Of a DNA stretch of 62,243 nt, positions 1 through 62,243 are shown piece after piece (position 1 is the stretch's first letter; each line of letters opens with the position of its first letter). A model generated the notes under the pieces. That model had not been told where the DNA came from and did no database searches. It worked only from the letters and a program-made list of their open reading frames with translations. The stretch spans positions 1-62,243 of the forward strand of contig RFZB01000002.1 in the NCBI GenBank assembly GCA_009920915.1. The letters run 5' to 3'. Both the position numbers and the translations under genes were made by a program. This stretch comes from Sphingomonadaceae bacterium (GTDB taxonomy: Bacteria; Pseudomonadota; Alphaproteobacteria; Sphingomonadales; Sphingomonadaceae).

Positions 1-26
1 TGTTCGATGGTGAGCTGGCGGTTCAT
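1..26 (-). CDS. 5' end of an unidentified sigma-54-controlled gene (partial)
   Basis: Only the first eight codons are inside the window (MNRQLTIE). The ATG at 26-24 has a GGAG ribosome binding site a few bases upstream. The gene is read away from pspF and lies about 55 bases downstream of a good sigma-54 promoter, the position normally held by pspA or another psp gene. The visible N-terminus does not resemble the usual PspA start (MGIFSR-like), so the product is left unnamed. Being a Psp-response gene is inferred from context only. Confidence 0.5.
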
Positions 27-80
27 GGTCGGTCTCCAGAAAGATCAATTGGGGTCGCTTGTGCGTTATGGTCTTAGCTT

Positions 81-97
81 TGCAGGAGACGTGCCAA
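81..97 (-). promoter_or_regulatory. Sigma-54 (-24/-12) promoter
   Basis: Read on the minus strand, the site is TTGGCACG, four bases, then CTGCA. The GG and GC elements are separated by the required 10 bases, and it differs from the consensus TTGGCACG-N4-TTGCA at one base. It points at the partial gene at 26-1, with a predicted transcription start near position 70. The sigma-54 activator gene pspF starts on the other side, so PspF is the likely activator, bound somewhere in the AT-rich stretch 100-195. Confidence 0.8.
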
Positions 98-198
98 GTT
101 TCAAAAACCTCAGAAATCCGCCATTTTTGGATGATTTGGCAGGATGGAGATGAATTTTTAATTGCGAACTATTGGGAAAATATCCTACATATTAGCAA

Positions 199-1227
199 AT
201 GAACCGGGACAATCCCTTTATTGGCCAATCGCTCGCTTTTCTCGACAGTGTTGAGCGAGTCAGCCGTGCCGCCCAACTCAACCGGCCCGTGTTGGTGATT
301 GGGGAACGCGGGACAGGCAAAGAGCTGGTGGCAGAGCGACTGCACCGCCTCTCCCCTCGCTGGGATGGCCCCTTTGTTCCCATGAATTGTGCCGCCTTAA
401 CGGAAACGTTGATTGAGGCAGAATTATTCGGTCATGAGGCAGGGGCCTTTACGGGGGCGACGCGCGCGCGCGCCGGGCGCTTTGAAGAGACGGATGGCGG
501 GACACTGTTTCTCGATGAATTGGGCACCTTATCGTCTGGCGCGCAAGAACGCCTTTTACGCGCCGTGGAATATGGCGAGGTAACCCGCATTGGCGCCAAC
601 CGGCCCATCCGCGTGGATGTGCGCATTGTGGCCGCCACCAATGAACATTTGCCGAGGCTGGTCGATCAAGGCCGGTTCCGCGCAGACTTGCTCGATCGGC
701 TGTCGTTCGAGGTAATCACCTTGCCCCCATTGCGCGCGCGGGAGGGGGATGTGGCTCAGCTGTCTGATTTCTTTGGGCGGCGCATGGCATCAGAACTGGG
801 CTGGCCCAGTTGGCCGGGCTTTTCCAAAGCGGCCATGGCCGAGATGGAAAGCTATGGCTGGCCCGGCAATATCCGCGAATTGCGCAATGTGTCTGAACGG
901 GCGGTCTATCGCTGGGATGATCCCACAACGCCCGTAGCCGATATTGTTTTTGATCCCTTTGCCTCGCCGTGGCGGCCCATTACTGGGCAGGGCATGGCGT
1001 CAAACGAGGCGCCCGCCATGGCCGCAACGGTGACTGCGGCGGCGGCCGGTCCGGATGCACCGACGGAATTGCGTGCAGCCGTCTTTGCCTATGAACGCCA
1101 ATTGTTAGAGGCGGCGCTTGTCCGTCATCGCCATAACCAGCGGGCAACCGCCAAGGCGCTTGGCCTCACTTATGATCAGTTGCGCCATTGTTTGAAAAAG
1201 CACGGCCTGTTGGACGGAGCGGTTTAG
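199..1227 (+). CDS. pspF: Phage shock protein operon transcriptional activator PspF
   Basis: PspF is a bacterial enhancer-binding protein that uses ATP to open sigma-54 promoters of the envelope-stress psp genes. The 342-residue product has no N-terminal receiver domain, as expected for PspF. Visible are Walker A GERGTGKE (35-42), the sigma-54 contact loop GAFTGA (82-87), Walker B GGTLFLDE (100-107), the FRADLLDRL segment and a C-terminal Fis-type helix-turn-helix (about 300-338). The start MNRDNPFIGQ aligns with E. coli PspF. It is transcribed away from the sigma-54 promoter at 81-97, the classic pspF/pspA arrangement. The linker between the AAA+ and HTH domains is rich in Ala and low in complexity. 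Confidence 0.93.
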   Translation: MNRDNPFIGQSLAFLDSVERVSRAAQLNRPVLVIGERGTGKELVAERLHRLSPRWDGPFVPMNCAALTETLIEAELFGHEAGAFTGATRARAGRFEETDGGTLFLDELGTLSSGAQERLLRAVEYGEVTRIGANRPIRVDVRIVAATNEHLPRLVDQGRFRADLLDRLSFEVITLPPLRAREGDVAQLSDFFGRRMASELGWPSWPGFSKAAMAEMESYGWPGNIRELRNVSERAVYRWDDPTTPVADIVFDPFASPWRPITGQGMASNEAPAMAATVTAAAAGPDAPTELRAAVFAYERQLLEAALVRHRHNQRATAKALGLTYDQLRHCLKKHGLLDGAV

Positions 1228-1291
1228 CGCGCAAAGGCGCAAAGGGCGCAAAGAAAAATGCATATCTCTGCGTCCTTTGCGTCTCTGCGCG
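1227..1291. repeat. Palindromic intergenic repeat, family A (copy 1)
   Basis: The left arm consists of repeated GCGCAAAG units and the right arm of CTTTGCG and CTCTGCGCG units, forming an imperfect inverted repeat that starts on the last base of the pspF stop codon. A related copy with the same unit types lies at 45058-45128. Both sit between convergent genes. It may act as a transcript-end structure, but there is no T-run. Confidence 0.6.
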
Positions 1292-1350
1292 ATTATAAGT
1301 TGATAACCATGGTTGGCGCCTACGCCATCACATTGACATCAAACTGGCAT

Positions 1351-1420
1351 CATGGATCCTGAACCAAGTTCAGGATGACGTTGGGCGGTTCAGGATGACG
1401 TTGAGCGGTTCCGGATGACC
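1351..1420. repeat. Palindromic intergenic repeat, family B, with tandem tail
   Basis: The core 1351-1380 is an inverted repeat in which GGATCCTGAA pairs imperfectly with TTCAGGATGACG. It is followed by two more units of about 20 bases (1381-1400 and 1401-1420), each ending in a TTCAGGATGAC or TTCCGGATGAC variant. A close relative of the core is at 22741-22770 and an inverted relative at 22675-22703. It fills the gap between the convergent pspF and ispZ genes. Confidence 0.65.
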
Positions 1421-1428
1421 TATCCCGC

Positions 1429-2010
1429 CTATGCCTCTTTCGTCTCGTCCGCCGATGTTGAATGCCGCAAAATCATCGGGATGTTGATCGCCCCGAAGAG
1501 GAAGGTCAGCGGCAAGGCCCCCCAGAGCTTATACCCCATCCAAAACCCGGTTGAGCTATTGCGCCAGACCAGCTCATTCAGCAGCGCCATTCCCACAAAG
1601 AACCACGCAAAATTGCGTGTCAGCAAATGCCAGCCCTGTTGGCTTAACTCCGGATAGGCATGGGCCATGACGCGTTCCAACGTCGGCTTTTTGGTTAAGG
1701 TGCCGAAGAACAATATCCCCGCTACCATCGCGTAATAGAGCGTCGGCTTCATCTTGATGAACGTTTCATCATGCAGCCAGATTGTCAGCCCGCCAAAGAG
1801 CAGAACCATCACACCCGAAAACATCAGCAAGACGGAGACGCTGCCATGTTTGAGCTTTGACCAAATCAGCGCACTGAGCGTGGCCAGCATGAAGACGCCC
1901 GTCGCCACCCAGACATTTGCCAGCCAATAGGTGAGCAGGAAGAGGACAAGCGGCCCTAAATCCACAATCAAATTTTGCGACGGCGCGGCTTTGGGGTCTG
2001 GTTGGGTCAT
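1429..2010 (-). CDS. Septation protein A / inner membrane protein (YciB/IspZ family)
   Basis: This is a small polytopic inner-membrane protein linked to cell-envelope synthesis and septation; its exact role is unsettled in the family. The 193-residue product has about five or six hydrophobic segments. It shows family motifs such as the KMKPT segment (about 85-90), the KPTLERVM segment and the aromatic block after WHLLTRNFAWFF. Length is typical. It is the last gene of a four-gene run: its ATG overlaps the ftsY stop by ATGA, implying translational coupling. Confidence 0.88.
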   Translation of the reverse strand: MTQPDPKAAPSQNLIVDLGPLVLFLLTYWLANVWVATGVFMLATLSALIWSKLKHGSVSVLLMFSGVMVLLFGGLTIWLHDETFIKMKPTLYYAMVAGILFFGTLTKKPTLERVMAHAYPELSQQGWHLLTRNFAWFFVGMALLNELVWRNSSTGFWMGYKLWGALPLTFLFGAINIPMILRHSTSADETKEA

Positions 2011-2945
2011 GATTTATCTGCCCCTGCAATAATCTGGGCGAGCTCGGCCGGATCAAAGGGCCGCAAGTCTTCCAGCGTTTCGCCCACGCCAATCGCATGA
2101 ATGGGCAGGCCAAATTTTTCAGCCGCTGCCACCAGCACGCCGCCACGCGCCGTGCCATCCAGCTTGGTCATCACCAGCCCCGTCACACCCGCCACTTCTT
2201 TAAAGATTTCAATTTGTGAGAGCGCATTTTGCCCCGTGGTCGCATCCAGCACCAGCACGACATCATGCGGTGCGGCAGGGTTGAGGCGGCCAAGGACGCG
2301 GCGGATCTTGGCCAGCTCATCCATCAGTTCGCGCTTATTTTGCAGGCGGCCCGCAGTATCGACAATCAGAACATCAATGCCGGTTTCGGTCGCTTGTTTG
2401 ACAGCGTCAAAGACAATGCCCGCCGCATCTCCGCCTTCAGGTCCTGAGACAATCGGCACGCCCAATCGCTCTGCCCAGATTTTCAATTGGCCAATGGCGG
2501 CGGCGCGGAATGTGTCCCCGGCTGCCAGCATCACGCCATAATCCTGCTCGAGGAAAAGATGCGCGAGCTTGGCAATGGTCGTCGTCTTGCCCGATCCATT
2601 CACGCCAATCACAAGGATGACTTGTGGGCGCGGAAAGGCAATCACATCAAGCGGCTTGGCGACGGGCGTCAGCGCGCTTTGGATTTCGTCTGCCACAACG
2701 GCGCGAATACCGGCTTCATCAATACCACGCTCATAGCGGCTATCGGCCAGCTTATCGCGGATGCGCCGGGCCGTCGCAGGGCCAAGGTCTGAGACAATCA
2801 GCGCTTCTTCAATCTCATCCAAAGCCTCGGCATCCAGCCGCGACTTGGTGACAAGGCCTGTCAGATTTTCGGTCAGCCGTTCCGATGTGCGCCGAAAGCC
2901 GCCCAGCAGCTTTTTGTGCCAGGGGGTGTTGGTCTCGTCGCTCAT
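2007..2945 (-). CDS. ftsY: Signal recognition particle receptor FtsY
   Basis: FtsY is the membrane-associated SRP receptor GTPase that docks Ffh-bound ribosomes at the translocon. The product is 312 residues from ATG 2945, chosen because it makes an ATGA overlap with mtaB and gives the expected N-terminus; upstream in-frame Met codons lie inside mtaB. It has the NG domain only, with a short N-terminal helical region and no long acidic A domain, as in many alphaproteobacteria. Motifs include GVNGSGKTTTIAK (P-loop), DTFRAAA, DTAGR and TKLDGTARGG. Its partner ffh is about 4 kb away in this window on the other strand. Confidence 0.95.
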   Translation of the reverse strand: MSDETNTPWHKKLLGGFRRTSERLTENLTGLVTKSRLDAEALDEIEEALIVSDLGPATARRIRDKLADSRYERGIDEAGIRAVVADEIQSALTPVAKPLDVIAFPRPQVILVIGVNGSGKTTTIAKLAHLFLEQDYGVMLAAGDTFRAAAIGQLKIWAERLGVPIVSGPEGGDAAGIVFDAVKQATETGIDVLIVDTAGRLQNKRELMDELAKIRRVLGRLNPAAPHDVVLVLDATTGQNALSQIEIFKEVAGVTGLVMTKLDGTARGGVLVAAAEKFGLPIHAIGVGETLEDLRPFDPAELAQIIAGADKS

Positions 2946-4186
2946 AGCACTTCGCCTAACAGCGTGTCGCCAGTGCTGGCAGTGATGGTCACAGTCATGA
3001 CGCGGCCCTTTAAGGCATCTGAGCCACAACGGAAATCCCGCCCGCCGATAATTTCAACCCGCGCATGATTTTCAGCATGGCCGCTTTTGCCATCCAGCTC
3101 GACCAGGACGCGTTGCTCTGTGCCAATCAGGCTGGAAAGCCAGCGCGCTTTGCGTGCGGCAACATGGGCACGCAGTTGTTCTGCGCGGGCCCGTGCCACA
3201 TCGCGGCCCAGTTGCGGCATACGGGCCGCCGCTGTGCCGGGTCGTGGGCTGTAAGGAAAAATATGTCCAAAAACCACGTCACAGGCATCAAGCAGATCAA
3301 GGCTATTGGCAAACATGGCATCGTCTTCGGTGGGGAAGCCTGCGATAATGTCCGCGCCAATCGCTATCTCTGGGCGCGCGGCTTTCAGCCGCTCAACCAA
3401 GCGAATGGCATCGCCGCGCAAATGCCGCCGCTTCATCCGCTTCAAAATCATATCATCGCCGGATTGGAGAGACAGGTGAACATGCGGCATTACGCGCGGC
3501 TCTTGCGTGATTAGCGCGAACAGCCGGTCATCAATTTCGATTGAATCCATGGACGATAGCCGCAGCCGCTCTAATGTGGGCGCATGGCGCAAGATGCGCT
3601 CCACTAGCTGTCCCAAATTGGACGTGCCGGGAAGGTCCGCCCCATAGCTGGTTAAATCCACGCCCGTCAGGATCACTTCGCGCTGCCCGCGATCCACGGC
3701 AGACTGCACGGCATCTATCACGGCTCCGGCGGGGACAGAGCGGCTTGCCCCACGGGCCAAAGTCGTCACGCAAAAAGTGCAGTCATGGTCACAGCCATTT
3801 TGCACCTCAATAAAGGCGCGGGCATGGTCCGCGCCTGAGACAGCAGGGCGAATGGCATTGCTGCCATCAAAAGGCAGACCAAAGCTCATCGGATTGCGCT
3901 TGTCCGCATTGGGGACAACAGCGTCGACTTCTGCCATTTGGGAAAAGCGGCTGGCGCTGGTTTCGGCGGCACAGCCTGTGACCACAATACGCGCCTCAGG
4001 CCGTTCGCGTTTCAAGCGACGAATGCTTTGGCGTGCTTGGCGTTCAGCTTCGGCTGTTACAGCGCAGCTGTTAATGATGATAAGCGCGGGCGCGTCCGCG
4101 CTGACGCCCGAGGCAGCCTCGCGGATTGCTTCGCCTTCTGCAATGTTCAATCGGCAGCCGAAATTGACCACCTCAACATGGCTCAT
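2942..4186 (-). CDS. mtaB: tRNA A37 ms2t6A methylthiotransferase MtaB
   Basis: MtaB is a radical-SAM enzyme that adds a methylthio group to t6A37 of ANN-decoding tRNAs. From ATG 4186 the product is 414 residues. The N-terminal domain carries the auxiliary cluster cysteines C11 (FGCRLN), C41 (NSCAVT) and C72 (GCAAE). The radical-SAM motif is C132-x3-C136-x2-C139. The LSLQSGDD and FPYSPRPGT segments and a C-terminal TRAM-like region follow. FGCRLN fits MtaB rather than MiaB, which has FGCQMN and is present at 30.6-31.9 kb. Both ends overlap neighbours by ATGA. Confidence 0.93.
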   Translation of the reverse strand: MSHVEVVNFGCRLNIAEGEAIREAASGVSADAPALIIINSCAVTAEAERQARQSIRRLKRERPEARIVVTGCAAETSASRFSQMAEVDAVVPNADKRNPMSFGLPFDGSNAIRPAVSGADHARAFIEVQNGCDHDCTFCVTTLARGASRSVPAGAVIDAVQSAVDRGQREVILTGVDLTSYGADLPGTSNLGQLVERILRHAPTLERLRLSSMDSIEIDDRLFALITQEPRVMPHVHLSLQSGDDMILKRMKRRHLRGDAIRLVERLKAARPEIAIGADIIAGFPTEDDAMFANSLDLLDACDVVFGHIFPYSPRPGTAAARMPQLGRDVARARAEQLRAHVAARKARWLSSLIGTEQRVLVELDGKSGHAENHARVEIIGGRDFRCGSDALKGRVMTVTITASTGDTLLGEVL

Positions 4187-4989
4187 CCGAACTGGCTCCA
4201 GTCGGCCGTGCCGGTAAAGACGTGCGTGGCCGGGCCGGTCATGCGGATCGTTTCGCCCGGTGCCCATGCAATCTGCAAATCGCCACCCGGCAGCGAGACG
4301 GTGACTGGGCTTTGCACCAGTCCGCGCCGAAGGGCGGCAACCGCCGTCGCGCAAGCACCCGTGCCGCACGCTTGGGTCAGGCCGGCGCCCCGTTCCCACA
4401 CGCGCAATTTCAGATGGTTTGGCCCTGTAAGGCTGGCGACATTCACATTGATGCGCGCCGGGAAAAGCGGGTCTGTTTCAATCCCCGGGCCAAGGCAGGC
4501 AAGGTCCACCGCGTCTGCATCTTCGACAAAGAAGATGACATGCGGATTGCCCACATTGACAGCGGCGGGTGCCTCCAAATCTTCCCATCCCACGGGCATT
4601 TGGGCGGTATCCATTGCATAGGCCAGCGGAATGGCATCCCACTCAAAACGCGGTGCGCCCATATCGACAACAGCTTGATCGCCCTGCGCTTCGAGCGTGA
4701 TAAGGCCGCCCAATGTTTCAACGCGTGATGTGCCGCCCAAAAGCAGCGCGACGGCGCGCGAGGCATTGCCACAGGCTTCTACTTCGCTGCCATCGGCATT
4801 GAAAATGCGCATTTGGGCATCGGCGACCGCGGAGGGGCCAAGCAAGATCAATTGATCACAGCCAATGCCCGTGCGCCGGTCTGCAATCGCACGGGCGCGG
4901 GCTGCGCTCATATCAACAGGCGCAGTTCGGCCATCAATGACAACAAAGTCATTGCCAAGGCCATGCATCTTGTAAAAGCGGTCCACCAT
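4183..4989 (-). CDS. dapF: Diaminopimelate epimerase
   Basis: DapF converts LL- to meso-diaminopimelate for lysine and peptidoglycan synthesis, without a cofactor, using two cysteines. The 268-residue product has both: C73 in EACGNASR and C208 in ACGTGACATA. The N-terminal MHGLGNDFVVID motif is clear. It is the first gene of the dapF-mtaB-ftsY-ispZ run, each junction being an ATGA overlap. A 52-base gap separates it from the upstream GGDEF-EAL gene. Confidence 0.96.
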   Translation of the reverse strand: MVDRFYKMHGLGNDFVVIDGRTAPVDMSAARARAIADRRTGIGCDQLILLGPSAVADAQMRIFNADGSEVEACGNASRAVALLLGGTSRVETLGGLITLEAQGDQAVVDMGAPRFEWDAIPLAYAMDTAQMPVGWEDLEAPAAVNVGNPHVIFFVEDADAVDLACLGPGIETDPLFPARINVNVASLTGPNHLKLRVWERGAGLTQACGTGACATAVAALRRGLVQSPVTVSLPGGDLQIAWAPGETIRMTGPATHVFTGTADWSQFG

Positions 4990-5041
4990 GTCAGGCGCTT
5001 TAGGGCGATCTGGCCCTTAAGTCCAACGGGCGGCGTTGTGA

Positions 5042-6652
5042 TTAGCCCCTTTGCCGGGCTGCAGCCCCACTTGCTGACAGAGGCAGAAGTTGGCGTTCCG
5101 CCAATAAGCGGCGGACCTGCGAAATGGGCATGGGATGGCCATAGAGCCAGCCCTGCCCTTTGTTCACGCCAATTTCGCGCAGCCGGTTTTCAATATCGGC
5201 CCGCTCAACCCCTTCGGCTGTGACGGGTAGGGACAAATTGTCGCCCAGCCGGGCAATGGCATTCACAATGGCGGCGCTTTCGGGATTGTCGAGCAGCGAC
5301 AGAATAAAGCTCTTGTCGATCTTAATCCGGTCAAACGGTAAAGCGCGCAAATGGGCAAGCGAGCTATAGCCAGTGCCAAAATCATCCAGTGCAAGACGAA
5401 TGCCTTGGTTTTTCAGGCTTCCCACAATCGACTGCGCCAGCGGCAGATTATCAAACAGCCCCGTCTCGGTGATTTCAATTTCCAGTCGATGGCCGGGAAA
5501 GCTGGTTTCAACCAGCAATTTGACCAGTTTTTGCGCCAGCCAAGGATCGCGCATCTGCAAAGGCGATAAGTTAATGCTGATGCTGAGCTCTGGGTCCCAT
5601 TCGCGCGCTTCAATCAAGGCTTGGCGAATGACAGAGAAGGATAGATCACCAATCAGGCCCGTTTCTTCTGCCACCGGGATAAACTGCGTGGGCGGAATAT
5701 GGCCCAGCATGGGGTGGTTCCAGCGGGCCAGAACTTCAAAGCCCGACAGTCGACCTGTTGCTAAGTCTACTTGCTGTTCAAAATAGGGCTCAAATTCACC
5801 AGCAGGAATGCCCTGCCGCATTTTGGATTCCAATTCTGAGCGCTTTTGCAGCGCTTTTTCCATCGAGCTATCAAACCAAGAAACGCCATTTCGTCCGCGT
5901 TGTTTGGCGGCATACATGGCAATATCGGCCCGGCGCAGCAGTTGATCTACTGTGTCGCAATCAGGCGCTGAGATCGAAATGCCAAGCGAAATGCTGGTAT
6001 GCACAAGCGTGCCATCCGCCTTGAGCGGTTGGCTCAACCGGGCGACCACGCCTTCGGCAACAGCATGGGCTGCGGCCGCATCATCATGGGCAATTTCAAA
6101 AGCGCAGGCAAATTCATCTCCGCCCAGCCGCGCCATTACGGCCCCCGGCGGCGCCAGACGGGCAATTTCCGCTGCAATAGAACGCAGCAGGCCATCGCCT
6201 ACCGCGTGGCCATGAATATCGTTGACGTTTTTAAAATGGTCTACATCCAGCAGCAACATTGCCATCGCGCGGCCGCGATGGGCGGCATGGGCCAGCAACT
6301 CTGCCCCCGATTCCGCCAAGGACCGCCGATTGTGAAAGCCAGTCAGCGGATCTCGCATGGCCAAAGTCCGCGCGCGGGCAGCGGCGCGGGCGCGATCTGC
6401 AATCTGCGCGCGCAACGCGCGATAATGCCGCCAGCCAAAGAGAATAAGGGCGGCATTGAACAGCAAGAGCGGCAGGAGAATCCGTCCATGCCCCAGCCAG
6501 AGCTGCACAAGAAAACTGGCATTGCCCGGCAGCACATGCCCCTCAGGCGCGGCGATCAGCGCTGGCACGAGCGCTGAGATAAGGGCCAGCAGCAACAGCA
6601 CAATCGGTCCATAGGTGCCGATGCGGAGTCCGGTTCTTGAGTATCGTTTCAT
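5042..6652 (-). CDS. Membrane GGDEF-EAL cyclic-di-GMP enzyme
   Basis: This 536-residue protein has two hydrophobic segments (about 14-34 and 58-73), then a GGDEF domain with an intact GGDEF motif (177-181), then an EAL domain. The EAL signature reads EVLAR (306-310), a variant known in active phosphodiesterases. Other catalytic elements are present: NLSP, EITET, LDDFGTG and KIDKSF. Both synthesis and breakdown of c-di-GMP are therefore possible. There is no periplasmic or cytoplasmic sensor domain beyond the short loop between the two membrane segments. It precedes dapF on the same strand but is not overlapped with it. Confidence 0.9.
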   Translation of the reverse strand: MKRYSRTGLRIGTYGPIVLLLLALISALVPALIAAPEGHVLPGNASFLVQLWLGHGRILLPLLLFNAALILFGWRHYRALRAQIADRARAAARARTLAMRDPLTGFHNRRSLAESGAELLAHAAHRGRAMAMLLLDVDHFKNVNDIHGHAVGDGLLRSIAAEIARLAPPGAVMARLGGDEFACAFEIAHDDAAAAHAVAEGVVARLSQPLKADGTLVHTSISLGISISAPDCDTVDQLLRRADIAMYAAKQRGRNGVSWFDSSMEKALQKRSELESKMRQGIPAGEFEPYFEQQVDLATGRLSGFEVLARWNHPMLGHIPPTQFIPVAEETGLIGDLSFSVIRQALIEAREWDPELSISINLSPLQMRDPWLAQKLVKLLVETSFPGHRLEIEITETGLFDNLPLAQSIVGSLKNQGIRLALDDFGTGYSSLAHLRALPFDRIKIDKSFILSLLDNPESAAIVNAIARLGDNLSLPVTAEGVERADIENRLREIGVNKGQGWLYGHPMPISQVRRLLAERQLLPLSASGAAARQRG

Positions 6653-6741
6653 CCGCGTCTACGCCTTTTGCCCCACCATGATCCTTTTGCGACCAAGCCA
6701 TGAAGATCAGGTTAAAGCGGCCGTCATCGGGGCCTGTGCGG

Positions 6742-6770
6742 TTGACCTAGGCGTAGAATCAGACTAGAGG
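6742..6770 (+). promoter_or_regulatory. Candidate promoter for ffh
   Basis: TTGACC (6742-6747) is followed by a 17-base spacer and TAGAGG (6765-6770), about 115 bases upstream of the ffh start. The -35 is good and the -10 weak. The rest of the 233-base gap 6653-6885 shows no gene. Confidence 0.35.
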
Positions 6771-6885
6771 CGCGCCTGCTTTCTTTACGAAAAGCGTTAT
6801 TTTTGGCCGCCCAAGGGCGTACGCTGGCCGACGAGTTTTCGTCCGCCGGCGTGCTTTGTTTGGGCATTTTGGACGGAGCGAACCA

Positions 6886-8340
6886 ATGTTCGAGAGTTTG
6901 AGCGAACGCCTTGGCGGCGTGTTCGACCGTCTGCGCGGCCGGGGTGCGCTGAACGAAAATGACGTCCGCGAGGCGATGCGCGAAGTGCGGGTCGCGCTGC
7001 TCGAAGCCGATGTTGCCCTTCCCGTTGTCCGCAGCTTTGTTGATAAAGTAACCGAACAGGCCGTTGGCCAATCGGTCCTCCGCTCGATCACGCCGGGCCA
7101 GCAGGTCGTAAAGATCGTGAATGACGCGCTGGTCGAGATGCTGGGCGCCCAAGCGAGCGAGCTGGAACTGGCTGTCACCCCGCCTGCCATCATCATGATG
7201 GTCGGTCTGCAAGGCTCGGGTAAAACCACCACGACGGCGAAGATCGCCAAGCGGCTGAGTGATAAGGATCGCAAAAAGGTGCTGATGGCGTCGCTCGACG
7301 TCAATCGCCCGGCAGCGCAAGACCAGCTCGCCATTTTGGGTGAACAAATTGGCGTGGCGACCTTGCCGATTGTTGCGGGCCAACAGCCCGTCGATATTGC
7401 CAAGCGTGCGATGCAGGCGGCAAAGCTGCAAGGCTATGACGTCTTGATGCTTGATACGGCGGGTCGTCTTCATGTCGACACGCAGTTGATGGACGAGATG
7501 AAGGCGGTGGCGACTGTCGCTCAGCCTGCTGAAACGTTGCTCGTTGTTGATAGCCTGACCGGCCAAGACGCCGTGAATGTCGCCAAGAATTTCTCCGAGC
7601 AGGTCAGCCTGACGGGCGTTATCCTGACGCGGATGGATGGCGATGCACGCGGCGGGGCAGCGCTGTCGATGCGCGCTGTAACAGGCAAGCCCATCAAGTT
7701 TGTCGGCACCGGCGAAAAGCTGGATGGGCTGGATGTCTTCCACCCCGGGCGCGTCGCCAGCCGTATTCTCGGCATGGGCGATGTCGTCAGCCTGGTTGAG
7801 CGCGCGGCGGAAACGATCCAGCACGAAGAAGCCGAAGCGCTGGCCGCCAAAATGGCCAAGGGCCAGTTCGATATGAACGATCTGCGCGCGCAATTGCAGC
7901 AGATGCAGCGCATGGGCGGCCTTGGTGCTCTGGCTGGCATGCTGCCCGGCATGAAGAAGGTTCAAGGCGCCATGGCGCAATCGGGCATGGATGATCGCAT
8001 TTTGGTCCGCATGGATGCGATGATTTCATCAATGACGCCCAAGGAACGCGCCAAGCCCGAATTGCTTCAGGCCAAGCGCAAAATCCGCATTGCCAATGGC
8101 TCGGGCACAACGGTGCAGGAAGTGAACAAGCTCCTGAAAATGCATCAGGAAATGTCCACCGCCATGAAGAAGATCCGCAAGATGGGCGGGTTGAAGGGCT
8201 TGGGCGCGCTGTTCGGCAAGGGCGGCGGCGGATTGGGCGGCTTGCTGGGCGGCGGTGGCTTGCCCGGCATGCCCGACGCGACAGGGGGCGATATGCCCAA
8301 ATTGCCGCCGGGTTTTGAGAATTTATTGAAGAAGAAATGA
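6886..8340 (+). CDS. ffh: Signal recognition particle protein Ffh
   Basis: Ffh binds 4.5S RNA and signal peptides and delivers ribosomes to FtsY. The product is 484 residues from ATG 6886, preceded by GGACGGAG; an in-frame ATG 30 bases upstream lacks such a site. It has an N domain, the P-loop GLQGSGKTT (107-115), DTAGR, TRMDGDARGG and a Met-rich M domain (about 325-435). The C-terminus is a Gly-rich tail ending in KLPPGFENLLKKK. A small GGGGC/GCCCC hairpin follows at 8341-8353, then rpsP. Confidence 0.96.
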   Translation: MFESLSERLGGVFDRLRGRGALNENDVREAMREVRVALLEADVALPVVRSFVDKVTEQAVGQSVLRSITPGQQVVKIVNDALVEMLGAQASELELAVTPPAIIMMVGLQGSGKTTTTAKIAKRLSDKDRKKVLMASLDVNRPAAQDQLAILGEQIGVATLPIVAGQQPVDIAKRAMQAAKLQGYDVLMLDTAGRLHVDTQLMDEMKAVATVAQPAETLLVVDSLTGQDAVNVAKNFSEQVSLTGVILTRMDGDARGGAALSMRAVTGKPIKFVGTGEKLDGLDVFHPGRVASRILGMGDVVSLVERAAETIQHEEAEALAAKMAKGQFDMNDLRAQLQQMQRMGGLGALAGMLPGMKKVQGAMAQSGMDDRILVRMDAMISSMTPKERAKPELLQAKRKIRIANGSGTTVQEVNKLLKMHQEMSTAMKKIRKMGGLKGLGALFGKGGGGLGGLLGGGGLPGMPDATGGDMPKLPPGFENLLKKK

Positions 8341-8407
8341 GGGGCAATGCCCCCCACAGGTTTTTGAACACAGATAGTTTTAAAGTTTAGATTGGAAGGA
8401 AGATAAC

Positions 8408-8959
8408 ATGGCAGTTTCAATTCGTTTGTCGCGTGGCGGCTCAAAAAAGCGTCCTTATTATCGCATCGTGGTGGCCGATAGCCGCGCCCCGCGTGATGGT
8501 GCTTTTATTGAAAAGGTGGGCACCTATAACCCGATGCTTCCCAAGGATGATGCCAATCGCGTCACGCTGAATGGTGACCGTCTGAAGCACTGGCTGAGCG
8601 TTGGCGCACAGCCGACGGACCGCGTGGCCCGCTTCCTCGACGCTGCTGGCCTGAAGGAACGCGCTGCCCGTAATAACCCCAAAAAGGCGGAACCGGGCGA
8701 AAAGGCCAAGGAGCGTCTGGAAGAAAAGGCGGCTAAGATCGCTGAAGCTGAAGAAGCAGCCAAGGCTGCCGAAGAAGCTGCCAACGCCCCGGCCGAAGAA
8801 GCAGTTGCTGAAGACGCGCCTGCCGCTGACGAAGCACCCGCTGCTGAAGCCGCTGCTGAAGAAGCGCCTGCGGCTGAAGAAGCGGCTCCTGCTGAAGACG
8901 CCCCGGCTGCTGAAGAGCCTGCCGCTGAAGCACCGGCTGAGGAAAAGGCCGAGGGCTAA
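8408..8959 (+). CDS. rpsP: 30S ribosomal protein bS16 with long acidic Ala/Glu/Pro tail
   Basis: The first 80 or so residues are ordinary bS16 ([30 protein letters not shown]). The remaining roughly 100 residues are a low-complexity tail made of Ala, Glu, Pro and Asp with recurring EEAPAAEEA-like units. Total length is 183 residues against about 80-90 in most bacteria; tails of this sort are known in sphingomonads. The ribosome binding site is AGGAAG. It leads the rpsP-rimM-(vapBC)-trmD-rplS operon. Confidence 0.95.
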
Positions 8960-8962
8960 ACC

Positions 8963-9460
8963 TTGGCCAACCGCCCTGTCACTCCAGCGCCCGTCACCCT
9001 TGCGGTGGTCACGGGCGCACATGGCGTGACAGGGGAGGTGCGGCTGAAGCTGTTTGCCGATTCGGTGGACGGATTAAAGGCGCACAAAGCCTTTAACGAT
9101 GGGGCGTTGACGCTAAAGGCGCTGCGCCCCACGCCCTATGGCGCAACGGCCCGCTTTGCCGAAGTGGCAGACCGAACAGCCGCTGAAAAACTGCGCGGAA
9201 CGGCATTGACGGTCCCGCGAGAGAGCCTGCCGCCTTTGGGCGAGGGCGAATATTATCATGCTGATCTGATTGGTCGTCCCTGCCGCACCAGCGAGGGGGA
9301 CGCCGTTGGCACCTGCATTGCGATTGAGAATTTTGGCGCCAGCGATGTGCTGGAGATTGAGTGGCCCGATGGCCGCACCTTCATGGTCCCCATGACACCT
9401 CAAGCGGTCCCGAGTTGGAGCGAAGAGGGCATTGTCATTGACGGGGCCTTTATCGTCTAG
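8963..9460 (+). CDS. rimM: Ribosome maturation factor RimM
   Basis: RimM helps assemble the head of the 30S subunit and binds uS19. The product is 165 residues with the RimM N-terminal barrel (GAHGVTGEVRLKLF), the G-EYYHADLIG region and a PRC-barrel ending in PMTPQAVPSW. The start is TTG at 8963, three bases after the rpsP stop, with a GAGGG-type site inside the end of rpsP; no in-frame ATG would keep the conserved N-terminus. Its stop codon TAG shares a base with the vapBC operator. Confidence 0.93.
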   Translation: MANRPVTPAPVTLAVVTGAHGVTGEVRLKLFADSVDGLKAHKAFNDGALTLKALRPTPYGATARFAEVADRTAAEKLRGTALTVPRESLPPLGEGEYYHADLIGRPCRTSEGDAVGTCIAIENFGASDVLEIEWPDGRTFMVPMTPQAVPSWSEEGIVIDGAFIV

Positions 9461-9480
9461 TATATACATTGTGTATATAC
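9460..9480. promoter_or_regulatory. Perfect palindromic operator of the vapBC pair
   Basis: GTATATACA (9460-9468), a TTG spacer and TGTATATAC (9472-9480) form a perfect 9+9 inverted repeat. Each arm also contains the self-palindrome GTATATAC. It begins on the last base of the rimM stop and ends 13 bases before the vapB ATG. Antitoxins of the VapB/AbrB type bind such palindromes to autoregulate their operon. It leaves little room for a separate downstream promoter, so binding here could also affect read-through from rpsP-rimM. Confidence 0.75.
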
Positions 9481-9493
9481 AGGAGTCGCGTTC

Positions 9494-9775
9494 ATGACCG
9501 AAGAATATAAGGGCAAGGTCTTCAAGTCCGGTAATTCGGTCGCCTTGCGTCTCCCCAAAGCGCTGGGTGTGCCCGAAGGCACCGAATTGCGGCTGGTGCG
9601 CGAGGCGCCGATGACATTCCGTGTTGAACCGCTGGATGCCCCCAAACGCAAAATCGATATTAGCGGCTTTGCGGGCAAGGCGCCTTGGCTCAAGCCGATC
9701 CCACCCGAATTGCGCGAGTTTGAAGAGCGGGAGCTGGATTGGCATCTGCTTGAGATGCCGGGGCGTGCGCGTTGA
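9494..9775 (+). CDS. vapB: VapB-type antitoxin (AbrB-like DNA-binding domain)
   Basis: This 93-residue protein has an N-terminal AbrB/MazE swapped-hairpin domain (about 4-48; KVFKSGNSVALRLPKAL is the typical segment) and a C-terminal tail rich in Glu, Arg and Trp (about 60-93) that would wrap the toxin. It is followed by a PIN-domain toxin whose start overlaps its stop, which is the standard antitoxin-first arrangement. An AGGAG site lies upstream. The subfamily name follows from the partner. Confidence 0.88.
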   Translation: MTEEYKGKVFKSGNSVALRLPKALGVPEGTELRLVREAPMTFRVEPLDAPKRKIDISGFAGKAPWLKPIPPELREFEERELDWHLLEMPGRAR

Positions 9776-10146
9776 ACTATATGCTCGACGCGAACAGCGT
9801 CATTTACTTATTGTCCGGCGCATATCCTCGGCTTGAGGCGCGCGTGGCCGCCTGTGAGGTCGGCGAAATTGGCATTTCAACACTTGTGCTTGCCGAAATT
9901 CTCTATGGCAGCACGAGAGGCAAGCCACCCCTTGAAGGCGTCTTAAACCAGCTTATCGACCAGATCCCGCTGCTTGATTTCGATGCAGCTGCGGCGCGAG
10001 CCTTTGCGCAGTTGCCCTTTAAGTGGCATAGCTATGATCGCCTTATTGCGGCGCAGGCGCTCAGCCTCGGCCTAACGGTCATCACGCGCAATTTTTCAGA
10101 TTTTGCGGATGTGCCCGGCCTTAAGGTCGAAGATTGGACAATTTGA
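9772..10146 (+). CDS. vapC: VapC-type PIN-domain ribonuclease toxin
   Basis: VapC toxins are Mg-dependent RNases that cut specific tRNAs or rRNA. The 124-residue PIN domain retains the acidic residues D6 (MLDAN), E42 (LAEILYG), D89 (SYDRLIAA) and D110 (RNFSDF), so it looks catalytically intact. The start is TTG 9772, overlapping the vapB stop (TTGA); ATG 9781 is an alternative that would drop three residues. Its TGA overlaps the trmD ATG (TGATG), so toxin and trmD translation may be coupled. Confidence 0.88.
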
Positions 10147-10892
10147 TGCCCTTTCACGCCCAAATCCTGACACTCTATCCGGATATGTTTCCGGGGCCTT
10201 TGGGTCAGTCCATCGCCGGGCGTGCGCTGGAGGAGGGCAAATGGGGGCTCTCGACGGTCCAAATCCGCGATTTCGCAACGGATAAGCATCGCACGGTGGA
10301 TGATACGCCCGCTGGCGGTGGTGCTGGTATGGTGTTGAAGGCCGATGTGTTGGCCGCAGCCGTGGACCACGCCCGCGCCGCACAGCCCGATGCCCCGATT
10401 CTCGCGATGACGCCGCGCGGCACGCCCATCACGCAGGCGCGGGTGCGACATTTGGCAGCTGGCCCCGGCGTAACCATCCTGTGCGGGCGTTTCGAAGGCT
10501 TTGATGAGCGGCTTTTCGAGGCCCGCCCCGATATTGAGCAGGTCTCAATGGGCGATATTGTGTTATCGGGTGGGGAAATGGGCGCTTTGATGCTGCTCGA
10601 TGCTTGCATTCGGCTGCTTCCCGGCGTAATGGGCGCGGCTTCAAGCGGTGACGAAGAGTCGTTTGAGAACGGCTTGTTAGAATATCCGCACTATACCCGA
10701 CCCGTAGAATGGGAAGGGCGCACGATCCCTGAAGTGCTGCGATCGGGGGATCATGCGAACATCGCTGCCTGGCGGAAACAACGGGCAGAAGATGATACTC
10801 GGTTACGCAGGCCGGACCTTTGGGAGCGCCATTGTGGTGCTCGGGCCCAGCCTGCCTCTGACGCGCGGCGCAAGACTAAGAAGGACAAGTGA
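10146..10892 (+). CDS. trmD: tRNA (guanine37-N1)-methyltransferase TrmD
   Basis: TrmD makes m1G37 in tRNAs reading CNN and GGG codons, preventing +1 frameshifts. From ATG 10146 the product is 248 residues. It has the trefoil-knot SAM-binding motifs [10 protein letters not shown] and [10 protein letters not shown] and the N-terminal TLYPDMFPG. The ATG overlaps the vapC stop in TGATG. A basic C-terminal tail (RRKTKKDK) is seen. It lies six bases upstream of rplS. Confidence 0.96.
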
Positions 10893-10898
10893 GGCACA

Positions 10899-11297
10899 AT
10901 GAACCTCATTCAACAGATCGAAGCGGAACAGATCGCAAAATTGACCGCAGAAAAGAAGATTCCGGAATTTCGTCCCGGTGACACCGTCCGCGTCGGCGTG
11001 AAGGTTGTCGAAGGCGAACGCACCCGCGTCCAGAATTATGAAGGCGTGTGCATCGCGCGTTCGAACAAGGGCATGGGCTCCAACTTTACCGTGCGTAAGA
11101 TTTCGTTCGGTGAAGGTGTTGAGCGCGTTTTCCCGCTTTATTCGCCGAACATCGATTCGATTGAAGTCGTCCGCAAGGGCGCTGTGCGTCGCGCGAAGCT
11201 CTATTATCTGCGTGGCCGTCGCGGTAAGTCCGCACGTATCGCTGAGCGTCGCGACAACATTATTACGAGCGAAACGAAAACGGCCGAAGAGGCCTGA
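10899..11297 (+). CDS. rplS: 50S ribosomal protein bL19
   Basis: This is a protein at the interface of the two ribosomal subunits. The 132-residue product shows typical bL19 segments ([56 protein letters not shown]) and a short variable acidic C-terminus. A GTGAGGC site precedes the ATG. It is the last gene of the operon and is followed by a strong terminator. Confidence 0.97.
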
Positions 11298-11329
11298 TCC
11301 CGCTCGTTTACGCAAAAAACGAAACACCG

Positions 11330-11368
11330 AAAGGGCCGGGATCCAGAACAGGGTTCCCGGCCCTTTTT
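11330..11368 (+). terminator. Rho-independent terminator of the rplS operon
   Basis: AAAGGGCCGGGA (about 11330-11341) pairs with TTCCCGGCCCTTT (11354-11366) across a short loop, followed by a run of T. It ends transcription after rplS, about 20 bases before the next start codon. Confidence 0.9.
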
Positions 11369-11389
11369 CGTTATGGAGCTTTGGGGGAA

Positions 11390-13615
11390 ATGACCAAATG
11401 GATGTGTGCCGCAGCGCTGGCATTGGGATTGATGGGAACGGCTGCCATGGCTGAGCAAAATGCCGCGCCTGTGCCCTCTGCCCCGCTAACATTAGAGCGC
11501 GTCTTTGCCTCGCCAGCCATTGGCGGACGGACGCCGCGGGCTGTGCGTTTGTCTCCAGATGGAAAATGGGTGACCAGCCTGCGCCCCCGGCCGGATGACC
11601 GTGAGCGCTTTGACCTCTGGGCCATGCCAACGGATGGGGGGGATTGGCGGATGCTGGTCGATTCCACCAAGCTCGGCACCTCGGGCCAATTGACTGAGGC
11701 TGAAAAAATGCAGCGTGAACGCGCGCGCATTGCGGGCACCAAGGGCATTGTGGCCTATGATTGGGCGGCAGACGGCCAATCGCTGCTGGTGCCTGTGGAT
11801 GGCGATCTGTTCGTCGCCCGGCTGGATGGCAGCGTAGAGCGGTTGACTCAAACTGGCGGGGCCTTGGATGGCACCATCAGCCCCAAAGGTGGCTTTGTCA
11901 GCTTTGTGCGTGACAGCAATGTCTATGTTCTGGATCGGGCCAATGGCAAAACGCGGGCCCTGACCAAGGATGGTGGCGGCCCGATGACCTGGGGCCTTGC
12001 TGAATTTGTTGCGCAAGAAGAAATGCATCGCTTTCAAGGGCTATGGTGGTCGCCCGATGATCGGGCGATTGCAGTGCAGCGTACCGATGAAAGCGGCGTT
12101 GCGCTGATCAGCCGCGCAGCCATTGGGGCGGAAGGCACAACGATCTACAGTCAGCGCTATCCGCAAGCAGGCACGGCCAATGCGCAGGTTGAGCTGTGGG
12201 TGATGAACCCGCAAGCGAAGCGCCGAGTGAAGGTGGATTTGGGAGCAAATGCCGATATTTATCTGGCGCGGGTTGATTGGGCGGCAGATGGCAGTGTGCT
12301 CTATGTCCAGCGCCAATCGCGCGATCAAAAGCAGCTCGATATGCTGCGGGTGGACCCATCCACTGGGGCCAGCCAAATCTTGTTCAGCGAAACCAGCAAG
12401 AGCTGGATCAACTTGCATGACAGTTTCCGCGCGCTTGCTGATGGCAGCCTGATTTGGCAGTCAGAGCGCGATGGCTTTGCCCATCTCTACCGCTTTGCCC
12501 AAGGCCAATGGACGCAATTGACACAGGGTGCGTGGATGGTCCGCAAGCTGGTGGGCGTCGATGCCGCCAAGGGCCTTGTCTATTTCCTTGCCAATAAAGA
12601 CACGCCGCTGGAGCAGCATCTTTACGCCGTTCCCTTGGCCGGGGGAGAGATTACCCGCCTCACCCAGCCGGGGATGTGGCACAACGCCACGATGGCGCGC
12701 GCGGGCAATCGCGCGATTATTGAAGCCTCCAGCCAGAGCCAGCCGCCGCACGTCTGGTTGGCGGATAGTTCAGGCCAAAGGCTGGCGTGGATTGAAGAGA
12801 ATAAGCTCGAGGCCAGCCATCCTTATGCGCCGTATCTCGCGAGCCATGTCGTGCCGCGCTTTGGCACAATCAAGGCAGCCGATGGCAGCGTGCTGCACAC
12901 CAAATTGCTGACCCCGCCGCTGGAACCCGGCAAGCGTTACCCCGTCTTGGTACAAGTCTATAATGGCCCGGGGGCTGGCCGGCAGGTGATGAACACATGG
13001 GGCGGCGCGCTCCACCAATATCTGGTTGATCAAGGCTGGATCATTTTCTCAGTCGATGGCCGGGGATCGCCCGATCGTGGCGTTGCCTTTGAAAGCCAAA
13101 TTTACCGCGCCATGGGCGGCGTGGAAGTGGCAGACCAATTGGCGGGTGTCGATTGGCTAAAGGCCCAGCCCTTTGTCGATCCCAAGAAGATTGCGGTCTA
13201 TGGCTGGTCTTATGGCGGCTATATGACGGCCAAGCTGCTCCAAGCAGCGCCCGGCATTTTTGCCGCCGGCGTCTCGGGCGCGCCCGTCACCAAATGGGAA
13301 TTGTACGATACCCATTATACCGAGCGGTATATGGGCACGCCGCAAAAGGACGCTGCTGCCTATGCCACATCTGGCGCAATTGCTGATGCGACCAAGATCC
13401 GTGATCCCTTATTGGTCATTCATGGCATGGCGGACGATAATGTCTTTTTTGATAATGCCACGGCATTGATGGCCAAGCTGCAACAGGCGGCCATCCCCTT
13501 TGAAACTATGGTCTATCCCGGGCAGACGCATGCCGTGGGCGGGCCGAAGGTGAGCGTCCATCTGTGGACAACCATCCTCAATTTCCTCAATCGAACCGTC
13601 AAGAATAAGGACTGA
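11390..13615 (+). CDS. Secreted prolyl dipeptidyl peptidase IV (S9 family)
   Basis: DPP-IV removes Xaa-Pro dipeptides from peptide N-termini in the periplasm. The 741-residue product starts at ATG 11390 with a signal peptide (MTKWMCAAALALGLMGTAAMA). A beta-propeller domain follows, including the Glu-Glu substrate-binding segment EFVAQEEM. The C-terminal alpha/beta hydrolase has S607 (GWSYGG), D682 (ADDNVFF) and H714 (QTHAVGG). The Glu-Glu motif favours DPP-IV over other S9 peptidases. A TTG nine bases upstream is a less likely start. It is followed four bases later by asd. Confidence 0.92.
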   Translation: MTKWMCAAALALGLMGTAAMAEQNAAPVPSAPLTLERVFASPAIGGRTPRAVRLSPDGKWVTSLRPRPDDRERFDLWAMPTDGGDWRMLVDSTKLGTSGQLTEAEKMQRERARIAGTKGIVAYDWAADGQSLLVPVDGDLFVARLDGSVERLTQTGGALDGTISPKGGFVSFVRDSNVYVLDRANGKTRALTKDGGGPMTWGLAEFVAQEEMHRFQGLWWSPDDRAIAVQRTDESGVALISRAAIGAEGTTIYSQRYPQAGTANAQVELWVMNPQAKRRVKVDLGANADIYLARVDWAADGSVLYVQRQSRDQKQLDMLRVDPSTGASQILFSETSKSWINLHDSFRALADGSLIWQSERDGFAHLYRFAQGQWTQLTQGAWMVRKLVGVDAAKGLVYFLANKDTPLEQHLYAVPLAGGEITRLTQPGMWHNATMARAGNRAIIEASSQSQPPHVWLADSSGQRLAWIEENKLEASHPYAPYLASHVVPRFGTIKAADGSVLHTKLLTPPLEPGKRYPVLVQVYNGPGAGRQVMNTWGGALHQYLVDQGWIIFSVDGRGSPDRGVAFESQIYRAMGGVEVADQLAGVDWLKAQPFVDPKKIAVYGWSYGGYMTAKLLQAAPGIFAAGVSGAPVTKWELYDTHYTERYMGTPQKDAAAYATSGAIADATKIRDPLLVIHGMADDNVFFDNATALMAKLQQAAIPFETMVYPGQTHAVGGPKVSVHLWTTILNFLNRTVKNKD

Positions 13616-13619
13616 TATC

Positions 13620-14645
13620 ATGGGCTATAGAGTTGTCGTTGCCGGGGCCACCGGGAATGTGGGGCGCGAGATGTTGAACATCCTCGCCGAGCGGGATTTT
13701 CCGGCAGATGAAATTGCTGCTGTCGCCTCATCGCGCTCAACCGGCGATATCATCGACTTTGGCGAAACCGGCAAAACGCTGAAGGTCCAGAATATTGAGC
13801 ATTTCGATTGGTCGGGCTGGGATATGGCCTTGTTCGCCATTGGCTCTGACGCAACGGCAATTTACGCGCCCAAGGCGGCCGCCGCTGGCTGTGTGGTGAT
13901 TGATAACAGCTCGCTCTACCGGATGGATCCCGATGTGCCGCTGATCGTGCCGGAAGTGAACCCGGATGCGATTGACGGCTACACAAAGAAGAACATCATC
14001 GCGAACCCCAATTGCTCGACGGCGCAAATGGTGGTCGCGCTGAAGCCGCTGCACGATGCGGCGACCATCACGCGCGTTGTCGTTGCCACTTATCAGTCAG
14101 TTTCGGGCGCGGGCAAAGCGGGCATGGACGAGCTGTTTGAGCAATCGCGCAACATCTTTGTGGGCGATTCCGCCGAACCCAAAAAGTTCACCAAGCAAAT
14201 TGCCTTCAATGTCATTCCGCACATCGACAAATTCTTGGACGATGGATCGACCAAGGAAGAATGGAAGATGGTGGTCGAGACCAAGAAGATCCTCGATCCC
14301 AAGGTGAAGGTGATTGCCACCTGCGTGCGCGTGCCGGTGTTTGTTGGCCACTCAGAAGCGCTGCATATTGAGCTGGAAAAGGAATTGTCGGCTGCGCAAG
14401 CACAGGCCATTTTGCGCGAAGCGCCGGGCGTGATGCTTGTCGATAAGCGCGAAGATGGGGGCTATGTGACACCCGTGGAATGCGTGGGCGATTATGCCAC
14501 CTTTGTCAGCCGCGTCCGCGAAGACGCGACCGTTGAAAATGGCCTCGCTCTGTGGTGCGTGTCAGACAATCTGCGCAAAGGCGCGGCCTTGAACGCTGTT
14601 CAGATTGCCGAACTGCTGGGCCGCCGCCACCTGAAAAAGGCGTAA
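13620..14645 (+). CDS. asd: Aspartate-semialdehyde dehydrogenase
   Basis: Asd reduces aspartyl phosphate to aspartate semialdehyde, the branch point to lysine/DAP, Met and Thr. The 341-residue protein has the NADP-binding GATGNVG (9-15), the catalytic C132 in NPNCST and the CVRVPVFVGHSE segment with the active-site His. An AAGGA site precedes the ATG. It works in the same pathway as dapF, which is about 9 kb away. Confidence 0.96.
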   Translation: MGYRVVVAGATGNVGREMLNILAERDFPADEIAAVASSRSTGDIIDFGETGKTLKVQNIEHFDWSGWDMALFAIGSDATAIYAPKAAAAGCVVIDNSSLYRMDPDVPLIVPEVNPDAIDGYTKKNIIANPNCSTAQMVVALKPLHDAATITRVVVATYQSVSGAGKAGMDELFEQSRNIFVGDSAEPKKFTKQIAFNVIPHIDKFLDDGSTKEEWKMVVETKKILDPKVKVIATCVRVPVFVGHSEALHIELEKELSAAQAQAILREAPGVMLVDKREDGGYVTPVECVGDYATFVSRVREDATVENGLALWCVSDNLRKGAALNAVQIAELLGRRHLKKA

Positions 14646-14665
14646 GCTGCTTCCCAACTTGCAAG

Positions 14666-14710
14666 CTCTCTCCCGATCAGACAAATTGATCTGATAATTG
14701 GGAGAGGGCT
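14666..14710 (+). promoter_or_regulatory. Hairpin between asd and the DsbA-fold gene, masking the ribosome binding site
   Basis: CTCTCCC (14668-14674) pairs with GGGAGAG (14700-14706), and inside it ATCAGA pairs with TCTGAT. The right arm is the only Shine-Dalgarno-like sequence for the gene starting at 14719. It is followed by CTTTTAT, so a terminator for asd is the alternative reading. Confidence 0.5.
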
Positions 14711-14718
14711 TTTATCTC

Positions 14719-15369
14719 ATGACGTTGGCTGCAGATATTTTCTGGTCGTTCCGATCACCCTACAGCTATTTGGCCATTGGCCGCTATCGGCAATTGGCGG
14801 AAGATTTTGATGTCACGCTCAATCTGCGGCCGGTTTATCCGCTGGCGGTGCGCGAGCCCAATTTCTTTGAGCGCAACCACCCCAATTGGCTGCGCTATAC
14901 CATGCTGGATATGATGCGCGTGGCGGCGTTTCACGGCATTCCTTTTGGCCCGCCACGGCCTGACCCCATTGTGCAGGACATTGCGACGCGCAAGATTGCG
15001 GCAGACCAGCCCTATATTTATCGCCTCACCCGCTTGGGCCAAGCGGCGGCCCGGCGGGGTAAGAGCCTTGCCTTTTGCCATGAGGCAGCAATGCTCATTT
15101 GGGGTGGGGCTGAAAATTGGCATGAGGGCGATCACCTGAAAGGCGCAGCAGAGCGTGCGGGGCTGAACTTGGCTGAGCTCGACGCCGAAGCGGCGGCGGA
15201 CGCCACGGCGCTCGATGCCGAAATTGCGGAGAACCAGGCGACCTTGGAAGCTTCGGGCCATTGGGGCGTGCCGACCCTTGTGTTCAATGGCGAGCCGTTT
15301 TTCGGGCAGGACCGGATTGACATGGCCATCTGGCGCATGGAGCAAAATGGGCTAAAGCGCCGGGGATGA
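14719..15369 (+). CDS. DsbA-fold 2-hydroxychromene-2-carboxylate isomerase family protein
   Basis: The 216-residue product belongs to the kappa-GST/DsbA-like group that includes glutathione-dependent 2-hydroxychromene-2-carboxylate isomerase of aromatic degradation. The N-terminal FWSFRSPYSYLA with Ser in place of the redox Cys is the family signature, and GVPTLVFNGEPFFGQDRI is the conserved cis-Pro region. No other aromatic degradation genes are near, so the substrate is unknown. The ATG 14719 start is preferred to the TTG 21 bases upstream. Its TGA overlaps the next gene by ATGA. Confidence 0.82.
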   Translation: MTLAADIFWSFRSPYSYLAIGRYRQLAEDFDVTLNLRPVYPLAVREPNFFERNHPNWLRYTMLDMMRVAAFHGIPFGPPRPDPIVQDIATRKIAADQPYIYRLTRLGQAAARRGKSLAFCHEAAMLIWGGAENWHEGDHLKGAAERAGLNLAELDAEAAADATALDAEIAENQATLEASGHWGVPTLVFNGEPFFGQDRIDMAIWRMEQNGLKRRG

Positions 15370-16115
15370 CACCACAATTCTACACCGCATCTGATGGCGT
15401 GCGCCTTGCTTATTATGAACTGGGCAGCGGCCGCCCGTTGTTGCTGATCCACGGCTATATTTCAGACGCGCATACCAATTGGATGAAGTTTGTGCCCACC
15501 GCACACGTGATTGCCGATGCCGGCTATCGCGTCATCATGCCGGACCTGCGGGCACATGGCGCCAGTGATAAGCCGCATGATCCGGCAGCTTATCCCAGAG
15601 ATGTTTTGGCGGACGACCAATTTGCATTGATCGCGCATCTGGGCCTGACGGATTTGGATGCCGCCGGCTATTCGCTGGGTGCGCGCACTTTGGCGCGGAT
15701 GATGGCGCGGGGTTTCCGTCCGGGCCGGGCCATATTGTCGGGCATGGGGCTGGAAGGGTTGACCGAGGCTGATCGGCGGGCAGGCTATTTCCGGAATGTG
15801 CTGACCAATCTGGGCAGCCACCCCAAGGGATCCCCCGAATGGTTTGTCGAAGCCTTTTTAAAGACCAGTGGCGGTGATCCCATCGCGCTGAATTTGCTGA
15901 TTGATAGCTTTGCCAGCACCGATGCCGCGACGCTTGCCAGTTGGGATTTCCCCATTGGCATTGTCTGCGGGACGGAAGATCAGGACAATGGCCGGGCGGA
16001 AGCACTGGCCGAGACTCTGCCGCACGGCCAATATTACCCCATTCCCGGCAATCATATGAGCGCCGTCACCAAGCCTGAACTGGCTGAGGCGATCTTGGCG
16101 GCCTTGCGCGGCTAG
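15366..16115 (+). CDS. Alpha/beta hydrolase
   Basis: The 249-residue protein has an alpha/beta hydrolase fold with the oxyanion-hole motif LLLIHGY, nucleophile S103 (GYSLGA), a likely acid in the GTEDQDNG loop and a C-terminal His in PGNHMSAV. There is no signal peptide, so it acts in the cytoplasm. It is translationally coupled to the DsbA-fold gene by ATGA, suggesting they act on the same compound. The substrate cannot be read from the sequence. Confidence 0.85.
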   Translation: MTPQFYTASDGVRLAYYELGSGRPLLLIHGYISDAHTNWMKFVPTAHVIADAGYRVIMPDLRAHGASDKPHDPAAYPRDVLADDQFALIAHLGLTDLDAAGYSLGARTLARMMARGFRPGRAILSGMGLEGLTEADRRAGYFRNVLTNLGSHPKGSPEWFVEAFLKTSGGDPIALNLLIDSFASTDAATLASWDFPIGIVCGTEDQDNGRAEALAETLPHGQYYPIPGNHMSAVTKPELAEAILAALRG

Positions 16116-16203
16116 TTGGGAATGACGGGGATCTAGAGTTCCCTTGACCCATGCTCCCTCAGACGCCTAGCGTCTGCCCATTCTATCTTTCTGGAGAGAT
16201 TGC

Positions 16204-18021
16204 ATGAAAACGCTTGTTTCAACGCTCGCACTTGGCCTGTCGCTTGCCATGGCAAGCCCGGTGCTGGCAGCCACGCCTGCCGCGCCCACAGCCGCCGATG
16301 CCGACAAATTCATTGCTGATGCTGAGAAAGTTCTGGGGGATTTCTCTGTCTATAACGGCCAAGTCCAGTGGATTAACAACACCTATATCACGGATGATAC
16401 CGACGCCGTTGCCGCCAAGGTGGGGGCTGAAGGCACGGAATTGGCCGTAAAATATGCCACACAGGCGGCGCGCTATATGCAGGCGCCGGGCTTAAGTGCC
16501 GATACAAAGCGCAAGCTGGATATGTTGCGTGGCGGCCTTGTTCTGCCTGCCCCGGCCACGGCGGAGGCGGCCAAAGAGTTGAATGAAATCGCCACCCGCC
16601 TCAATTCCACTTACGGCAAGGGCAAAGGCACGCTCAATGGCAAGCCGATCAATGGATCGGACATTGAAGCGGAAATGGGCACCAATCGAAACCCGGACCA
16701 GCTCAAGGAAATGTGGGTCAGCTGGCACAATAATGTCGGCAGCCCAATGCGCGAAGATTATGCCCGGCTGGTTGAGATTGCCAATCAGGGGGCCAAGGAC
16801 TTGGGCTATGCCGATGTCGGCGCGATGTGGCGGTCAGGCTATGATATGCCGGCGGATGATTTTGCGAAGCTGACGGACAAGCTATGGGCACAAGTCAAGC
16901 CGCTCTATGACCAGCTCCATTGCTACACGCGCACCAAGCTCAATGAAAAATATGGCGATGCCGTGCAGGCTAAGACGGGGCCGATCCGTGCCGATTTGCT
17001 TGGCAATATGTGGGCGCAGGAATGGGGCGATATCTACCCGATTGTCGCGCCTAAGGGTGCTGGAGACATTGGCTATGATATTGGCGATTTGCTGAAGGCC
17101 AAGGGCTATGATCCCCTAAAGATGGTGCAAACAGGCGAAGGCTTTTTCTCATCCCTTGGGTTCGCGCCTTTGCCCAAAAGCTTTTACGAGCGGTCCCAAA
17201 TCACCAAGCCAGCTGATCGCGAAGTTGTTTGCCATGCAAGCGCTTGGAACATCAACAATGTCGATGATCTGCGCATCAAAATGTGCACCAAGGTCAATGC
17301 AGGCGATTTTGTGACTGTCCATCATGAGCTGGGCCATAATTATTATCAGCGCGCCTATAACACGCAGAGCCTGCTCTACATGAATGGTGCCAATGACGGC
17401 TTCCATGAAGCCATTGGCGATGCTGTCGCTTTGTCGATTACGCCGGAATATCTGGTGCAAATTGGCTTGTTGGATAAGGCGCAAGTGCCCAGCGCGGATA
17501 AGGATTTGGGCCTGTTGTTGCGTCAGGCGATGGACAAGGTGGCGTTCCTGCCCTTTGGCCTTTTGGTCGATAAATGGCGTTGGGGTGTCTTTAACGGCAG
17601 CATTGCCCCCACCAATTATAATCAGGGCTGGACCGACCTACGCCTGCAATATCAAGGCATTATTCCGCCTGCAGAGCGCAGCGAAGCCAATTTTGATGCG
17701 GGCGCCAAATACCATATTCCCGGCAACACGCCCTATACGCGGTATTTCCTCGCGCGTATTTTGCAGTTCCAATTCTACAAGGCCGCCTGTGACATTGCGA
17801 AGTGGAAAGGGCCGCTCCACCGCTGTTCTTTCTATGGCAATAAAGAGGTTGGCAAACGCCTGAACGCGATGCTGGAAATGGGTGCGTCCAAGCCTTGGCC
17901 CGATGCGCTGCAGGCCTTTACGGGCAAGCGCGACATGGATGGCACAGCAATGATTGCCTATTTCAAGCCGCTGATGACGTGGCTGCAAGCGCAGAACAAA
18001 GGCAAAAGCTGCGGCTGGTAA
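16204..18021 (+). CDS. Secreted M2 peptidyl-dipeptidase (ACE-like)
   Basis: Bacterial homologues of angiotensin-converting enzyme are zinc dipeptidyl carboxypeptidases. The 605-residue product has a signal peptide (MKTLVSTLALGLSLAMASPVLA) and one catalytic domain. The zinc site is H374-E375-L-G-H378, with the third ligand E402 in GFHEAIGD, the same 24-residue spacing as in ACE. A GGAG site is present. With the DPP-IV upstream it suggests a periplasmic peptide-scavenging set. Confidence 0.94.
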   Translation: MKTLVSTLALGLSLAMASPVLAATPAAPTAADADKFIADAEKVLGDFSVYNGQVQWINNTYITDDTDAVAAKVGAEGTELAVKYATQAARYMQAPGLSADTKRKLDMLRGGLVLPAPATAEAAKELNEIATRLNSTYGKGKGTLNGKPINGSDIEAEMGTNRNPDQLKEMWVSWHNNVGSPMREDYARLVEIANQGAKDLGYADVGAMWRSGYDMPADDFAKLTDKLWAQVKPLYDQLHCYTRTKLNEKYGDAVQAKTGPIRADLLGNMWAQEWGDIYPIVAPKGAGDIGYDIGDLLKAKGYDPLKMVQTGEGFFSSLGFAPLPKSFYERSQITKPADREVVCHASAWNINNVDDLRIKMCTKVNAGDFVTVHHELGHNYYQRAYNTQSLLYMNGANDGFHEAIGDAVALSITPEYLVQIGLLDKAQVPSADKDLGLLLRQAMDKVAFLPFGLLVDKWRWGVFNGSIAPTNYNQGWTDLRLQYQGIIPPAERSEANFDAGAKYHIPGNTPYTRYFLARILQFQFYKAACDIAKWKGPLHRCSFYGNKEVGKRLNAMLEMGASKPWPDALQAFTGKRDMDGTAMIAYFKPLMTWLQAQNKGKSCGW

Positions 18022-18031
18022 AAATCTGAGG

Positions 18032-18055
18032 CTCGGGCAGGTCAATCTGCCCGGG
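18032..18055. terminator. Hairpin between convergent genes
   Basis: CTCGGGCAG and CTGCCCGGG form a stem around a six-base loop in the 47-base gap between the peptidase and the SDR gene. There is no T-run in either direction, so terminator function is only likely. Confidence 0.4.
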
Positions 18056-18068
18056 CCCCCTTATATCT

Positions 18069-18854
18069 CTAGGCGTTGCGCGCGATGAGCCCGCCATCAA
18101 CAGGGATGATTGCGCCTGTCACAAAGCCAGACGCGGGCAGGGCGAGGTTAAGCGTCATATGCGCAACTTCCTCTGCCAAGCCATAGCGGCGCAAGGCCGT
18201 GCGTCGGCGGGCAAATGTCGCTTTGTCTGCCTCTGGCACCTTCTCGGTCATTCCCGTCAAAATTGGGCCGGGGCAGATGCAGTTCACGGTAATGCCCTCT
18301 TTGCCTAAATCGACCGCAAGGCCGCGGGTCAGGCCAACCACACCTGATTTGGCAGCGACATAGGGCGTATTGCCGGGCGTCGCGCCTAGCCCTTCTGTCG
18401 AGGCAATGTTGATGATGCGCGCTGCATCGCTTTGCCGCAGCCAAGGCAGGGCGGCCCGCACCATGCGCTGCTGCGCGCTCAGCATCACGGCCAAAGCGCG
18501 ATCCCAAATCGCGTCATAGTCGGCGCTGCCGTCGAGCGGGCAAAAGCTGGAAACACCGGCGTTGTTCACCAGAATATCAATTCCGCCAAAGCTGGCCGCA
18601 ATCTCACCCACCACCTGCTGAATGGCCCCTTCGTCTGCCACATTCAGCGCAAAGGCGCGGGCGGTGGATATGCCCGCAGCCGCTATTTCCGCCACCACAG
18701 CCTCACACGCGGCAAGATCAAGGTCCGTCACGGCTACCTGCGCGCCTTCGCGCGCAAACAAATGGGCCGTGGCGCGCCCCATGCCCGAGGCTGCGCCGGT
18801 GATGATCACATGGCGGCCAGCGACAGAGCGGCTCAATGGCTGATAAGGCTGCAT
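18069..18854 (-). CDS. Short-chain dehydrogenase/reductase
   Basis: The 261-residue NAD(P)-binding oxidoreductase is a classical SDR: TGAASGMG (19-26), NNAG (97-100), catalytic S152, Y165 and K169, and the C-terminal SGFVTGAIIPVDGG. D44 after the second strand (VTDLD) favours NAD over NADP. The ATG 18854 has a GGAGAGG site; a longer reading frame upstream has none. The substrate is unknown. The AMP nucleosidase gene lies 60 bases upstream on the same strand. Confidence 0.88.
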   Translation of the reverse strand: MQPYQPLSRSVAGRHVIITGAASGMGRATAHLFAREGAQVAVTDLDLAACEAVVAEIAAAGISTARAFALNVADEGAIQQVVGEIAASFGGIDILVNNAGVSSFCPLDGSADYDAIWDRALAVMLSAQQRMVRAALPWLRQSDAARIINIASTEGLGATPGNTPYVAAKSGVVGLTRGLAVDLGKEGITVNCICPGPILTGMTEKVPEADKATFARRRTALRRYGLAEEVAHMTLNLALPASGFVTGAIIPVDGGLIARNA

Positions 18855-18914
18855 ATCCTCTCCTTTTGTGTGCCAGACTAGCCATGCTGGCCCGGCGCAC
18901 AAGAGCAGGATGGA

Positions 18915-20369
18915 TCAGCGGAAGGGCGGCTCGTTAAAGGCGCGCAATTTGCGGCTGTGGAGCTTTGCGCCTTCGGCCTTTAACTGGCGGCAGGCTTCAA
19001 TGCCAATCAGCAGATGCTCCGCAATCGCCCGCTCATAAAAGCGGTTGGCCTGTCCGGGAAGCTTCAGCTCGCCATGCAGCGGCTTGTCTGACACGCACAG
19101 CAAAGTCCCATAAGGCACGCGGAAGCGATAGCCTTGGGCGGCAATCGTTGCTGATTCCATATCAATGCCAATCGCGCGCGATTGCGAAAAGCGCAGCGCC
19201 GATTTGGAATAGCGCAATTCCCAATTGCGATCGTCAGTGGTGACGATGGTGCCCGTGCGCAGCCGGGCTTTCAGGGCCTCGGCGCTTTCGCCCGAAACAA
19301 TCTCCGCCGCCTTCGCCATCGCCAATTGCACTTCGGCAATGGGGGGGATGGGGATTTCCGGCGGCAAAAGATCATCCAGCACATGGTCATCACGCAAATA
19401 AGCGTGCGCCAACACAAAATCGCCAATGCGCTGGCTGGCGCGCAGCCCGCCGCAATGGCCAATCATCAGCCAAGCCTCGGGCCGGAGCACTGCTAAATGA
19501 TCTGTGATGGTTTTGGCGTTCGATGGGCCAACACCAATGTTGACGAGGGTAATGCCGCTCTTATCCGGCGCGCACAGGTGCCAAGCCGGCATTTGGTGGC
19601 GCCGCCAGGCGCTATCTGCCACGCTGCTGAGCGGGTCTTCTGTCTTGTCGGTCACAGTCACGCCGCCGGGGCAGGACAACATGGTATAGCCGCTGCCATT
19701 GCCCAATTGGCTGCACGCCCAGCGCACAAATTCATCCACATAGCGATGATAATTGGTGAACAGCACATAACGCTGCACATGCTCAGGCGGGGTGCCCGTG
19801 TAATGGCGCAGCCGGGCGAGTGAAAAATCAGTCCGCAGGCCATCAAATAAGGACAGCGGGTGCGGCAGGCTGGGGTCTGCAGTCAGCAAACCATCAGCAA
19901 TTTCATCACCAATGGCGGAAAGTTCGGTTGAGGGGAACCAGCGGGCCAAATCAATTGCGCGAACATCGCCAAATTCGGTTCCGGCATCCAGCACATAGGG
20001 GAAGGGAATTTCTTGGCGGCCTTCGCGCGCCTCAACCACGACGCCATAATCGGCAATCAAAATATCAATTTGCTCAGCCAGATAATCGCCAAAGAGCGAA
20101 GGCTTGGTTACGCTGGTGACATAATGGCCGGGTGCGGGCAGACGGCCAAAAGAGCGTTGTGGCTCGGCGCTATCGGTGTCGCCCGACCAGGTTAGATGGA
20201 TTTCAGGATAGGCATAGCGCCCCGTTGTGCGGGCCGCAGGATCGGGCAAGGTGCCTTCGGCAATATAGGCCTCAATATCGTCACGCAGGTGTTTGACAGA
20301 GGCGCGAAAAAGCTGGTCCAGCTGGGCGACAATCGCCTGACCATTTGGGGATTTTGTCTTCACTTCCAT
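18915..20369 (-). CDS. amn: AMP nucleosidase
   Basis: Amn splits AMP into adenine and ribose 5-phosphate and helps control the adenylate pool. The 484-residue product has the N-terminal AMP nucleosidase domain (about 10-190) and a C-terminal phosphorylase-like domain with VNIGVGPSNAKTITDH, MIGHCGGLR and AIGIDMESATIAAQGYRF. Length matches the family. The reading frame starts at ATG 20369 (MEVKTKS). Confidence 0.93.
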   Translation of the reverse strand: MEVKTKSPNGQAIVAQLDQLFRASVKHLRDDIEAYIAEGTLPDPAARTTGRYAYPEIHLTWSGDTDSAEPQRSFGRLPAPGHYVTSVTKPSLFGDYLAEQIDILIADYGVVVEAREGRQEIPFPYVLDAGTEFGDVRAIDLARWFPSTELSAIGDEIADGLLTADPSLPHPLSLFDGLRTDFSLARLRHYTGTPPEHVQRYVLFTNYHRYVDEFVRWACSQLGNGSGYTMLSCPGGVTVTDKTEDPLSSVADSAWRRHQMPAWHLCAPDKSGITLVNIGVGPSNAKTITDHLAVLRPEAWLMIGHCGGLRASQRIGDFVLAHAYLRDDHVLDDLLPPEIPIPPIAEVQLAMAKAAEIVSGESAEALKARLRTGTIVTTDDRNWELRYSKSALRFSQSRAIGIDMESATIAAQGYRFRVPYGTLLCVSDKPLHGELKLPGQANRFYERAIAEHLLIGIEACRQLKAEGAKLHSRKLRAFNEPPFR

Positions 20370-20422
20370 CGCAGAGATTTACACAAACTGGCCCATAATC
20401 GCAAGTCAGGCCCGCCGCGCAC

Positions 20423-20454
20423 AAAAAAGGGGACGGCGGTTTCGCGCCGTCCCC
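20423..20454 (-). terminator. Rho-independent terminator after the peroxiredoxin gene
   Basis: On the minus strand GGGGACGGCG pairs with CGCCGTCCCC across a six-base loop and is followed by six T. It lies 25 bases beyond the peroxiredoxin stop codon. Confidence 0.9.
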
Positions 20455-20478
20455 TGCTTTCCTCTCCCTGGAAAACTC

Positions 20479-20949
20479 TTAAAGCTGCTCTAGCATATAT
20501 TCTGCAGAACTCACGCGAAATTCGCCTGGGGCTTCTACAAACAGATGCTCAACAGTGCCATCGTTCACAATCATGGCAAAGCGCTGGCCGCGTCCACCCA
20601 TGCCGAACTTGCTGCCATCCATTTCAAGACCCACAGCTTTTACAAAGTCGCCATTGCCATCGGCGAGCATGGTCACCTTGTCATCCACGCCAGAGGCCTT
20701 GCCCCAGGCGCCCATGACAAAGGCATCATTCACGGCTGTGCAGGCAATGACATCAATGCCCTTGGCCTTCAGGTCGTCAGCTTTTTCGACAAAGCCCGGC
20801 AAGTGCTTGGCCGAGCAGGTGGGCGTGAATGCGCCGGGCACCGAAAACAGCGCCACGCGCTTGCCAACAAAAAACGCCGTCGATGCAACGGGCTGCGGAC
20901 CTTCGGCGGTCGGCTGGATGAAAGTTACGGCGGGAAGCTTGTCACCAAC
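20479..20949 (-). CDS. Peroxiredoxin (Prx5/AhpC-TSA type) lacking a recognisable start codon
   Basis: The reading frame is a thiol peroxidase of the Prx5 group. It has the peroxidatic Cys in PGAFTPTC, a second Cys in VIACTAVNDAFVM and the C-terminal VEHLFVEAPGEFRVSSAEYML. Similarity starts at the codon for Val at 20949 (VGDKLPAVTF) and gives the usual length of about 156 residues. No ATG, GTG or TTG exists in frame between the preceding nuclease stop (TAA, 20973-20971) and that point. The first usable start is GTG 20856, which would remove about 31 residues of the fold. An ATG at 20951-20949 is out of frame. Either a small indel or an unusual start is involved. Confidence 0.75.
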   Translation of the reverse strand, partial: VGDKLPAVTFIQPTAEGPQPVASTAFFVGKRVALFSVPGAFTPTCSAKHLPGFVEKADDLKAKGIDVIACTAVNDAFVMGAWGKASGVDDKVTMLADGNGDFVKAVGLEMDGSKFGMGGRGQRFAMIVNDGTVEHLFVEAPGEFRVSSAEYMLEQL

Positions 20950-20970
20950 ATGACAATGAGGGAAAGCGCG

Positions 20971-21405
20971 TTATGGCGCCGGGCACCAAGGCTGGCGGCG
21001 CCCCCCTTGATAAGGCCGGGCCAGCCCCTCGCGCACCAAAATCATGCCCAAGGATTGGCCATCGCGCAGCAATAGGCGGAGCTTGCGGCCATAGCGATCT
21101 TGATCGCGTGTGATGGTCCCCAGTTGCACCGGCCCAGCATTTAGCAGCGCTTGCAGGCGCAGCGTGGCCGCACGGCCTAAGTCCGCCTCACGTGGGCAGC
21201 GGGCCGGGTGGGTTTCGGGCGCATCAATATCTGCCACGCGGATCTTTTCTCCGGCCAACCAGATCGTATCGCCATCAACCACACAATTCACCCCGCCACC
21301 TTGATGGCATAGGCTGAAGGGTGCGCGGGCAAGGGCAGGCGAGGCAAGGCCCAAAAACCCCAGCATCAGCGCGCCAAAAACCGAATAAATTGCATGATAT
21401 TTCAT
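20971..21405 (-). CDS. Secreted thermonuclease (SNase) family protein
   Basis: The 144-residue protein has a signal sequence (about 1-27, ending ASPALA) and one staphylococcal nuclease domain. It has the calcium-site segment VVDGDTI (42-48), R56, E64 in DIDAPET and R107 in DRYGRKLR, matching the catalytic Arg-Glu-Arg of SNase. ATG 21405 is chosen because it begins the signal peptide; the frame stays open further upstream. Its TAA is in the same frame as, and directly before, the peroxiredoxin frame. Confidence 0.85.
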   Translation of the reverse strand: MKYHAIYSVFGALMLGFLGLASPALARAPFSLCHQGGGVNCVVDGDTIWLAGEKIRVADIDAPETHPARCPREADLGRAATLRLQALLNAGPVQLGTITRDQDRYGRKLRLLLRDGQSLGMILVREGLARPYQGGRRQPWCPAP

Positions 21406-21530
21406 GCGGTTGAGCTTGGCACTCTCGCCACGCAGGCAAAGCACAACCGATGCCATTTTGGCAGCAACGTTGACGCACCCCGCCGCCATCCCCATCTTCG
21501 CAGGCACGCCATTTCATTCAGGAGATTATA

Positions 21531-22667
21531 ATGCCCCGCATCGCGCCCCAATTGGCAGCCCGCCGTGTGTCTGCTGCCGCACTTGCCCTGGTTTTGGCGG
21601 CATGTGGCACTGGCCCTGCCGGCGCGCAGCAGGCGGATATGCCGTTTACTTTGTCAGAGGCGGGACAGTTTAATGAGCCTTGGGCTATGGCCTTTTTGCC
21701 CGATGGCCGTGCCTTGGTGACAGAGAAGAGCGGCCAGCTAAAGCTATGGCGCGAAGGGGCAGCGGCGACGCTGGTAACGGGTGTGCCGACCGTGTCTTAT
21801 GCCGGCCAAGGCGGCTTGGGGGATGTCGCACTCCACCCTGATTTTGCGCGCAACAAGATCGTCTATCTCAGCTGGGCAGAAGCCGAGGGGGATGTGAAAG
21901 GGGCTGCCGTTGGCCGTGCCAAATTGGTGGAAGATAAAAATGGCGCGCGGTTGGACGGGCTAGAGATTATTTGGCGGCAATCCCCCAAAGTGACAGGCAA
22001 TGGCCATTTTGGCCACCGCCTTGCTTTCGGGCCAGATGGCAAGCTGTATATCGCGTCTGGTGAACGGCAAAAATTTGATCCCGCCCAAGATCTATCCACG
22101 AATTTGGGCAAGGTTGTTCGCGTGAATGACAATGGCAGCGTGCCCGCGGATAACCCGATGGCTGATAAGGGCGGCGTGACCGCTCAAATCTATGCCTATG
22201 GCCTGCGTAACCCCTTGGGTCTGGATTTTGATGCAGCAGGCCGGCTTTGGGAAATGGAAATGGGGCCGCGCCATGGTGATGAGCTGAACCTTGTCACACC
22301 GGGCGCTAATTTTGGCTATCCCAAAGTGTCCAATGGCGATCATTATGACGGACGCGATATTCCCGATCATGCCCCCGGCGATGGCTATGTTGCGCCCAAG
22401 GTCTTTTGGGTGCCTGCCATCTCTCCCAGCAGCCTTATGATTTATAAGGGCAAGCGCTTTGCCAATTGGACGGGCGATGCCTTTATTGGCGCGCTGAGCG
22501 GCAAGGCGCTGGTCCATGTTAACTTAGACGGCGAAACTGCGACCAAAGCCAACCAATGGCCAATGGAAAAGCGCATCCGCGAGGTCGATCAATCGCCTGA
22601 CGGCCATGTCTGGCTGTTGGAAGATGGGCCGAATGCGCGGCTGTTGAAATTGACGCCGAAGAAATAA
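21531..22667 (+). CDS. Lipoprotein PQQ-dependent aldose sugar dehydrogenase
   Basis: The 378-residue product is a soluble-glucose-dehydrogenase-type six-bladed propeller (GSDH family). It has a lipoprotein signal with lipobox LAAC (C25), FNEPWAMAFLPDGRALVTEKSG, GNGHFGHRLAFGPDGKLY (active-site His region), GLRNPLGLDFD and MGPRHGDELN. Such enzymes oxidise aldoses at the outer periplasm with PQQ. No PQQ synthesis genes are in the window. An AGGAG site precedes the ATG. It is divergent from the nuclease gene. Confidence 0.9.
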   Translation: MPRIAPQLAARRVSAAALALVLAACGTGPAGAQQADMPFTLSEAGQFNEPWAMAFLPDGRALVTEKSGQLKLWREGAAATLVTGVPTVSYAGQGGLGDVALHPDFARNKIVYLSWAEAEGDVKGAAVGRAKLVEDKNGARLDGLEIIWRQSPKVTGNGHFGHRLAFGPDGKLYIASGERQKFDPAQDLSTNLGKVVRVNDNGSVPADNPMADKGGVTAQIYAYGLRNPLGLDFDAAGRLWEMEMGPRHGDELNLVTPGANFGYPKVSNGDHYDGRDIPDHAPGDGYVAPKVFWVPAISPSSLMIYKGKRFANWTGDAFIGALSGKALVHVNLDGETATKANQWPMEKRIREVDQSPDGHVWLLEDGPNARLLKLTPKK

Positions 22668-22674
22668 TCTTCTT

Positions 22675-22770
22675 CGTCATGCTGAACTGGTTTCAGCATC
22701 CATTGGCACCCATGGCGGAGACGCGAACACTGCCGTGATCATGGATCCCGAAACAAGTTCGGGATGACGG
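22675..22770. repeat. Family B repeats, inverted pair at a convergent junction
   Basis: 22741-22770 is a copy of the 1351-1380 core (ATGGATCC, CGAAACAAGTTCG, GGATGACG) and 22675-22703 is a diverged copy in the opposite direction (CGTCATGCTGAA, TTTCAGCATCCAT). Together they fill the gap between the convergent sugar dehydrogenase and trmB genes and could serve as a two-way transcript end. Confidence 0.65.
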
Positions 22771-22777
22771 ATAGGCG

Positions 22778-23458
22778 TTACACCCGGATATAGCGGAAAT
22801 ACCAAATGTCGTGGCCAAAGACGGTGCGGGCCTTGCGGGCATAGCGCGTTTCGGGCCAGTCATCGGGGCGGATAAGGAAATCGCTGGCGGTCTTGGCTTG
22901 CCAAATGAAATCCGTCCGCCGGTTCATCTGCATCATGGCCCAGCGGCAATAAATCGGGTGGTCGGTGCCAAAGCGGAATTCCCCGCCGGGCTTTAGCTTG
23001 GCGGCAATCCGATCCAAGGGGCCGGGGTTCATCATCCGGCGCTTGGCATGGCGGGCCTTGGGCCAAGGGTCTGGGTGGAGCAGATAGACTTTATCAAGCG
23101 AGGCATCGGGAAAACGCGCCAATACCTCCATCGCATCGCCCATGTGAATGCGGACATTGGTCAGAGCATCATCACGCACATGCATCAGCGCACCGACCAC
23201 GCCGTTTACAAAGGGCTCGCAGCCAATAAAGCCATGGTCAGGGCGCAAACCAGCTTGATAGGCAAGATGCTCGCCCGCACCAAAGCCAATTTCAAACTCC
23301 ATCGGCCGATCATCGCCAAAGAGCAGGCGGGCATCCAGTGGGCCATCTGGCACGGCAATGGTCGGCAGAAAATCATCGACCAGTGCCTGCTGGCCCGCGC
23401 GCAGCTTATGCCCCTTGGCGCGGCCATACAGCCGGTTGAGCGTGGTTGGATCTTTCAT
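22778..23458 (-). CDS. trmB: tRNA (guanine46-N7)-methyltransferase TrmB
   Basis: TrmB forms m7G46 in the tRNA variable loop. The 226-residue product has the SAM site EIGFGAGEHL, the acidic GDAMEVL segment and the signature LHPDPWPKARHAKRRM, plus GTDHPIYCRW near the C-terminus. It lies 40 bases downstream of metK, which makes its methyl donor; lnt-metK-trmB are consecutive on this strand. Confidence 0.95.
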   Translation of the reverse strand: MKDPTTLNRLYGRAKGHKLRAGQQALVDDFLPTIAVPDGPLDARLLFGDDRPMEFEIGFGAGEHLAYQAGLRPDHGFIGCEPFVNGVVGALMHVRDDALTNVRIHMGDAMEVLARFPDASLDKVYLLHPDPWPKARHAKRRMMNPGPLDRIAAKLKPGGEFRFGTDHPIYCRWAMMQMNRRTDFIWQAKTASDFLIRPDDWPETRYARKARTVFGHDIWYFRYIRV

Positions 23459-23498
23459 AGGGCGGGCGCTTAAGCGTCCGCCCCCACAACCGCAAGCC

Positions 23499-24713
23499 TT
23501 AGCGGCCCAAAGCCGCCTTCAGGTCCGCGACCAGATCAGTGCGTTCCCATGGGAAGAAATCACCCTCCGCCTTGCGGCCAAAATGGCCATAGGCCGCCGT
23601 CGGGCGATAAATCGGCTTATTGAGGCCCAGATGCGTGCGGATGCCGCGCGGCGTCAGCTTGCCCAGCTTGTCGATGGATTTGATTGCGGCTTCAATGGCG
23701 TCATCGCCCACCACGCCCGTGCCATGCGTATCGACATACAGCGACAGCGGCTCTGACACGCCAATGGCGTAAGCAAGCTGGATGGTGCAGCGCTTGGCAA
23801 GGCCCGCTGCCACAATATTCTTTGCCAAATAGCGCGTGATATACGCGGCCGAGCGGTCCACCTTGGTCGGGTCTTTGCCCGAAAATGCACCGCCACCATG
23901 CGGCGCTGCGCCACCATAGGTGTCGACAATGATCTTGCGACCCGTAAGTCCCGCATCGCCATCCGGCCCGCCAATTTCAAAGCTGCCCGTAGGGTTAATG
24001 TGGTAAACCGTTTCGTCGGACAGCAAGGCGGCTGGAATCACATCAGCCACAACCTGCTTTACATAGGCCTTCAACTGCGCGTCTTTTTCACCCGAGTCAT
24101 AGCCCGGCTTGTGCTGGGTTGAGACGACAATGGCGGTTGCAGCACTTGGCTTGCCATTTTCAAAACGCAGCGTGACTTGGCTCTTGGTGTCGGGCTCTAA
24201 GAAGGGTGCAGCGCCTGCGTGCCGGTCGGCGGCCATACGCTCCAAAATCTTGTGGCTGTAATCCAGCGTCGCCGGCATCAGATCAGGCGTTTCATCACAG
24301 GCAAAGCCAAACATAATGCCTTGGTCGCCAGCGCCTTCATCCTTATTGCCCGAGGCGTCCACGCCTTGGGCAATATGCGCAGATTGCGGGTGGAGATTGT
24401 TGTAGAAGTTCAACGTTTCCCAGTGAAAGCCCGACTGTTCATAGCCAATATCTTTCACGACCTTGCGGACCGTTGCTTCAATTTCGTCCTTGACGCCCGG
24501 CGCCCAATTGCCCGCTTCATCCATAATGCCCTTGCCGCGGATTTCACCGGCCAGCACCACCAGCTGCGTTGTCGTCATCGTTTCACACGCGACACGCGCT
24601 TCGGGATCTTTCGACAAAAACAGGTCGACAATGGCGTCTGAAATCTGGTCCGCCACCTTATCAGGATGGCCTTCCGAAACGCTTTCAGACGTAAAGAGGT
24701 AGCTGCTACGCAT
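23499..24713 (-). CDS. metK: S-adenosylmethionine synthetase
   Basis: MetK joins ATP and methionine to make SAM. The 404-residue protein has all family motifs: [14 protein letters not shown] near the N-terminus, [31 protein letters not shown] and a DTHGTG loop. A 52-base gap separates it from lnt upstream. That gap holds a six-base-pair hairpin (ATAAAG with CTTTAT, 24733-24749) but nothing that looks like a full SAM riboswitch. Confidence 0.97.
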
Positions 24714-24765
24714 ACGGGCTGTTTCCTATGGATATAAAGAAAGCTTTATGTCTTGAAATGCGCCT

Positions 24766-26301
24766 TTAGCGCAGGGCGCGGCGAAGTGCAATGCCAACAA
24801 GAGCAAGGAAGGCGGCAAAGATCAGCGACAAGGAATTGCCGAATTGCGCAAATAATGTGGGTGGCAAAGCTGGTGGCAAATAGGCCTCAATTGCACCCGC
24901 CTTTTGATAGGGCAAAGCCTTTTCAACTCGCCCCATTGCGTCGATAATGGCGGATATCCCTGTGGGGGTAGAGCGGACAACGGGCAGCCCTTCCTCCATT
25001 GCGCGCAGCTGTGCTTGGGCCAGATGCTGGGGCGGCCCCCAACTGCCAAACCACGCATCATTGGAAGGGTTAAAGATAAACGCAGGTCGGTTGGCGCGGT
25101 CAACCACATGGCCAGAAAAGATCATTTCGTAACAGACCTGAAAGCCAATTGTTCCAAAGCCCGGCACAGCTAAGGTGCGTGGCCCCGGCCCCGGCCAAAA
25201 ATCAATATCGCCGGGCACCAGCCGCGAGAGGCCAATCGCCGATAGCACAGGCCGCATGGGCAGATATTCGCCATAAGGCACAAGGTGCGCCTTGTCATAA
25301 CGGCCCGTCAAACGGCCATCGGGCATCAGCGCGAACACGCTGTTGCGGGCGCCTACCACACGGCCATCGGCAGCATATTCCAAAGCAACGCCCCCGGTTA
25401 GCAGGACGTCGTTCGGGCCAAGAAGAGAGGCAATTCGCAGGCGTGCGCCCGCATCTTCTTCCAGATAGTCAGGCACGGCGGCCTCAGGCCAAAGGACCAG
25501 ACGTGGCTCTTTGCCAGGCGCGCCCGTCATCTGTTCCAGCTTGCGGAAATTAACCGCGTTAAAGCTGTCCACGTGCTTGTCCTGCTGGCCGATATTGGGT
25601 TGGACAATCCGCAGCAGCGGCCCCGGCGTTTCGTCCAAGATGAAGATCCTGTTGATGGACCCGCCCGGCGCGAGAAGCAGGACGGACACGACGACTGCGC
25701 AGATAATCCCCCCGCCCCGCCAGCGTCTTTGGCTGATGAGCCACAGTCCACCGCCCAGCATTACAACAAGGCCTGAGACGCCATAGGTACCGATATAGGC
25801 AGAGGCTTGAGCGCTCTGTGTCACCGCAGCGGCAAGCGGGTTCCAAGCAAAGCCTGTAAACAGCGTGGCGCGGAGCAATTCCGCACCGATCCACGCCGCG
25901 GCAAACAGAAAGACTAGGCCTGAGTCGCGAGCGTGGCGGCCAAGGCGGACCGCCAAGGCTGCCGCGAGAGCTGGGTAGATTGCTAAGTAGAGCGACAGCA
26001 CGACCACCGCGACCCAGCCAAGCCATGCCGGCATCGCCGATTGATAGGCAAAAGACCCGGCAATCCAGTTGAGCCCGAGTACAAATTGCCCCAAACCAAA
26101 GGCATAGCCCCGCGCACATGCAGCCCGCCAATTATCTGCAATGTGCAGCAGGTGAAAAAGGATCGCCAAGCCTCCAAGCGTCAAAGGCCAATAGCCTAAA
26201 GGCGCAAAGCCTGTGGCGGACGTAAGTCCAGCGAGGAAGGCCAAGATTAAGGGATAGCGCAGCACAGCCTTGTGGCTAAAACGCATGGACCAGACATTCA
26301 A
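24766..26301 (-). CDS. lnt: Apolipoprotein N-acyltransferase Lnt
   Basis: Lnt adds the third acyl chain to lipoproteins in the inner membrane. The 511-residue product has about six N-terminal membrane segments (to about residue 215), a nitrilase-fold periplasmic domain and a last membrane helix (about 485-505). The triad is present: Glu in WPEAA, Lys in YDKAHLVPYGEY and Cys in QVCYEMIF. The start is ATG 26301; ATG 26286 is also possible. In related genomes lnt follows corC; here a dehydrogenase and a VOC gene lie between. Confidence 0.94.
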   Translation of the reverse strand: MNVWSMRFSHKAVLRYPLILAFLAGLTSATGFAPLGYWPLTLGGLAILFHLLHIADNWRAACARGYAFGLGQFVLGLNWIAGSFAYQSAMPAWLGWVAVVVLSLYLAIYPALAAALAVRLGRHARDSGLVFLFAAAWIGAELLRATLFTGFAWNPLAAAVTQSAQASAYIGTYGVSGLVVMLGGGLWLISQRRWRGGGIICAVVVSVLLLAPGGSINRIFILDETPGPLLRIVQPNIGQQDKHVDSFNAVNFRKLEQMTGAPGKEPRLVLWPEAAVPDYLEEDAGARLRIASLLGPNDVLLTGGVALEYAADGRVVGARNSVFALMPDGRLTGRYDKAHLVPYGEYLPMRPVLSAIGLSRLVPGDIDFWPGPGPRTLAVPGFGTIGFQVCYEMIFSGHVVDRANRPAFIFNPSNDAWFGSWGPPQHLAQAQLRAMEEGLPVVRSTPTGISAIIDAMGRVEKALPYQKAGAIEAYLPPALPPTLFAQFGNSLSLIFAAFLALVGIALRRALR

Positions 26302-26345
26302 GCTTTGTCTTGCCTTGGCTGTAATTGGGCCTATCCCCTTTTTGC

Positions 26346-26762
26346 ATGAGACCCTTTCACCTTGCTTTTCCCGTGCATGATCTGGATGCCGCCCGCGCCT
26401 TTTATTGCGGGGTTTTGGGCTGTGGCGAAGGCCGGAGTTCTGATCACTGGATCGATTTTGATCTTTATGGGCACCAGATTGTCGCGCATCTGGATCCTAA
26501 GGCGCAGCCTGTTTCGGCGAGCAGCGCAGTGGACGGCCATGACGTGCCCGTGCCGCATTTTGGCGTGGTGCTGACGATGGACCAATGGACAGCTCTTGCC
26601 GATCGGTTGAAGGCGGCCGGTACGCGTTTCGGTATAGAGCCCTATATCCGCTTCAAGGGCCAACCCGGCGAGCAAGCAACCATGTTCTTTTATGATCCCA
26701 GCGGCAATGCGCTGGAATTCAAGGCCTTTGCCGACGACGCAATGCTGTTTGCCACCAGTTAA
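26346..26762 (+). CDS. VOC family (glyoxalase-like) protein
   Basis: The 138-residue protein has two paired beta-alpha-beta-beta-beta units of the vicinal oxygen chelate fold. [17 protein letters not shown] supplies the first metal-binding His, the HFGVVL segment a second, and GNALEFKAF the Glu. The form resembles uncharacterised glyoxalase/bleomycin-resistance-like proteins often annotated as dioxygenases; the substrate is unknown. ATG 26346 is preferred over TTG 26325 for the fold start. It is divergent from lnt and ends 14 bases before the convergent dehydrogenase gene. Confidence 0.82.
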
Positions 26763-26775
26763 GCGGGACGGCGGC

Positions 26776-28122
26776 TTATTTTGCCGCCGTTACTCGCCAA
26801 ATGCGGTTGCCCGCATCATCCGCGACCAATAGCCCACCTGCCGCATCGACAATGACACCTGCCGGGCGGCCCTGTGCCTCGCCCTTGGCGTTCAAAAAGC
26901 CTGTCAGCACGTCGACGGGCTTGGCCTTGGCATCGGGGAAACCGCGCGCGTTAAACGGCACATAAATAACTTTATAGCCTGAGGGCGGGTTGCGGTTCCA
27001 CGATCCATGCTGGCCAATAAAGGCGCCATTGGCAAAGTTTGCACCCAGCTTTGCACCATTGGCAAAGGCCAAGCCCAGCGAGGCCGTATGGGCGCCCAGC
27101 GCATAATTGGGCCGCTTTACATATTGCTGCAAATCGGGCCGCTGCGGCTGGACGCGGTGGTCGGTCATGCGCCAGTAAAACCACGGCCAGCCATAATGGC
27201 CACCAAAATCAACAGTCGCGAGATAATCGGGCGGAATATCTGGGCCCAGTTGATCGCGCTCATTCACGGTGGTCCAGAGATAGCCTGACTTCGGCTCATA
27301 AGCGAGGCCATTGGGGTTGCGCAGACCCGCTGTATAGATCCGGAAGGTCTTCTGCTTGGGGAAGACTTCCAACACATTGGCACGATATTCTTCGCTCTTC
27401 AGGCCATTTTCACCGATATTGCTGTTCGACCCCACGGTCACAAGCAGCGTCTTTTTATCAGGTGAGGCAATCACATTGCGCGTCCAATGATTATTGGGCG
27501 CAGAAGATGGAAGCGGCACAATCCGCTCTCCCTTGGCTGTGATTTTGTTGTCGCCCGTTTTATAGGGGAAAGCCATCAGGCTATCGGTGTTGGCGATGTA
27601 GAGCGTATTGTCGACCAGCTCCATGCCATAGGGCGAATTCAGCCCATTTTCAGCCGTCAGCAGCACCGAGCGCATATCCACTGTGCCATCGCCGTCGCTG
27701 TCCCGCAGCAAGGTGATGCGATTGGCCGATACATCAGACCCATTGGCCGATTTCATGATCTTTCGGGCAATCCAATCGGCAATGCCTTGGGTGGGCCGTG
27801 CGGGCTGCGTGCTTTCTGCCACCAGCACATCGCCATTGGGCAACAGCTTCATCCAGCGTGGATGATCCAGATCACGAGCAAATTCTGCCACTTGAAGGCC
27901 GGGCGCAGCAATTGGCTTGGCATTGCCTTGCCATCCCGTCACCTTGGCAATGACAATGGAGGGAAAGGCTTCTTGCTGAATTTTGGTCAGATCGGGATTT
28001 GGCCCATAAAGTTTGGCAATATCAATTTCTGATTTTGCCGGGGTGCTCAAATACCAAATGCCGCCGCCCAAACCGACAACGACAAGCCCGGAAATGATCT
28101 TTGCGTGGGTGCGCCAGTTCAT
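26776..28122 (-). CDS. Membrane-anchored PQQ-dependent sorbosone dehydrogenase-type protein
   Basis: The 448-residue product starts at ATG 28122 with a GGGAGAG site. It has one N-terminal membrane anchor (about 9-27) followed by a periplasmic propeller of the L-sorbosone/glucose dehydrogenase group. Segments include LDHPRWMKLLPNGDVLVAES, NSPYGMELVDNTLYIANTD, GLRNPNGLAYEP and a C-terminal RPAGVIVDAAGGLLVADDAGNRIW. Substrate and cofactor are inferred from the family. It interrupts the usual corC-lnt neighbourhood and may share transcripts with neither. Confidence 0.87.
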   Translation of the reverse strand: MNWRTHAKIISGLVVVGLGGGIWYLSTPAKSEIDIAKLYGPNPDLTKIQQEAFPSIVIAKVTGWQGNAKPIAAPGLQVAEFARDLDHPRWMKLLPNGDVLVAESTQPARPTQGIADWIARKIMKSANGSDVSANRITLLRDSDGDGTVDMRSVLLTAENGLNSPYGMELVDNTLYIANTDSLMAFPYKTGDNKITAKGERIVPLPSSAPNNHWTRNVIASPDKKTLLVTVGSNSNIGENGLKSEEYRANVLEVFPKQKTFRIYTAGLRNPNGLAYEPKSGYLWTTVNERDQLGPDIPPDYLATVDFGGHYGWPWFYWRMTDHRVQPQRPDLQQYVKRPNYALGAHTASLGLAFANGAKLGANFANGAFIGQHGSWNRNPPSGYKVIYVPFNARGFPDAKAKPVDVLTGFLNAKGEAQGRPAGVIVDAAGGLLVADDAGNRIWRVTAAK

Positions 28123-28200
28123 GCTGCTCTCCCTAAATGTTTCGCCGAGGTATAGCTGGCCTGCATAGATCGGCAAGCACGCTCAAATTTGGACAGGCGT

Positions 28201-29085
28201 CTATTTGCCAAAGGCGCTTTCTAAAACAGGGGCGTGGAGCCGCAGTCGCGTGACGCGCCGCTCATCCGCCTCGGTGACTTCCAAGCGCCAGCCGCTGTCA
28301 TGCGCCAGCAGCTCGCCCACGGCAGGCACATGGCCAGCCAGCACAAAGGCAAGGCCGCCCAAGGTATCGACATCTTCGTCAATTTCGCCAAGGCGCGGAT
28401 CAATCATTTCCGCCACATCTTCCAGCGGCGCGCGCGCATCGGCCTCCCAAATGCCGTCCTCAACATTGGCCAGCATAGCAACCGGTGCATCATCATGTTC
28501 ATCTTCGATATCGCCGACAATTTCCTCGACCAGATCCTCAATGGTCACCAGCCCTTCGGTGCCCGAATATTCATCAATCACAATGGCAAGGTGCATCCGC
28601 TTGGCGCGCATATCGGCCAAAAGATCCAGTACGCCGCGCGCGGCTGGCACATACAGAGGCTGGCGGATCAGGCGGGTTATGGTGGCGGGTGGCTTGCGGT
28701 TGCGCGCCAATATCCCAAAGACGTCCTTGATGTGGACCATGCCGACCACATCATCGAGATTGTCTTTATACACGGGCAGGCGGCTGTGCCCGGCCTCGGC
28801 AAAGGCCTTCACCAATTCGGCAAAGCTGGTGGTGGTGGGGATCGCGATAATGTCACTGCGCGGGACGGCAATGTCGCCGACCGTGCGTTCGCCAAAATGC
28901 AGCAAATTCTTGAGCATTTCGCGCTCAATAGCGGACAGGTCGCCTTTGGCGGGGCGTTCACCCTCTTCCTCAGCCTCTTCAATTGCATCCTCAATCTGGT
29001 CGCGCAGCGAGGCTTCGCGCCTCCAGAACATCAGCGATCTCAGCGATTGAAACCAAGATCGGCTACTACTTCCATCCTCCGTCAT
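28201..29085 (-). CDS. corC: CorC/HlyC-type CBS-domain protein
   Basis: The 294-residue cytoplasmic protein has a tandem CBS pair (about 70-200; MVHIKDVFGIL and GTEGLVTIEDLVEEIVGDIEDE) and a C-terminal transporter-associated CorC_HlyC domain. It has no membrane domain. CorC-type proteins are linked to Mg/Co efflux in some species; the molecular role is not settled. The ATG 29085 lies one base after the ybeY stop, so the longer frame upstream was rejected. Confidence 0.92.
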   Translation of the reverse strand: MTEDGSSSRSWFQSLRSLMFWRREASLRDQIEDAIEEAEEEGERPAKGDLSAIEREMLKNLLHFGERTVGDIAVPRSDIIAIPTTTSFAELVKAFAEAGHSRLPVYKDNLDDVVGMVHIKDVFGILARNRKPPATITRLIRQPLYVPAARGVLDLLADMRAKRMHLAIVIDEYSGTEGLVTIEDLVEEIVGDIEDEHDDAPVAMLANVEDGIWEADARAPLEDVAEMIDPRLGEIDEDVDTLGGLAFVLAGHVPAVGELLAHDSGWRLEVTEADERRVTRLRLHAPVLESAFGK

Positions 29086-29086
29086 G

Positions 29087-29593
29087 TCAGCGCGTCTCAT
29101 CTCCATAGGGATCGTCATGGCCCAATTGCGCCATGATGAGGCGTTCCAGCCCCTCCATCTCTTCAGCGTCTGTCTCTGATATATGATCAAAGCCGATCAG
29201 ATGCAAAACGCCATGTACAATCAAATGTGTTGCGTGGGCCGCCATGGCAATGCCCTTGTCTTGTGCCTCGCGGGCACAGGTCTCTTGCGCCAGCACAATA
29301 TCGCCCAGCATAATCTCGGGAAATGGGCTGTCGGCCAGCTCGGCTATCTCTTCGGGCGCAAACATGGGGAAGGACAAGACGTTGGTGGGCTTGTCCTTGC
29401 CGCGATAGTCACGATTGAGACTCTGCACCTCGGCATCGCGCGTCAGGCGAATGGCAATTTCAACGGGCGTGTCGATCTCGGCCAAATGGGCGTGGGGTGA
29501 CAGGCGAATGGCGCAGTCGGCCGCGCGCGTGGCAAGTGTTGCCCAGTCGGTTCCTGCATCCCAGCCTTCATTCAACAGCGCAGCTTCAATCAT
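29087..29593 (-). CDS. ybeY: Endoribonuclease YbeY (rRNA maturation)
   Basis: YbeY is a zinc endoribonuclease for 16S rRNA 3' end maturation and ribosome quality control. The 168-residue product has the zinc motif H127-x3-H131-x5-H137 (HGVLHLIGFDH) and the conserved RGKDKPTNVLSFP segment. Its ATG overlaps the phoH stop (ATGA). Confidence 0.95.
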   Translation of the reverse strand: MIEAALLNEGWDAGTDWATLATRAADCAIRLSPHAHLAEIDTPVEIAIRLTRDAEVQSLNRDYRGKDKPTNVLSFPMFAPEEIAELADSPFPEIMLGDIVLAQETCAREAQDKGIAMAAHATHLIVHGVLHLIGFDHISETDAEEMEGLERLIMAQLGHDDPYGDETR

Positions 29594-30594
29594 CGTGGCG
29601 CGCTGTCCGGCCCTTCATAGGCTTCGACAATCCGCCCGACGATGGGGTGGCGGACAACATCTGCCGCGTTAAAGCGCACCGTGGCAATGCTCTCCACTCC
29701 CTCCAGACGCGAGACAGCATCGGCAAGGCCCGATTTGCTCTGGTCAGGCAAATCAACCTGACGCGGGTCACCGCAAATCACCATCCGGCTGTTCATGCCA
29801 AAGCGCGTGAGGAACATTTTCATTTGGGCCGGTGTGGTGTTCTGGGCTTCGTCCAAAATGATGAAGCTATCGGCCAAAGTGCGGCCGCGCATAAACGCAA
29901 TGGGCGCAATTTCAATTTCGCCACTGGCAATCCGCCGCTCGACTTGTTCAGCGGGCAGGCAATCATAAAGGGCATCGTAGAGCGGGCGGAGATAGGGATC
30001 GACCTTTTCCTTCATATCGCCCGGCAAAAAGCCCAGCCGCTCGCCCGCTTCGACGGCGGGGCGGGACAGGATCAATCGGTCCACCGACCCGGTAATCAAC
30101 TGCGCCACAGCTTGCGCCACTGCCAGATAGGTTTTGCCCGTGCCCGCTGGGCCGAGGGCAAAGATCACGTCATTGCGCGTCAATGCTTCCATATAGCGAA
30201 TTTGCGTGGCCGAGCGCGGAACAATGGTCTTCTTGCGCGTGCGGATCATGACGGGCGGCTGCTCGCCCGTGTCATGGCGAATAATGCCATCCAGCGTTGG
30301 TTCGGCGGACATAGAAATGGCCGCCGAGACAGTGCCCGCATCCACCTCTTCACCATGCACAATGCGGTTATACAGCCCCGTCAGCACATCGCGCGCACGC
30401 CCAATGGAACTGGCCTCGCCCTCAATTTGCAGCCGATTGCCGCGTGCTGCGATATAAACCCCCAGCGCATTTTCAATGGCGACCAGATTCTGGTCATAAT
30501 GCCCAAAAACGGCGCCCAGCAATTGCGGACGATCAAACACCACCTCGATACGGGCACGGTCGCCCGGTTGGGCAGGTTGGGGTTTACGCGGCAT
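29590..30594 (-). CDS. phoH: PhoH-like ATPase (YbeZ)
   Basis: This is a predicted RNA-linked ATPase that partners YbeY. The 334-residue protein has an N-terminal KH-like region, the P-loop GPAGTGKT (148-155), the [20 protein letters not shown] segment and Walker [12 protein letters not shown]. Its start overlaps the miaB 3' end by 11 bases and its stop overlaps ybeY, so miaB-phoH-ybeY are coupled. Confidence 0.95.
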
Positions 30595-31903
30595 TCAAAT
30601 CCTTGCTTATTGGGGTGCCAGCAACGCTGTTTGGCCCTGCTGATACCAGATGAACATCCACCATGTCACCGATTTGTGCATCAGAAATGACATGAACGGA
30701 TTGCAACCATGGCGATTTGCCAATCTTCTGACCCGGCAGCTTGCCATTGCGTTCCAACAGCACCTGCGTTGTTTTGCCAATGCTGGCTTGGTTAAAGGCC
30801 AATTGCTGCGCATTGAGCAAGGCTTGCAAGCGTTGTAGCCGATCGTCCACCACCTCAGGCGCAATCTGATCGTCCATTGTGGCAGCCGGCGTCCCCGGAC
30901 GCGGCGAATATTTAAAGCTGAAGGCCAGCGCATAATTTGCGGCTTCAATCAGGCGCAGCGTATCTTCAAACTCCGCCTCGGTTTCCCCCGGGAAGCCGAC
31001 AATGAAATCGCCTGACAAGGCAATATCCGGTCGTGCGGCCCGCACACGATCAATGATCTTAAGATACGACTCTGCCGTATGCTTGCGGTTCATGGCTTTG
31101 AGCACACGATCATTGCCGGACTGCACCGGCAGATGGAGGAACGGCATGAGCTTTTCCACCTCGGCGTGCGCGCGGATCAGCCCTTCGGTCATGTCATTGG
31201 GGTGGCTGGTGGTATAGCGGATGCGGGCCAAACCCGGGATGGCATCAAGCGCGCGGATCAAGTGATCGAGGCCCTTGCCCTCTTCTTCCCACGCATTCAC
31301 ATTCTGGCCGAGCAGCGTGATTTCTTTGGCACCCGCATCGACCAGCGCCTTGGCTTCATCGACAATTGCGGAAAAGCTGCGGCTGATTTCCCCGCCACGC
31401 GTATAGGGCACAACGCAATAGGTGCAGAATTTGTCGCACCCCTCTTGCACCGTTAAAAAGGCGGTTGCGCCCGTCTTGCGGCGCGCAGGCAGTTTGGAGA
31501 ATTTGTCCAGACCCGGCAGGTCGAGATCATGCACGCGTTCGCCAGCCGCTGCCCGTGCGATCATCGACGGCAATTCATGATAGGCTTGCGGGCCGACAAC
31601 AATGTCCACATCGCGCGTGCGTGCGGTTACTTCCGTGCCTTCGGCTTGCGCCACACAGCCAGCAACCGCAATCATCGGGCGGCTGCCATCTTCGCGGCGT
31701 TGGCGGCCAATGTCGGAATAGACCTTTTCCACTGCCTTTTCACGAATGTGGCAGGTGTTAAGGACCACCAGTTCCGCTTCGCCCTCCGGCGCTGCGGCCA
31801 TGCCTTGCGCCCCCAGCAGTTCAGCCATGCGCTCGCCATCATAGACGTTCATTTGGCAGCCAAAGGATTTGACGTGAAAGCTTTTGGGTGTTGGTCGAGT
31901 CAT
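30584..31903 (-). CDS. miaB: tRNA-i6A37 methylthiotransferase MiaB
   Basis: MiaB is a radical-SAM enzyme making ms2i6A37 in UNN-decoding tRNAs. From ATG 31903 the product is 439 residues. Auxiliary cluster cysteines are C16 (FGCQMN), C51 (NTCHIREKA) and C83 (AGCVAQ). The radical-SAM motif is C156-x3-C160-x2-C163. A C-terminal TRAM domain is present. It is the second A37 methylthiotransferase in the window beside MtaB. Confidence 0.96.
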
Positions 31904-31913
31904 GCCCCGCGCC

Positions 31914-32669
31914 CTAGCCCAGCCCCAAGGCGGCGGCAATCTCGGCGCGGCTATGGGCGGCAATGGCCTTGCGATCCGCAAAATCCGCATGGCTTAACGG
32001 GGCCAAGAAATAGATCCGAACCGGGAACCGCCCTGGCCGACTGAGAACGCGCAGCGCATTGGCGCCAAAACTTTCCTCCCCGACCCATGCAATTTCGCCC
32101 ACAATTGGCCCATAATCGAGCGCAATGGGTTGAATAGAAATCTCATCCGGGGCCGGGGTGACGGCCGAAATAAGCGAGGATCGAAAGGGCAAAAGCGCAC
32201 TGCCATCCGCCGTTGTGCCTTCGGGAAACAAGGTGATGGGCTGGCCAGACAGCAGTCCGCGCTGCAAGGCCGTGGCTTGGTGATGGGCGGTGTGGCGCGC
32301 CTCGCGCTCAACATAGACGGTGTTGTTGCTGGTCGTCAGCCAACCAATGAGCGGCCATGGCTTCATATCGGCTTTGGCAACAAAGGCGCAGCGCGTTTGC
32401 CCCGCCAATGTCAGCACGTCGAGCCAACTGATATGGTTGGCAATATACAAAACGTTCCGACGAATGGGGGATCCCGTCACGCGGACATCTGCGCCAGCAA
32501 TCCAGCCTACGCTGCGCAGAAACAGCCCCGCAATCGGAGACTGGCGATCAAAGAGGCGCCATAGCAGGTGCAAGGGCAACAAGACCAAAAGCACCGCAAC
32601 AATTGCGGCAATCCGCACAAAGGCGCGCGGATGCGTGCGTTCAACTCTTGCGATCGAGTGCGACGCCAT
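31914..32669 (-). CDS. plsC: 1-acyl-sn-glycerol-3-phosphate acyltransferase
   Basis: PlsC makes phosphatidic acid at the inner membrane. The 251-residue product has an N-terminal membrane helix (about 17-38), the catalytic NHISWLD (H79 and D84) and FPEGTT (148-153). Its start overlaps the end of fur by 29 bases, and it ends 10 bases before miaB, so fur-plsC-miaB-phoH-ybeY-corC reads as one transcription unit. Confidence 0.92.
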
Positions 32670-33063
32670 AAAGTTCCATACGATGGTCTACCAAACGGAA
32701 GCCCAGCCGTTCGGCAATCACTTTTTGCAAGGCTTCCAATTCGGGATCTACAAATTCAATCACGCGGCCAGTTTCGACATCAATCAAATGGTCATGATGC
32801 GCTTCGGCCGCCGCTTCATAGCGGGAGCGGCCATCGCCAAAATCATGCCGTTCTAAAATGCCGGCCTCTTCAAACAGGCGAACGGTGCGATAGACCGTGG
32901 CAATTGAGATGCCCGGGTCAATTGCTGACGCCCGTTCATGCACGGCTTCGACATCGGGGTGGTCCGCTGCTTCGGACAGGACCTTTGCAATCACACGACG
33001 TTGGTCGGTAATGCGCAGCCCCTTTTCATGGCACAAAGCCTCAACATCAATATAGCGGTTCAT
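32641..33063 (-). CDS. Fur-family metal regulator, Mur-like
   Basis: The 140-residue protein has a winged-helix domain (LRITDQRRVIAKVL, ISIATVYRTVRLFEEAGI) and a dimerisation/metal domain with EAHHDHLID and a C-terminal DHRMELYG. The CxxC of enterobacterial Fur is replaced (HLIDVETGRVIEF), as in alphaproteobacterial Mur proteins that sense manganese or report iron weakly. Whether this one answers to Fe or Mn cannot be told. Its ATG lies directly after the mucR terminator and no clear Shine-Dalgarno site is seen, so a leaderless transcript is possible. Confidence 0.92.
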   Translation of the reverse strand: MNRYIDVEALCHEKGLRITDQRRVIAKVLSEAADHPDVEAVHERASAIDPGISIATVYRTVRLFEEAGILERHDFGDGRSRYEAAAEAHHDHLIDVETGRVIEFVDPELEALQKVIAERLGFRLVDHRMELYGVALDRKS

Positions 33064-33064
33064 G

Positions 33065-33112
33065 CAAAAAATCCGGGGCCAGAAAACAGGATCATTCCTG
33101 TCTTCTAGCCCC
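33065..33112 (-). terminator. Rho-independent terminator between mucR and fur
   Basis: On the minus strand GGGGCTAGAAGACAGGA pairs (one G-T and one mismatch) with CCTGTTTTCTGGCCCC across a short loop, followed by six T. It ends two bases before the fur ATG. Confidence 0.85.
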
Positions 33113-33137
33113 TGATTTTCTCAACGCAAAGGTTAGA

Positions 33138-33569
33138 TTATGCCTTGGCGGACTTGCGGCGGCGGCCGGCGGGTTTGCGGCCCAAGCCAATTTGCATGGC
33201 AAGGCTGCGGCGCTGCTCTGCATAATTGGGGGCAACCATCGGATAATCGCGGGGAAGGCCCCATTTTGCGCGATAATCGTCAGGCGTCATGCCATAATGC
33301 GTCATCAAATGGCGCTTCAACATTTTCAGCTTTTTGCCATCTTCCAAGCAGATGATGTAATCTGGCTTGATCGACGCGCGGATCGAAACGGCCGGTTCAG
33401 GTGCGGCAACCTCGATTGGCGCCGGTGCGCCAAGTTTGGTCAGCGCCCCGTGCACATTGGCAATAAGGTGCGGCAAATCAGCGACAGCTACAGAGTTGTT
33501 GCTGACATGTGCGGCCACAATATCCGCTGTTAGAGTAATCAGCGTTTCATTAAGGTTGGTGTCAGTCAT
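33138..33569 (-). CDS. mucR: MucR/Ros-family transcriptional regulator
   Basis: MucR proteins are zinc-finger, AT-rich-DNA-binding regulators acting in alphaproteobacteria in an H-NS-like way. The 143-residue product has an N-terminal oligomerisation region (about 1-45) and the Ros finger (about 70-115) with CLEDGKKLKMLKRHLMTHYG, where Asp stands in place of the second Cys as in many MucR. GLPRDYPMVAPNYAEQR and a basic tail follow. The 120-base AT-rich upstream region suits autoregulation. Confidence 0.93.
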   Translation of the reverse strand: MTDTNLNETLITLTADIVAAHVSNNSVAVADLPHLIANVHGALTKLGAPAPIEVAAPEPAVSIRASIKPDYIICLEDGKKLKMLKRHLMTHYGMTPDDYRAKWGLPRDYPMVAPNYAEQRRSLAMQIGLGRKPAGRRRKSAKA

Positions 33570-33689
33570 GATATGTCTCTTATCTGGCGATGCACCTCAG
33601 AAAACCTGCCATATCGGCAGATCCCGCGTGCAATGTCTTCTCGTTTAAGAAATTAATAAGTACTTGTTTATTTTGTTTTAAAATAAAAA
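33570..33689 (-). promoter_or_regulatory. AT-rich upstream region of mucR
   Basis: This gap is markedly AT-rich, with runs such as TTTATTTTGTTTT and AAATTAATAAG, in a GC-rich chromosome. The AT-rich character continues into the 3' part of rimI (to about 33830). It is the expected location of the mucR promoter and of MucR binding. No exact promoter is assigned. Confidence 0.5.
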
Positions 33690-34154
33690 TCACAGTGTCA
33701 ACTGCAGTGTCAAAGCATCAAAGTGATTATTATCTAATCCGCGATAATAATTTTGCCGCTTTCCGATCTGAGTAAATCCCAAATGAGTGTAAAGTTCAAG
33801 CGCAGCATTGCCTGAGCGCACTTCAAGAATAACCTTTTTGACACTATTTTTCACACACCAATCCGTAACCGATCTAACCAATAGTTTGCCTATGCCTTGG
33901 CGGCGCTGGTCAGTGTCCGTTGCAATCAACAATAATTCTGCTTCATCGAGAACATAACGGGCAAGGGCAAAGCCAAGAACAGCGTCGCCTTTAACAGCAA
34001 GGCGCAGCATTGTGCCGGGCAGGCAAAGCAGCCCACGGCATTGTTCCGCCGTCCAAGCCTCGCCAAAGGCGGGGTCAAAGGCATTTTGCATGACCGGCAT
34101 GATCCGGTCCACACTGTGAAAATCACCGGCAATAACTTGAATGTCAGCAGTCAT
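33690..34154 (-). CDS. rimI: Ribosomal protein alanine N-acetyltransferase family (GNAT)
   Basis: The 154-residue GNAT protein has the acetyl-CoA loop QRRQGIGK (83-90), a beta-bulge region AELLLIATD and VRSGNAALELYTHLGF. RimI acetylates the N-terminus of bS18. Coupling to tsaB (ATGA overlap) supports the name. The 3' third is AT-rich compared with neighbours and includes several codons rare elsewhere in the window, such as TTA and AAT. Confidence 0.88.
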   Translation of the reverse strand: MTADIQVIAGDFHSVDRIMPVMQNAFDPAFGEAWTAEQCRGLLCLPGTMLRLAVKGDAVLGFALARYVLDEAELLLIATDTDQRRQGIGKLLVRSVTDWCVKNSVKKVILEVRSGNAALELYTHLGFTQIGKRQNYYRGLDNNHFDALTLQLTL

Positions 34155-34744
34155 GGATTGGGCTTGGCATCCGGCGCGCGGCCATAAATTGGCTCTGGTG
34201 GCAGGGCCTTTAGGGCGGGCGGCAAAAGGCGGGCATCACGGGCATCTGGCTCAACCGCAATGGCGCGATCACATATCAGTTTTGAGGCCGCAGAGCCTGC
34301 AGCACATCTCCAGAACGGAACTGATTCTGGGACCATGGAGGCCAAAGGCGCCAGAGATGATAGCCCGTGTTTTGCATAGGGTTGGATGAACAACTCACCA
34401 TGGCCGCCCTCAATGGCAATCAGGGCTTCGTCCAGATCGTCCTGCTCGGCAAAGAGCCGCGCCGCCAACAGCGCATGCGTGCAATAGCCTGTCACAGGCA
34501 CGTCCCACGCCAGCCCCAGCGCGCGGGCGGCTGCAAGCCCCACGCGGACGCCAGTAAAGCTGCCCGGCCCACAATTGACCAATATGGCGTCTGCCCGCCC
34601 CCCATATGGCAGGCCGGCAATCATGGGGATCAGCCGTTCAGCATGGCCGCGGGCGCCCTCTTGATGGTCATGCGCAACAACCACATCGCCATCGAGCAGG
34701 GCCACCGAACAGGCTGTGGTCGCAGTCTCGATGACGAGGATCAT
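34151..34744 (-). CDS. tsaB: tRNA t6A threonylcarbamoyltransferase complex subunit TsaB
   Basis: TsaB is the scaffold that dimerises with TsaD to make t6A37, the substrate that MtaB later modifies. The 197-residue product has the ASKHA-type ILVIETATTACSVAL start and the signature NCGPGSFTGVRVGLAAARAL. The C-terminal half is shortened as usual for TsaB. It lies six bases after the nitroreductase gene and overlaps rimI. Confidence 0.94.
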   Translation of the reverse strand: MILVIETATTACSVALLDGDVVVAHDHQEGARGHAERLIPMIAGLPYGGRADAILVNCGPGSFTGVRVGLAAARALGLAWDVPVTGYCTHALLAARLFAEQDDLDEALIAIEGGHGELFIQPYAKHGLSSLAPLASMVPESVPFWRCAAGSAASKLICDRAIAVEPDARDARLLPPALKALPPEPIYGRAPDAKPNP

Positions 34745-34750
34745 GCGGGA

Positions 34751-35341
34751 TCAAACAATGCTATTAAAGCGATCAAAGGCTGGCCGCGGAGAGCGTTCAA
34801 AAATACTGGCCGGGTCACCATAGCCAAGCGTAGAAATGAAGTTGGACTTTACTTTGGTGCCACCGAAAAAGGCGGCATCGACGCCCGCATTATCAAAGCC
34901 CGACATTGGCCCCGTATCCAGCCCCAAAGCACGCGCGGCCATAATGAAATAGGCGCCCTGCAACGAGGAGTTGCGCATGGCTGTTGTTTCGGCAAGCGCG
35001 TCGTTGCCGGCAAACCAGCTGCGGGCGTCTGTGTGCGGGAAAAGTTCAGGCAGCTGCTCGTAAAATTCGAGGTCCATGCCAATGATGACAGTGACAGGCG
35101 CCTGCAAAATCTTTTCCGCATTGGCGGGCATGGCAAGTGCCGCCAGCTTTTGCTTGGCAGCGTCACTTTCGCACCACACCAATCGGGCGGGCAGGGCATT
35201 GGCCGATGTGGGGCCAAATTTCATCAGCTCCCAAATTGCGTCCATCTGCGCCCGCGTAACGGGCGTGTTTAGAAAGCCATTATAGGTGCGCGCCTCGCGG
35301 AATAATTGGTCAAGCGCAGTTGCGTTAAGCGGCTCTGCCAT
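34751..35341 (-). CDS. Nitroreductase, malonic semialdehyde reductase (RutE/HadB) family
   Basis: The 196-residue FMN-dependent oxidoreductase has the family start ALDQLFREARTYNGFL, the FMN-binding FGPTSANALPARLVW and the C-terminal LGYGDPASIFERSPR, all typical of RutE-like malonic semialdehyde reductases. No other rut genes are nearby, so a role in uracil breakdown is not supported; general aldehyde or quinone reduction is possible. Confidence 0.88.
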   Translation of the reverse strand: MAEPLNATALDQLFREARTYNGFLNTPVTRAQMDAIWELMKFGPTSANALPARLVWCESDAAKQKLAALAMPANAEKILQAPVTVIIGMDLEFYEQLPELFPHTDARSWFAGNDALAETTAMRNSSLQGAYFIMAARALGLDTGPMSGFDNAGVDAAFFGGTKVKSNFISTLGYGDPASIFERSPRPAFDRFNSIV

Positions 35342-35367
35342 ATGGTTTTCCTTGCTGAAAGCCCGTG

Positions 35368-35940
35368 TCAGACAGCGAAAACGTCTGTCACTTCGGGCAC
35401 ATAATGTTTGAGCAACTGCTCAATTCCGTTTTTGAGCGTGGCCGTGGATGAGGGGCAGCCTGCGCAGGCGCCTTGCATCTTCAAATAGACATGGCCTGAT
35501 TTATAGCCTTTGTAGATGATGTCCCCACCATCATTGGCAACTGCCGGGCGCACCCGCGTTTCCAGCAGCTCTTTAATCTGCGAGATAATGTCCGCATCCG
35601 CCGGATCGTCTTCCAGCCCGGCATCGTCTGCTGGCACTGAAAAGCCTGCCGTGGCTGGTTTGAACAAGGGCAGATTGGCGACGAAATGATCAAGCAAAAT
35701 AGCCAAGACATCAGGCTTTAACTGCGCCCAAGACGCGCCGGGGCCTGCCGTCACCGAGATGAAGTCGCGGCCAAAAAACACGCCTTCCACATCCCCCAGA
35801 TTGAACAGCGCCTCTGCCAAGGGGGAGGCTTCCGCTTCTTCGGGCGAGGCAAAATCCCGCGTCCCCGCACTCATCACAGCGCGGCCAGGCAGAAATTTCA
35901 GGGTCGCCGGATTGGGCGTGGTTTCAGTTTCGATCAGCAT
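35368..35940 (-). CDS. NfuA/NifU-type Fe-S cluster carrier
   Basis: The 190-residue protein has an N-terminal Nfu scaffold domain (ETETTPNPATLKFLPG, about 1-85) and a C-terminal NifU-like domain with the cluster cysteines C159 and C162 (GACAGCPSS). It carries 4Fe-4S clusters to apo-enzymes; MiaB, MtaB and the Fe-S photolyase in this window are possible clients. ATG 35940 is chosen over an upstream start lying in the KAS III gene. Confidence 0.92.
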   Translation of the reverse strand: MLIETETTPNPATLKFLPGRAVMSAGTRDFASPEEAEASPLAEALFNLGDVEGVFFGRDFISVTAGPGASWAQLKPDVLAILLDHFVANLPLFKPATAGFSVPADDAGLEDDPADADIISQIKELLETRVRPAVANDGGDIIYKGYKSGHVYLKMQGACAGCPSSTATLKNGIEQLLKHYVPEVTDVFAV

Positions 35941-35971
35941 AGAGCCTATTTGGGGTTTGCAAGGCGCAGGA

Positions 35972-37099
35972 TCAAGCGGCCTTACGGACAAAAACTGTGC
36001 CTGCAGAATAGCCTGCCCCGAACGAACAGATCAGGCCAATTTCGCCAACAGCAAAATCAGCATTATTCTGGTGGAACGCGATAATCGAGCCAGCGGACGA
36101 CGTGTTGCCATACACGTCAAGCACCGTCGGGCTCTCGTCAGGCGTTGGCTCATGGCCGAGGACCTTGGTCGCGATCAGCCGGTTCATGCCCGTATTGGCT
36201 TGGTGCAGCCACATCCGCCGCAGCTGGTCCGCCGGGATCGACAGGCGGTCCAATTGCTGGCCAATCATGTCAGCCACCATGGGCACAACTTCCTTAAAGA
36301 CCTTGCGGCCTTCTTGGACAAACAGCTTATCCGCGTCGTCGCGTGTTTCAGGCGCCGTGCGGTTCAAAAAGCCAAAGTTATTGCGGATATTGTTCGAGAA
36401 AACTGTTTTGAGCTTGGTTCCCAGAATGTCCCAATGCCCGGCCGGCGCGATTGATTTTTCCTCAACCAGAACGGCTGTTGCCACATCGCCAAAGATAAAA
36501 TGGCTATCCCGGTCGCGCCAATTGACATGGCCCGAACAAATTTCCGGGTTTACCACCAAAACAGACCGGGCATTGCCCGCGCGAATAAAATCAGCGGCTG
36601 TCTGGATGCCAAAGGTTGCGGAGGAACAGGCAACATTCATATCAAAGCCAAAGCCTTGAATGCCCAATGCGTCCTGAATTTCAATGGCGATGGCCGGATA
36701 GGGACGTTGCAAGTTTGAACAGGCGCACAAGACGGCATCGACATCTTTTGCATCACGACCTGCCTTGGCCAGAGCCTCTTTCGCGGCCGCCACGCCAATT
36801 TCTGCCAGAATGGATAGCTCGTCATTTCCCCGCTCGGGCAGGCGCGGACACATAATCTGGGGATCCAGAACAGGCGCCTTGGAAACGACATGGCGGGCTT
36901 TGATGCCGCTTGCCTTTTCAATAAACTCGGCGGAGCTGGGCTGGAGAGCGTCAACTGTGCCAGCCTCTATTTCGGCGGCATGGTCGGCGTTAAACCGCTC
37001 GACATAGCTGTTAAAGCTGGCCACCAGTTCTTCGTTCGAAATGCTCTCTGGCGGCGTGTACAGGCCGGTTGCAGAAATGACCGGCGTGAAGCTCGACAT
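35972..37099 (-). CDS. Beta-ketoacyl-ACP synthase III family protein (long form)
   Basis: The 375-residue thiolase-fold enzyme retains the Cys-His-Asn triad: C158 (NVACSSATF), H299 (LHQANTGMN) and N332 (GNTSSAG). It is about 50 residues longer than typical FabH, mostly from an N-terminal region (about 30-90) that includes PSSAEFIEKASGI. It is likely a condensing enzyme for fatty acid or special lipid synthesis rather than the housekeeping FabH. It is divergent from the Rsh gene. Confidence 0.85.
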   Translation of the reverse strand: MSSFTPVISATGLYTPPESISNEELVASFNSYVERFNADHAAEIEAGTVDALQPSSAEFIEKASGIKARHVVSKAPVLDPQIMCPRLPERGNDELSILAEIGVAAAKEALAKAGRDAKDVDAVLCACSNLQRPYPAIAIEIQDALGIQGFGFDMNVACSSATFGIQTAADFIRAGNARSVLVVNPEICSGHVNWRDRDSHFIFGDVATAVLVEEKSIAPAGHWDILGTKLKTVFSNNIRNNFGFLNRTAPETRDDADKLFVQEGRKVFKEVVPMVADMIGQQLDRLSIPADQLRRMWLHQANTGMNRLIATKVLGHEPTPDESPTVLDVYGNTSSAGSIIAFHQNNADFAVGEIGLICSFGAGYSAGTVFVRKAA

Positions 37100-37233
37100 C
37101 GTCCTATCCCCTTTTGCGACGCGTTTTTCTTTTCTGCCCTAGCCGCCCATCTTGAGCGGCGCAATGGCCGCACGCGCGCACTAAGCGCCGCTTTCCCCTT
37201 GCCTTTTGCGTCTGGGGTCCGCCACATAGGGCT

Positions 37234-38532
37234 ATGCTGCGTCAGTATGAATTGGTGGAAAAGGTCCGGAGCTATGATCCGGAGGCAGATGAGGATCTGC
37301 TGAACAAAGCCTATGTGTTTTCCATGAAGGCGCATGGCACCCAGCTGCGCGCCTCAGGCGACCCCTATTTCAGCCACCCTATTGAGGTGGCTGGTCTGCT
37401 GACCGACCTGAAGCTGGATGACGAGACCATTGCGACCGCCATTCTGCACGACACCATTGAAGATACGCTCGCCACGCCAGAGCATATTGAAAAGCTGTTT
37501 GGCGCCAATGTCGCCCGGCTGGTGGATGGGGTTACCAAGCTTTCAAAAATTGAAGCGCTGACGGAGAATGAACGGGCGGCTGAGAATTTACGCAAATTCC
37601 TGCTGGCCATGTCAGACGATATTCGTGTGCTGTTGGTCAAGCTGGCCGACCGGCTGCACAATATGCGCACGCTGCACTTCATTAAAAATGAGGAAAAGCG
37701 CCGCCGCATCGCGCGCGAAACCATGGATATTTATGCCCCGCTGGCTGAGCGAATTGGCATGTATGAATTCATGAAAGAAATGCAGACTTTGGCGTTCCGC
37801 GAACTGGAACCCGAAGCCTATGCCTCGATCACTAAGCGATTGGAGCAACTGCAAGAAGGCGGGGGAGATCGGATCGCGCGGATCAGCTCGGGCGTGAAAA
37901 TGCTGTTGTCGCGCGCGGGGCTGGACGCCGAAGTGACAGGCCGTGAAAAACACCCCTATTCAATTTGGCGCAAAATGGCAGAACGCCATATCAGCTTTGA
38001 GCAATTGTCAGATGTTATGGCGTTTCGCGCCATCCTGCCGGATACCGAAAGCTGTTATCAGGCGCTGGGCATTATTCACCAGCGTTGGCCGATGGTGCCG
38101 GGCCGATTTAAGGACTATATCTCAACGCCAAAGCGCAATGGCTATCGCTCGCTCCACACGTCCGTCATTCATAATGAGAAGGTGCGGATTGAGATTCAAA
38201 TCCGCAGCCGCGAAATGCACGCCCAAGCCGAATATGGCTATGCCGCACACTGGGCCTATAAGGCGGATATTCATGAGCCCGTCGCTCAAACGGCGTGGAT
38301 TCAAGACCTTGTCGAAATTCTGGAACATGCCGAAAGCCCTGAAGAGCTTTTGGAACATACCCGCATGGCGATGTACCAAGACAGGATCTTCGCCTTTACG
38401 CCCAAGGGAGAGCTGATCCAGCTGCCCAAGGGCGCAACGCCTGTTGATTTTGCCTATGCTGTCCACACCAATTTGGGCGATCAAGCGGTTGGGGCCAAGG
38501 TCAGGCACAAGAGCCGCAGCCTGTGTGGCTGA
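37234..38532 (+). CDS. Bifunctional (p)ppGpp synthetase/hydrolase, cut short in the TGS domain
   Basis: Rsh proteins make and break (p)ppGpp. This 432-residue frame has the HD hydrolase domain (FSHP at 46-49, H72-D73 in LHDTIEDT, KLADRLHNMRTL) and the synthetase domain with RFKD (291-294), the form usual in bifunctional enzymes, and RIEIQIRSREMHAQAEYGYAAHW. The TGS domain begins (FAFTPKGELIQLPKGATPVDFAYAVHTNLGDQAVGAKV), then the frame shifts and stops after ten unrelated residues. The missing part and C-terminal domains continue in another frame at 38502-39254. A product from this frame alone would have both catalytic domains without ACT control. Confidence 0.9.
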   Translation: MLRQYELVEKVRSYDPEADEDLLNKAYVFSMKAHGTQLRASGDPYFSHPIEVAGLLTDLKLDDETIATAILHDTIEDTLATPEHIEKLFGANVARLVDGVTKLSKIEALTENERAAENLRKFLLAMSDDIRVLLVKLADRLHNMRTLHFIKNEEKRRRIARETMDIYAPLAERIGMYEFMKEMQTLAFRELEPEAYASITKRLEQLQEGGGDRIARISSGVKMLLSRAGLDAEVTGREKHPYSIWRKMAERHISFEQLSDVMAFRAILPDTESCYQALGIIHQRWPMVPGRFKDYISTPKRNGYRSLHTSVIHNEKVRIEIQIRSREMHAQAEYGYAAHWAYKADIHEPVAQTAWIQDLVEILEHAESPEELLEHTRMAMYQDRIFAFTPKGELIQLPKGATPVDFAYAVHTNLGDQAVGAKVRHKSRSLCG

Positions 38533-39254
38533 GCTTTGCAGTGACGGGGAAGGCGCGTGCCGCCATCCGCCGCTTTGTGCGCAATAAGGAAGAGGATGAG
38601 CTGATTGCGCTCGGCCGCAATATCTATGACGAAATTGCCGCCCGCTTGCCCAGCAAATTGGGCGCCAAAGCCTTGGCAGATGCCATTAAGCGGCTGAAGC
38701 TGAAAGATGAAGATGTCCTGATGATTGCCATTGCCCGGCAATCCATTACCGACGCGCAATTGATGGAAGCGCTGATGCCCGGCAGCACATCGAAAGGTGC
38801 GGGCGGGGCGCCCGGACAACGCCATGCGATTTCCATTCATGGCCTGCGGCCCGGCGTTGCCTTTGATTTGGCCCAATGCTGCCGCCCAGTGCCGGGGGAT
38901 CGGATTGTCGGCGTGCGCCGCCCGGATGAAGCCATTGAAGTCCATATTATTGATTGCCCAATCTTAGCGGAGGGGCAGGATGTCGACTGGCTTGATCTGG
39001 CTTGGGGCGATGGATCTGACGGCGGCACGGCGCGGTTGAGCGTTATTGTGCGCAACCAACCCGGGGCACTGGCCGTAATGGCGGGGATTTTCGGCGCGAA
39101 TGAGGCCAATATCCTGAATTTGCGGATGGAACATCGCGATGCCAGCTTCCATAACTTCATTGTCGATCTGGAAGTGCGGGATTTGCGGCATTTGACCCGC
39201 ATTTTGGCGGCCCTGCGGGCGGCCGATGCGATCTCGCAGGCAGAGCGCGTCTAA
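38502..39254 (+). pseudogene. C-terminal fragment of the Rsh gene (helical, zinc-finger and ACT domains)
   Basis: From codon 38502 (QAQEPQPVWLSF) this frame holds the expected continuation of Rsh. It contains the helical region (VTGKARAAIRRFVRNKEEDEL), the conserved Cys pair AQCCRPVPGDRIVG and a C-terminal ACT domain (VRNQPGALAVMAGIFGANEANI). About 22 residues of the TGS domain, between GAKV and the AQEPQ segment, are absent, and the lost length must be one more than a multiple of three. A GTG at 38523 could start translation, but with no clear ribosome binding site. Its TAA overlaps the next gene's ATG. Confidence 0.85.
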
Positions 39255-40867
39255 TGGCGGACCCAGGGCCCCAGCCTGATTTTTCTCGGCAATTGGGCAA
39301 TCCCCGCTTGATTGAGGCGGCACTCGCCCTTGCCGATAATCGGCTTCATGATGCAGAGCCCTTGTTGCGCCAGCATTTAAAGGAGGATCCCTTTGATGCC
39401 GCCGCCATCCGCATGTTGGCGGAACTGGCGGGCCGCATTGGGCGGTTTAAGGATGCTGAAAATCTGCTGCGTCGTGCGGTGGAAATTGCGCCCAATTTTG
39501 TCGCGGCGCGGTCCAATCTAGCCCTTGTCCTCTATCGGCAGAACCGCGTTGCGGAAGCCTTGGAGGAACTGGAGCACGTCTCTGCCATTGATCCAGAAAA
39601 CCTGTCATCCGCCAATTTAAAGGCTGCCGCATTTGGCCGAATTGGCGAGTATGAAGAGGCCTTGTCGCTCTATCGTATGGTGTTGGACCGGTTTGACGGA
39701 CATCCGCGCATTTGGCTGTCTTACGGCCATGTGTTGAAAACCGTTGGGCAGGCGGAGGAGAGCATTGCCGCCTATCGCCGCGCCATTGCGCTTGCGCCCC
39801 ATTTTGGGGAGGCTTGGTGGAGCCTTGCCAATATGAAAACGCTGCGCTTTACCGATGAAGATTTGGCACAGATGGACGCAGGTGTGGCCGCCGCAGACAT
39901 TAGTGATGATGATCGGCTGCACCTGCATTTTGCGCTGGGTAAAGCAACCGAGGATCGCCGCGAGGCCGAACGTGCCTTTGGCCATTATGCGGCGGGCAAT
40001 GCCATTCGGGCGCGCCAATTGGGCTATGAGGCCCAGAGCACCAGCCAGATGGTTGCGGCGATGCGCCAAACCTTCACGCCAGAATTTTACGCCGCCCGGC
40101 AGGGGTGGGGTTGTGCCGCAGCAGACCCAGTGTTCATTCTGGGCTTACCGCGCGCTGGATCAACGCTGATTGAACAGATTTTATCTTCGCACTCGCAGAT
40201 CGAAGGCACAATGGAATTGCCTGATCTGCCAGCCATTGCGGGGCAATTGGGCCCAACCCAAAATTGGCCGGAACTGCTTGCTACCTTGACGGCAGATGAC
40301 GTGCGGGCACTGGGCGAAAGCTATGTTGAGCGCACACGCATTGTGCGCAAGACGGATCGGCCCTTTTTCATTGATAAGCTGCCCAATAACTGGGCCTATG
40401 TGGGGCTGATCCAGCTTATCCTACCGAATGCGCGGATCATTGATGCGCGGCGCCACCCAATGGCCTGTTGTTTTTCCAACTTCAAACAGCATTTCGCGCG
40501 CGGCCAATCCTTCACTTATGGCCTTCGGGATATTGGCCTTTATTATCGCGATTATGTGGCGCTGATGGCGCATTTTGATCAGGTTTTGCCGGGGCGCATC
40601 GCCCGGGTGTTTCATGAGGATATGGTCGACGATAGCGATGGTGAGATCCGCCGTCTGCTGGATGCGCTGGGCCTGCCATTTGAAGACGCGTGCCTGCGCT
40701 TTTGGGAAAATGATCGCGCGGTGCGGACTGCGAGTTCAGAACAAGTGCGCCGTCCCATTTTCCGCGATGGGATGGATCAATGGACGCAATTTGCGCCTTG
40801 GTTGGGTGAGTTGGAAGCCGCATTAGACCCCGTATTGGCTGATTATCCCGCGGTTCCTGAAATATAA
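39254..40867 (+). CDS. TPR-repeat sulfotransferase family protein
   Basis: The 537-residue protein has about six TPR-like repeats in residues 15-260 and a C-terminal sulfotransferase domain. The PAPS 5'-phosphosulfate loop is LPRAGSTLIEQIL (about 299-311), and the 3'-phosphate motif lies around RRHPMACCFSNFK. It would transfer sulfate from PAPS to an unknown acceptor, with the TPRs binding a protein or peptide. No signal peptide is seen. The ATG overlaps the Rsh stop (TAATG). It lies directly before a TonB receptor gene. Confidence 0.88.
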   Translation: MADPGPQPDFSRQLGNPRLIEAALALADNRLHDAEPLLRQHLKEDPFDAAAIRMLAELAGRIGRFKDAENLLRRAVEIAPNFVAARSNLALVLYRQNRVAEALEELEHVSAIDPENLSSANLKAAAFGRIGEYEEALSLYRMVLDRFDGHPRIWLSYGHVLKTVGQAEESIAAYRRAIALAPHFGEAWWSLANMKTLRFTDEDLAQMDAGVAAADISDDDRLHLHFALGKATEDRREAERAFGHYAAGNAIRARQLGYEAQSTSQMVAAMRQTFTPEFYAARQGWGCAAADPVFILGLPRAGSTLIEQILSSHSQIEGTMELPDLPAIAGQLGPTQNWPELLATLTADDVRALGESYVERTRIVRKTDRPFFIDKLPNNWAYVGLIQLILPNARIIDARRHPMACCFSNFKQHFARGQSFTYGLRDIGLYYRDYVALMAHFDQVLPGRIARVFHEDMVDDSDGEIRRLLDALGLPFEDACLRFWENDRAVRTASSEQVRRPIFRDGMDQWTQFAPWLGELEAALDPVLADYPAVPEI

Positions 40868-40966
40868 TTGCGCAACCTGTTGCATTTCTGCACTAGCAAT
40901 AGGCCTTATTCCCGCCTTTTCTTGTGCTTTGCTGCAAGAACAATTGACCCACAGCCATAAGACGCA

Positions 40967-40996
40967 CATTCTCCCGCCCGAGGTTAAGGGGAGAAT
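40967..40996 (+). promoter_or_regulatory. Hairpin masking the TonB receptor ribosome binding site
   Basis: ATTCTCCC (40968-40975) pairs perfectly with GGGAGAAT (40989-40996). The right arm is the Shine-Dalgarno site (GGGGAG) of the gene starting at 40999. The loop is 13 bases. The rest of the 131-base gap 40868-40998 holds no gene. Confidence 0.55.
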
Positions 40997-40998
40997 TT

Positions 40999-43539
40999 AT
41001 GCTATTTGTTCGTTCGCATCGTGCGATGGTCGCCGCCCTATTGGGAAGTTCCATGCTTGTCCCGGCACAAGCTTATGCCCAAGAGCCGGCTGAAGACGCC
41101 AATGACGATATCATCGTCACCGCGCAAAAGCGCGAAGAAAGCCTTCAGAATGTGCCAATCAGCATTCAGGCGCTGTCGACCAAAAAGCTTGATCAGCTGG
41201 GCATTACAGATTTTAATTCCTACACGAAGCAGCTTGCTTCGGTCTCCTTCCAGACATCGCAACCGGGGTCGACCACAGTCTATATGCGCGGCGTTGCCTC
41301 GGGCGGCGATGGCAACCACTCGGGCTCGCTTCCCTCTGTTGGTGTCTATTTGGATGAACAGCCGGTTACGACCATTGGTGGCACGCTGGATGTCCATGTC
41401 TATGACGTGGCCCGCATTGAATCGCTCTCTGGCCCGCAAGGCACGCTCTATGGCGCATCCTCGCAGGCCGGCACGATCCGCATCATTTCCAACAAGCCTG
41501 ACCTTGGCAAATTTGAAGGCCGGGTTGATGCGTCGGTGAACAGCGTTGCCCATGGCGGCATGGGCGGCACGCTGGAAGGCATGGTGAATACACCGCTGAA
41601 CGATCGCATGGCGCTGCGCGTTGTGGGCTGGTATCAAAAAGACGCTGGCTATATTGACAATGTGGCGGCCAGCCGCAGCTTTTTAGGCCCGGCCATTGTG
41701 AATGATGCGGGCGTGCGGACCGGCAACCAGCCGGGCATCAAGGTCAACAATGCCGCCTATGTCCGGAATAATGTCAACCGCCGCGATGTCGTTGGTGGCC
41801 GTGCAGCGCTGAAAATTGAGCTGGATGATAACTGGACTGCAACGCCGTCTCTGCTCGTTCAAAACAGCAAGAATAAGGGCAGCTTTGCCTATGACGCCAG
41901 CGTGGGTGATCTGAAGATCAACCGGTTTTCGGATGAATATCGCAAAGACCGTTTCGTTCAGGCAGCGATGACGATTGAAGGTAAAATCGGCAATTGGGAT
42001 CTGACCTATGCGGGCGCCTATATGGACCGCAAGACCAAGTCGTTCAGCGATTATACCGATTATGCCGAAGCTTATGACGCGCTTTATGCCGATTATTCCG
42101 ACAATGGGCAGCTGATTTGCAGCGGCCTTGCAGGCTGTTTCTATTATCAAGATTCTGCCGGCAAGACGATTGACCCGCGCCAATATATTGCGGGCAGCGA
42201 TCACTTTAAAAAGATGAGCCAAGAAGTGCGCATTGCCTCGCCGCAGGAAAACCGCCTGCGCGTGCAAGCTGGCCTTTTCTATCAGCGCCAGAGCAACCGC
42301 ATTTTCCAAGATTATATGGTCTATAATCTGGCACCAAAATTGTCAGTCAATGGCCGTCCCGGCACCTTGTGGCTGACGCTGCAAGACCGCGTTGACCGCG
42401 ATTATGCGGCCTTTGGCGAAGCCTCTTTTGATGTTGCTCCCACGCTGACGCTGACCGCAGGTGGCCGTGTCTTTAAATATGACAACAGCCTGATTGGCTT
42501 TTTCGGCTTTGGCCGCGATCCGGCCTATGTGCAGGGCGGCAGCAATAACCCGCCGCCCAACGCGGCAGGCAGCAGCCGGACTGGCGTTGCTGGCTGTTAC
42601 ACCACTGGCGGCATCACGCTGCGGGATGCGCAGCTGCAAAACAAGACCACCGCGTTGGCACCCGGGATTGTTCCGGGCACCTTCTGCACCAATTTGGGCA
42701 CGCCAGAAAATGGCAGTGTGGTGCCCAAGGCCACGAAGGACACAGGCTTCATCCATCGCCTGACGATGACGTGGAAGCCCAGTGACGATATGCTGGCCTA
42801 TGCCACATGGTCGCGCGGCTTCCGCCCGGGCGGCATTAACCGTCGTGCCAGCATCCCGGCTTATGCCTCGGACTTTTTGACCAATTATGAATTTGGTTGG
42901 AAACTCTCGCCCATGCCGCGGATGCGCCTGAATGGCGCCATTTATTGGCAGGATTGGTCGTCGTTCCAATATTCCTTCTTGGGTGAAAACAGCTTCACGC
43001 AGATTCAAAATGGTCCCAATGCGCGTATCCGCGGGATCGAATTGGATATGAGCTATAATGCGGCCAATGGCCTCTCGCTGTCGGCAACTGCGGCTTATAC
43101 CAATGCCAAGCTGCGCCAGAACCTGTGTTCAGGCGCTTCTGATGTCAGCCCGACTTGTGCCGGGTCCGACATTTCGGCACCGCAAGGCACGCGTCTGCCC
43201 ATCACGCCCAAGTTCAAAGCCAGCACCACCGCGCGCTATGAATATGATTTGGGCACGGGCAAGGCGCATGTCCAAGGCTCACTGGCCTATCAAGGCTCGG
43301 CCATTTCGGACATTCGCACCCGCTATGCTGATATTTTGGGCCGTATCCGTGCCACGACCACGGCGGACTTCACACTGGGTTATGACTGGAGCAACTTCAC
43401 GGCAGAGTTGTTCTTGAACAACGCCTTTGACCAGCGGGGCGAATTGTCACGCTTCGTCAATTGCGGCCAGTGCACCCGCGTCAACATCGTGCCTGTGCAG
43501 CCGCGGACCATTGGTCTGCGCTTCGGCTCGAAATTCTAA
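40999..43539 (+). CDS. TonB-dependent outer membrane receptor
   Basis: The 846-residue protein has a signal peptide ending AQAYAQ (about 28), a TonB box-like DDIIVTAQKREE segment, a plug domain (about 50-165; SVGVYLDEQPV, IESLSGPQGTLYGASSQAGTIRII) and a 22-strand-type beta-barrel ending in LRFGSKF with a terminal Phe. The RVEVL-type plug motif reads RIESLSGPQGTLYG. The ligand is unknown; many sphingomonad receptors of this sort take up plant compounds, glycans or peptides rather than siderophores. Its neighbours are a TPR-sulfotransferase and an amino acid permease. Confidence 0.94.
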   Translation: MLFVRSHRAMVAALLGSSMLVPAQAYAQEPAEDANDDIIVTAQKREESLQNVPISIQALSTKKLDQLGITDFNSYTKQLASVSFQTSQPGSTTVYMRGVASGGDGNHSGSLPSVGVYLDEQPVTTIGGTLDVHVYDVARIESLSGPQGTLYGASSQAGTIRIISNKPDLGKFEGRVDASVNSVAHGGMGGTLEGMVNTPLNDRMALRVVGWYQKDAGYIDNVAASRSFLGPAIVNDAGVRTGNQPGIKVNNAAYVRNNVNRRDVVGGRAALKIELDDNWTATPSLLVQNSKNKGSFAYDASVGDLKINRFSDEYRKDRFVQAAMTIEGKIGNWDLTYAGAYMDRKTKSFSDYTDYAEAYDALYADYSDNGQLICSGLAGCFYYQDSAGKTIDPRQYIAGSDHFKKMSQEVRIASPQENRLRVQAGLFYQRQSNRIFQDYMVYNLAPKLSVNGRPGTLWLTLQDRVDRDYAAFGEASFDVAPTLTLTAGGRVFKYDNSLIGFFGFGRDPAYVQGGSNNPPPNAAGSSRTGVAGCYTTGGITLRDAQLQNKTTALAPGIVPGTFCTNLGTPENGSVVPKATKDTGFIHRLTMTWKPSDDMLAYATWSRGFRPGGINRRASIPAYASDFLTNYEFGWKLSPMPRMRLNGAIYWQDWSSFQYSFLGENSFTQIQNGPNARIRGIELDMSYNAANGLSLSATAAYTNAKLRQNLCSGASDVSPTCAGSDISAPQGTRLPITPKFKASTTARYEYDLGTGKAHVQGSLAYQGSAISDIRTRYADILGRIRATTTADFTLGYDWSNFTAELFLNNAFDQRGELSRFVNCGQCTRVNIVPVQPRTIGLRFGSKF

Positions 43540-43549
43540 GACCGGTTCT

Positions 43550-43590
43550 CCGGCCCAAGTTCGCAAGGCTTTGCTTGCGGCTTGGGCCGG
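43550..43590. terminator. Long hairpin between TonB receptor and permease genes
   Basis: CCGGCCCAAG (43550-43559) pairs with CTTGGGCCGG (43581-43590), and within it CGCAAG pairs with CTTGCG. The stem is very stable, but no T-run follows. It may end or stabilise the receptor transcript, or be a further palindromic repeat. Confidence 0.5.
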
Positions 43591-43611
43591 GTCTCGGCAG
43601 GATGGGGGATC

Positions 43612-44955
43612 ATGGCCGCATCCGCCCCCCCAATCTTACCCAACGCCCCGATAGAGGCAGAGGATAATCGGCCCGCCAAGCTGGGCCTGTGGATGTCCAT
43701 TGCCCTTGTCATGGGCGGGATGATTGGCTCAGGCGTGTTTTTATTGCCGGCCAGTCTTGCACCCTTTGGCTGGAATGCTGTGGCCGGTTGGGGGATGACC
43801 ATTGCTGGCGCCCTCTGCTTGGCGCACGTCATTGCCCGGCTGACAGCCGCGGACTCTGGCCAAATTGGCCCAGCAGAATTGGTCGCGCGCAGCTTTGGGC
43901 CTGTTGCCGGCTTTTTGATTGGCTTTAGCTATTGGGTCTCGGTTTGGGCGGCGACGGCCACCATTTCCATTGGCGCTGTGTCGTACGCGTCCAGCTTTGT
44001 GCCTGTGCTGGGCCTGCACCCGGCTTTGTCGGCCACGGGCGTTATCTGGATGCTGACGCTGGTCAATTTGATTGGCACGCGCGTGGCCGGAAGTTTTCAG
44101 CTGGTCACAACTCTTTTAAAATTGTTGCCGCTGATTGTGGTTGCCCTGCTGATCGCCTTGGTGCTGGGCCAGCAAGGCAGTGCGGCGATTACGCCCTTTC
44201 CAGCGGAAGGCCTGTCATGGGCGCGCATCAACCAAGCTGCGGCAATTACCTTATGGGCCATGGTTGGCTTTGAAGCGGCCTGCGCTGCCTCGGGCCGCAT
44301 TGCCAATCCGGCGCGCAATGTGCCGCGCGCGACTGTGGTGGGTGCGCTTTTGTGCGGCGTGATTTATCTGATTGTGTGTTCGGGCATTGCCCTCATGCTG
44401 CCTGCGGATCGCGTGGCTGTTTCCAACGCGCCATTTGAGTTGTTTGTGGCGACCTTCTGGTCGGCAGGTCCGGCGGCTTTGGTGGGCCTGTTTGCGGCGA
44501 TCAGTGCCGTGGGCGCTGTCAATGGGTGGATTTTGGTGCAGGGCGAATTGCCCTATGACATGGCCCAGCGCCAATTGATGCCGCGCTGGTTTGGCAAGGC
44601 AGCGGCCAATGGCGTGCCTGTGCGCGCCGTGCTGGTGGCGAGCCTGCTCGCAACCTTGCTGGTTTGGGCCAATTCCAGCCGATCCATGGCCGGGCTCTTT
44701 ACCTTCATGGCGTTGCTCACCACCTCGGTCACGCTCTGGCTCTATCTTGCCTGCGCATTGGTTGCGCTGAAGCGGCGTATGGCCATCCCCACGGCCTGTG
44801 CGGGGCTGGCTTATGGTCTTTGGGCCTTATGGGGCGCGGGGTTGGAGGCCAGCGGGCTAAGTGTGGTGCTGATGCTGGCAGGGCTTCCCCTCTATTGGAT
44901 CGCCCGGCGCGAGGGGCCGGATGGAAACAAGACCTCGGCTGTGCTCCGGCCCTGA
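43612..44955 (+). CDS. APC-family amino acid permease
   Basis: The 447-residue product has about 12 membrane segments. It has the APC signature MGGMIGSGVFLLPASLAPFG in the first helix and a conserved GFEAACAASGRIANPARNVPRAT segment after helix 6. The substrate is unknown; relatives carry arginine, putrescine or other amino acids. ATG 43612 with GGGGG upstream is preferred to TTG 43582. The last codons lie inside a family C repeat, which may have extended the C-terminus. Confidence 0.88.
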   Translation: MAASAPPILPNAPIEAEDNRPAKLGLWMSIALVMGGMIGSGVFLLPASLAPFGWNAVAGWGMTIAGALCLAHVIARLTAADSGQIGPAELVARSFGPVAGFLIGFSYWVSVWAATATISIGAVSYASSFVPVLGLHPALSATGVIWMLTLVNLIGTRVAGSFQLVTTLLKLLPLIVVALLIALVLGQQGSAAITPFPAEGLSWARINQAAAITLWAMVGFEAACAASGRIANPARNVPRATVVGALLCGVIYLIVCSGIALMLPADRVAVSNAPFELFVATFWSAGPAALVGLFAAISAVGAVNGWILVQGELPYDMAQRQLMPRWFGKAAANGVPVRAVLVASLLATLLVWANSSRSMAGLFTFMALLTTSVTLWLYLACALVALKRRMAIPTACAGLAYGLWALWGAGLEASGLSVVLMLAGLPLYWIARREGPDGNKTSAVLRP

Positions 44956-45007
44956 GCCGGAGCCTAGGAAGGCGGTGCCACTGGGCTCCGGCTCAAGGCC
45001 GGAGTAC
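44941..45007. repeat. Palindromic intergenic repeat, family C (copy 1)
   Basis: GTGCTCCGGC-GCCGGAGCCTAG and CTGGGCTCCGGC-GCCGGAGTAC are two hairpins that are also inverted copies of each other. It begins inside the last codons of the permease gene. Copies 2 and 3 are at 45166-45239 and 55116-55205. Confidence 0.8.
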
Positions 45008-45057
45008 GGGGGGCGTTTACGCGGGACGATTTTTCGGCGGCTCAGCAGGACGGGGAT

Positions 45058-45128
45058 GCGCGCAAAGGCGCAAAGGCCGCAATGACAAGAGGCCAATCGC
45101 TTTGCGCCCTCTGCGTCTTTGCGCGCGC
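45058..45128. repeat. Palindromic intergenic repeat, family A (copy 2)
   Basis: GCGCGCAAAGGCGCAAAGG on the left and CTTTGCGCC, CTCTGCG, TCTTTGCGCGC on the right match the structure of 1227-1291. It is flanked on both sides by family C copies; together the three fill most of the 310-base gap 44956-45265, which holds no gene. Confidence 0.65.
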
Positions 45129-45165
45129 ATTCCCTTGGCTCCGGCGCACGGACGATGAATAAGAT

Positions 45166-45239
45166 GTGCTCCGGTCCTGAGCCGGAGCCTAGAGAAACAG
45201 TCCCCCACTGCCCTGGGCTCCGGGTCAAGCCCGGAGCAC
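45166..45239. repeat. Palindromic intergenic repeat, family C (copy 2)
   Basis: GTGCTCCGG through GAGCCGGAGCCTAG forms one hairpin and CTGGGCTCCGGG with CCCGGAGCAC the other, as in 44941-45007. It ends 27 bases before the dnaE2 stop codon. Confidence 0.8.
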
Positions 45240-45265
45240 GCGCGCGGAATGGCTTGCGTCTCGAT

Positions 45266-48200
45266 TCAATGAAAATCCCTTGATTTGGGCAGAAGGCGCA
45301 CTTGGCGTGGATGCCCCATGCGCGGATAAACGGGTTTCAGCGCTTCATCTGCACGGGCGATTTCGGGCGTTAAGGGCTGCTGATCGGACAAATGCGTTAG
45401 CACCGCGTTGCGATCGATAATCCGGTGCGCCAGCAGATGGACAATGCCTTCCGGGCTGCGCTGCACCTCGCCTTGCACCTCCATCAGCCGCGCGGCCATC
45501 ACGGCGCGGCGCTGGGCCTCAAAGTTCCGCGCCCAGAGGATGATGTTGGCAACGCCTGTTTCATCTTCCAGCGTGATGAAGATCGCTTTGCCATTGCCGG
45601 GTCGCTGCCGCACCAGCACCAGCCCGGCCAGCTTTACGCGGGCTCCAGCTTTGGCCGTCATCAAGGCCTGACACGATAATATGCGCTCCCCCGCAAAGAC
45701 CGGGCGGAGCAGCGCCATCGGATGCGCTTTGAGCGAGAGACGCAGCATCTGATAATCTGCGGCCACATCCTCCCCCAAGCCCATATCGGGCAAGGTCATA
45801 TCGGGTTCATGCGCCAATTCTCGCGCTTGGGCCGCGGCAAAGAGCGGCAATTCAGCACCCGGAATACGGCGTGCTTCCCATAAGGCGGCGCGGCGCGGCA
45901 GTTGGAGTGAACCACAGGCATCCGCATCGGCGAGCAACTGCACCGCGCGGGGTGGCAATTGCGCACGCCGGGCAAGATCTTCCAAGCTGGAAAATGGCCG
46001 TGCGGCAACAAGGGCGGCCGCCCAATCTTCCCGAAAGCCCGTGATCTGCCGAAAGCCAAGCCGCAAATGGGGTCTGTCTTGGGCCAGAAAAACCTGATTG
46101 TCCCACTCACTCGCATTCACATCCACGGGGTGAACGGGCACGCCATGGTCGCGCGCATCGCGGATGATTTGGGCAGGCGCGTAAAAGCCCATGGGCTGAG
46201 AATTTAAAAGCGCAGCCGCAAAAACCGCCGGGGCATGATGCTTGATCCAGGCGGACACCCAGACCAGCCGGGCAAAGGCAATCGCATGGCTTTCGGGAAA
46301 GCCATAAGACCCAAAGCCTTCGATCTGGCGAAAGCAGCGTTCGGCAAACTCCGCCGCATAACCGCGTGCCACCATGCCGCTGACCAGCTTTTCCCGAAAC
46401 TCATTAATGGTACCCAAATTGCGGAACGTTGCCATGGCCCGGCGCAATTGATTGGCCTCCCCGGGGGTAAAGTCTGCCGCGACAATCGCCAGCTTCATCG
46501 CTTGTTCTTGAAACAAGGGCACGCCCAGCGTCTTGCCCAGCACATCGCGCAGTTCATGGGGATTATGCGGCGCGGCGGGTGACGGGAAGTCCACCGCCTC
46601 GCGCCCCTGCCGCCGCCGCAAATAGGGGTGGACCATATCCCCCTGAATCGGCCCGGGCCGGACAATGGCAACTTGGATCGCCAGATCATAAAAACAGCGG
46701 GGGCGCATGCGGGGCAGCATGTTCATCTGCGCCCGACTTTCGACTTGGAAGACGCCAATGCTGTCCCCCCGGCAGAGCATATCAAACACGCCCTCATCGT
46801 CGTCGGGCAGGGTGGACAGCGAAAGTGGTGGGGCGACTATGCCTTGGGCGGCGCGCAGATCATCCATCATCACAAAGGCTTTGCGAATGCAGCTGAGCAT
46901 GCCCAGCGCCAGCACATCCACTTTCATCAGCCCCAAGGCATCAATATCGTCCTTATCCCATTCAATGAAGGTGCGGCCCGGCATGGCAGCGTTGTGAACG
47001 GGCACCGTTTCATCCAGCCGATCTTCCGTCAGCACAAAGCCGCCAACATGCTGTGACAAATGGCGAGGGAAGCCCAAAATCTGCTGCACAAAATGATTGA
47101 GCCGGGCAATTTCAGGATTGTCAGGATCAAAGCCAGTTTCGGTAAAGCGCCGCGCATCCATTTTTGAGGCGTGGCTGCCCCAGATGGTGGAGGACAGACG
47201 CTGCGTCACATCCTCGGTCAGTCCCAGCGCCTTGCCCACTTCGCGCACGGCGCTGCGCGGGCGATATTGGATTACAGTTGCCACAATGCCCGCGCGGTGG
47301 CGGCCATAGCGTGCATAAATATACTGCATCACCTCTTCGCGCCGCTCATGCTCAAAATCGACATCAATATCAGGCGGTTCGCGCCGCTCTTCGGAAATAA
47401 AGCGCGAAAAGAGCAGCTTGTGGCGTGCTGGATCGACGGCGGTAATCCCCAGCACAAAGCACACGGCGGAATTGGCGGCAGAGCCACGGCCTTGGCATAA
47501 AATGCCCCGGCTTTGGGCGAATTGCACAATATCATGCACGGTCAGAAAATAGGCCGCATAGTTAAGCTTGCCGATAATCTGAAGCTCGTCATTCAGCAGA
47601 TCTTGCAAATCTTTGGGTACGCCTGCGGGCCAGCGCGCCTGCGCCTTTTGTGTCACCAAAGCTTCCAGCCAGGCTTGCGGCGTATAGCCGGGCGGCACAG
47701 GCTCATGCGGATAATCATAGGATAAATGGCCCAAATCAAAACGGATCACATCCAGCACGCGGCGGCTTTCGGTCAGCGCCTCAGGCGCATCGGTAAATAG
47801 CCGGGCCATCTCGCCTGCGCTTTTCAAATGCCGCTCCGCATTGGTGGCCAAAAGACGCCCGGCTTGGTCAATCCGCTGCCCCTCGCGGATGCAGGTAAGA
47901 ATATCTTGTAAGGGCCGGTCCTCCGGCGTTGCATAGAGCGCATCATTTACGGCGAGCAGGGGCACGCCGCTGCGTGCGCACAGTGCCTTTAGCCCCGCCA
48001 GATGCCGCTTATCCCGCCCGCGCCGATGCAGCGCCGCGCCAATCCAAAGATGCGGCGTGCGATGACGCAAGAAACGTACGAGGACAGCCAAATCGGGCGG
48101 GCCAGACCCCGCGATCAACAAAGGCGCGGCTGCTGTATCCCCAATGCGCTGGAATGTGGCATCGGGCAGCAGGATCAGCGCCATATCCGCACAGGCCTCT

Positions 48201-48574
48201 GCCAGATCGCCAAAATAAAGTTGGCAATCGCCTTTGGTGGTGCGCAAATTGCCCGTGCTCAAGAGCCGGGTCAGTCGTCCCCAGCCCTGCCGGTTGGTGG
48301 GATAAGCCAGAATATCGGGCGTGCCATCGACAAAGACGAGCCTTGCCCCCACCACAAGCTGAAAGGGCCGTGTCTCGCCACCCTCGCGCCGTTCGCGCAG
48401 GGCGCGCCACGCCCGCACCACGCCCGCGACGCTATTCCGATCGGCAATGCCTAATCCTGCCAGCCCCAAATCCAGCGCACGCGCCACCATATCGGCGGGG
48501 GAAGAAGCGCCGCGCAAAAAGGAAAAATGTGTCGCTGTAGCAAGCTCAGCATAGCCCTCATCCAAATAGGCCAT
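45266..48574 (-). CDS. dnaE2: Error-prone DNA polymerase DnaE2 (ImuC)
   Basis: DnaE2 is the catalytic polymerase of SOS mutagenesis in bacteria lacking Pol V. The 1102-residue product has a PHP domain (YAELATATHFSFLRGAS at the N-terminus), the polymerase core with catalytic D402 and D404 (PDIDVDF) and a third acid in LMKVDVLALGM. A helix-hairpin-helix region and an OB fold follow. It is shorter than DnaE1 at the C-terminus. ATG 48574 overlaps the imuB 3' end by 17 bases. Confidence 0.94.
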   Translation of the reverse strand: MAYLDEGYAELATATHFSFLRGASSPADMVARALDLGLAGLGIADRNSVAGVVRAWRALRERREGGETRPFQLVVGARLVFVDGTPDILAYPTNRQGWGRLTRLLSTGNLRTTKGDCQLYFGDLAEACADMALILLPDATFQRIGDTAAAPLLIAGSGPPDLAVLVRFLRHRTPHLWIGAALHRRGRDKRHLAGLKALCARSGVPLLAVNDALYATPEDRPLQDILTCIREGQRIDQAGRLLATNAERHLKSAGEMARLFTDAPEALTESRRVLDVIRFDLGHLSYDYPHEPVPPGYTPQAWLEALVTQKAQARWPAGVPKDLQDLLNDELQIIGKLNYAAYFLTVHDIVQFAQSRGILCQGRGSAANSAVCFVLGITAVDPARHKLLFSRFISEERREPPDIDVDFEHERREEVMQYIYARYGRHRAGIVATVIQYRPRSAVREVGKALGLTEDVTQRLSSTIWGSHASKMDARRFTETGFDPDNPEIARLNHFVQQILGFPRHLSQHVGGFVLTEDRLDETVPVHNAAMPGRTFIEWDKDDIDALGLMKVDVLALGMLSCIRKAFVMMDDLRAAQGIVAPPLSLSTLPDDDEGVFDMLCRGDSIGVFQVESRAQMNMLPRMRPRCFYDLAIQVAIVRPGPIQGDMVHPYLRRRQGREAVDFPSPAAPHNPHELRDVLGKTLGVPLFQEQAMKLAIVAADFTPGEANQLRRAMATFRNLGTINEFREKLVSGMVARGYAAEFAERCFRQIEGFGSYGFPESHAIAFARLVWVSAWIKHHAPAVFAAALLNSQPMGFYAPAQIIRDARDHGVPVHPVDVNASEWDNQVFLAQDRPHLRLGFRQITGFREDWAAALVAARPFSSLEDLARRAQLPPRAVQLLADADACGSLQLPRRAALWEARRIPGAELPLFAAAQARELAHEPDMTLPDMGLGEDVAADYQMLRLSLKAHPMALLRPVFAGERILSCQALMTAKAGARVKLAGLVLVRQRPGNGKAIFITLEDETGVANIILWARNFEAQRRAVMAARLMEVQGEVQRSPEGIVHLLAHRIIDRNAVLTHLSDQQPLTPEIARADEALKPVYPRMGHPRQVRLLPKSRDFH

Positions 48575-50189
48575 GAAGATACCAATCGGGCTTGTCCTTT
48601 TCGCGCTCATAAAGCCCGTGGCGGAACAGCCAGAAGCGGCGGCCCGCGCTATCTTCCACACGATAATAATCGCGTGTCAGCCCCGCGCCATCACGCCGCT
48701 TCCACCATTCAGCGGACAGGCGTTCCGGCCCTTCATAGGCCGTGATGTCATGGACTTGCCGCCGCCAGCGAAAGCGCCGGGGCGGGCCATCAGGCACCTC
48801 GGCAATCACCTGCACAATTTGCGGCGGATCCATTAAGTGCATGGGGCGCAAGGGCGGCTCGCCAGCTTCTAAAGTGCCGCCATGATCCGCCAGCGGCAGC
48901 ACAGGCCGCGCCACAGGCACCGTAAAGCCCGCGCATTCCGGAATATGGCTATCGGCAGCAGCAAAGCGGCGGATGCGCTCTGCGCCCAGCCGCACGCTCA
49001 GCCGATCTGTTAATAGGTTAATAGATCGGGCGGGGTTGTCTTTGCCCGTCAGCCCCAGCTGGTCTGCGCCCAGTGGATCCGTTTCTGAAATGTCGAGGCG
49101 GATCAGATCATAGCCAAAGCCCGGATCAAGCGGATCTGCCAAGGTTTCAATGCGTTCTTGAAACAACCGTAAGACAAGGTCGGGGTCACGCGTGGGCTGG
49201 CCTGTCGCAATTGCCAGCCGCTGCACTTGGCTATCGCTGCGAAACAGCATGAGCAGGAAGGCGCGGGCCCCTTGGCCACGCTGGGCCAGTTGCTGGCCGG
49301 CCTCCCCGGCCAATTCATGCAGGGTGGCGCGCAGGATGTCGCTATGCCCCACAGGTTCGGCAAAGCGCTGTGTGACAGAAATGTCAGGCGGCACGCGGCG
49401 TGGGGTGATGCGGGCATCTTCCTCGCCCAAAATACGCGCCAGTCGCGCCACAGTCGCTTGGCCAAAACGTGCAGCCAGCGGCGCGCGCGGGCGCATCGCC
49501 AGATCGCCCAATGTTCTTAAGCCCGCCCGGCGCAGGGCCGTGATCTTGTCTTCTGCTAGGCCCAGTGCATCGACAGGCAGGTCCAACACGTCAAGCGGTG
49601 TTGCGTGCGAGGTGGCTGCGGCCTGTTCCGGCTGGGGTTGATAGCCAAGGCCAGTTTCGTTCAGATTCCGCGGGGAAATTTTACGTCCCACACGCAGCAT
49701 ATCACCGCCATGCCGGGCCAGCGCGCGTGCCTTGTCGGGCGTTTCCGCTAGGGCCAGCCGCAAGGTCAGCCCCAATTGCACCAGATGTGCGGCCAGCGCG
49801 CTCATCAATCCGGCCTCGCCCCCCCAAAGATGCGCGCAGCCCGTAATGTCCAAAATGAGCCCATCGGGCGGGTCCAGCGCAACGGAAGGCGTGAAACGAT
49901 CACAGCTGTCGGCGATTTCCTCCAGCCAGCGGGCATCGCCTGCGGCATTATAAGGTGTCGTTTGCAGGTCGGGCAGGCGCGCGCGGGCATCGGCCAGTGC
50001 CATGCCCGGGGTAATGCCCAAAGCCTCGGCCATTTCATCCACGGCCATAATGCGCATGGCGCCTTTATCGCGCGCCACAAAAGCGCGTGGCCCCAATTGG
50101 CCGGGGTGATTACGCAGCCATGTGTCGGCGCTGAGAAGGGGCAGGAAGATCGCGCAATAGCGTCGGTTCGCAAACTCGTCTGTACTCAT
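48558..50189 (-). CDS. imuB: ImuB, inactive Y-family polymerase homologue
   Basis: ImuB links ImuA, DnaE2 and the beta clamp in translesion synthesis and has no polymerase activity. The 543-residue product has Y-family architecture, but the catalytic acids are missing: the first motif reads YCAIFLPLL and the second LDITGCAHLWGG. A little-finger-like region and a long C-terminal region (about 350-543) follow. ATG 50189 lies inside imuA, giving an unusually long 80-base overlap. Confidence 0.92.
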   Translation of the reverse strand: MSTDEFANRRYCAIFLPLLSADTWLRNHPGQLGPRAFVARDKGAMRIMAVDEMAEALGITPGMALADARARLPDLQTTPYNAAGDARWLEEIADSCDRFTPSVALDPPDGLILDITGCAHLWGGEAGLMSALAAHLVQLGLTLRLALAETPDKARALARHGGDMLRVGRKISPRNLNETGLGYQPQPEQAAATSHATPLDVLDLPVDALGLAEDKITALRRAGLRTLGDLAMRPRAPLAARFGQATVARLARILGEEDARITPRRVPPDISVTQRFAEPVGHSDILRATLHELAGEAGQQLAQRGQGARAFLLMLFRSDSQVQRLAIATGQPTRDPDLVLRLFQERIETLADPLDPGFGYDLIRLDISETDPLGADQLGLTGKDNPARSINLLTDRLSVRLGAERIRRFAAADSHIPECAGFTVPVARPVLPLADHGGTLEAGEPPLRPMHLMDPPQIVQVIAEVPDGPPRRFRWRRQVHDITAYEGPERLSAEWWKRRDGAGLTRDYYRVEDSAGRRFWLFRHGLYEREKDKPDWYLHGLFG

Positions 50190-50892
50190 TGTTCCACTCC
50201 ACCACCATGTCAAAAGGCGTTGCACCACCGCGATGGCGCAGCAGGGCGAGAGACAGCGTCAGGCGTCCCGGTGCATTGCCGGGCAAGGGTGCAGAAGGCG
50301 CCGCAGCCACTTGCCAGCGTGAAGCGGCAGCGCTGGCTAAAATACTGGCGGGCGGGCGCAGCAGCAGCGCTGTGACGCCCGATCGCTCTGCCGCCAGTGC
50401 CAAGCGCCGGCTGGCTGTCAGGTCGAGTCGCTGGGTCGCCCCCATATCGAGGATCAACGCAGCAAGGCCGGTACAGGCCAGGCTATCTGCCGCCGCCTTT
50501 AGGCACGCCAGATCATCTGGGGCGTGCACCAGCAATATCTGGTCCGGATCCAGCCCCAAATCGGCAAGGCCAGGGCCATAAGGCGCGCCATAGCGCCGCC
50601 GTTGGGCATCGCTAGAGATCCAGAGGATTGTGCCTGCAGCTTCTGCCGCGCGCCGGGCAATGATCAGCGCAAAGGCCGAGGCGCTTGGCCAATCGCCTTC
50701 GGCACGCGGTAACACTTCATGCACCGCCCCGCGCGCCAGCCCACCGTCCAGCCGGGCATCCAGCCTATCCAGCCCAAAAGACACCCGGCCCCGGGGGTCA
50801 CGCCACGCGGACGGGGTAAGTGCCTCTATCTGGCGTTTAAGCCGGGCAAGCGAAGGATGCGAATCAATTATGTTCACCATTTGTTCTATCAT
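50110..50892 (-). CDS. imuA: ImuA, RecA-like SOS mutagenesis protein
   Basis: ImuA (also called SulA-like or RecA-like) is needed with ImuB for DnaE2-dependent mutagenesis. The 260-residue product has a degenerate RecA core: FGLDRLDARLDGGLARGAVHEV, a region in place of Walker A without the GKT, LIIARRA, LWISSD and ALILDMG. ATG 50892 has a weak AAGAG site; ATG 50880 is an alternative lying within the SOS box. The long frame further upstream runs through galU and is rejected. Confidence 0.88.
   Translation of the reverse strand: MIEQMVNIIDSHPSLARLKRQIEALTPSAWRDPRGRVSFGLDRLDARLDGGLARGAVHEVLPRAEGDWPSASAFALIIARRAAEAAGTILWISSDAQRRRYGAPYGPGLADLGLDPDQILLVHAPDDLACLKAAADSLACTGLAALILDMGATQRLDLTASRRLALAAERSGVTALLLRPPASILASAAASRWQVAAAPSAPLPGNAPGRLTLSLALLRHRGGATPFDMVVEWNNEYRRVCEPTLLRDLPAPSQRRHMAA
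50872..50886 (-). promoter_or_regulatory. LexA (SOS) box of imuA-imuB-dnaE2
   Basis: On the minus strand the site is GAAC, seven bases (AAATGGT), GAAC, the exact alphaproteobacterial LexA consensus GAAC-N7-GAAC. It overlaps the candidate start codons of imuA (ATG 50892 is just upstream, ATG 50880 inside), so LexA would bind around the start of the coding region and block transcription coming from the 80-base gap to galU. Confidence 0.85.
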
Positions 50893-50973
50893 GCTCTTGA
50901 TTAAATCTGTGTCAAGGCTTCCCCTCCTATGAGCCGCGCTGTTAAAGGCGAAGCGACTGTGACGAGGGGTTTT

Positions 50974-51840
50974 ATGCAAAAAGTCAGAAAAGCGGTGTTT
51001 CCCGTGGCTGGGCTGGGCACGCGCTTCTTGCCTGCCACCAAGGCAATGCCAAAGGAAATGCTGCCCGTCGTGGATCGCCCGTTGATCCAATATGCCGTGG
51101 ATGAAGCGCGCGAAGCGGGCATTGAACAAATGATCTTCGTCACAGGTCGCGGCAAAAGCGCGATTGAAGACCATTTCGACATTGCCTTTGAACTGGAACG
51201 CACGATGAGCGACCGGGGCAAAGACCTGTCAGTGCTGGAGCCCACCCGGCTGGGCCCGGGCAATTGCGCCTATGTCCGCCAGCAAGAGCCTTTGGGCCTA
51301 GGCCATGCCATTTGGTGCGCGCGCGATATTATTGGCGATGAGCCTTTTGCCATTTTTCTGCCTGATGAATTCATGGTCGGTAAGCCCGGCTGCATGAAGC
51401 AGATGATGGATGCCTATAATCAGGTGGGCGGCAATCTGATTTCGGTGCTGGAAGTGCCGCATGATAAAGTCTCCAGCTATGGCGTGATCGCGCCGGGCAA
51501 GGCGCAGGGCAATATCACGCAAGTGATGGGCCTTGTCGAAAAGCCCAAGGTCGAAGACGCGCCTTCCAACCTGATCATTTCAGGCCGCTATATCCTCCAG
51601 CCAGATGTCATGCGCGTTTTGGAAGCGCAGGAAAAAGGCGCCGGCGGCGAAATCCAGCTGACCGACGCGATGGCGCAGATGATTGGCAAACAGCCTTTCC
51701 ACGCCGTCACCTTTGATGGCGACCGGTATGATTGCGGAGATAAGGCGGGCTTTATTACCGCCAATATCGCTCTCGCCCTTGCCCGGCCTGACATCGGGCC
51801 AAGCGTCAAGGCGTGGCTGAAAACAATCAATCTTGATTAA
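50974..51840 (+). CDS. galU: UTP-glucose-1-phosphate uridylyltransferase
   Basis: GalU makes UDP-glucose for glycans and exopolysaccharides. The 288-residue protein has the nucleotidyltransferase signature GLGTRFLPATKAMPKEML (13-30), GLGHAIWCA, the acid pair LPDEF, the VEKP motif and GDRYDCGDKAGF. ATG 50974 has a strong GAGGGG site; the ATG 45 bases upstream has none. It is divergent from imuA. Confidence 0.96.
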   Translation: MQKVRKAVFPVAGLGTRFLPATKAMPKEMLPVVDRPLIQYAVDEAREAGIEQMIFVTGRGKSAIEDHFDIAFELERTMSDRGKDLSVLEPTRLGPGNCAYVRQQEPLGLGHAIWCARDIIGDEPFAIFLPDEFMVGKPGCMKQMMDAYNQVGGNLISVLEVPHDKVSSYGVIAPGKAQGNITQVMGLVEKPKVEDAPSNLIISGRYILQPDVMRVLEAQEKGAGGEIQLTDAMAQMIGKQPFHAVTFDGDRYDCGDKAGFITANIALALARPDIGPSVKAWLKTINLD

Positions 51841-51858
51841 AACCGGCGTGCGATAGGA

Positions 51859-52974
51859 TTAGGCGGCACGATACCAGTAAACGCCATCCACCATATCGCG
51901 CCGGGCGCGGCCATCGGCCATCAGGCGGTTTAAATGGGCAGTGGCCTCGCCCGTTGCCAGATCCCGGTTGTGTCCGCCAATCGGCCGGTTGAAGAGAAGC
52001 GGGAAGCAATCGACCGCGCGCAGCGCCGTTTCCTTCAGCTTGGCATGAACATCATCCAGCCGACGATGATGTTCATCGCGCAATGCACGCAGCCGCGTAT
52101 GGAGCCCCTTGAATGGCTCGCCATGCGCAGGGCAAATCAACAGATCATCCGGCAGGCCCAACAGTCGATCAATTGAGTCGAGCCATTCACCCAGCGGATC
52201 GGCATCAGGCTCTGACAAATGCACCGAGACGTTAGAACTAATCCGCGGCAAGACCTGATCGCCGGAAACCAGCACGCCGGATTGGGCATTCAGCAAACAG
52301 GCGTGTTCCGGGCTATGGCCGGAGCCGACCACCACGTCCCAGCGGTGCTGGCCCATTTCCAGCACATCGCCTGCTTGAATGCGGCGGAAACTTAAGGGCA
52401 TTTCAAATACCATTTTGCCAAAACGGCCCCAGCCTCGGCTGGTCATTTCGGCCAGGACATCTTCCCCCCAGCCAGCGGCACGTTGCATGGCAATAAAAGC
52501 CGGCGGCACATCGTCGCGCACATCGGTGACGAGCATCCGCGCGGTCAGCCATTCCCCGCGCGTCATCCAAAGATCTGTCTCAAAGCGTTTGCACAGCCAG
52601 CCCGCCAGACCGATATGATCGGGGTGGAGATGCGTGCCAAACACGCGCGTGACGCGCTGATCGGCCAAATCCCCAGCAAACAGCGCCTTCCAGGCATCGC
52701 TGCATTCTTTCAGCAGCATACCCGTATCGACCACGGCATAGCCGGGACCAGACGTGTCCTCATCATCCAGCAGCCAGCTGTTGATATGGCCTAATGAGCC
52801 GGGCATCGGGATGCGGGCCCAGCTAATCCCATCGGCAATACGATGTACTTGGCCTTGCCCCGGTGCAAAATCGCCCCAGGGATAGGTCAGTCCCGCACTG
52901 CTGGTGGCCGTGAAACTTTCATCAGCCGTCAGCGAGGCATCGGGCGTGTCAGCGTCAGGCGTTTGTGTCGCCAC
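51859..52974 (-). CDS. Metallo-beta-lactamase fold hydrolase
   Basis: The 371-residue protein has the MBL zinc motif H115-L-H117-P-D119-H120 (THLHPDHIG), a later His in GSGHSPEHACL, Asp in VLVSGDQVLP and a C-terminal winged-helix-like region, as in glyoxalase II-like and LACTB2-like enzymes. The substrate is unknown. The start is taken as GTG 52974 with GGAGG nine bases upstream, within the end of trcR; the longer frame would have an Arg-rich extension. The gene overlaps trcR by 20 bases, so the two are probably cotranscribed. Confidence 0.85.
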   Translation of the reverse strand: MATQTPDADTPDASLTADESFTATSSAGLTYPWGDFAPGQGQVHRIADGISWARIPMPGSLGHINSWLLDDEDTSGPGYAVVDTGMLLKECSDAWKALFAGDLADQRVTRVFGTHLHPDHIGLAGWLCKRFETDLWMTRGEWLTARMLVTDVRDDVPPAFIAMQRAAGWGEDVLAEMTSRGWGRFGKMVFEMPLSFRRIQAGDVLEMGQHRWDVVVGSGHSPEHACLLNAQSGVLVSGDQVLPRISSNVSVHLSEPDADPLGEWLDSIDRLLGLPDDLLICPAHGEPFKGLHTRLRALRDEHHRRLDDVHAKLKETALRAVDCFPLLFNRPIGGHNRDLATGEATAHLNRLMADGRARRDMVDGVYWYRAA

Positions 52975-53620
52975 CCAGTTCGGCCTCCGCCTGTGCGGCT
53001 GCGGCTTCTGCCGCCTTCGTGGCCGCATCACGCTCAGCCCGCAATTCTTCAATCAGGGCAGCACGATCGCCTTCAAGACGCGTGTCTTCGGCGGCCTTAA
53101 TGCCCTTCATCTTGGCGGCCTTGGCCACTGTTGCGTCCAGTTCCCGCTGCGAACACAGGCCCAAGGCCACGGGGTCTTTCGGGGTGATGTCCGCAATGTT
53201 CCAGTGGGTCCGCTCACGAATGGCCTGAATGGTCGTGCGTGTTGTGCCAATCAGCTTGCCAATTTGGCCATCGGACAATTCCGGATGGTTGCGGATCAAC
53301 CAGGCGACTCCATCGGGCTTGTCCTGACGCTTGGAAACCGGCGTGTAGCGGGGCCCCTTGGTGCGTGTGGGCGCTTCCGGCGCCTTGATCATCACCAGAT
53401 CATAATTGGCGTCAGCCTGACCCTTTTCAATTTCGGCCATGGTCAGTTCACCGGCACGAACGGGGTCACGCCCCATCAGCTTGGTGCCCGAGGTTTCATC
53501 TGCAATGGCTTGAACTTCAAGGATGTGCAGGCCGCAGAAACGCGCGATCTGTTCAAAGGTCAAAGCTGTATTGTCGACAAGCCATGCGGCAGTTGCATGG
53601 GGCATAAGGGGCTGGGCCAC
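52955..53620 (-). CDS. trcR: Cell-cycle transcriptional regulator TrcR family (DUF1013)
   Basis: TrcR is an alphaproteobacterial protein tied to cell-cycle transcription. The 221-residue product has the conserved N-terminus AQPLMPHATAAWLVDNTAL, the FCGLHILEVQAIAD segment, a helix-turn-helix-like LSDGQIGKLIGTTRTTIQAIRE and an Ala/Glu-rich coiled tail (about 170-221). GTG 53620 is chosen because it has a GGGAGA site and gives the family N-terminus; TTG 53635 would add five residues. Confidence 0.88.
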   Translation of the reverse strand: MAQPLMPHATAAWLVDNTALTFEQIARFCGLHILEVQAIADETSGTKLMGRDPVRAGELTMAEIEKGQADANYDLVMIKAPEAPTRTKGPRYTPVSKRQDKPDGVAWLIRNHPELSDGQIGKLIGTTRTTIQAIRERTHWNIADITPKDPVALGLCSQRELDATVAKAAKMKGIKAAEDTRLEGDRAALIEELRAERDAATKAAEAAAAQAEAELGGDTNA

Positions 53621-53755
53621 GGAGGATTCTCCCAAAATAATGAGGGCCGCCCCTTACGGAGCGGCCGGAACCTTGGCTGTCCGTCTAGTCCGGCTTGGGC
53701 GCTAGGGCAAGGCTTTCGGTTGATTTTGCCGACACATCCCTTGTGGTGGGACCGC

Positions 53756-53782
53756 AAATGCGTCTTGATCTGCAACGCATTT
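53756..53782. promoter_or_regulatory. Inverted repeat upstream of the P450 gene
   Basis: AAATGCGT and ACGCATTT form a perfect 8+8 inverted repeat separated by 11 bases, 37 bases before the P450 start codon. The spacing of arm centres (19 bases) suits a dimeric repressor or activator. No regulator gene lies next to it apart from trcR. Confidence 0.45.
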
Positions 53783-53819
53783 CTCTGCACCTTCCCTCCA
53801 AAGACAATAGGAGACACGG

Positions 53820-55103
53820 ATGTCGGACGCCCCAAAACTGCCCACAGACATTGCAGCCGCATTGACCGAGCCAAAGGCCTATGGCGAATGGGCGGGCCTG
53901 CAAGACAAATTTGCCTGGGCGCGGGCCAATGCCCCGCTGGCGGTCGCTGAGGTGCCGGGCTTTGACCCATTTTGGGCCGTTACGCGCCATGCCGACATCA
54001 TGGAGGTGAGCCGCAATAACAAGCTGTTCGCCTCGGGCATCCGCCAGACGACACTTACCCAAACGCTGATTGACCAAGCCGTGCGCACGCAATTTCCGGA
54101 CGGGCATCTGATCCGCTCGCTCGTCCAGATGGATGCGCCCGACCATATGAAATACCGGCTGCTGACGCAGACTTGGTTCATGCCCAAAAATCTGCGCACG
54201 CTGGAAGACCGGATTCGCGAGATTGCACGGGAAACCGTCGATCATATGCTCTCGCTGGGCGGCGAATGTGATTTCGCAACTGATGTGGCGCTGCATTACC
54301 CCTTACGCGTGGTGATGAATATTTTGGGTGTGCCGCGTGAAGACGAACCCCGCATGCTGATGCTGACGCAGCAGCTATTCGGTTCCACCGACCCAGAACT
54401 TAACCGCGCGCGGGCCGAAGTGACGGATCCGATGCAGGCCCTACAAATGCTGCAATTTGTGATCGCGGATTTTGAAAATTACTTCAAAGCGCTGACCGAA
54501 GATCGCCGTAAAAACCCGAAAGAAGACGTGGCTACGGTGTTGGCCAATGCCAAAGTGAATGGGGCCCCGATCCCCGACAGGGAGCTTAATGGCTATTACA
54601 TCATTGTGGCGACCGCTGGGCACGACACAACATCTGCCTCAACCGCTGGGGCGATGATGGAATTGGCACGCAATCCTGCGCTGTTTGAACGTTATCGCGC
54701 CGCCGAGGTGGATAAGGCCGGGCTGATTGAAGAGGCTGTGCGCTGGACAACGCCGGTTCAGCATTTCATGCGCTCTGCCACCGAAGATACGGAGTTGGGC
54801 GGGCAGAAGATCAAAGCCGGAGATTGGCTGATGCTCTGCTATGTTTCAGGCAATCGTGATGAGGCCGTGTTCCCCGACCCGATGACGTTCAATCCGGACC
54901 GCACACCCAACAACCAAATTGCCTTTGGCTTTGGCGGCCATGTCTGCTTGGGCCAGCATTTGGCGCGCATGGAAATGCGCATCTTGATGGAAGAATTGCT
55001 GCCCCGCCTCAAATCGGTGGAGCTGGCCGGAGAGCCAGCCCGTGCCGAATCCATCTTTGTCGGCGGGTTAAAGCGTCTACCGATTCGGTTTCAGGCAGCG
55101 TGA
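53820..55103 (+). CDS. Cytochrome P450
   Basis: This is a soluble bacterial class I P450 of 427 residues. It has the oxygen-activation motif AGHDTT (266-271), ExxR as E305-A-V-R308 and the heme loop FGFGGHVCLG with Cys376 as ligand. LVQMDAPDHMKYRLLTQTWF is the C-helix region. The sequence resembles steroid/terpenoid or acyl P450s of actinobacteria and sphingomonads; the substrate is unknown. No ferredoxin or reductase gene is adjacent. An AGGAGA site is present. A family C repeat follows the stop. Confidence 0.93.
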   Translation: MSDAPKLPTDIAAALTEPKAYGEWAGLQDKFAWARANAPLAVAEVPGFDPFWAVTRHADIMEVSRNNKLFASGIRQTTLTQTLIDQAVRTQFPDGHLIRSLVQMDAPDHMKYRLLTQTWFMPKNLRTLEDRIREIARETVDHMLSLGGECDFATDVALHYPLRVVMNILGVPREDEPRMLMLTQQLFGSTDPELNRARAEVTDPMQALQMLQFVIADFENYFKALTEDRRKNPKEDVATVLANAKVNGAPIPDRELNGYYIIVATAGHDTTSASTAGAMMELARNPALFERYRAAEVDKAGLIEEAVRWTTPVQHFMRSATEDTELGGQKIKAGDWLMLCYVSGNRDEAVFPDPMTFNPDRTPNNQIAFGFGGHVCLGQHLARMEMRILMEELLPRLKSVELAGEPARAESIFVGGLKRLPIRFQAA

Positions 55104-55115
55104 CGCGATGATGAT

Positions 55116-55205
55116 GTGCTCCGGCCTTGAGCCGGAGCCTAGTCGCACATCCCGAATATCGATTAAATTGCGGCCCTGCTGGGCTCCGGCTCAGGGCCGG
55201 AGCAC
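55116..55205. repeat. Palindromic intergenic repeat, family C (copy 3)
   Basis: GTGCTCCGGCC-GAGCCGGAGCCTAG and CTGGGCTCCGGC-GGCCGGAGCAC form the same double hairpin as at 44941 and 45166, with a longer AT-richer middle part. It fills the gap between the convergent P450 and queF genes. Confidence 0.8.
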
Positions 55206-55224
55206 GAGGGGGGAAGGCTAGAGT

Positions 55225-55671
55225 TTAGCCCCGGCCGCGATAGCTGGGCACGTCTTGCTCTGGAATCCAGACATCTTTGGGCAGCGCGCCTGATTGCCAG
55301 AAGACGTCAATGGGAATGCCGCCACGCGGATACCAATAGCCGCCAATGCGCAGCCAGATGGGCTTCATCTCATTGAACAGCCGTTGGCCAATGCCCACCG
55401 TGCAATCTTCATGAAAGCCCGCGTGATTGCGGAAAGAGCCGAGGAAGAGCTTCAACGACTTTGATTCGACGATGGTCTCCCCCGGCACATAATCAATCAC
55501 GATATGCGCAAAATCTGGCTGGCCAGTGACCGGGCAGAGCGAGGTAAATTCCGGCGCAACAAAGCGCACCAGATAGGGCGAGCCCGGCCGTGGGTTGGCC
55601 GGATAATCAAGCACGGCTTCATCGGGGCTTGCCGGAAGCGCGCTGACCTGACCGAGATGCTTAAGTGTCAT
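55225..55671 (-). CDS. queF: NADPH-dependent 7-cyano-7-deazaguanine reductase QueF
   Basis: QueF reduces preQ0 to preQ1 in queuosine synthesis. The 148-residue, unimodular form has catalytic C46 ([12 protein letters not shown]), D53 and the QueF motif [15 protein letters not shown]. Other queuosine genes are not in the window. It is divergent from the photolyase gene, with a 29-base gap. Confidence 0.95.
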
Positions 55672-55700
55672 GCCCGCGCCTTTACGCTAGGTTGGCCGCA

Positions 55701-57242
55701 ATGACCATATTAATCCCAGTGCTGGGGGACCAGCTTTCGTTGGGGGTCTCTTCGCTGCAAGGCGTGGACCCGGCTGACGCGCGCATCCTGATGATGGAAG
55801 TGGCAGAGGAGACGGGCTATGTCCGCCACCATAAGCGCAAAATCGCCTTCATCCTGTCTGCCATGCGGCATCATGCCGCGCGTCTGCGCGACGCGGGCTG
55901 GCAGGTGGATTACATAAAGCTCGACGATCCGGACAATCAGGGCAGCTTTTCAGCCGAGCTGGCCCGCGCGGTGCAGCGCCACCAGCCGAGCCGTATCCGC
56001 GTGACTGAGGCCGGGGAATGGCGGGTGCGCGGGGATATGGCACGCTGGCAAGCCGCACTGGGCATCGCGGTTGAGATATGTCCCGATACGCGCTTCATTG
56101 CCCCACCCGGATTTTTCGCCAATTGGGCGGCGGGGCGCAAACAATTGCGCATGGAATATTTCTACCGCGAGATGCGGCGCCTGACCGGCTTGTTGATGGA
56201 CGGTGATCAGCCCGCAGGTGGGCAATGGAATTATGATGCGGAGAATAGAAAGCCCGCCGAAGCCGGGCTGTTCATCCCCCGCCGCATGGGCACCCCGCCC
56301 GATGCGATAACGCAAGACGTGCTGGCGCTGGTGGCAGAGCGGTTCGACAATTATCCGGGATCACTGGATGGCTTTGACATGGCCGTGACACCCGAAGGCG
56401 CCGAAGCGGAAGCAGCGCGTTTTTTGAAAGACGCCCTGCCCGGCTTTGGCGATTATCAGGATGCCATGCTGACGGGCCAGCCCTTGCTTTGGCATAGCTT
56501 CCTTTCGCCTTATCTCAACATTGGCCTGCTCGATCCGCTGGCCTTGTGCCGTGCAGTGGAAGCGGAATGGAAGGCAGGTCGCGTGCCAATTAATGCCGCT
56601 GAAGGCTTTATCCGCCAGATCATCGGCTGGCGCGATTATGTGCGCGGCCTTTATGATTGGGCGGGGCCCGACTATGCCCAGCGCAATTTTCTGGAGGCCA
56701 AACGCCCATTGCCGGACTTTTACTGGACGGGGAAAACCAACATGGCCTGCCTTGCCAACGCCATCGGCCAGACGCTTGATCTGGGCTATGCGCACCATAT
56801 CCAAAGACTGATGGTCACGGGCAATTATGCGATGCTGGCAGGCATTGATCCGCACGAGGTGCATCTCTGGTATCTCGCCATTTATGTCGATGCTTTTGAA
56901 TGGGTAGAGCTGCCCAATACGCTGGGGATGAGCCAATTTGGCGATGGCGGCATCATGGCGTCTAAACCCTATGCCGCCTCAGGCGCCTATATTGACCGAA
57001 TGTCAGATTATTGCCGGGGATGCACCTATGATGTGCGCGCCAAAACCGGACCAAAAGCGTGTCCGCTCAATGCGCTTTATTGGGACTTTATGGACCGCAA
57101 TCGCGACAAGCTGGCCAACAACCCGCGCATTGGCATGGCCTATCGCACATGGGACAAAATGGCCGAGGATCAACGCCGCGCGTTGAAAGCAAGCGCCGCT
57201 GCGCATCTCGCAAAGCTCGACGCGGGGGACCCGGCGGTATAG
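55701..57242 (+). CDS. Fe-S bacterial cryptochrome/photolyase (PhrB-like, (6-4) photolyase type)
   Basis: The 513-residue protein belongs to the FeS-BCP group of photolyases. The four cluster cysteines are C350 (MACLANA), C438 and C441 (YCRGCTYDV) and C454 (KACPLNALYW), at the same numbers as recalled for Agrobacterium PhrB. It has an N-terminal DUF523-like/Rossmann antenna domain (LIPVLGDQLS) and an FAD-binding domain with the TGNYAMLAG segment. It repairs (6-4) photoproducts or acts as a photoreceptor. ATG 55701 is chosen; the frame is open upstream. Confidence 0.92.
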   Translation: MTILIPVLGDQLSLGVSSLQGVDPADARILMMEVAEETGYVRHHKRKIAFILSAMRHHAARLRDAGWQVDYIKLDDPDNQGSFSAELARAVQRHQPSRIRVTEAGEWRVRGDMARWQAALGIAVEICPDTRFIAPPGFFANWAAGRKQLRMEYFYREMRRLTGLLMDGDQPAGGQWNYDAENRKPAEAGLFIPRRMGTPPDAITQDVLALVAERFDNYPGSLDGFDMAVTPEGAEAEAARFLKDALPGFGDYQDAMLTGQPLLWHSFLSPYLNIGLLDPLALCRAVEAEWKAGRVPINAAEGFIRQIIGWRDYVRGLYDWAGPDYAQRNFLEAKRPLPDFYWTGKTNMACLANAIGQTLDLGYAHHIQRLMVTGNYAMLAGIDPHEVHLWYLAIYVDAFEWVELPNTLGMSQFGDGGIMASKPYAASGAYIDRMSDYCRGCTYDVRAKTGPKACPLNALYWDFMDRNRDKLANNPRIGMAYRTWDKMAEDQRRALKASAAAHLAKLDAGDPAV

Positions 57243-57274
57243 CCTGTGCGTTCCACCGCTAAAGGAGATTGCAG

Positions 57275-58123
57275 ATGGAGTCGCTTGTCAGCACTGATTG
57301 GTTGGCCGCCGAATTGGGCGCATCGGACCTGCGCGTGGTGGACGCCACCTATTTCCTAGCGGCGGATCAGCGCAATCCAGCCGCCGAGTTTGAAGCCGCA
57401 CACATTCCCGGCGCGGTCTTTATGGATTTGGGGGAAATTGTGGACCCCACATCCAGCCTGCCGATGATGCTGCCCAGCCCCGAAAAATTTGCCAGCCGTA
57501 TGCAATCCTTGGGCCTTGGCGATGGCAGCCGTATCGTCGTGTATGACAACAGCCCCTATAAAAGCGCGGCACGCGCGTGGTGGATGCTGGCGCAAGTTTT
57601 TGGTGCGCATGGCGTTGCCATTTTGGATGGCGGCTTTGCCAAATGGCAGGCCGAGGGACGCCCCGTTGAGGCCGGCAAGCCGCAAATCCGCCACCGGCAT
57701 TTCACCGTCTGGAAAAATGCGAAAGTTGTACGCGACAAGGCACAGATGCGCGCCAATCTGGACAGCGGGGCGGAACAAGTGGTCGATGCCCGCGGTGCGG
57801 CGCGCTTTACCGGCGAAGACCCTGATCCGCGCCCCAATGTGGGGAGCGGGCATATCCCCGGCAGTTTCAATCTGCCGCATAGTCAGATGTTCAACGCCGA
57901 TGGCACATGGAAACAGGGCGATGCCCTGAAAGCGGCCTTTGAAAGTGCGGGCATTGATTTGTCCCGGCCTTTGGTTGCGACCTGTGGATCGGGCCTGACG
58001 GCATCCAGCCTTGTCTTTGGCGCGCACTTGCTGGGGAAAGAGGATGTCGCCCTTTATGATGGCAGCTGGTCTGACTGGGGCAGCGACCCGGAAACGCCAA
58101 AGGCAACGGGCCCCGCGCGCTGA
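57275..58123 (+). CDS. sseA: 3-mercaptopyruvate/thiosulfate sulfurtransferase
   Basis: The 282-residue protein has two rhodanese domains, with the active Cys (C237) in CGSGLTAS of the second; the CG(S/T)G(V/L)TA loop points to a mercaptopyruvate rather than a thiosulfate donor. DARGAARFTGEDPDPRPNVGSGHIPGS is conserved. GGAG precedes ATG 57275; a TTG six bases upstream is unlikely. Followed 38 bases later by a PLP beta-lyase, suggesting a sulfur-amino-acid pair. Confidence 0.92.
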   Translation: MESLVSTDWLAAELGASDLRVVDATYFLAADQRNPAAEFEAAHIPGAVFMDLGEIVDPTSSLPMMLPSPEKFASRMQSLGLGDGSRIVVYDNSPYKSAARAWWMLAQVFGAHGVAILDGGFAKWQAEGRPVEAGKPQIRHRHFTVWKNAKVVRDKAQMRANLDSGAEQVVDARGAARFTGEDPDPRPNVGSGHIPGSFNLPHSQMFNADGTWKQGDALKAAFESAGIDLSRPLVATCGSGLTASSLVFGAHLLGKEDVALYDGSWSDWGSDPETPKATGPAR

Positions 58124-58161
58124 TATTCGACACAGGCGCTTGGCTCGGCTAGAGGCGCTGC

Positions 58162-59376
58162 ATGGCCGATACACCGAAGACGCGACAAGAAACCCGGCTC
58201 ACCCATGCGGGCCGCCGTGCAGACTGGACCGGGCTTGGCCCCGGTAAGGGGGGCATTGTCAATCCGCCCGTCTGGCGTGCCTCGACCATTTTATATGACG
58301 ATGTCGCGCATCTGGAGCGTGGCTGGACCACCAATCGCGATGGCGATTTATTCTACGGTCGACGCGGCACACCGACGCAATGGGCATTGGCTGAGGCCAT
58401 TACAGAGATGGAGCCGGGTGCTGCGGGCACGATGCTCTATCCGTCTGGCGTGGCGGCCATTGCTGGCGCTTTGCTTTCCGTCCTGAAACCCGGCGATCAT
58501 CTGCTGATGGTCGATTCCGCTTATGATCCCACACGCAATTTCTGCGAAGGGTTCTTAAAGGATTGGGGCGTTGAAACCAGCTATTATGACCCGACATTGG
58601 GCGCAGACATTGCCTCTGTCATGCGCCCCAACACACGCGCCATTTTTCTGGAATCGCCCGGCAGCCTGACCTTTGAGGTGCAGGATGTGCCCGCGATTGT
58701 CGCTGCTGCAAAAGCCCATGGCGCGAAAACGATACTAGACAATACATGGGCCTCCCCGCTCTACTTCACGGGTATTGATAAGGGTGTCGACCTCGTCATG
58801 ACGGCAGGCACCAAATATCTGGGCGGGCATAGCGATGTGATGATGGGCGCTGTGACTGCCAATGCAAAAAGCTGGCCCGCCTTGCGCCACATGGCCCAAT
58901 TGCACGGCCAATTTGTGAGCGCAGATGATTGTTATTTGATGCTGCGGGGCTTGCGAACGCTGTCCCTGCGGATGGCGCAACATCAGGCAAGCGCGCTCCA
59001 GATTGCCAACTGGCTGGAAAGCCAGCCAGACGTCGCGCGTGTGCTCCACCCCGCCTTGCCCAGCCACCCCGGCCATGCTCTGTGGCAACGGGATTTTACG
59101 GGTGCCTCCAGCCTGTTTTCAATCATCCTGAACGGCGGTGATAAGGCGGCCCGTGCAGCAATGGTCGATAGCCTCAAGCTCTTTGGCATTGGCTATAGCT
59201 GGGGCGGGTATGAGAGCCTGGCTCTTCCAATTGATCCCGAAAAATATCGGTCCGCAACGCAATGGCAGGCAGAAGGCCCGGCCATTCGCCTAAGCATTGG
59301 TCTGGAACATCCCGATGACCTGACGGCTGATCTGGCACAGGGCTTGGCCGCGTTTCGCGCAGCACGCGACGATTAA
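58162..59376 (+). CDS. metC: Cystathionine beta-lyase (PLP-dependent)
   Basis: MetC cleaves cystathionine to homocysteine on the way to methionine. The 404-residue Cys/Met-metabolism enzyme has PLP lysine K218 in TAGTKYLGGHSD, the YGRRGTPTQWALAEAI segment and LDNTWASPLYF. Trp in the active-site region and the C-terminal GIGYSWGGYESL favour beta-lyase over gamma-synthase. Metabolically it is related to metK and asd elsewhere in the window. Confidence 0.92.
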   Translation: MADTPKTRQETRLTHAGRRADWTGLGPGKGGIVNPPVWRASTILYDDVAHLERGWTTNRDGDLFYGRRGTPTQWALAEAITEMEPGAAGTMLYPSGVAAIAGALLSVLKPGDHLLMVDSAYDPTRNFCEGFLKDWGVETSYYDPTLGADIASVMRPNTRAIFLESPGSLTFEVQDVPAIVAAAKAHGAKTILDNTWASPLYFTGIDKGVDLVMTAGTKYLGGHSDVMMGAVTANAKSWPALRHMAQLHGQFVSADDCYLMLRGLRTLSLRMAQHQASALQIANWLESQPDVARVLHPALPSHPGHALWQRDFTGASSLFSIILNGGDKAARAAMVDSLKLFGIGYSWGGYESLALPIDPEKYRSATQWQAEGPAIRLSIGLEHPDDLTADLAQGLAAFRAARDD

Positions 59377-59472
59377 GCGATACAGCCCAAGCGATTATCG
59401 GCGAGTCATTGCGCAGGCCGGGTGGCGCGCTTATCTTCTCCCCCATCTGTTCGCTTGAAAGGTTTGCTGATC

Positions 59473-60066
59473 ATGACCCGTGCTTTTTCTCGCATGAGCC
59501 TTGCCCTTATCCCCGCCCTTGTTGCGCTGTCGGGCTGTGGCGTGAACAGCGTGCCCACGGCTGAGGAAAATGCAAAGGCCAAATGGGCCAATGTGCAGGC
59601 GGATTATCAGCGCCGGGCGGACCTTATTCCCAACCTTGTTGAAACTGTGAAAGGCTATGCCAAGCAAGAGCAGGCCGTGCTGGTACAAGTGACGCAGGCG
59701 CGCGCGCAGGCAACAGCCATCAATCTTACTACTGGCGATTTGACGGATCCCGCCAAGGTGCAACGCTTCCAGCAAGCCCAAGGCCAATTGAGCGCCGGAC
59801 TGGGACGTCTTTTGGCAACAACCGAGGCCTATCCGCAGCTCCGGTCGAATGAAAATTTCTTGGCGCTCCAATCACAATTGGAAGGCACGGAAAACCGCAT
59901 CAACATTTCCATCAAGGATTATAACGAGGCGGTGCAGGCCTATAACACCACAATCCGCACCTTCCCCTCGGTTGTTGGGGCCAAGCTGATTTATGGGGCA
60001 CAGCCCATGCAGCCCTATCAGGCGGTTTCCCCCAACGCGGATCAAGCCCCGAAAGTGAAATTCTAA
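59473..60066 (+). CDS. lemA: LemA family lipoprotein
   Basis: The 197-residue product has a lipoprotein-like signal with LSGC (Cys about 22), then a helical LemA domain (KWANVQADYQRRADLIPNLVETVKGYA; NRINISIKDYNEAVQAYNTTIR). It is membrane-anchored and faces outward. The function is unknown. It is followed by two TPM-domain genes, a common association. ATG 59473 is preferred over an upstream in-frame TTG/ATG at 59422. Confidence 0.9.
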   Translation: MTRAFSRMSLALIPALVALSGCGVNSVPTAEENAKAKWANVQADYQRRADLIPNLVETVKGYAKQEQAVLVQVTQARAQATAINLTTGDLTDPAKVQRFQQAQGQLSAGLGRLLATTEAYPQLRSNENFLALQSQLEGTENRINISIKDYNEAVQAYNTTIRTFPSVVGAKLIYGAQPMQPYQAVSPNADQAPKVKF

Positions 60067-60095
60067 TCTGGGCCGCCCTGAAGAAAGGCCCGCTG

Positions 60096-60872
60096 ATGCG
60101 TGCGCTTCTTGCCGTTATAACGGGCGTGCTGCTGGCCATGGGCGCGCCTGTTGCGGCGCAGACTTTTCCGGCGTCCAATGGCACGCGCGTTGTTGACGCC
60201 GCCAATCTGCTCGACCCCAAGGCTGAACAGGCATTGGATGCCAAGCTGGCTGGTTTTGAAAAGCAGACAGGGCGGCAATTTGTTGTCGCGACAATCGCGG
60301 ATCTTCAAGGTTATCCGATAGAAGATTACGGCTATAAGCTGGGCCGCACCTGGGGTGTGGGAAACAAGGACCGCAATGACGGCGTTGTCCTGATTGTTGC
60401 GCCCAAGGATCGCAAGGTCCGGATCGAAGTGGGCTATGGGCTAGAGCCGGTGCTGACCGATGCCTATGCCAGCGTGATCATCAATCGCTTCATTGTGCCG
60501 CGCTTTAAGGCCGGGGATTATCCCGGAGGGATTAACGCGGGCGCCGATGCAGTTATCCAGCAATTGCAATTGCCGCCGGAAGAAGCCGCCAAGCGCATGC
60601 AGGCGGCAGAAAAGGCGCAGGCTGGGCCGCAGCGCGGCGGCATTCCCTTTGCGCTGATCTTTTGGCTGTTCATTCTGATTTTCCTTGTTTTGCCTGCCAT
60701 GTTCGGTGGTCGGCGTGGGCGGCGCTATGGCCGGGCACCCATTGTCATTTGGGGCCCAGGAGATTGGGGCGGCAGTCGCGGCGGCTGGGGCGGTGGCTCT
60801 GGTGGTGGCTTTGGCGGATTTTCAGGCGGCGGCGGCAGCTTTGGCGGCGGCGGCGCTTCGGGGGGGTGGTGA
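60096..60872 (+). CDS. TPM-domain membrane protein with Gly-rich tail
   Basis: The 258-residue protein has a signal peptide (about 1-21), a TPM domain (about 28-150; VVDAANLLDPKAEQALDAKL, GVGNKDRNDGVVLIVAPKDRKVRIEVGYG), one membrane helix (about 185-205) and a Gly/Trp-rich C-terminus. TPM proteins have been linked to photosystem repair and to phosphatase activity, but the bacterial role is unclear. It overlaps the next gene by one base. Confidence 0.88.
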   Translation: MRALLAVITGVLLAMGAPVAAQTFPASNGTRVVDAANLLDPKAEQALDAKLAGFEKQTGRQFVVATIADLQGYPIEDYGYKLGRTWGVGNKDRNDGVVLIVAPKDRKVRIEVGYGLEPVLTDAYASVIINRFIVPRFKAGDYPGGINAGADAVIQQLQLPPEEAAKRMQAAEKAQAGPQRGGIPFALIFWLFILIFLVLPAMFGGRRGRRYGRAPIVIWGPGDWGGSRGGWGGGSGGGFGGFSGGGGSFGGGGASGGW

Positions 60873-61555
60873 TGGCGGATGTAACACGCCTTTCGCAGGA
60901 GGATCAGGCCCGCATCAAGGCGGCTGTCCATGCCGCCGAAAGCGGCACCAGTGGCGAGATTGTGCCTATTCTGGCCCGTCAATCAGATAGCTATGCGGAT
61001 ATTGCCCTGTGGTGGTCAATTGCCATCGCGCTGTTTGCGCTGGGCTTTATTGCTGTATTTCCGGATTTCTATCTGGGCTTGGTGGATGCTGTGCTGGGCC
61101 GCTGGGCGATTGACTGGACGCCGCGGGCGGTTCTGGAACTGGCCCTGACCATTGCCACGTTGAAATTTGCGGGCAGCTGGCTGTTGCTATTGTGGCGGCC
61201 CCTGCGGCTGGCGCTGGTCCCTAAATCAATCAAAATGCGCCGCGTGCGGGCGCGGGCGATGCAGGCTTTTCATTTGGGGACGGACCGGCGGACCACCGGG
61301 CGCACGGGCATTCTCCTCTATCTCTCGCTGGCGGAACGGCGTGCCGAAATTATTGCGGACGCAGCGATCCATGGTCGTGTGGAGGACGATGTTTGGGGCG
61401 TGGCCATGGCCGACTTGCTGGCAGAGGTACGCAAGGGCCATCTTGCCGATGGGTTGATTGCCGCCATTGGGGATATTGGGGCCGTGCTGCACCAGCATTT
61501 GCCGCGGGCCGCAGACGACGTGAACGAACTGCCGGACCGGCTGATTGAGCTTTAA
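60872..61555 (+). CDS. Second TPM-domain membrane protein
   Basis: The 227-residue protein begins at ATG 60872 inside the preceding stop (TGATG). It has a cytoplasmic N-terminal segment (AAESGTSGEIVPILARQSDSYADIALWW), two or three membrane helices (about 47-67 and 83-110) and a C-terminal TPM-like region (about 130-225; RTTGRTGILLYLSLAERRAEIIADAAIHGRV). The longer frame starting at 60662 lies in another gene. It forms a lemA-TPM-TPM unit with the two genes before it. Confidence 0.87.
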   Translation: MADVTRLSQEDQARIKAAVHAAESGTSGEIVPILARQSDSYADIALWWSIAIALFALGFIAVFPDFYLGLVDAVLGRWAIDWTPRAVLELALTIATLKFAGSWLLLLWRPLRLALVPKSIKMRRVRARAMQAFHLGTDRRTTGRTGILLYLSLAERRAEIIADAAIHGRVEDDVWGVAMADLLAEVRKGHLADGLIAAIGDIGAVLHQHLPRAADDVNELPDRLIEL

Positions 61556-61564
61556 GGGACATTG

Positions 61565-62089
61565 ATGGCTGACAACGAAACTGCCGAAGCGATTGTCTGG
61601 CAGGGCCAGTTCATTACGGCCAAAACACGCGGCAAATGGGAATATGTGTCCCGCGCGCGGGGCATAAAGGCGGCCGTTATTCTCGCCGTGGATGATGGCC
61701 ATGTGCTGCTGGTTGAACAATATCGCGTGCCATTGGGCGTCAATTGTCTGGAATTGCCCGCAGGTCTGGTCGGCGATGTCACCGCTGGCGAAGCTGTGGA
61801 GACGGCGGCTGCGCGCGAATTGGAAGAAGAAACTGGCTATCGCCCCGCGCGCGTGACGATGATGGGGGAATATTATTCTTCGCCCGGCATGGTGAGCGAA
61901 AGCTTTTTCCTCGTACGCGCCGAAGGGCTGAAGAAGGTGGGACAAGGCGGCGGCGTGGAGGATGAGAATATCATCGTGCACCGCGTGCCGCTGGACAAAG
62001 TGGCGAGCTTCATGGCCGCCAAACGCGCCGAAGGCTGCGCCATGGACGTGAAGCTGGTGGCGCTGCTCGGCCCCCAGCTTTGGGCCTAA
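61565..62089 (+). CDS. nudF: Nudix hydrolase, ADP-ribose pyrophosphatase type
   Basis: The 174-residue protein hydrolyses nucleoside diphosphate compounds, most likely ADP-ribose. The Nudix box is perfect: G70-x5-E-x7-RELEEETGY (70-92). ELPAGLVGD and [13 protein letters not shown] are typical of ADPRase. AGGGA precedes ATG 61565. It ends three bases before the convergent partial gene. Confidence 0.9.
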
Positions 62090-62092
62090 GGC

Positions 62093-62243
62093 TTAGCGGA
62101 AATTATCCGCGTAAGATTGCAGCTTCAGCACACGGGGAGCCGCGGACACGACATGATAGGTCAGGCCATGCTTGTCCGCATAAGCCTTGGCGGCTTCTAG
62201 CGTCGGAAAACTCAGCGTGACTTGCGTCTTGGTATCGCGCGAT
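62093..62243 (-). CDS. ETC complex I subunit (NDUFS4-like), C-terminal part
   Basis: Only the last 49 codons are in the window (the 5' end lies beyond 62243). The visible SRDTKTQVTLSFPTLEAAKA and the terminal SYADNFR match the C-terminus of the NDUFS4-like accessory subunit of alphaproteobacterial NADH dehydrogenase. The identification is based on these short motifs. Confidence 0.78.
   Translation of the reverse strand, partial: SRDTKTQVTLSFPTLEAAKAYADKHGLTYHVVSAAPRVLKLQSYADNFR

Follow-up and report, generated by a model that had tools for sequence, protein, structure and literature searches.

C-terminal truncation of an alphaproteobacterial RSH enzyme is already a known kind of mutation. 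The adapted strain Komagataeibacter medellinensis ITO-1 carries a spoT deletion, stated as 424 bp, which cuts the C-terminal region short. A K. medellinensis strain constructed without TGS and ACT proved viable and thermotolerant, and its authors report preliminary data for ppGpp accumulation (PMC9135448). Activities have been measured for laboratory-made truncations in other bacteria. The catalytic half of Bacillus subtilis Rel (Rel NTD) on its own gives weak net synthesis (PMC7058999), and hydrolysis by Acinetobacter baumannii SpoT is 42-fold lower when the C-terminal half is removed, TGS-HEL included (PMC9974481). In the parts of these two papers drawn on here, the constructs come close in domain content to the gene product described below, and none is noted as ending inside TGS. 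Among sphingomonads, SYK-6 and a second strain are each described as carrying a single rsh, and mutants deleted for it have been studied in both (PMC11024222).

Here we describe a broken rsh frame, in the sole Rsh gene found in the draft genome of a Sphingomonadaceae bacterium related to Sphingomonas. The window analysed, 62,243 nucleotides long, is the entire contig C2, and its G+C content is even (56–61%). The features of the locus are collected in Table 1. The first ORF encodes 432 residues and contains an HD_4 domain (E 4.5e-50), a RelA_SpoT synthetase domain (PF04607, E 8.9e-41) and a TGS domain whose Pfam match covers positions 1–42 of 60; codon 423 (38500–38502) is the last in register. 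Its HDTIED and RFKD stretches lie in the HD and synthetase parts, and we take them to be the motifs of these domains. RelA_AH_RIS and ACT_4 are matched solely in the second ORF, outside the first frame. ORF reading and Pfam thus bear out the first-pass annotation, which had described a clean HD–synthetase frame shifting inside TGS, an out-of-phase continuation and the loss of the helical and ACT domains from the first product. As a long RSH, the first frame has the HD and synthetase domains and lacks a complete same-frame TGS, the helical/RIS region and ACT. Solved structures of relatives reach HD, the synthetase and part of TGS (6yxa and 7oiw among 36 sequence matches). A gene resembling 3-oxoacyl-ACP synthase III adjoins rsh on the opposite strand, and a TPR-sulfotransferase gene also adjoins it, its ATG overlapping the rsh stop. 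A sigma-70 scan returned no promoter-like sites (1.2 expected), and terminator-like matches were at chance level (3 against 2.7 expected).

Table 1 Features of the broken rsh locus (positions in the window).
Feature	Coordinates	Strand	Basis
N-terminal in-register part of rsh, 423 codons (HD hydrolase, RelA_SpoT synthetase, TGS positions 1–42)	37234..38502	+	ORF, Pfam, relatives
Junction, where relatives have 67 bp more; placement ambiguous by 1 bp (38502/38503 or 38503/38504)	38502..38503	+	Alignment, BLAST offsets
Out-of-frame tail of truncated product, 9 residues and TGA stop	38503..38532	+	ORF reading
Detached C-terminal part, 248 codons still in the ancestral frame (helical region, RIS, ACT) and stop	38508..39254	+	Pfam, relatives
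First ATG/GTG/TTG-started ORF in C-terminal frame (GTG, 243 aa; 10-base overlap with first ORF)	38523..39254	+	ORF reading

When the 2.0-kb gene is aligned with that of G006, the closest relative, and with that of G012, a single gap appears, exactly 67 bp long and directly after GGTC. From a set of 80 loci, two (L034 and L035) were aligned across the break and the remainder entered a BLAST comparison, in which the offsets to further relatives, among the matches listed, are also 67. Because 67 is 3 × 22 + 1, the frame is shifted and about 22 TGS residues are gone; of the losses of 61, 64 or 67 bases that had been predicted from the window sequence, the last is the one found, and the frame-shifting deletion inside TGS stands as a feature of the assembled sequence. 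The split is not a matter of chance, as G006 has a continuous 695-aa protein that the two pieces match at 98% and 94%. The join shares one base and has no long repeat around it. In the relatives, CCAAGG lies near both ends of the lost stretch at a spacing of 72 (G012), and a 13-base imperfect repeat has a spacing of 66 (G006). Neither spacing gives 67, and simple slippage between repeats was therefore rejected as the cause.

The frame, as judged from the length of open frame over the break point, is open in 11 of 12 same-genus genomes; in the twelfth (G007) the match stops at residue 141, before the break point. All seven genes extracted (from G001, G003, G005, G006, G008, G009 and G012) have 695 codons, and the first 423 residues are 81–99% identical in the nine same-genus genomes that hold this stretch in one piece. 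The Rsh of Chakrabartia godavariana (L034, taken as G008) and of the other same-genus genomes is the same gene, with an open frame and the 67 bp present, whereas the window gene has neither. Together with the clean single gap, the openness and constant length in relatives were counted in favour of a real deletion.

The openness across the break point also speaks for the main alternative, namely an artefact of assembly or library, in which the consensus took up a minority variant among the strains, a chimeric read or a wrongly closed gap, while the cells carry an intact Rsh. We consider this nearly as likely as a recent deletion. The draft comprises 347 contigs with 4.4% contamination and is the one assembly available for the break, which counts against a real deletion, and a large study put many putative bacterial pseudogenes down to assembly errors (PMC11017572). 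Against an artefact, a k-mer graph would not be expected to jump at a 1-base join without junction reads. The absence of a long repeat, which we also counted for a real deletion, and the short join argue against graph collapse, but not against a chimeric read or faulty gap closure.

Frame breaks in other genes bear on the same question. Scans of the window with the gene sets of G001, G008, G009 and G012 matched 41, 42, 29 and 15 genes and flagged 6, 3, 6 and 2, respectively, rsh being among the flagged genes in all four cases. A single further two-frame flag (10645–11294, G009 set) was rejected, as it comes from a frame spanning the end and start of two intact ORFs, 10134–10892 and 10899–11297 (by eye, trmD and rplS). 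All remaining flags, at six places, concern stops in a single frame. At three of these places (48561–50327, 31938–32783 and 10978–11361) an open frame on the same strand covers 96%, 89% and 94% of the stretch, and three (50113–51780, 21110–21310 and 27094–28089) coincide wholly or partly with a longer opposite-strand open frame; all six were taken, short of case-by-case proof, as over-long or shadow source ORFs rather than broken genes. A wider scan against G008 covered 154 genes over 527 kb on 32 of the 347 contigs (genes matching 880 kb of G008; a break with a sub-threshold second piece would escape it) and flagged 14. Two flags were two-frame: rsh, and an antisense match over 10896–11465 with its other piece 2 kb away, which was rejected as a shadow ORF. 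The other 12 are one-frame stops; in 10 of them at least 82% of the stretch is covered by an open frame of the same strand, in two it is not (C2 50113–51702 and C3 4195–5244). Scans of this kind also raise flags when run between relatives, so flags alone mean little. The rsh gene is the only accepted frame split among the 154 genes compared; the lesion is therefore not part of a visible indel pattern, a result that was counted for a real deletion and against an artefact.

The whole draft assembly (2.44 Mb, 95.03% complete) was searched for a second Rsh or the lost piece. A family search of this draft found no second synthetase or HD_4 domain, the single match to each lying at rsh, and two TGS matches, one in rsh and one in another gene. 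The C-terminal DNA and protein of G006, compared with the genome, recovered only the two broken rsh pieces and a weak TGS-like protein match on contig C326; the TGS match there, in a 683-codon frame, is probably threonyl-tRNA synthetase. No copy of the lost 67-bp piece was found elsewhere in the 95%-complete draft by family, protein or DNA searches. The earlier statement that the window holds no other Rsh thus extends to the draft assembly as a whole. A second, intact RSH gene could lie in the roughly 5% of the genome missing from the assembly, but this is extremely unlikely: with an N-terminal query, none of the 12 same-genus genomes has two long RSH genes, the two matches in G004 being contig-end pieces that fit one gene.

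Substitution patterns bear on the age of the break. Between the window and G006, dS is 0.71 and dN 0.0067 in the N-terminal part, and 1.05 and 0.029 in the C-terminal 248 codons, a ratio of 0.028. Among seven relatives (21 pairs) the C-terminal dN/dS ranges from 0.027 to 0.136, which places the window–G006 pair at the constrained end. The 12 C-terminal amino acid differences from G006 divide into 4 assigned to the window lineage, 2 to G006 and 6 ambiguous; the 5 N-terminal ones into 3, 0 and 2. We saw no decay of the detached half, that is, no stop, further shift or rate excess over 248 codons, and the cut-off part has neither the relaxed selection nor the extra lesions of a decaying pseudogene. 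Decay would be expected after a real break of any age, so that the undecayed half counts against a real deletion, and its fully constrained look suits an artefact. The absence of relaxed selection means that the break is very recent, or an artefact, or that the half is still used; the sequence alone fits a young deletion, one absent from the cells and a half in use.

The last of these options would be a functional split, in which reinitiation at the GTG at 38523 yields a C-terminal protein that acts on the stump in trans. The C-terminal frame is open and constrained, the GTG falls 10 bases before the first ORF ends, and AAGAG at about 38509–38513 precedes it as a weak Shine–Dalgarno-like sequence (by eye). 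An overlapping second ORF is likewise seen in G063, a genome of the same order. We nevertheless regard such a split as very unlikely. TGS itself is cut through with the loss of about 22 residues, the start and Shine–Dalgarno sequence were identified by eye only, and a recent or false break would leave equal constraint; the A. baumannii study goes no further than mentioning that truncated RSH variants could make contacts in trans (PMC9974481). The broader proposal of a naturally split RSH, with two overlapping frames encoding a hydrolase–synthetase stump and a separately started helical–ACT protein that regulates it in trans, and with G063 as a second independent case in the order, is a shade less probable again.

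Breaks in Rsh occur elsewhere in the order. An Rsh match was present in 394 of 396 sampled genomes, the window genome (G000) included, with open frames assessed only among the matches listed. Seventeen genomes, chosen mostly for weak best scores, were searched again and 16 gave a match. Two-frame or stop-bearing matches within a contig were seen in eight (G000, G063, G040, G019, G107, G121, G130 and G145); the pieces in G070, G116, G117, G125, G147 and G190 are apparently cut at contig ends or otherwise partial, and the gene in G087 is whole. Besides G000, three of the eight were inspected: G063, G040 and G019. In G063, from another family (10 contigs, 100% complete), rsh (L253 1501–3634) is broken after TGS by a 5-bp deletion, leaving a 495-aa ORF. 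Comparison with G102 identifies the deletion as one unit of a tandem GCAGC; four of six relatives were alignable. As in the window gene, the frame is broken after the catalytic half and the downstream frame is still open; unlike it, the deletion is of 5 bp and lies further on, with TGS kept, and this break too is known from assembly alone. The G019 gene has several breaks, in an assembly that is 86% complete with 7% contamination. Apparent Rsh breaks are thus uncommon but not unique, and some of them will be sequencing errors. Since some of these other genomes may be noisy, a false one-gene break is not improbable. The separate break in G063 was nonetheless counted for a real deletion in the window.

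Three of the genomes searched again gave further observations. In the 2-contig genome G040 (L184, G040:C1:2833500-2836500, minus strand), Rsh has a one-base shift between HD and synthetase, which could reflect either an error in sequencing or a gene split into HD and synthetase parts. G029, of the same family (3.8 Mb, 5 contigs, 96% complete), has neither an Rsh nor a RelA_SpoT match. G275 (99% complete) has RelA_SpoT in a 360-codon frame (L275, G275:C224:15885-16223) and no long Rsh match, possibly reflecting a short synthetase only, or a long gene in a gap.

Weighing this evidence, we favour a recent natural deletion giving a C-terminally truncated Rsh, with a probability of about 0.5, and infer that it is present in the cells. 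The alphaproteobacterial precedent, ITO-1 and the viable constructed strain, was counted on the same side. ITO-1 SpoT/Rsh and the window gene are both alphaproteobacterial long RSH genes that keep the catalytic half and have lost part of the C-terminal control region, and the 424-bp deletion, like that of 67 bp, is a multiple of three plus one, as are the 418 bp spanned by the table coordinates (PMC9135448). The two differ in that ITO-1 keeps TGS and loses the ACT part, whereas here TGS itself is cut. Moreover, the ITO-1 deletion was obtained by experimental thermal adaptation, and constructed mutants reproduced it, whereas the one in the window is known from assembled sequence alone. If the break should prove false, it would be a reminder to consult reads before drawing physiology from a lesion in one gene of a draft genome.

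Based on these comparisons, we propose a plausible course of events. A recent illegitimate deletion of 67 bp, with one base shared at the join, would have removed part of the TGS codons of the only long RSH gene found. The product would be a 432-aa stump of HD, synthetase and partial TGS, and, lacking a whole TGS, the helical region and ACT, it would be blind to starved ribosomes and to signals acting through the C-terminal half. The weak net synthesis of B. subtilis Rel NTD and the 42-fold fall in hydrolysis of A. baumannii SpoT suggest that a strongly weakened hydrolase is a better expectation for the stump than the two activities ascribed to it in the first-pass annotation. Poor hydrolysis of (p)ppGpp may then lead to a constitutive, unregulated (p)ppGpp level, as others have proposed for Komagataeibacter with C-terminal deletions in spoT. 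By analogy, a sphingomonad living with the stump alone, a weak and unregulated enzyme, is credible. If the deletion is real, this bacterium, with a single known RSH, would be living without the regulatory half of its starvation enzyme, its alarmone level unregulated, and would parallel in nature the spoT truncations selected in the laboratory.
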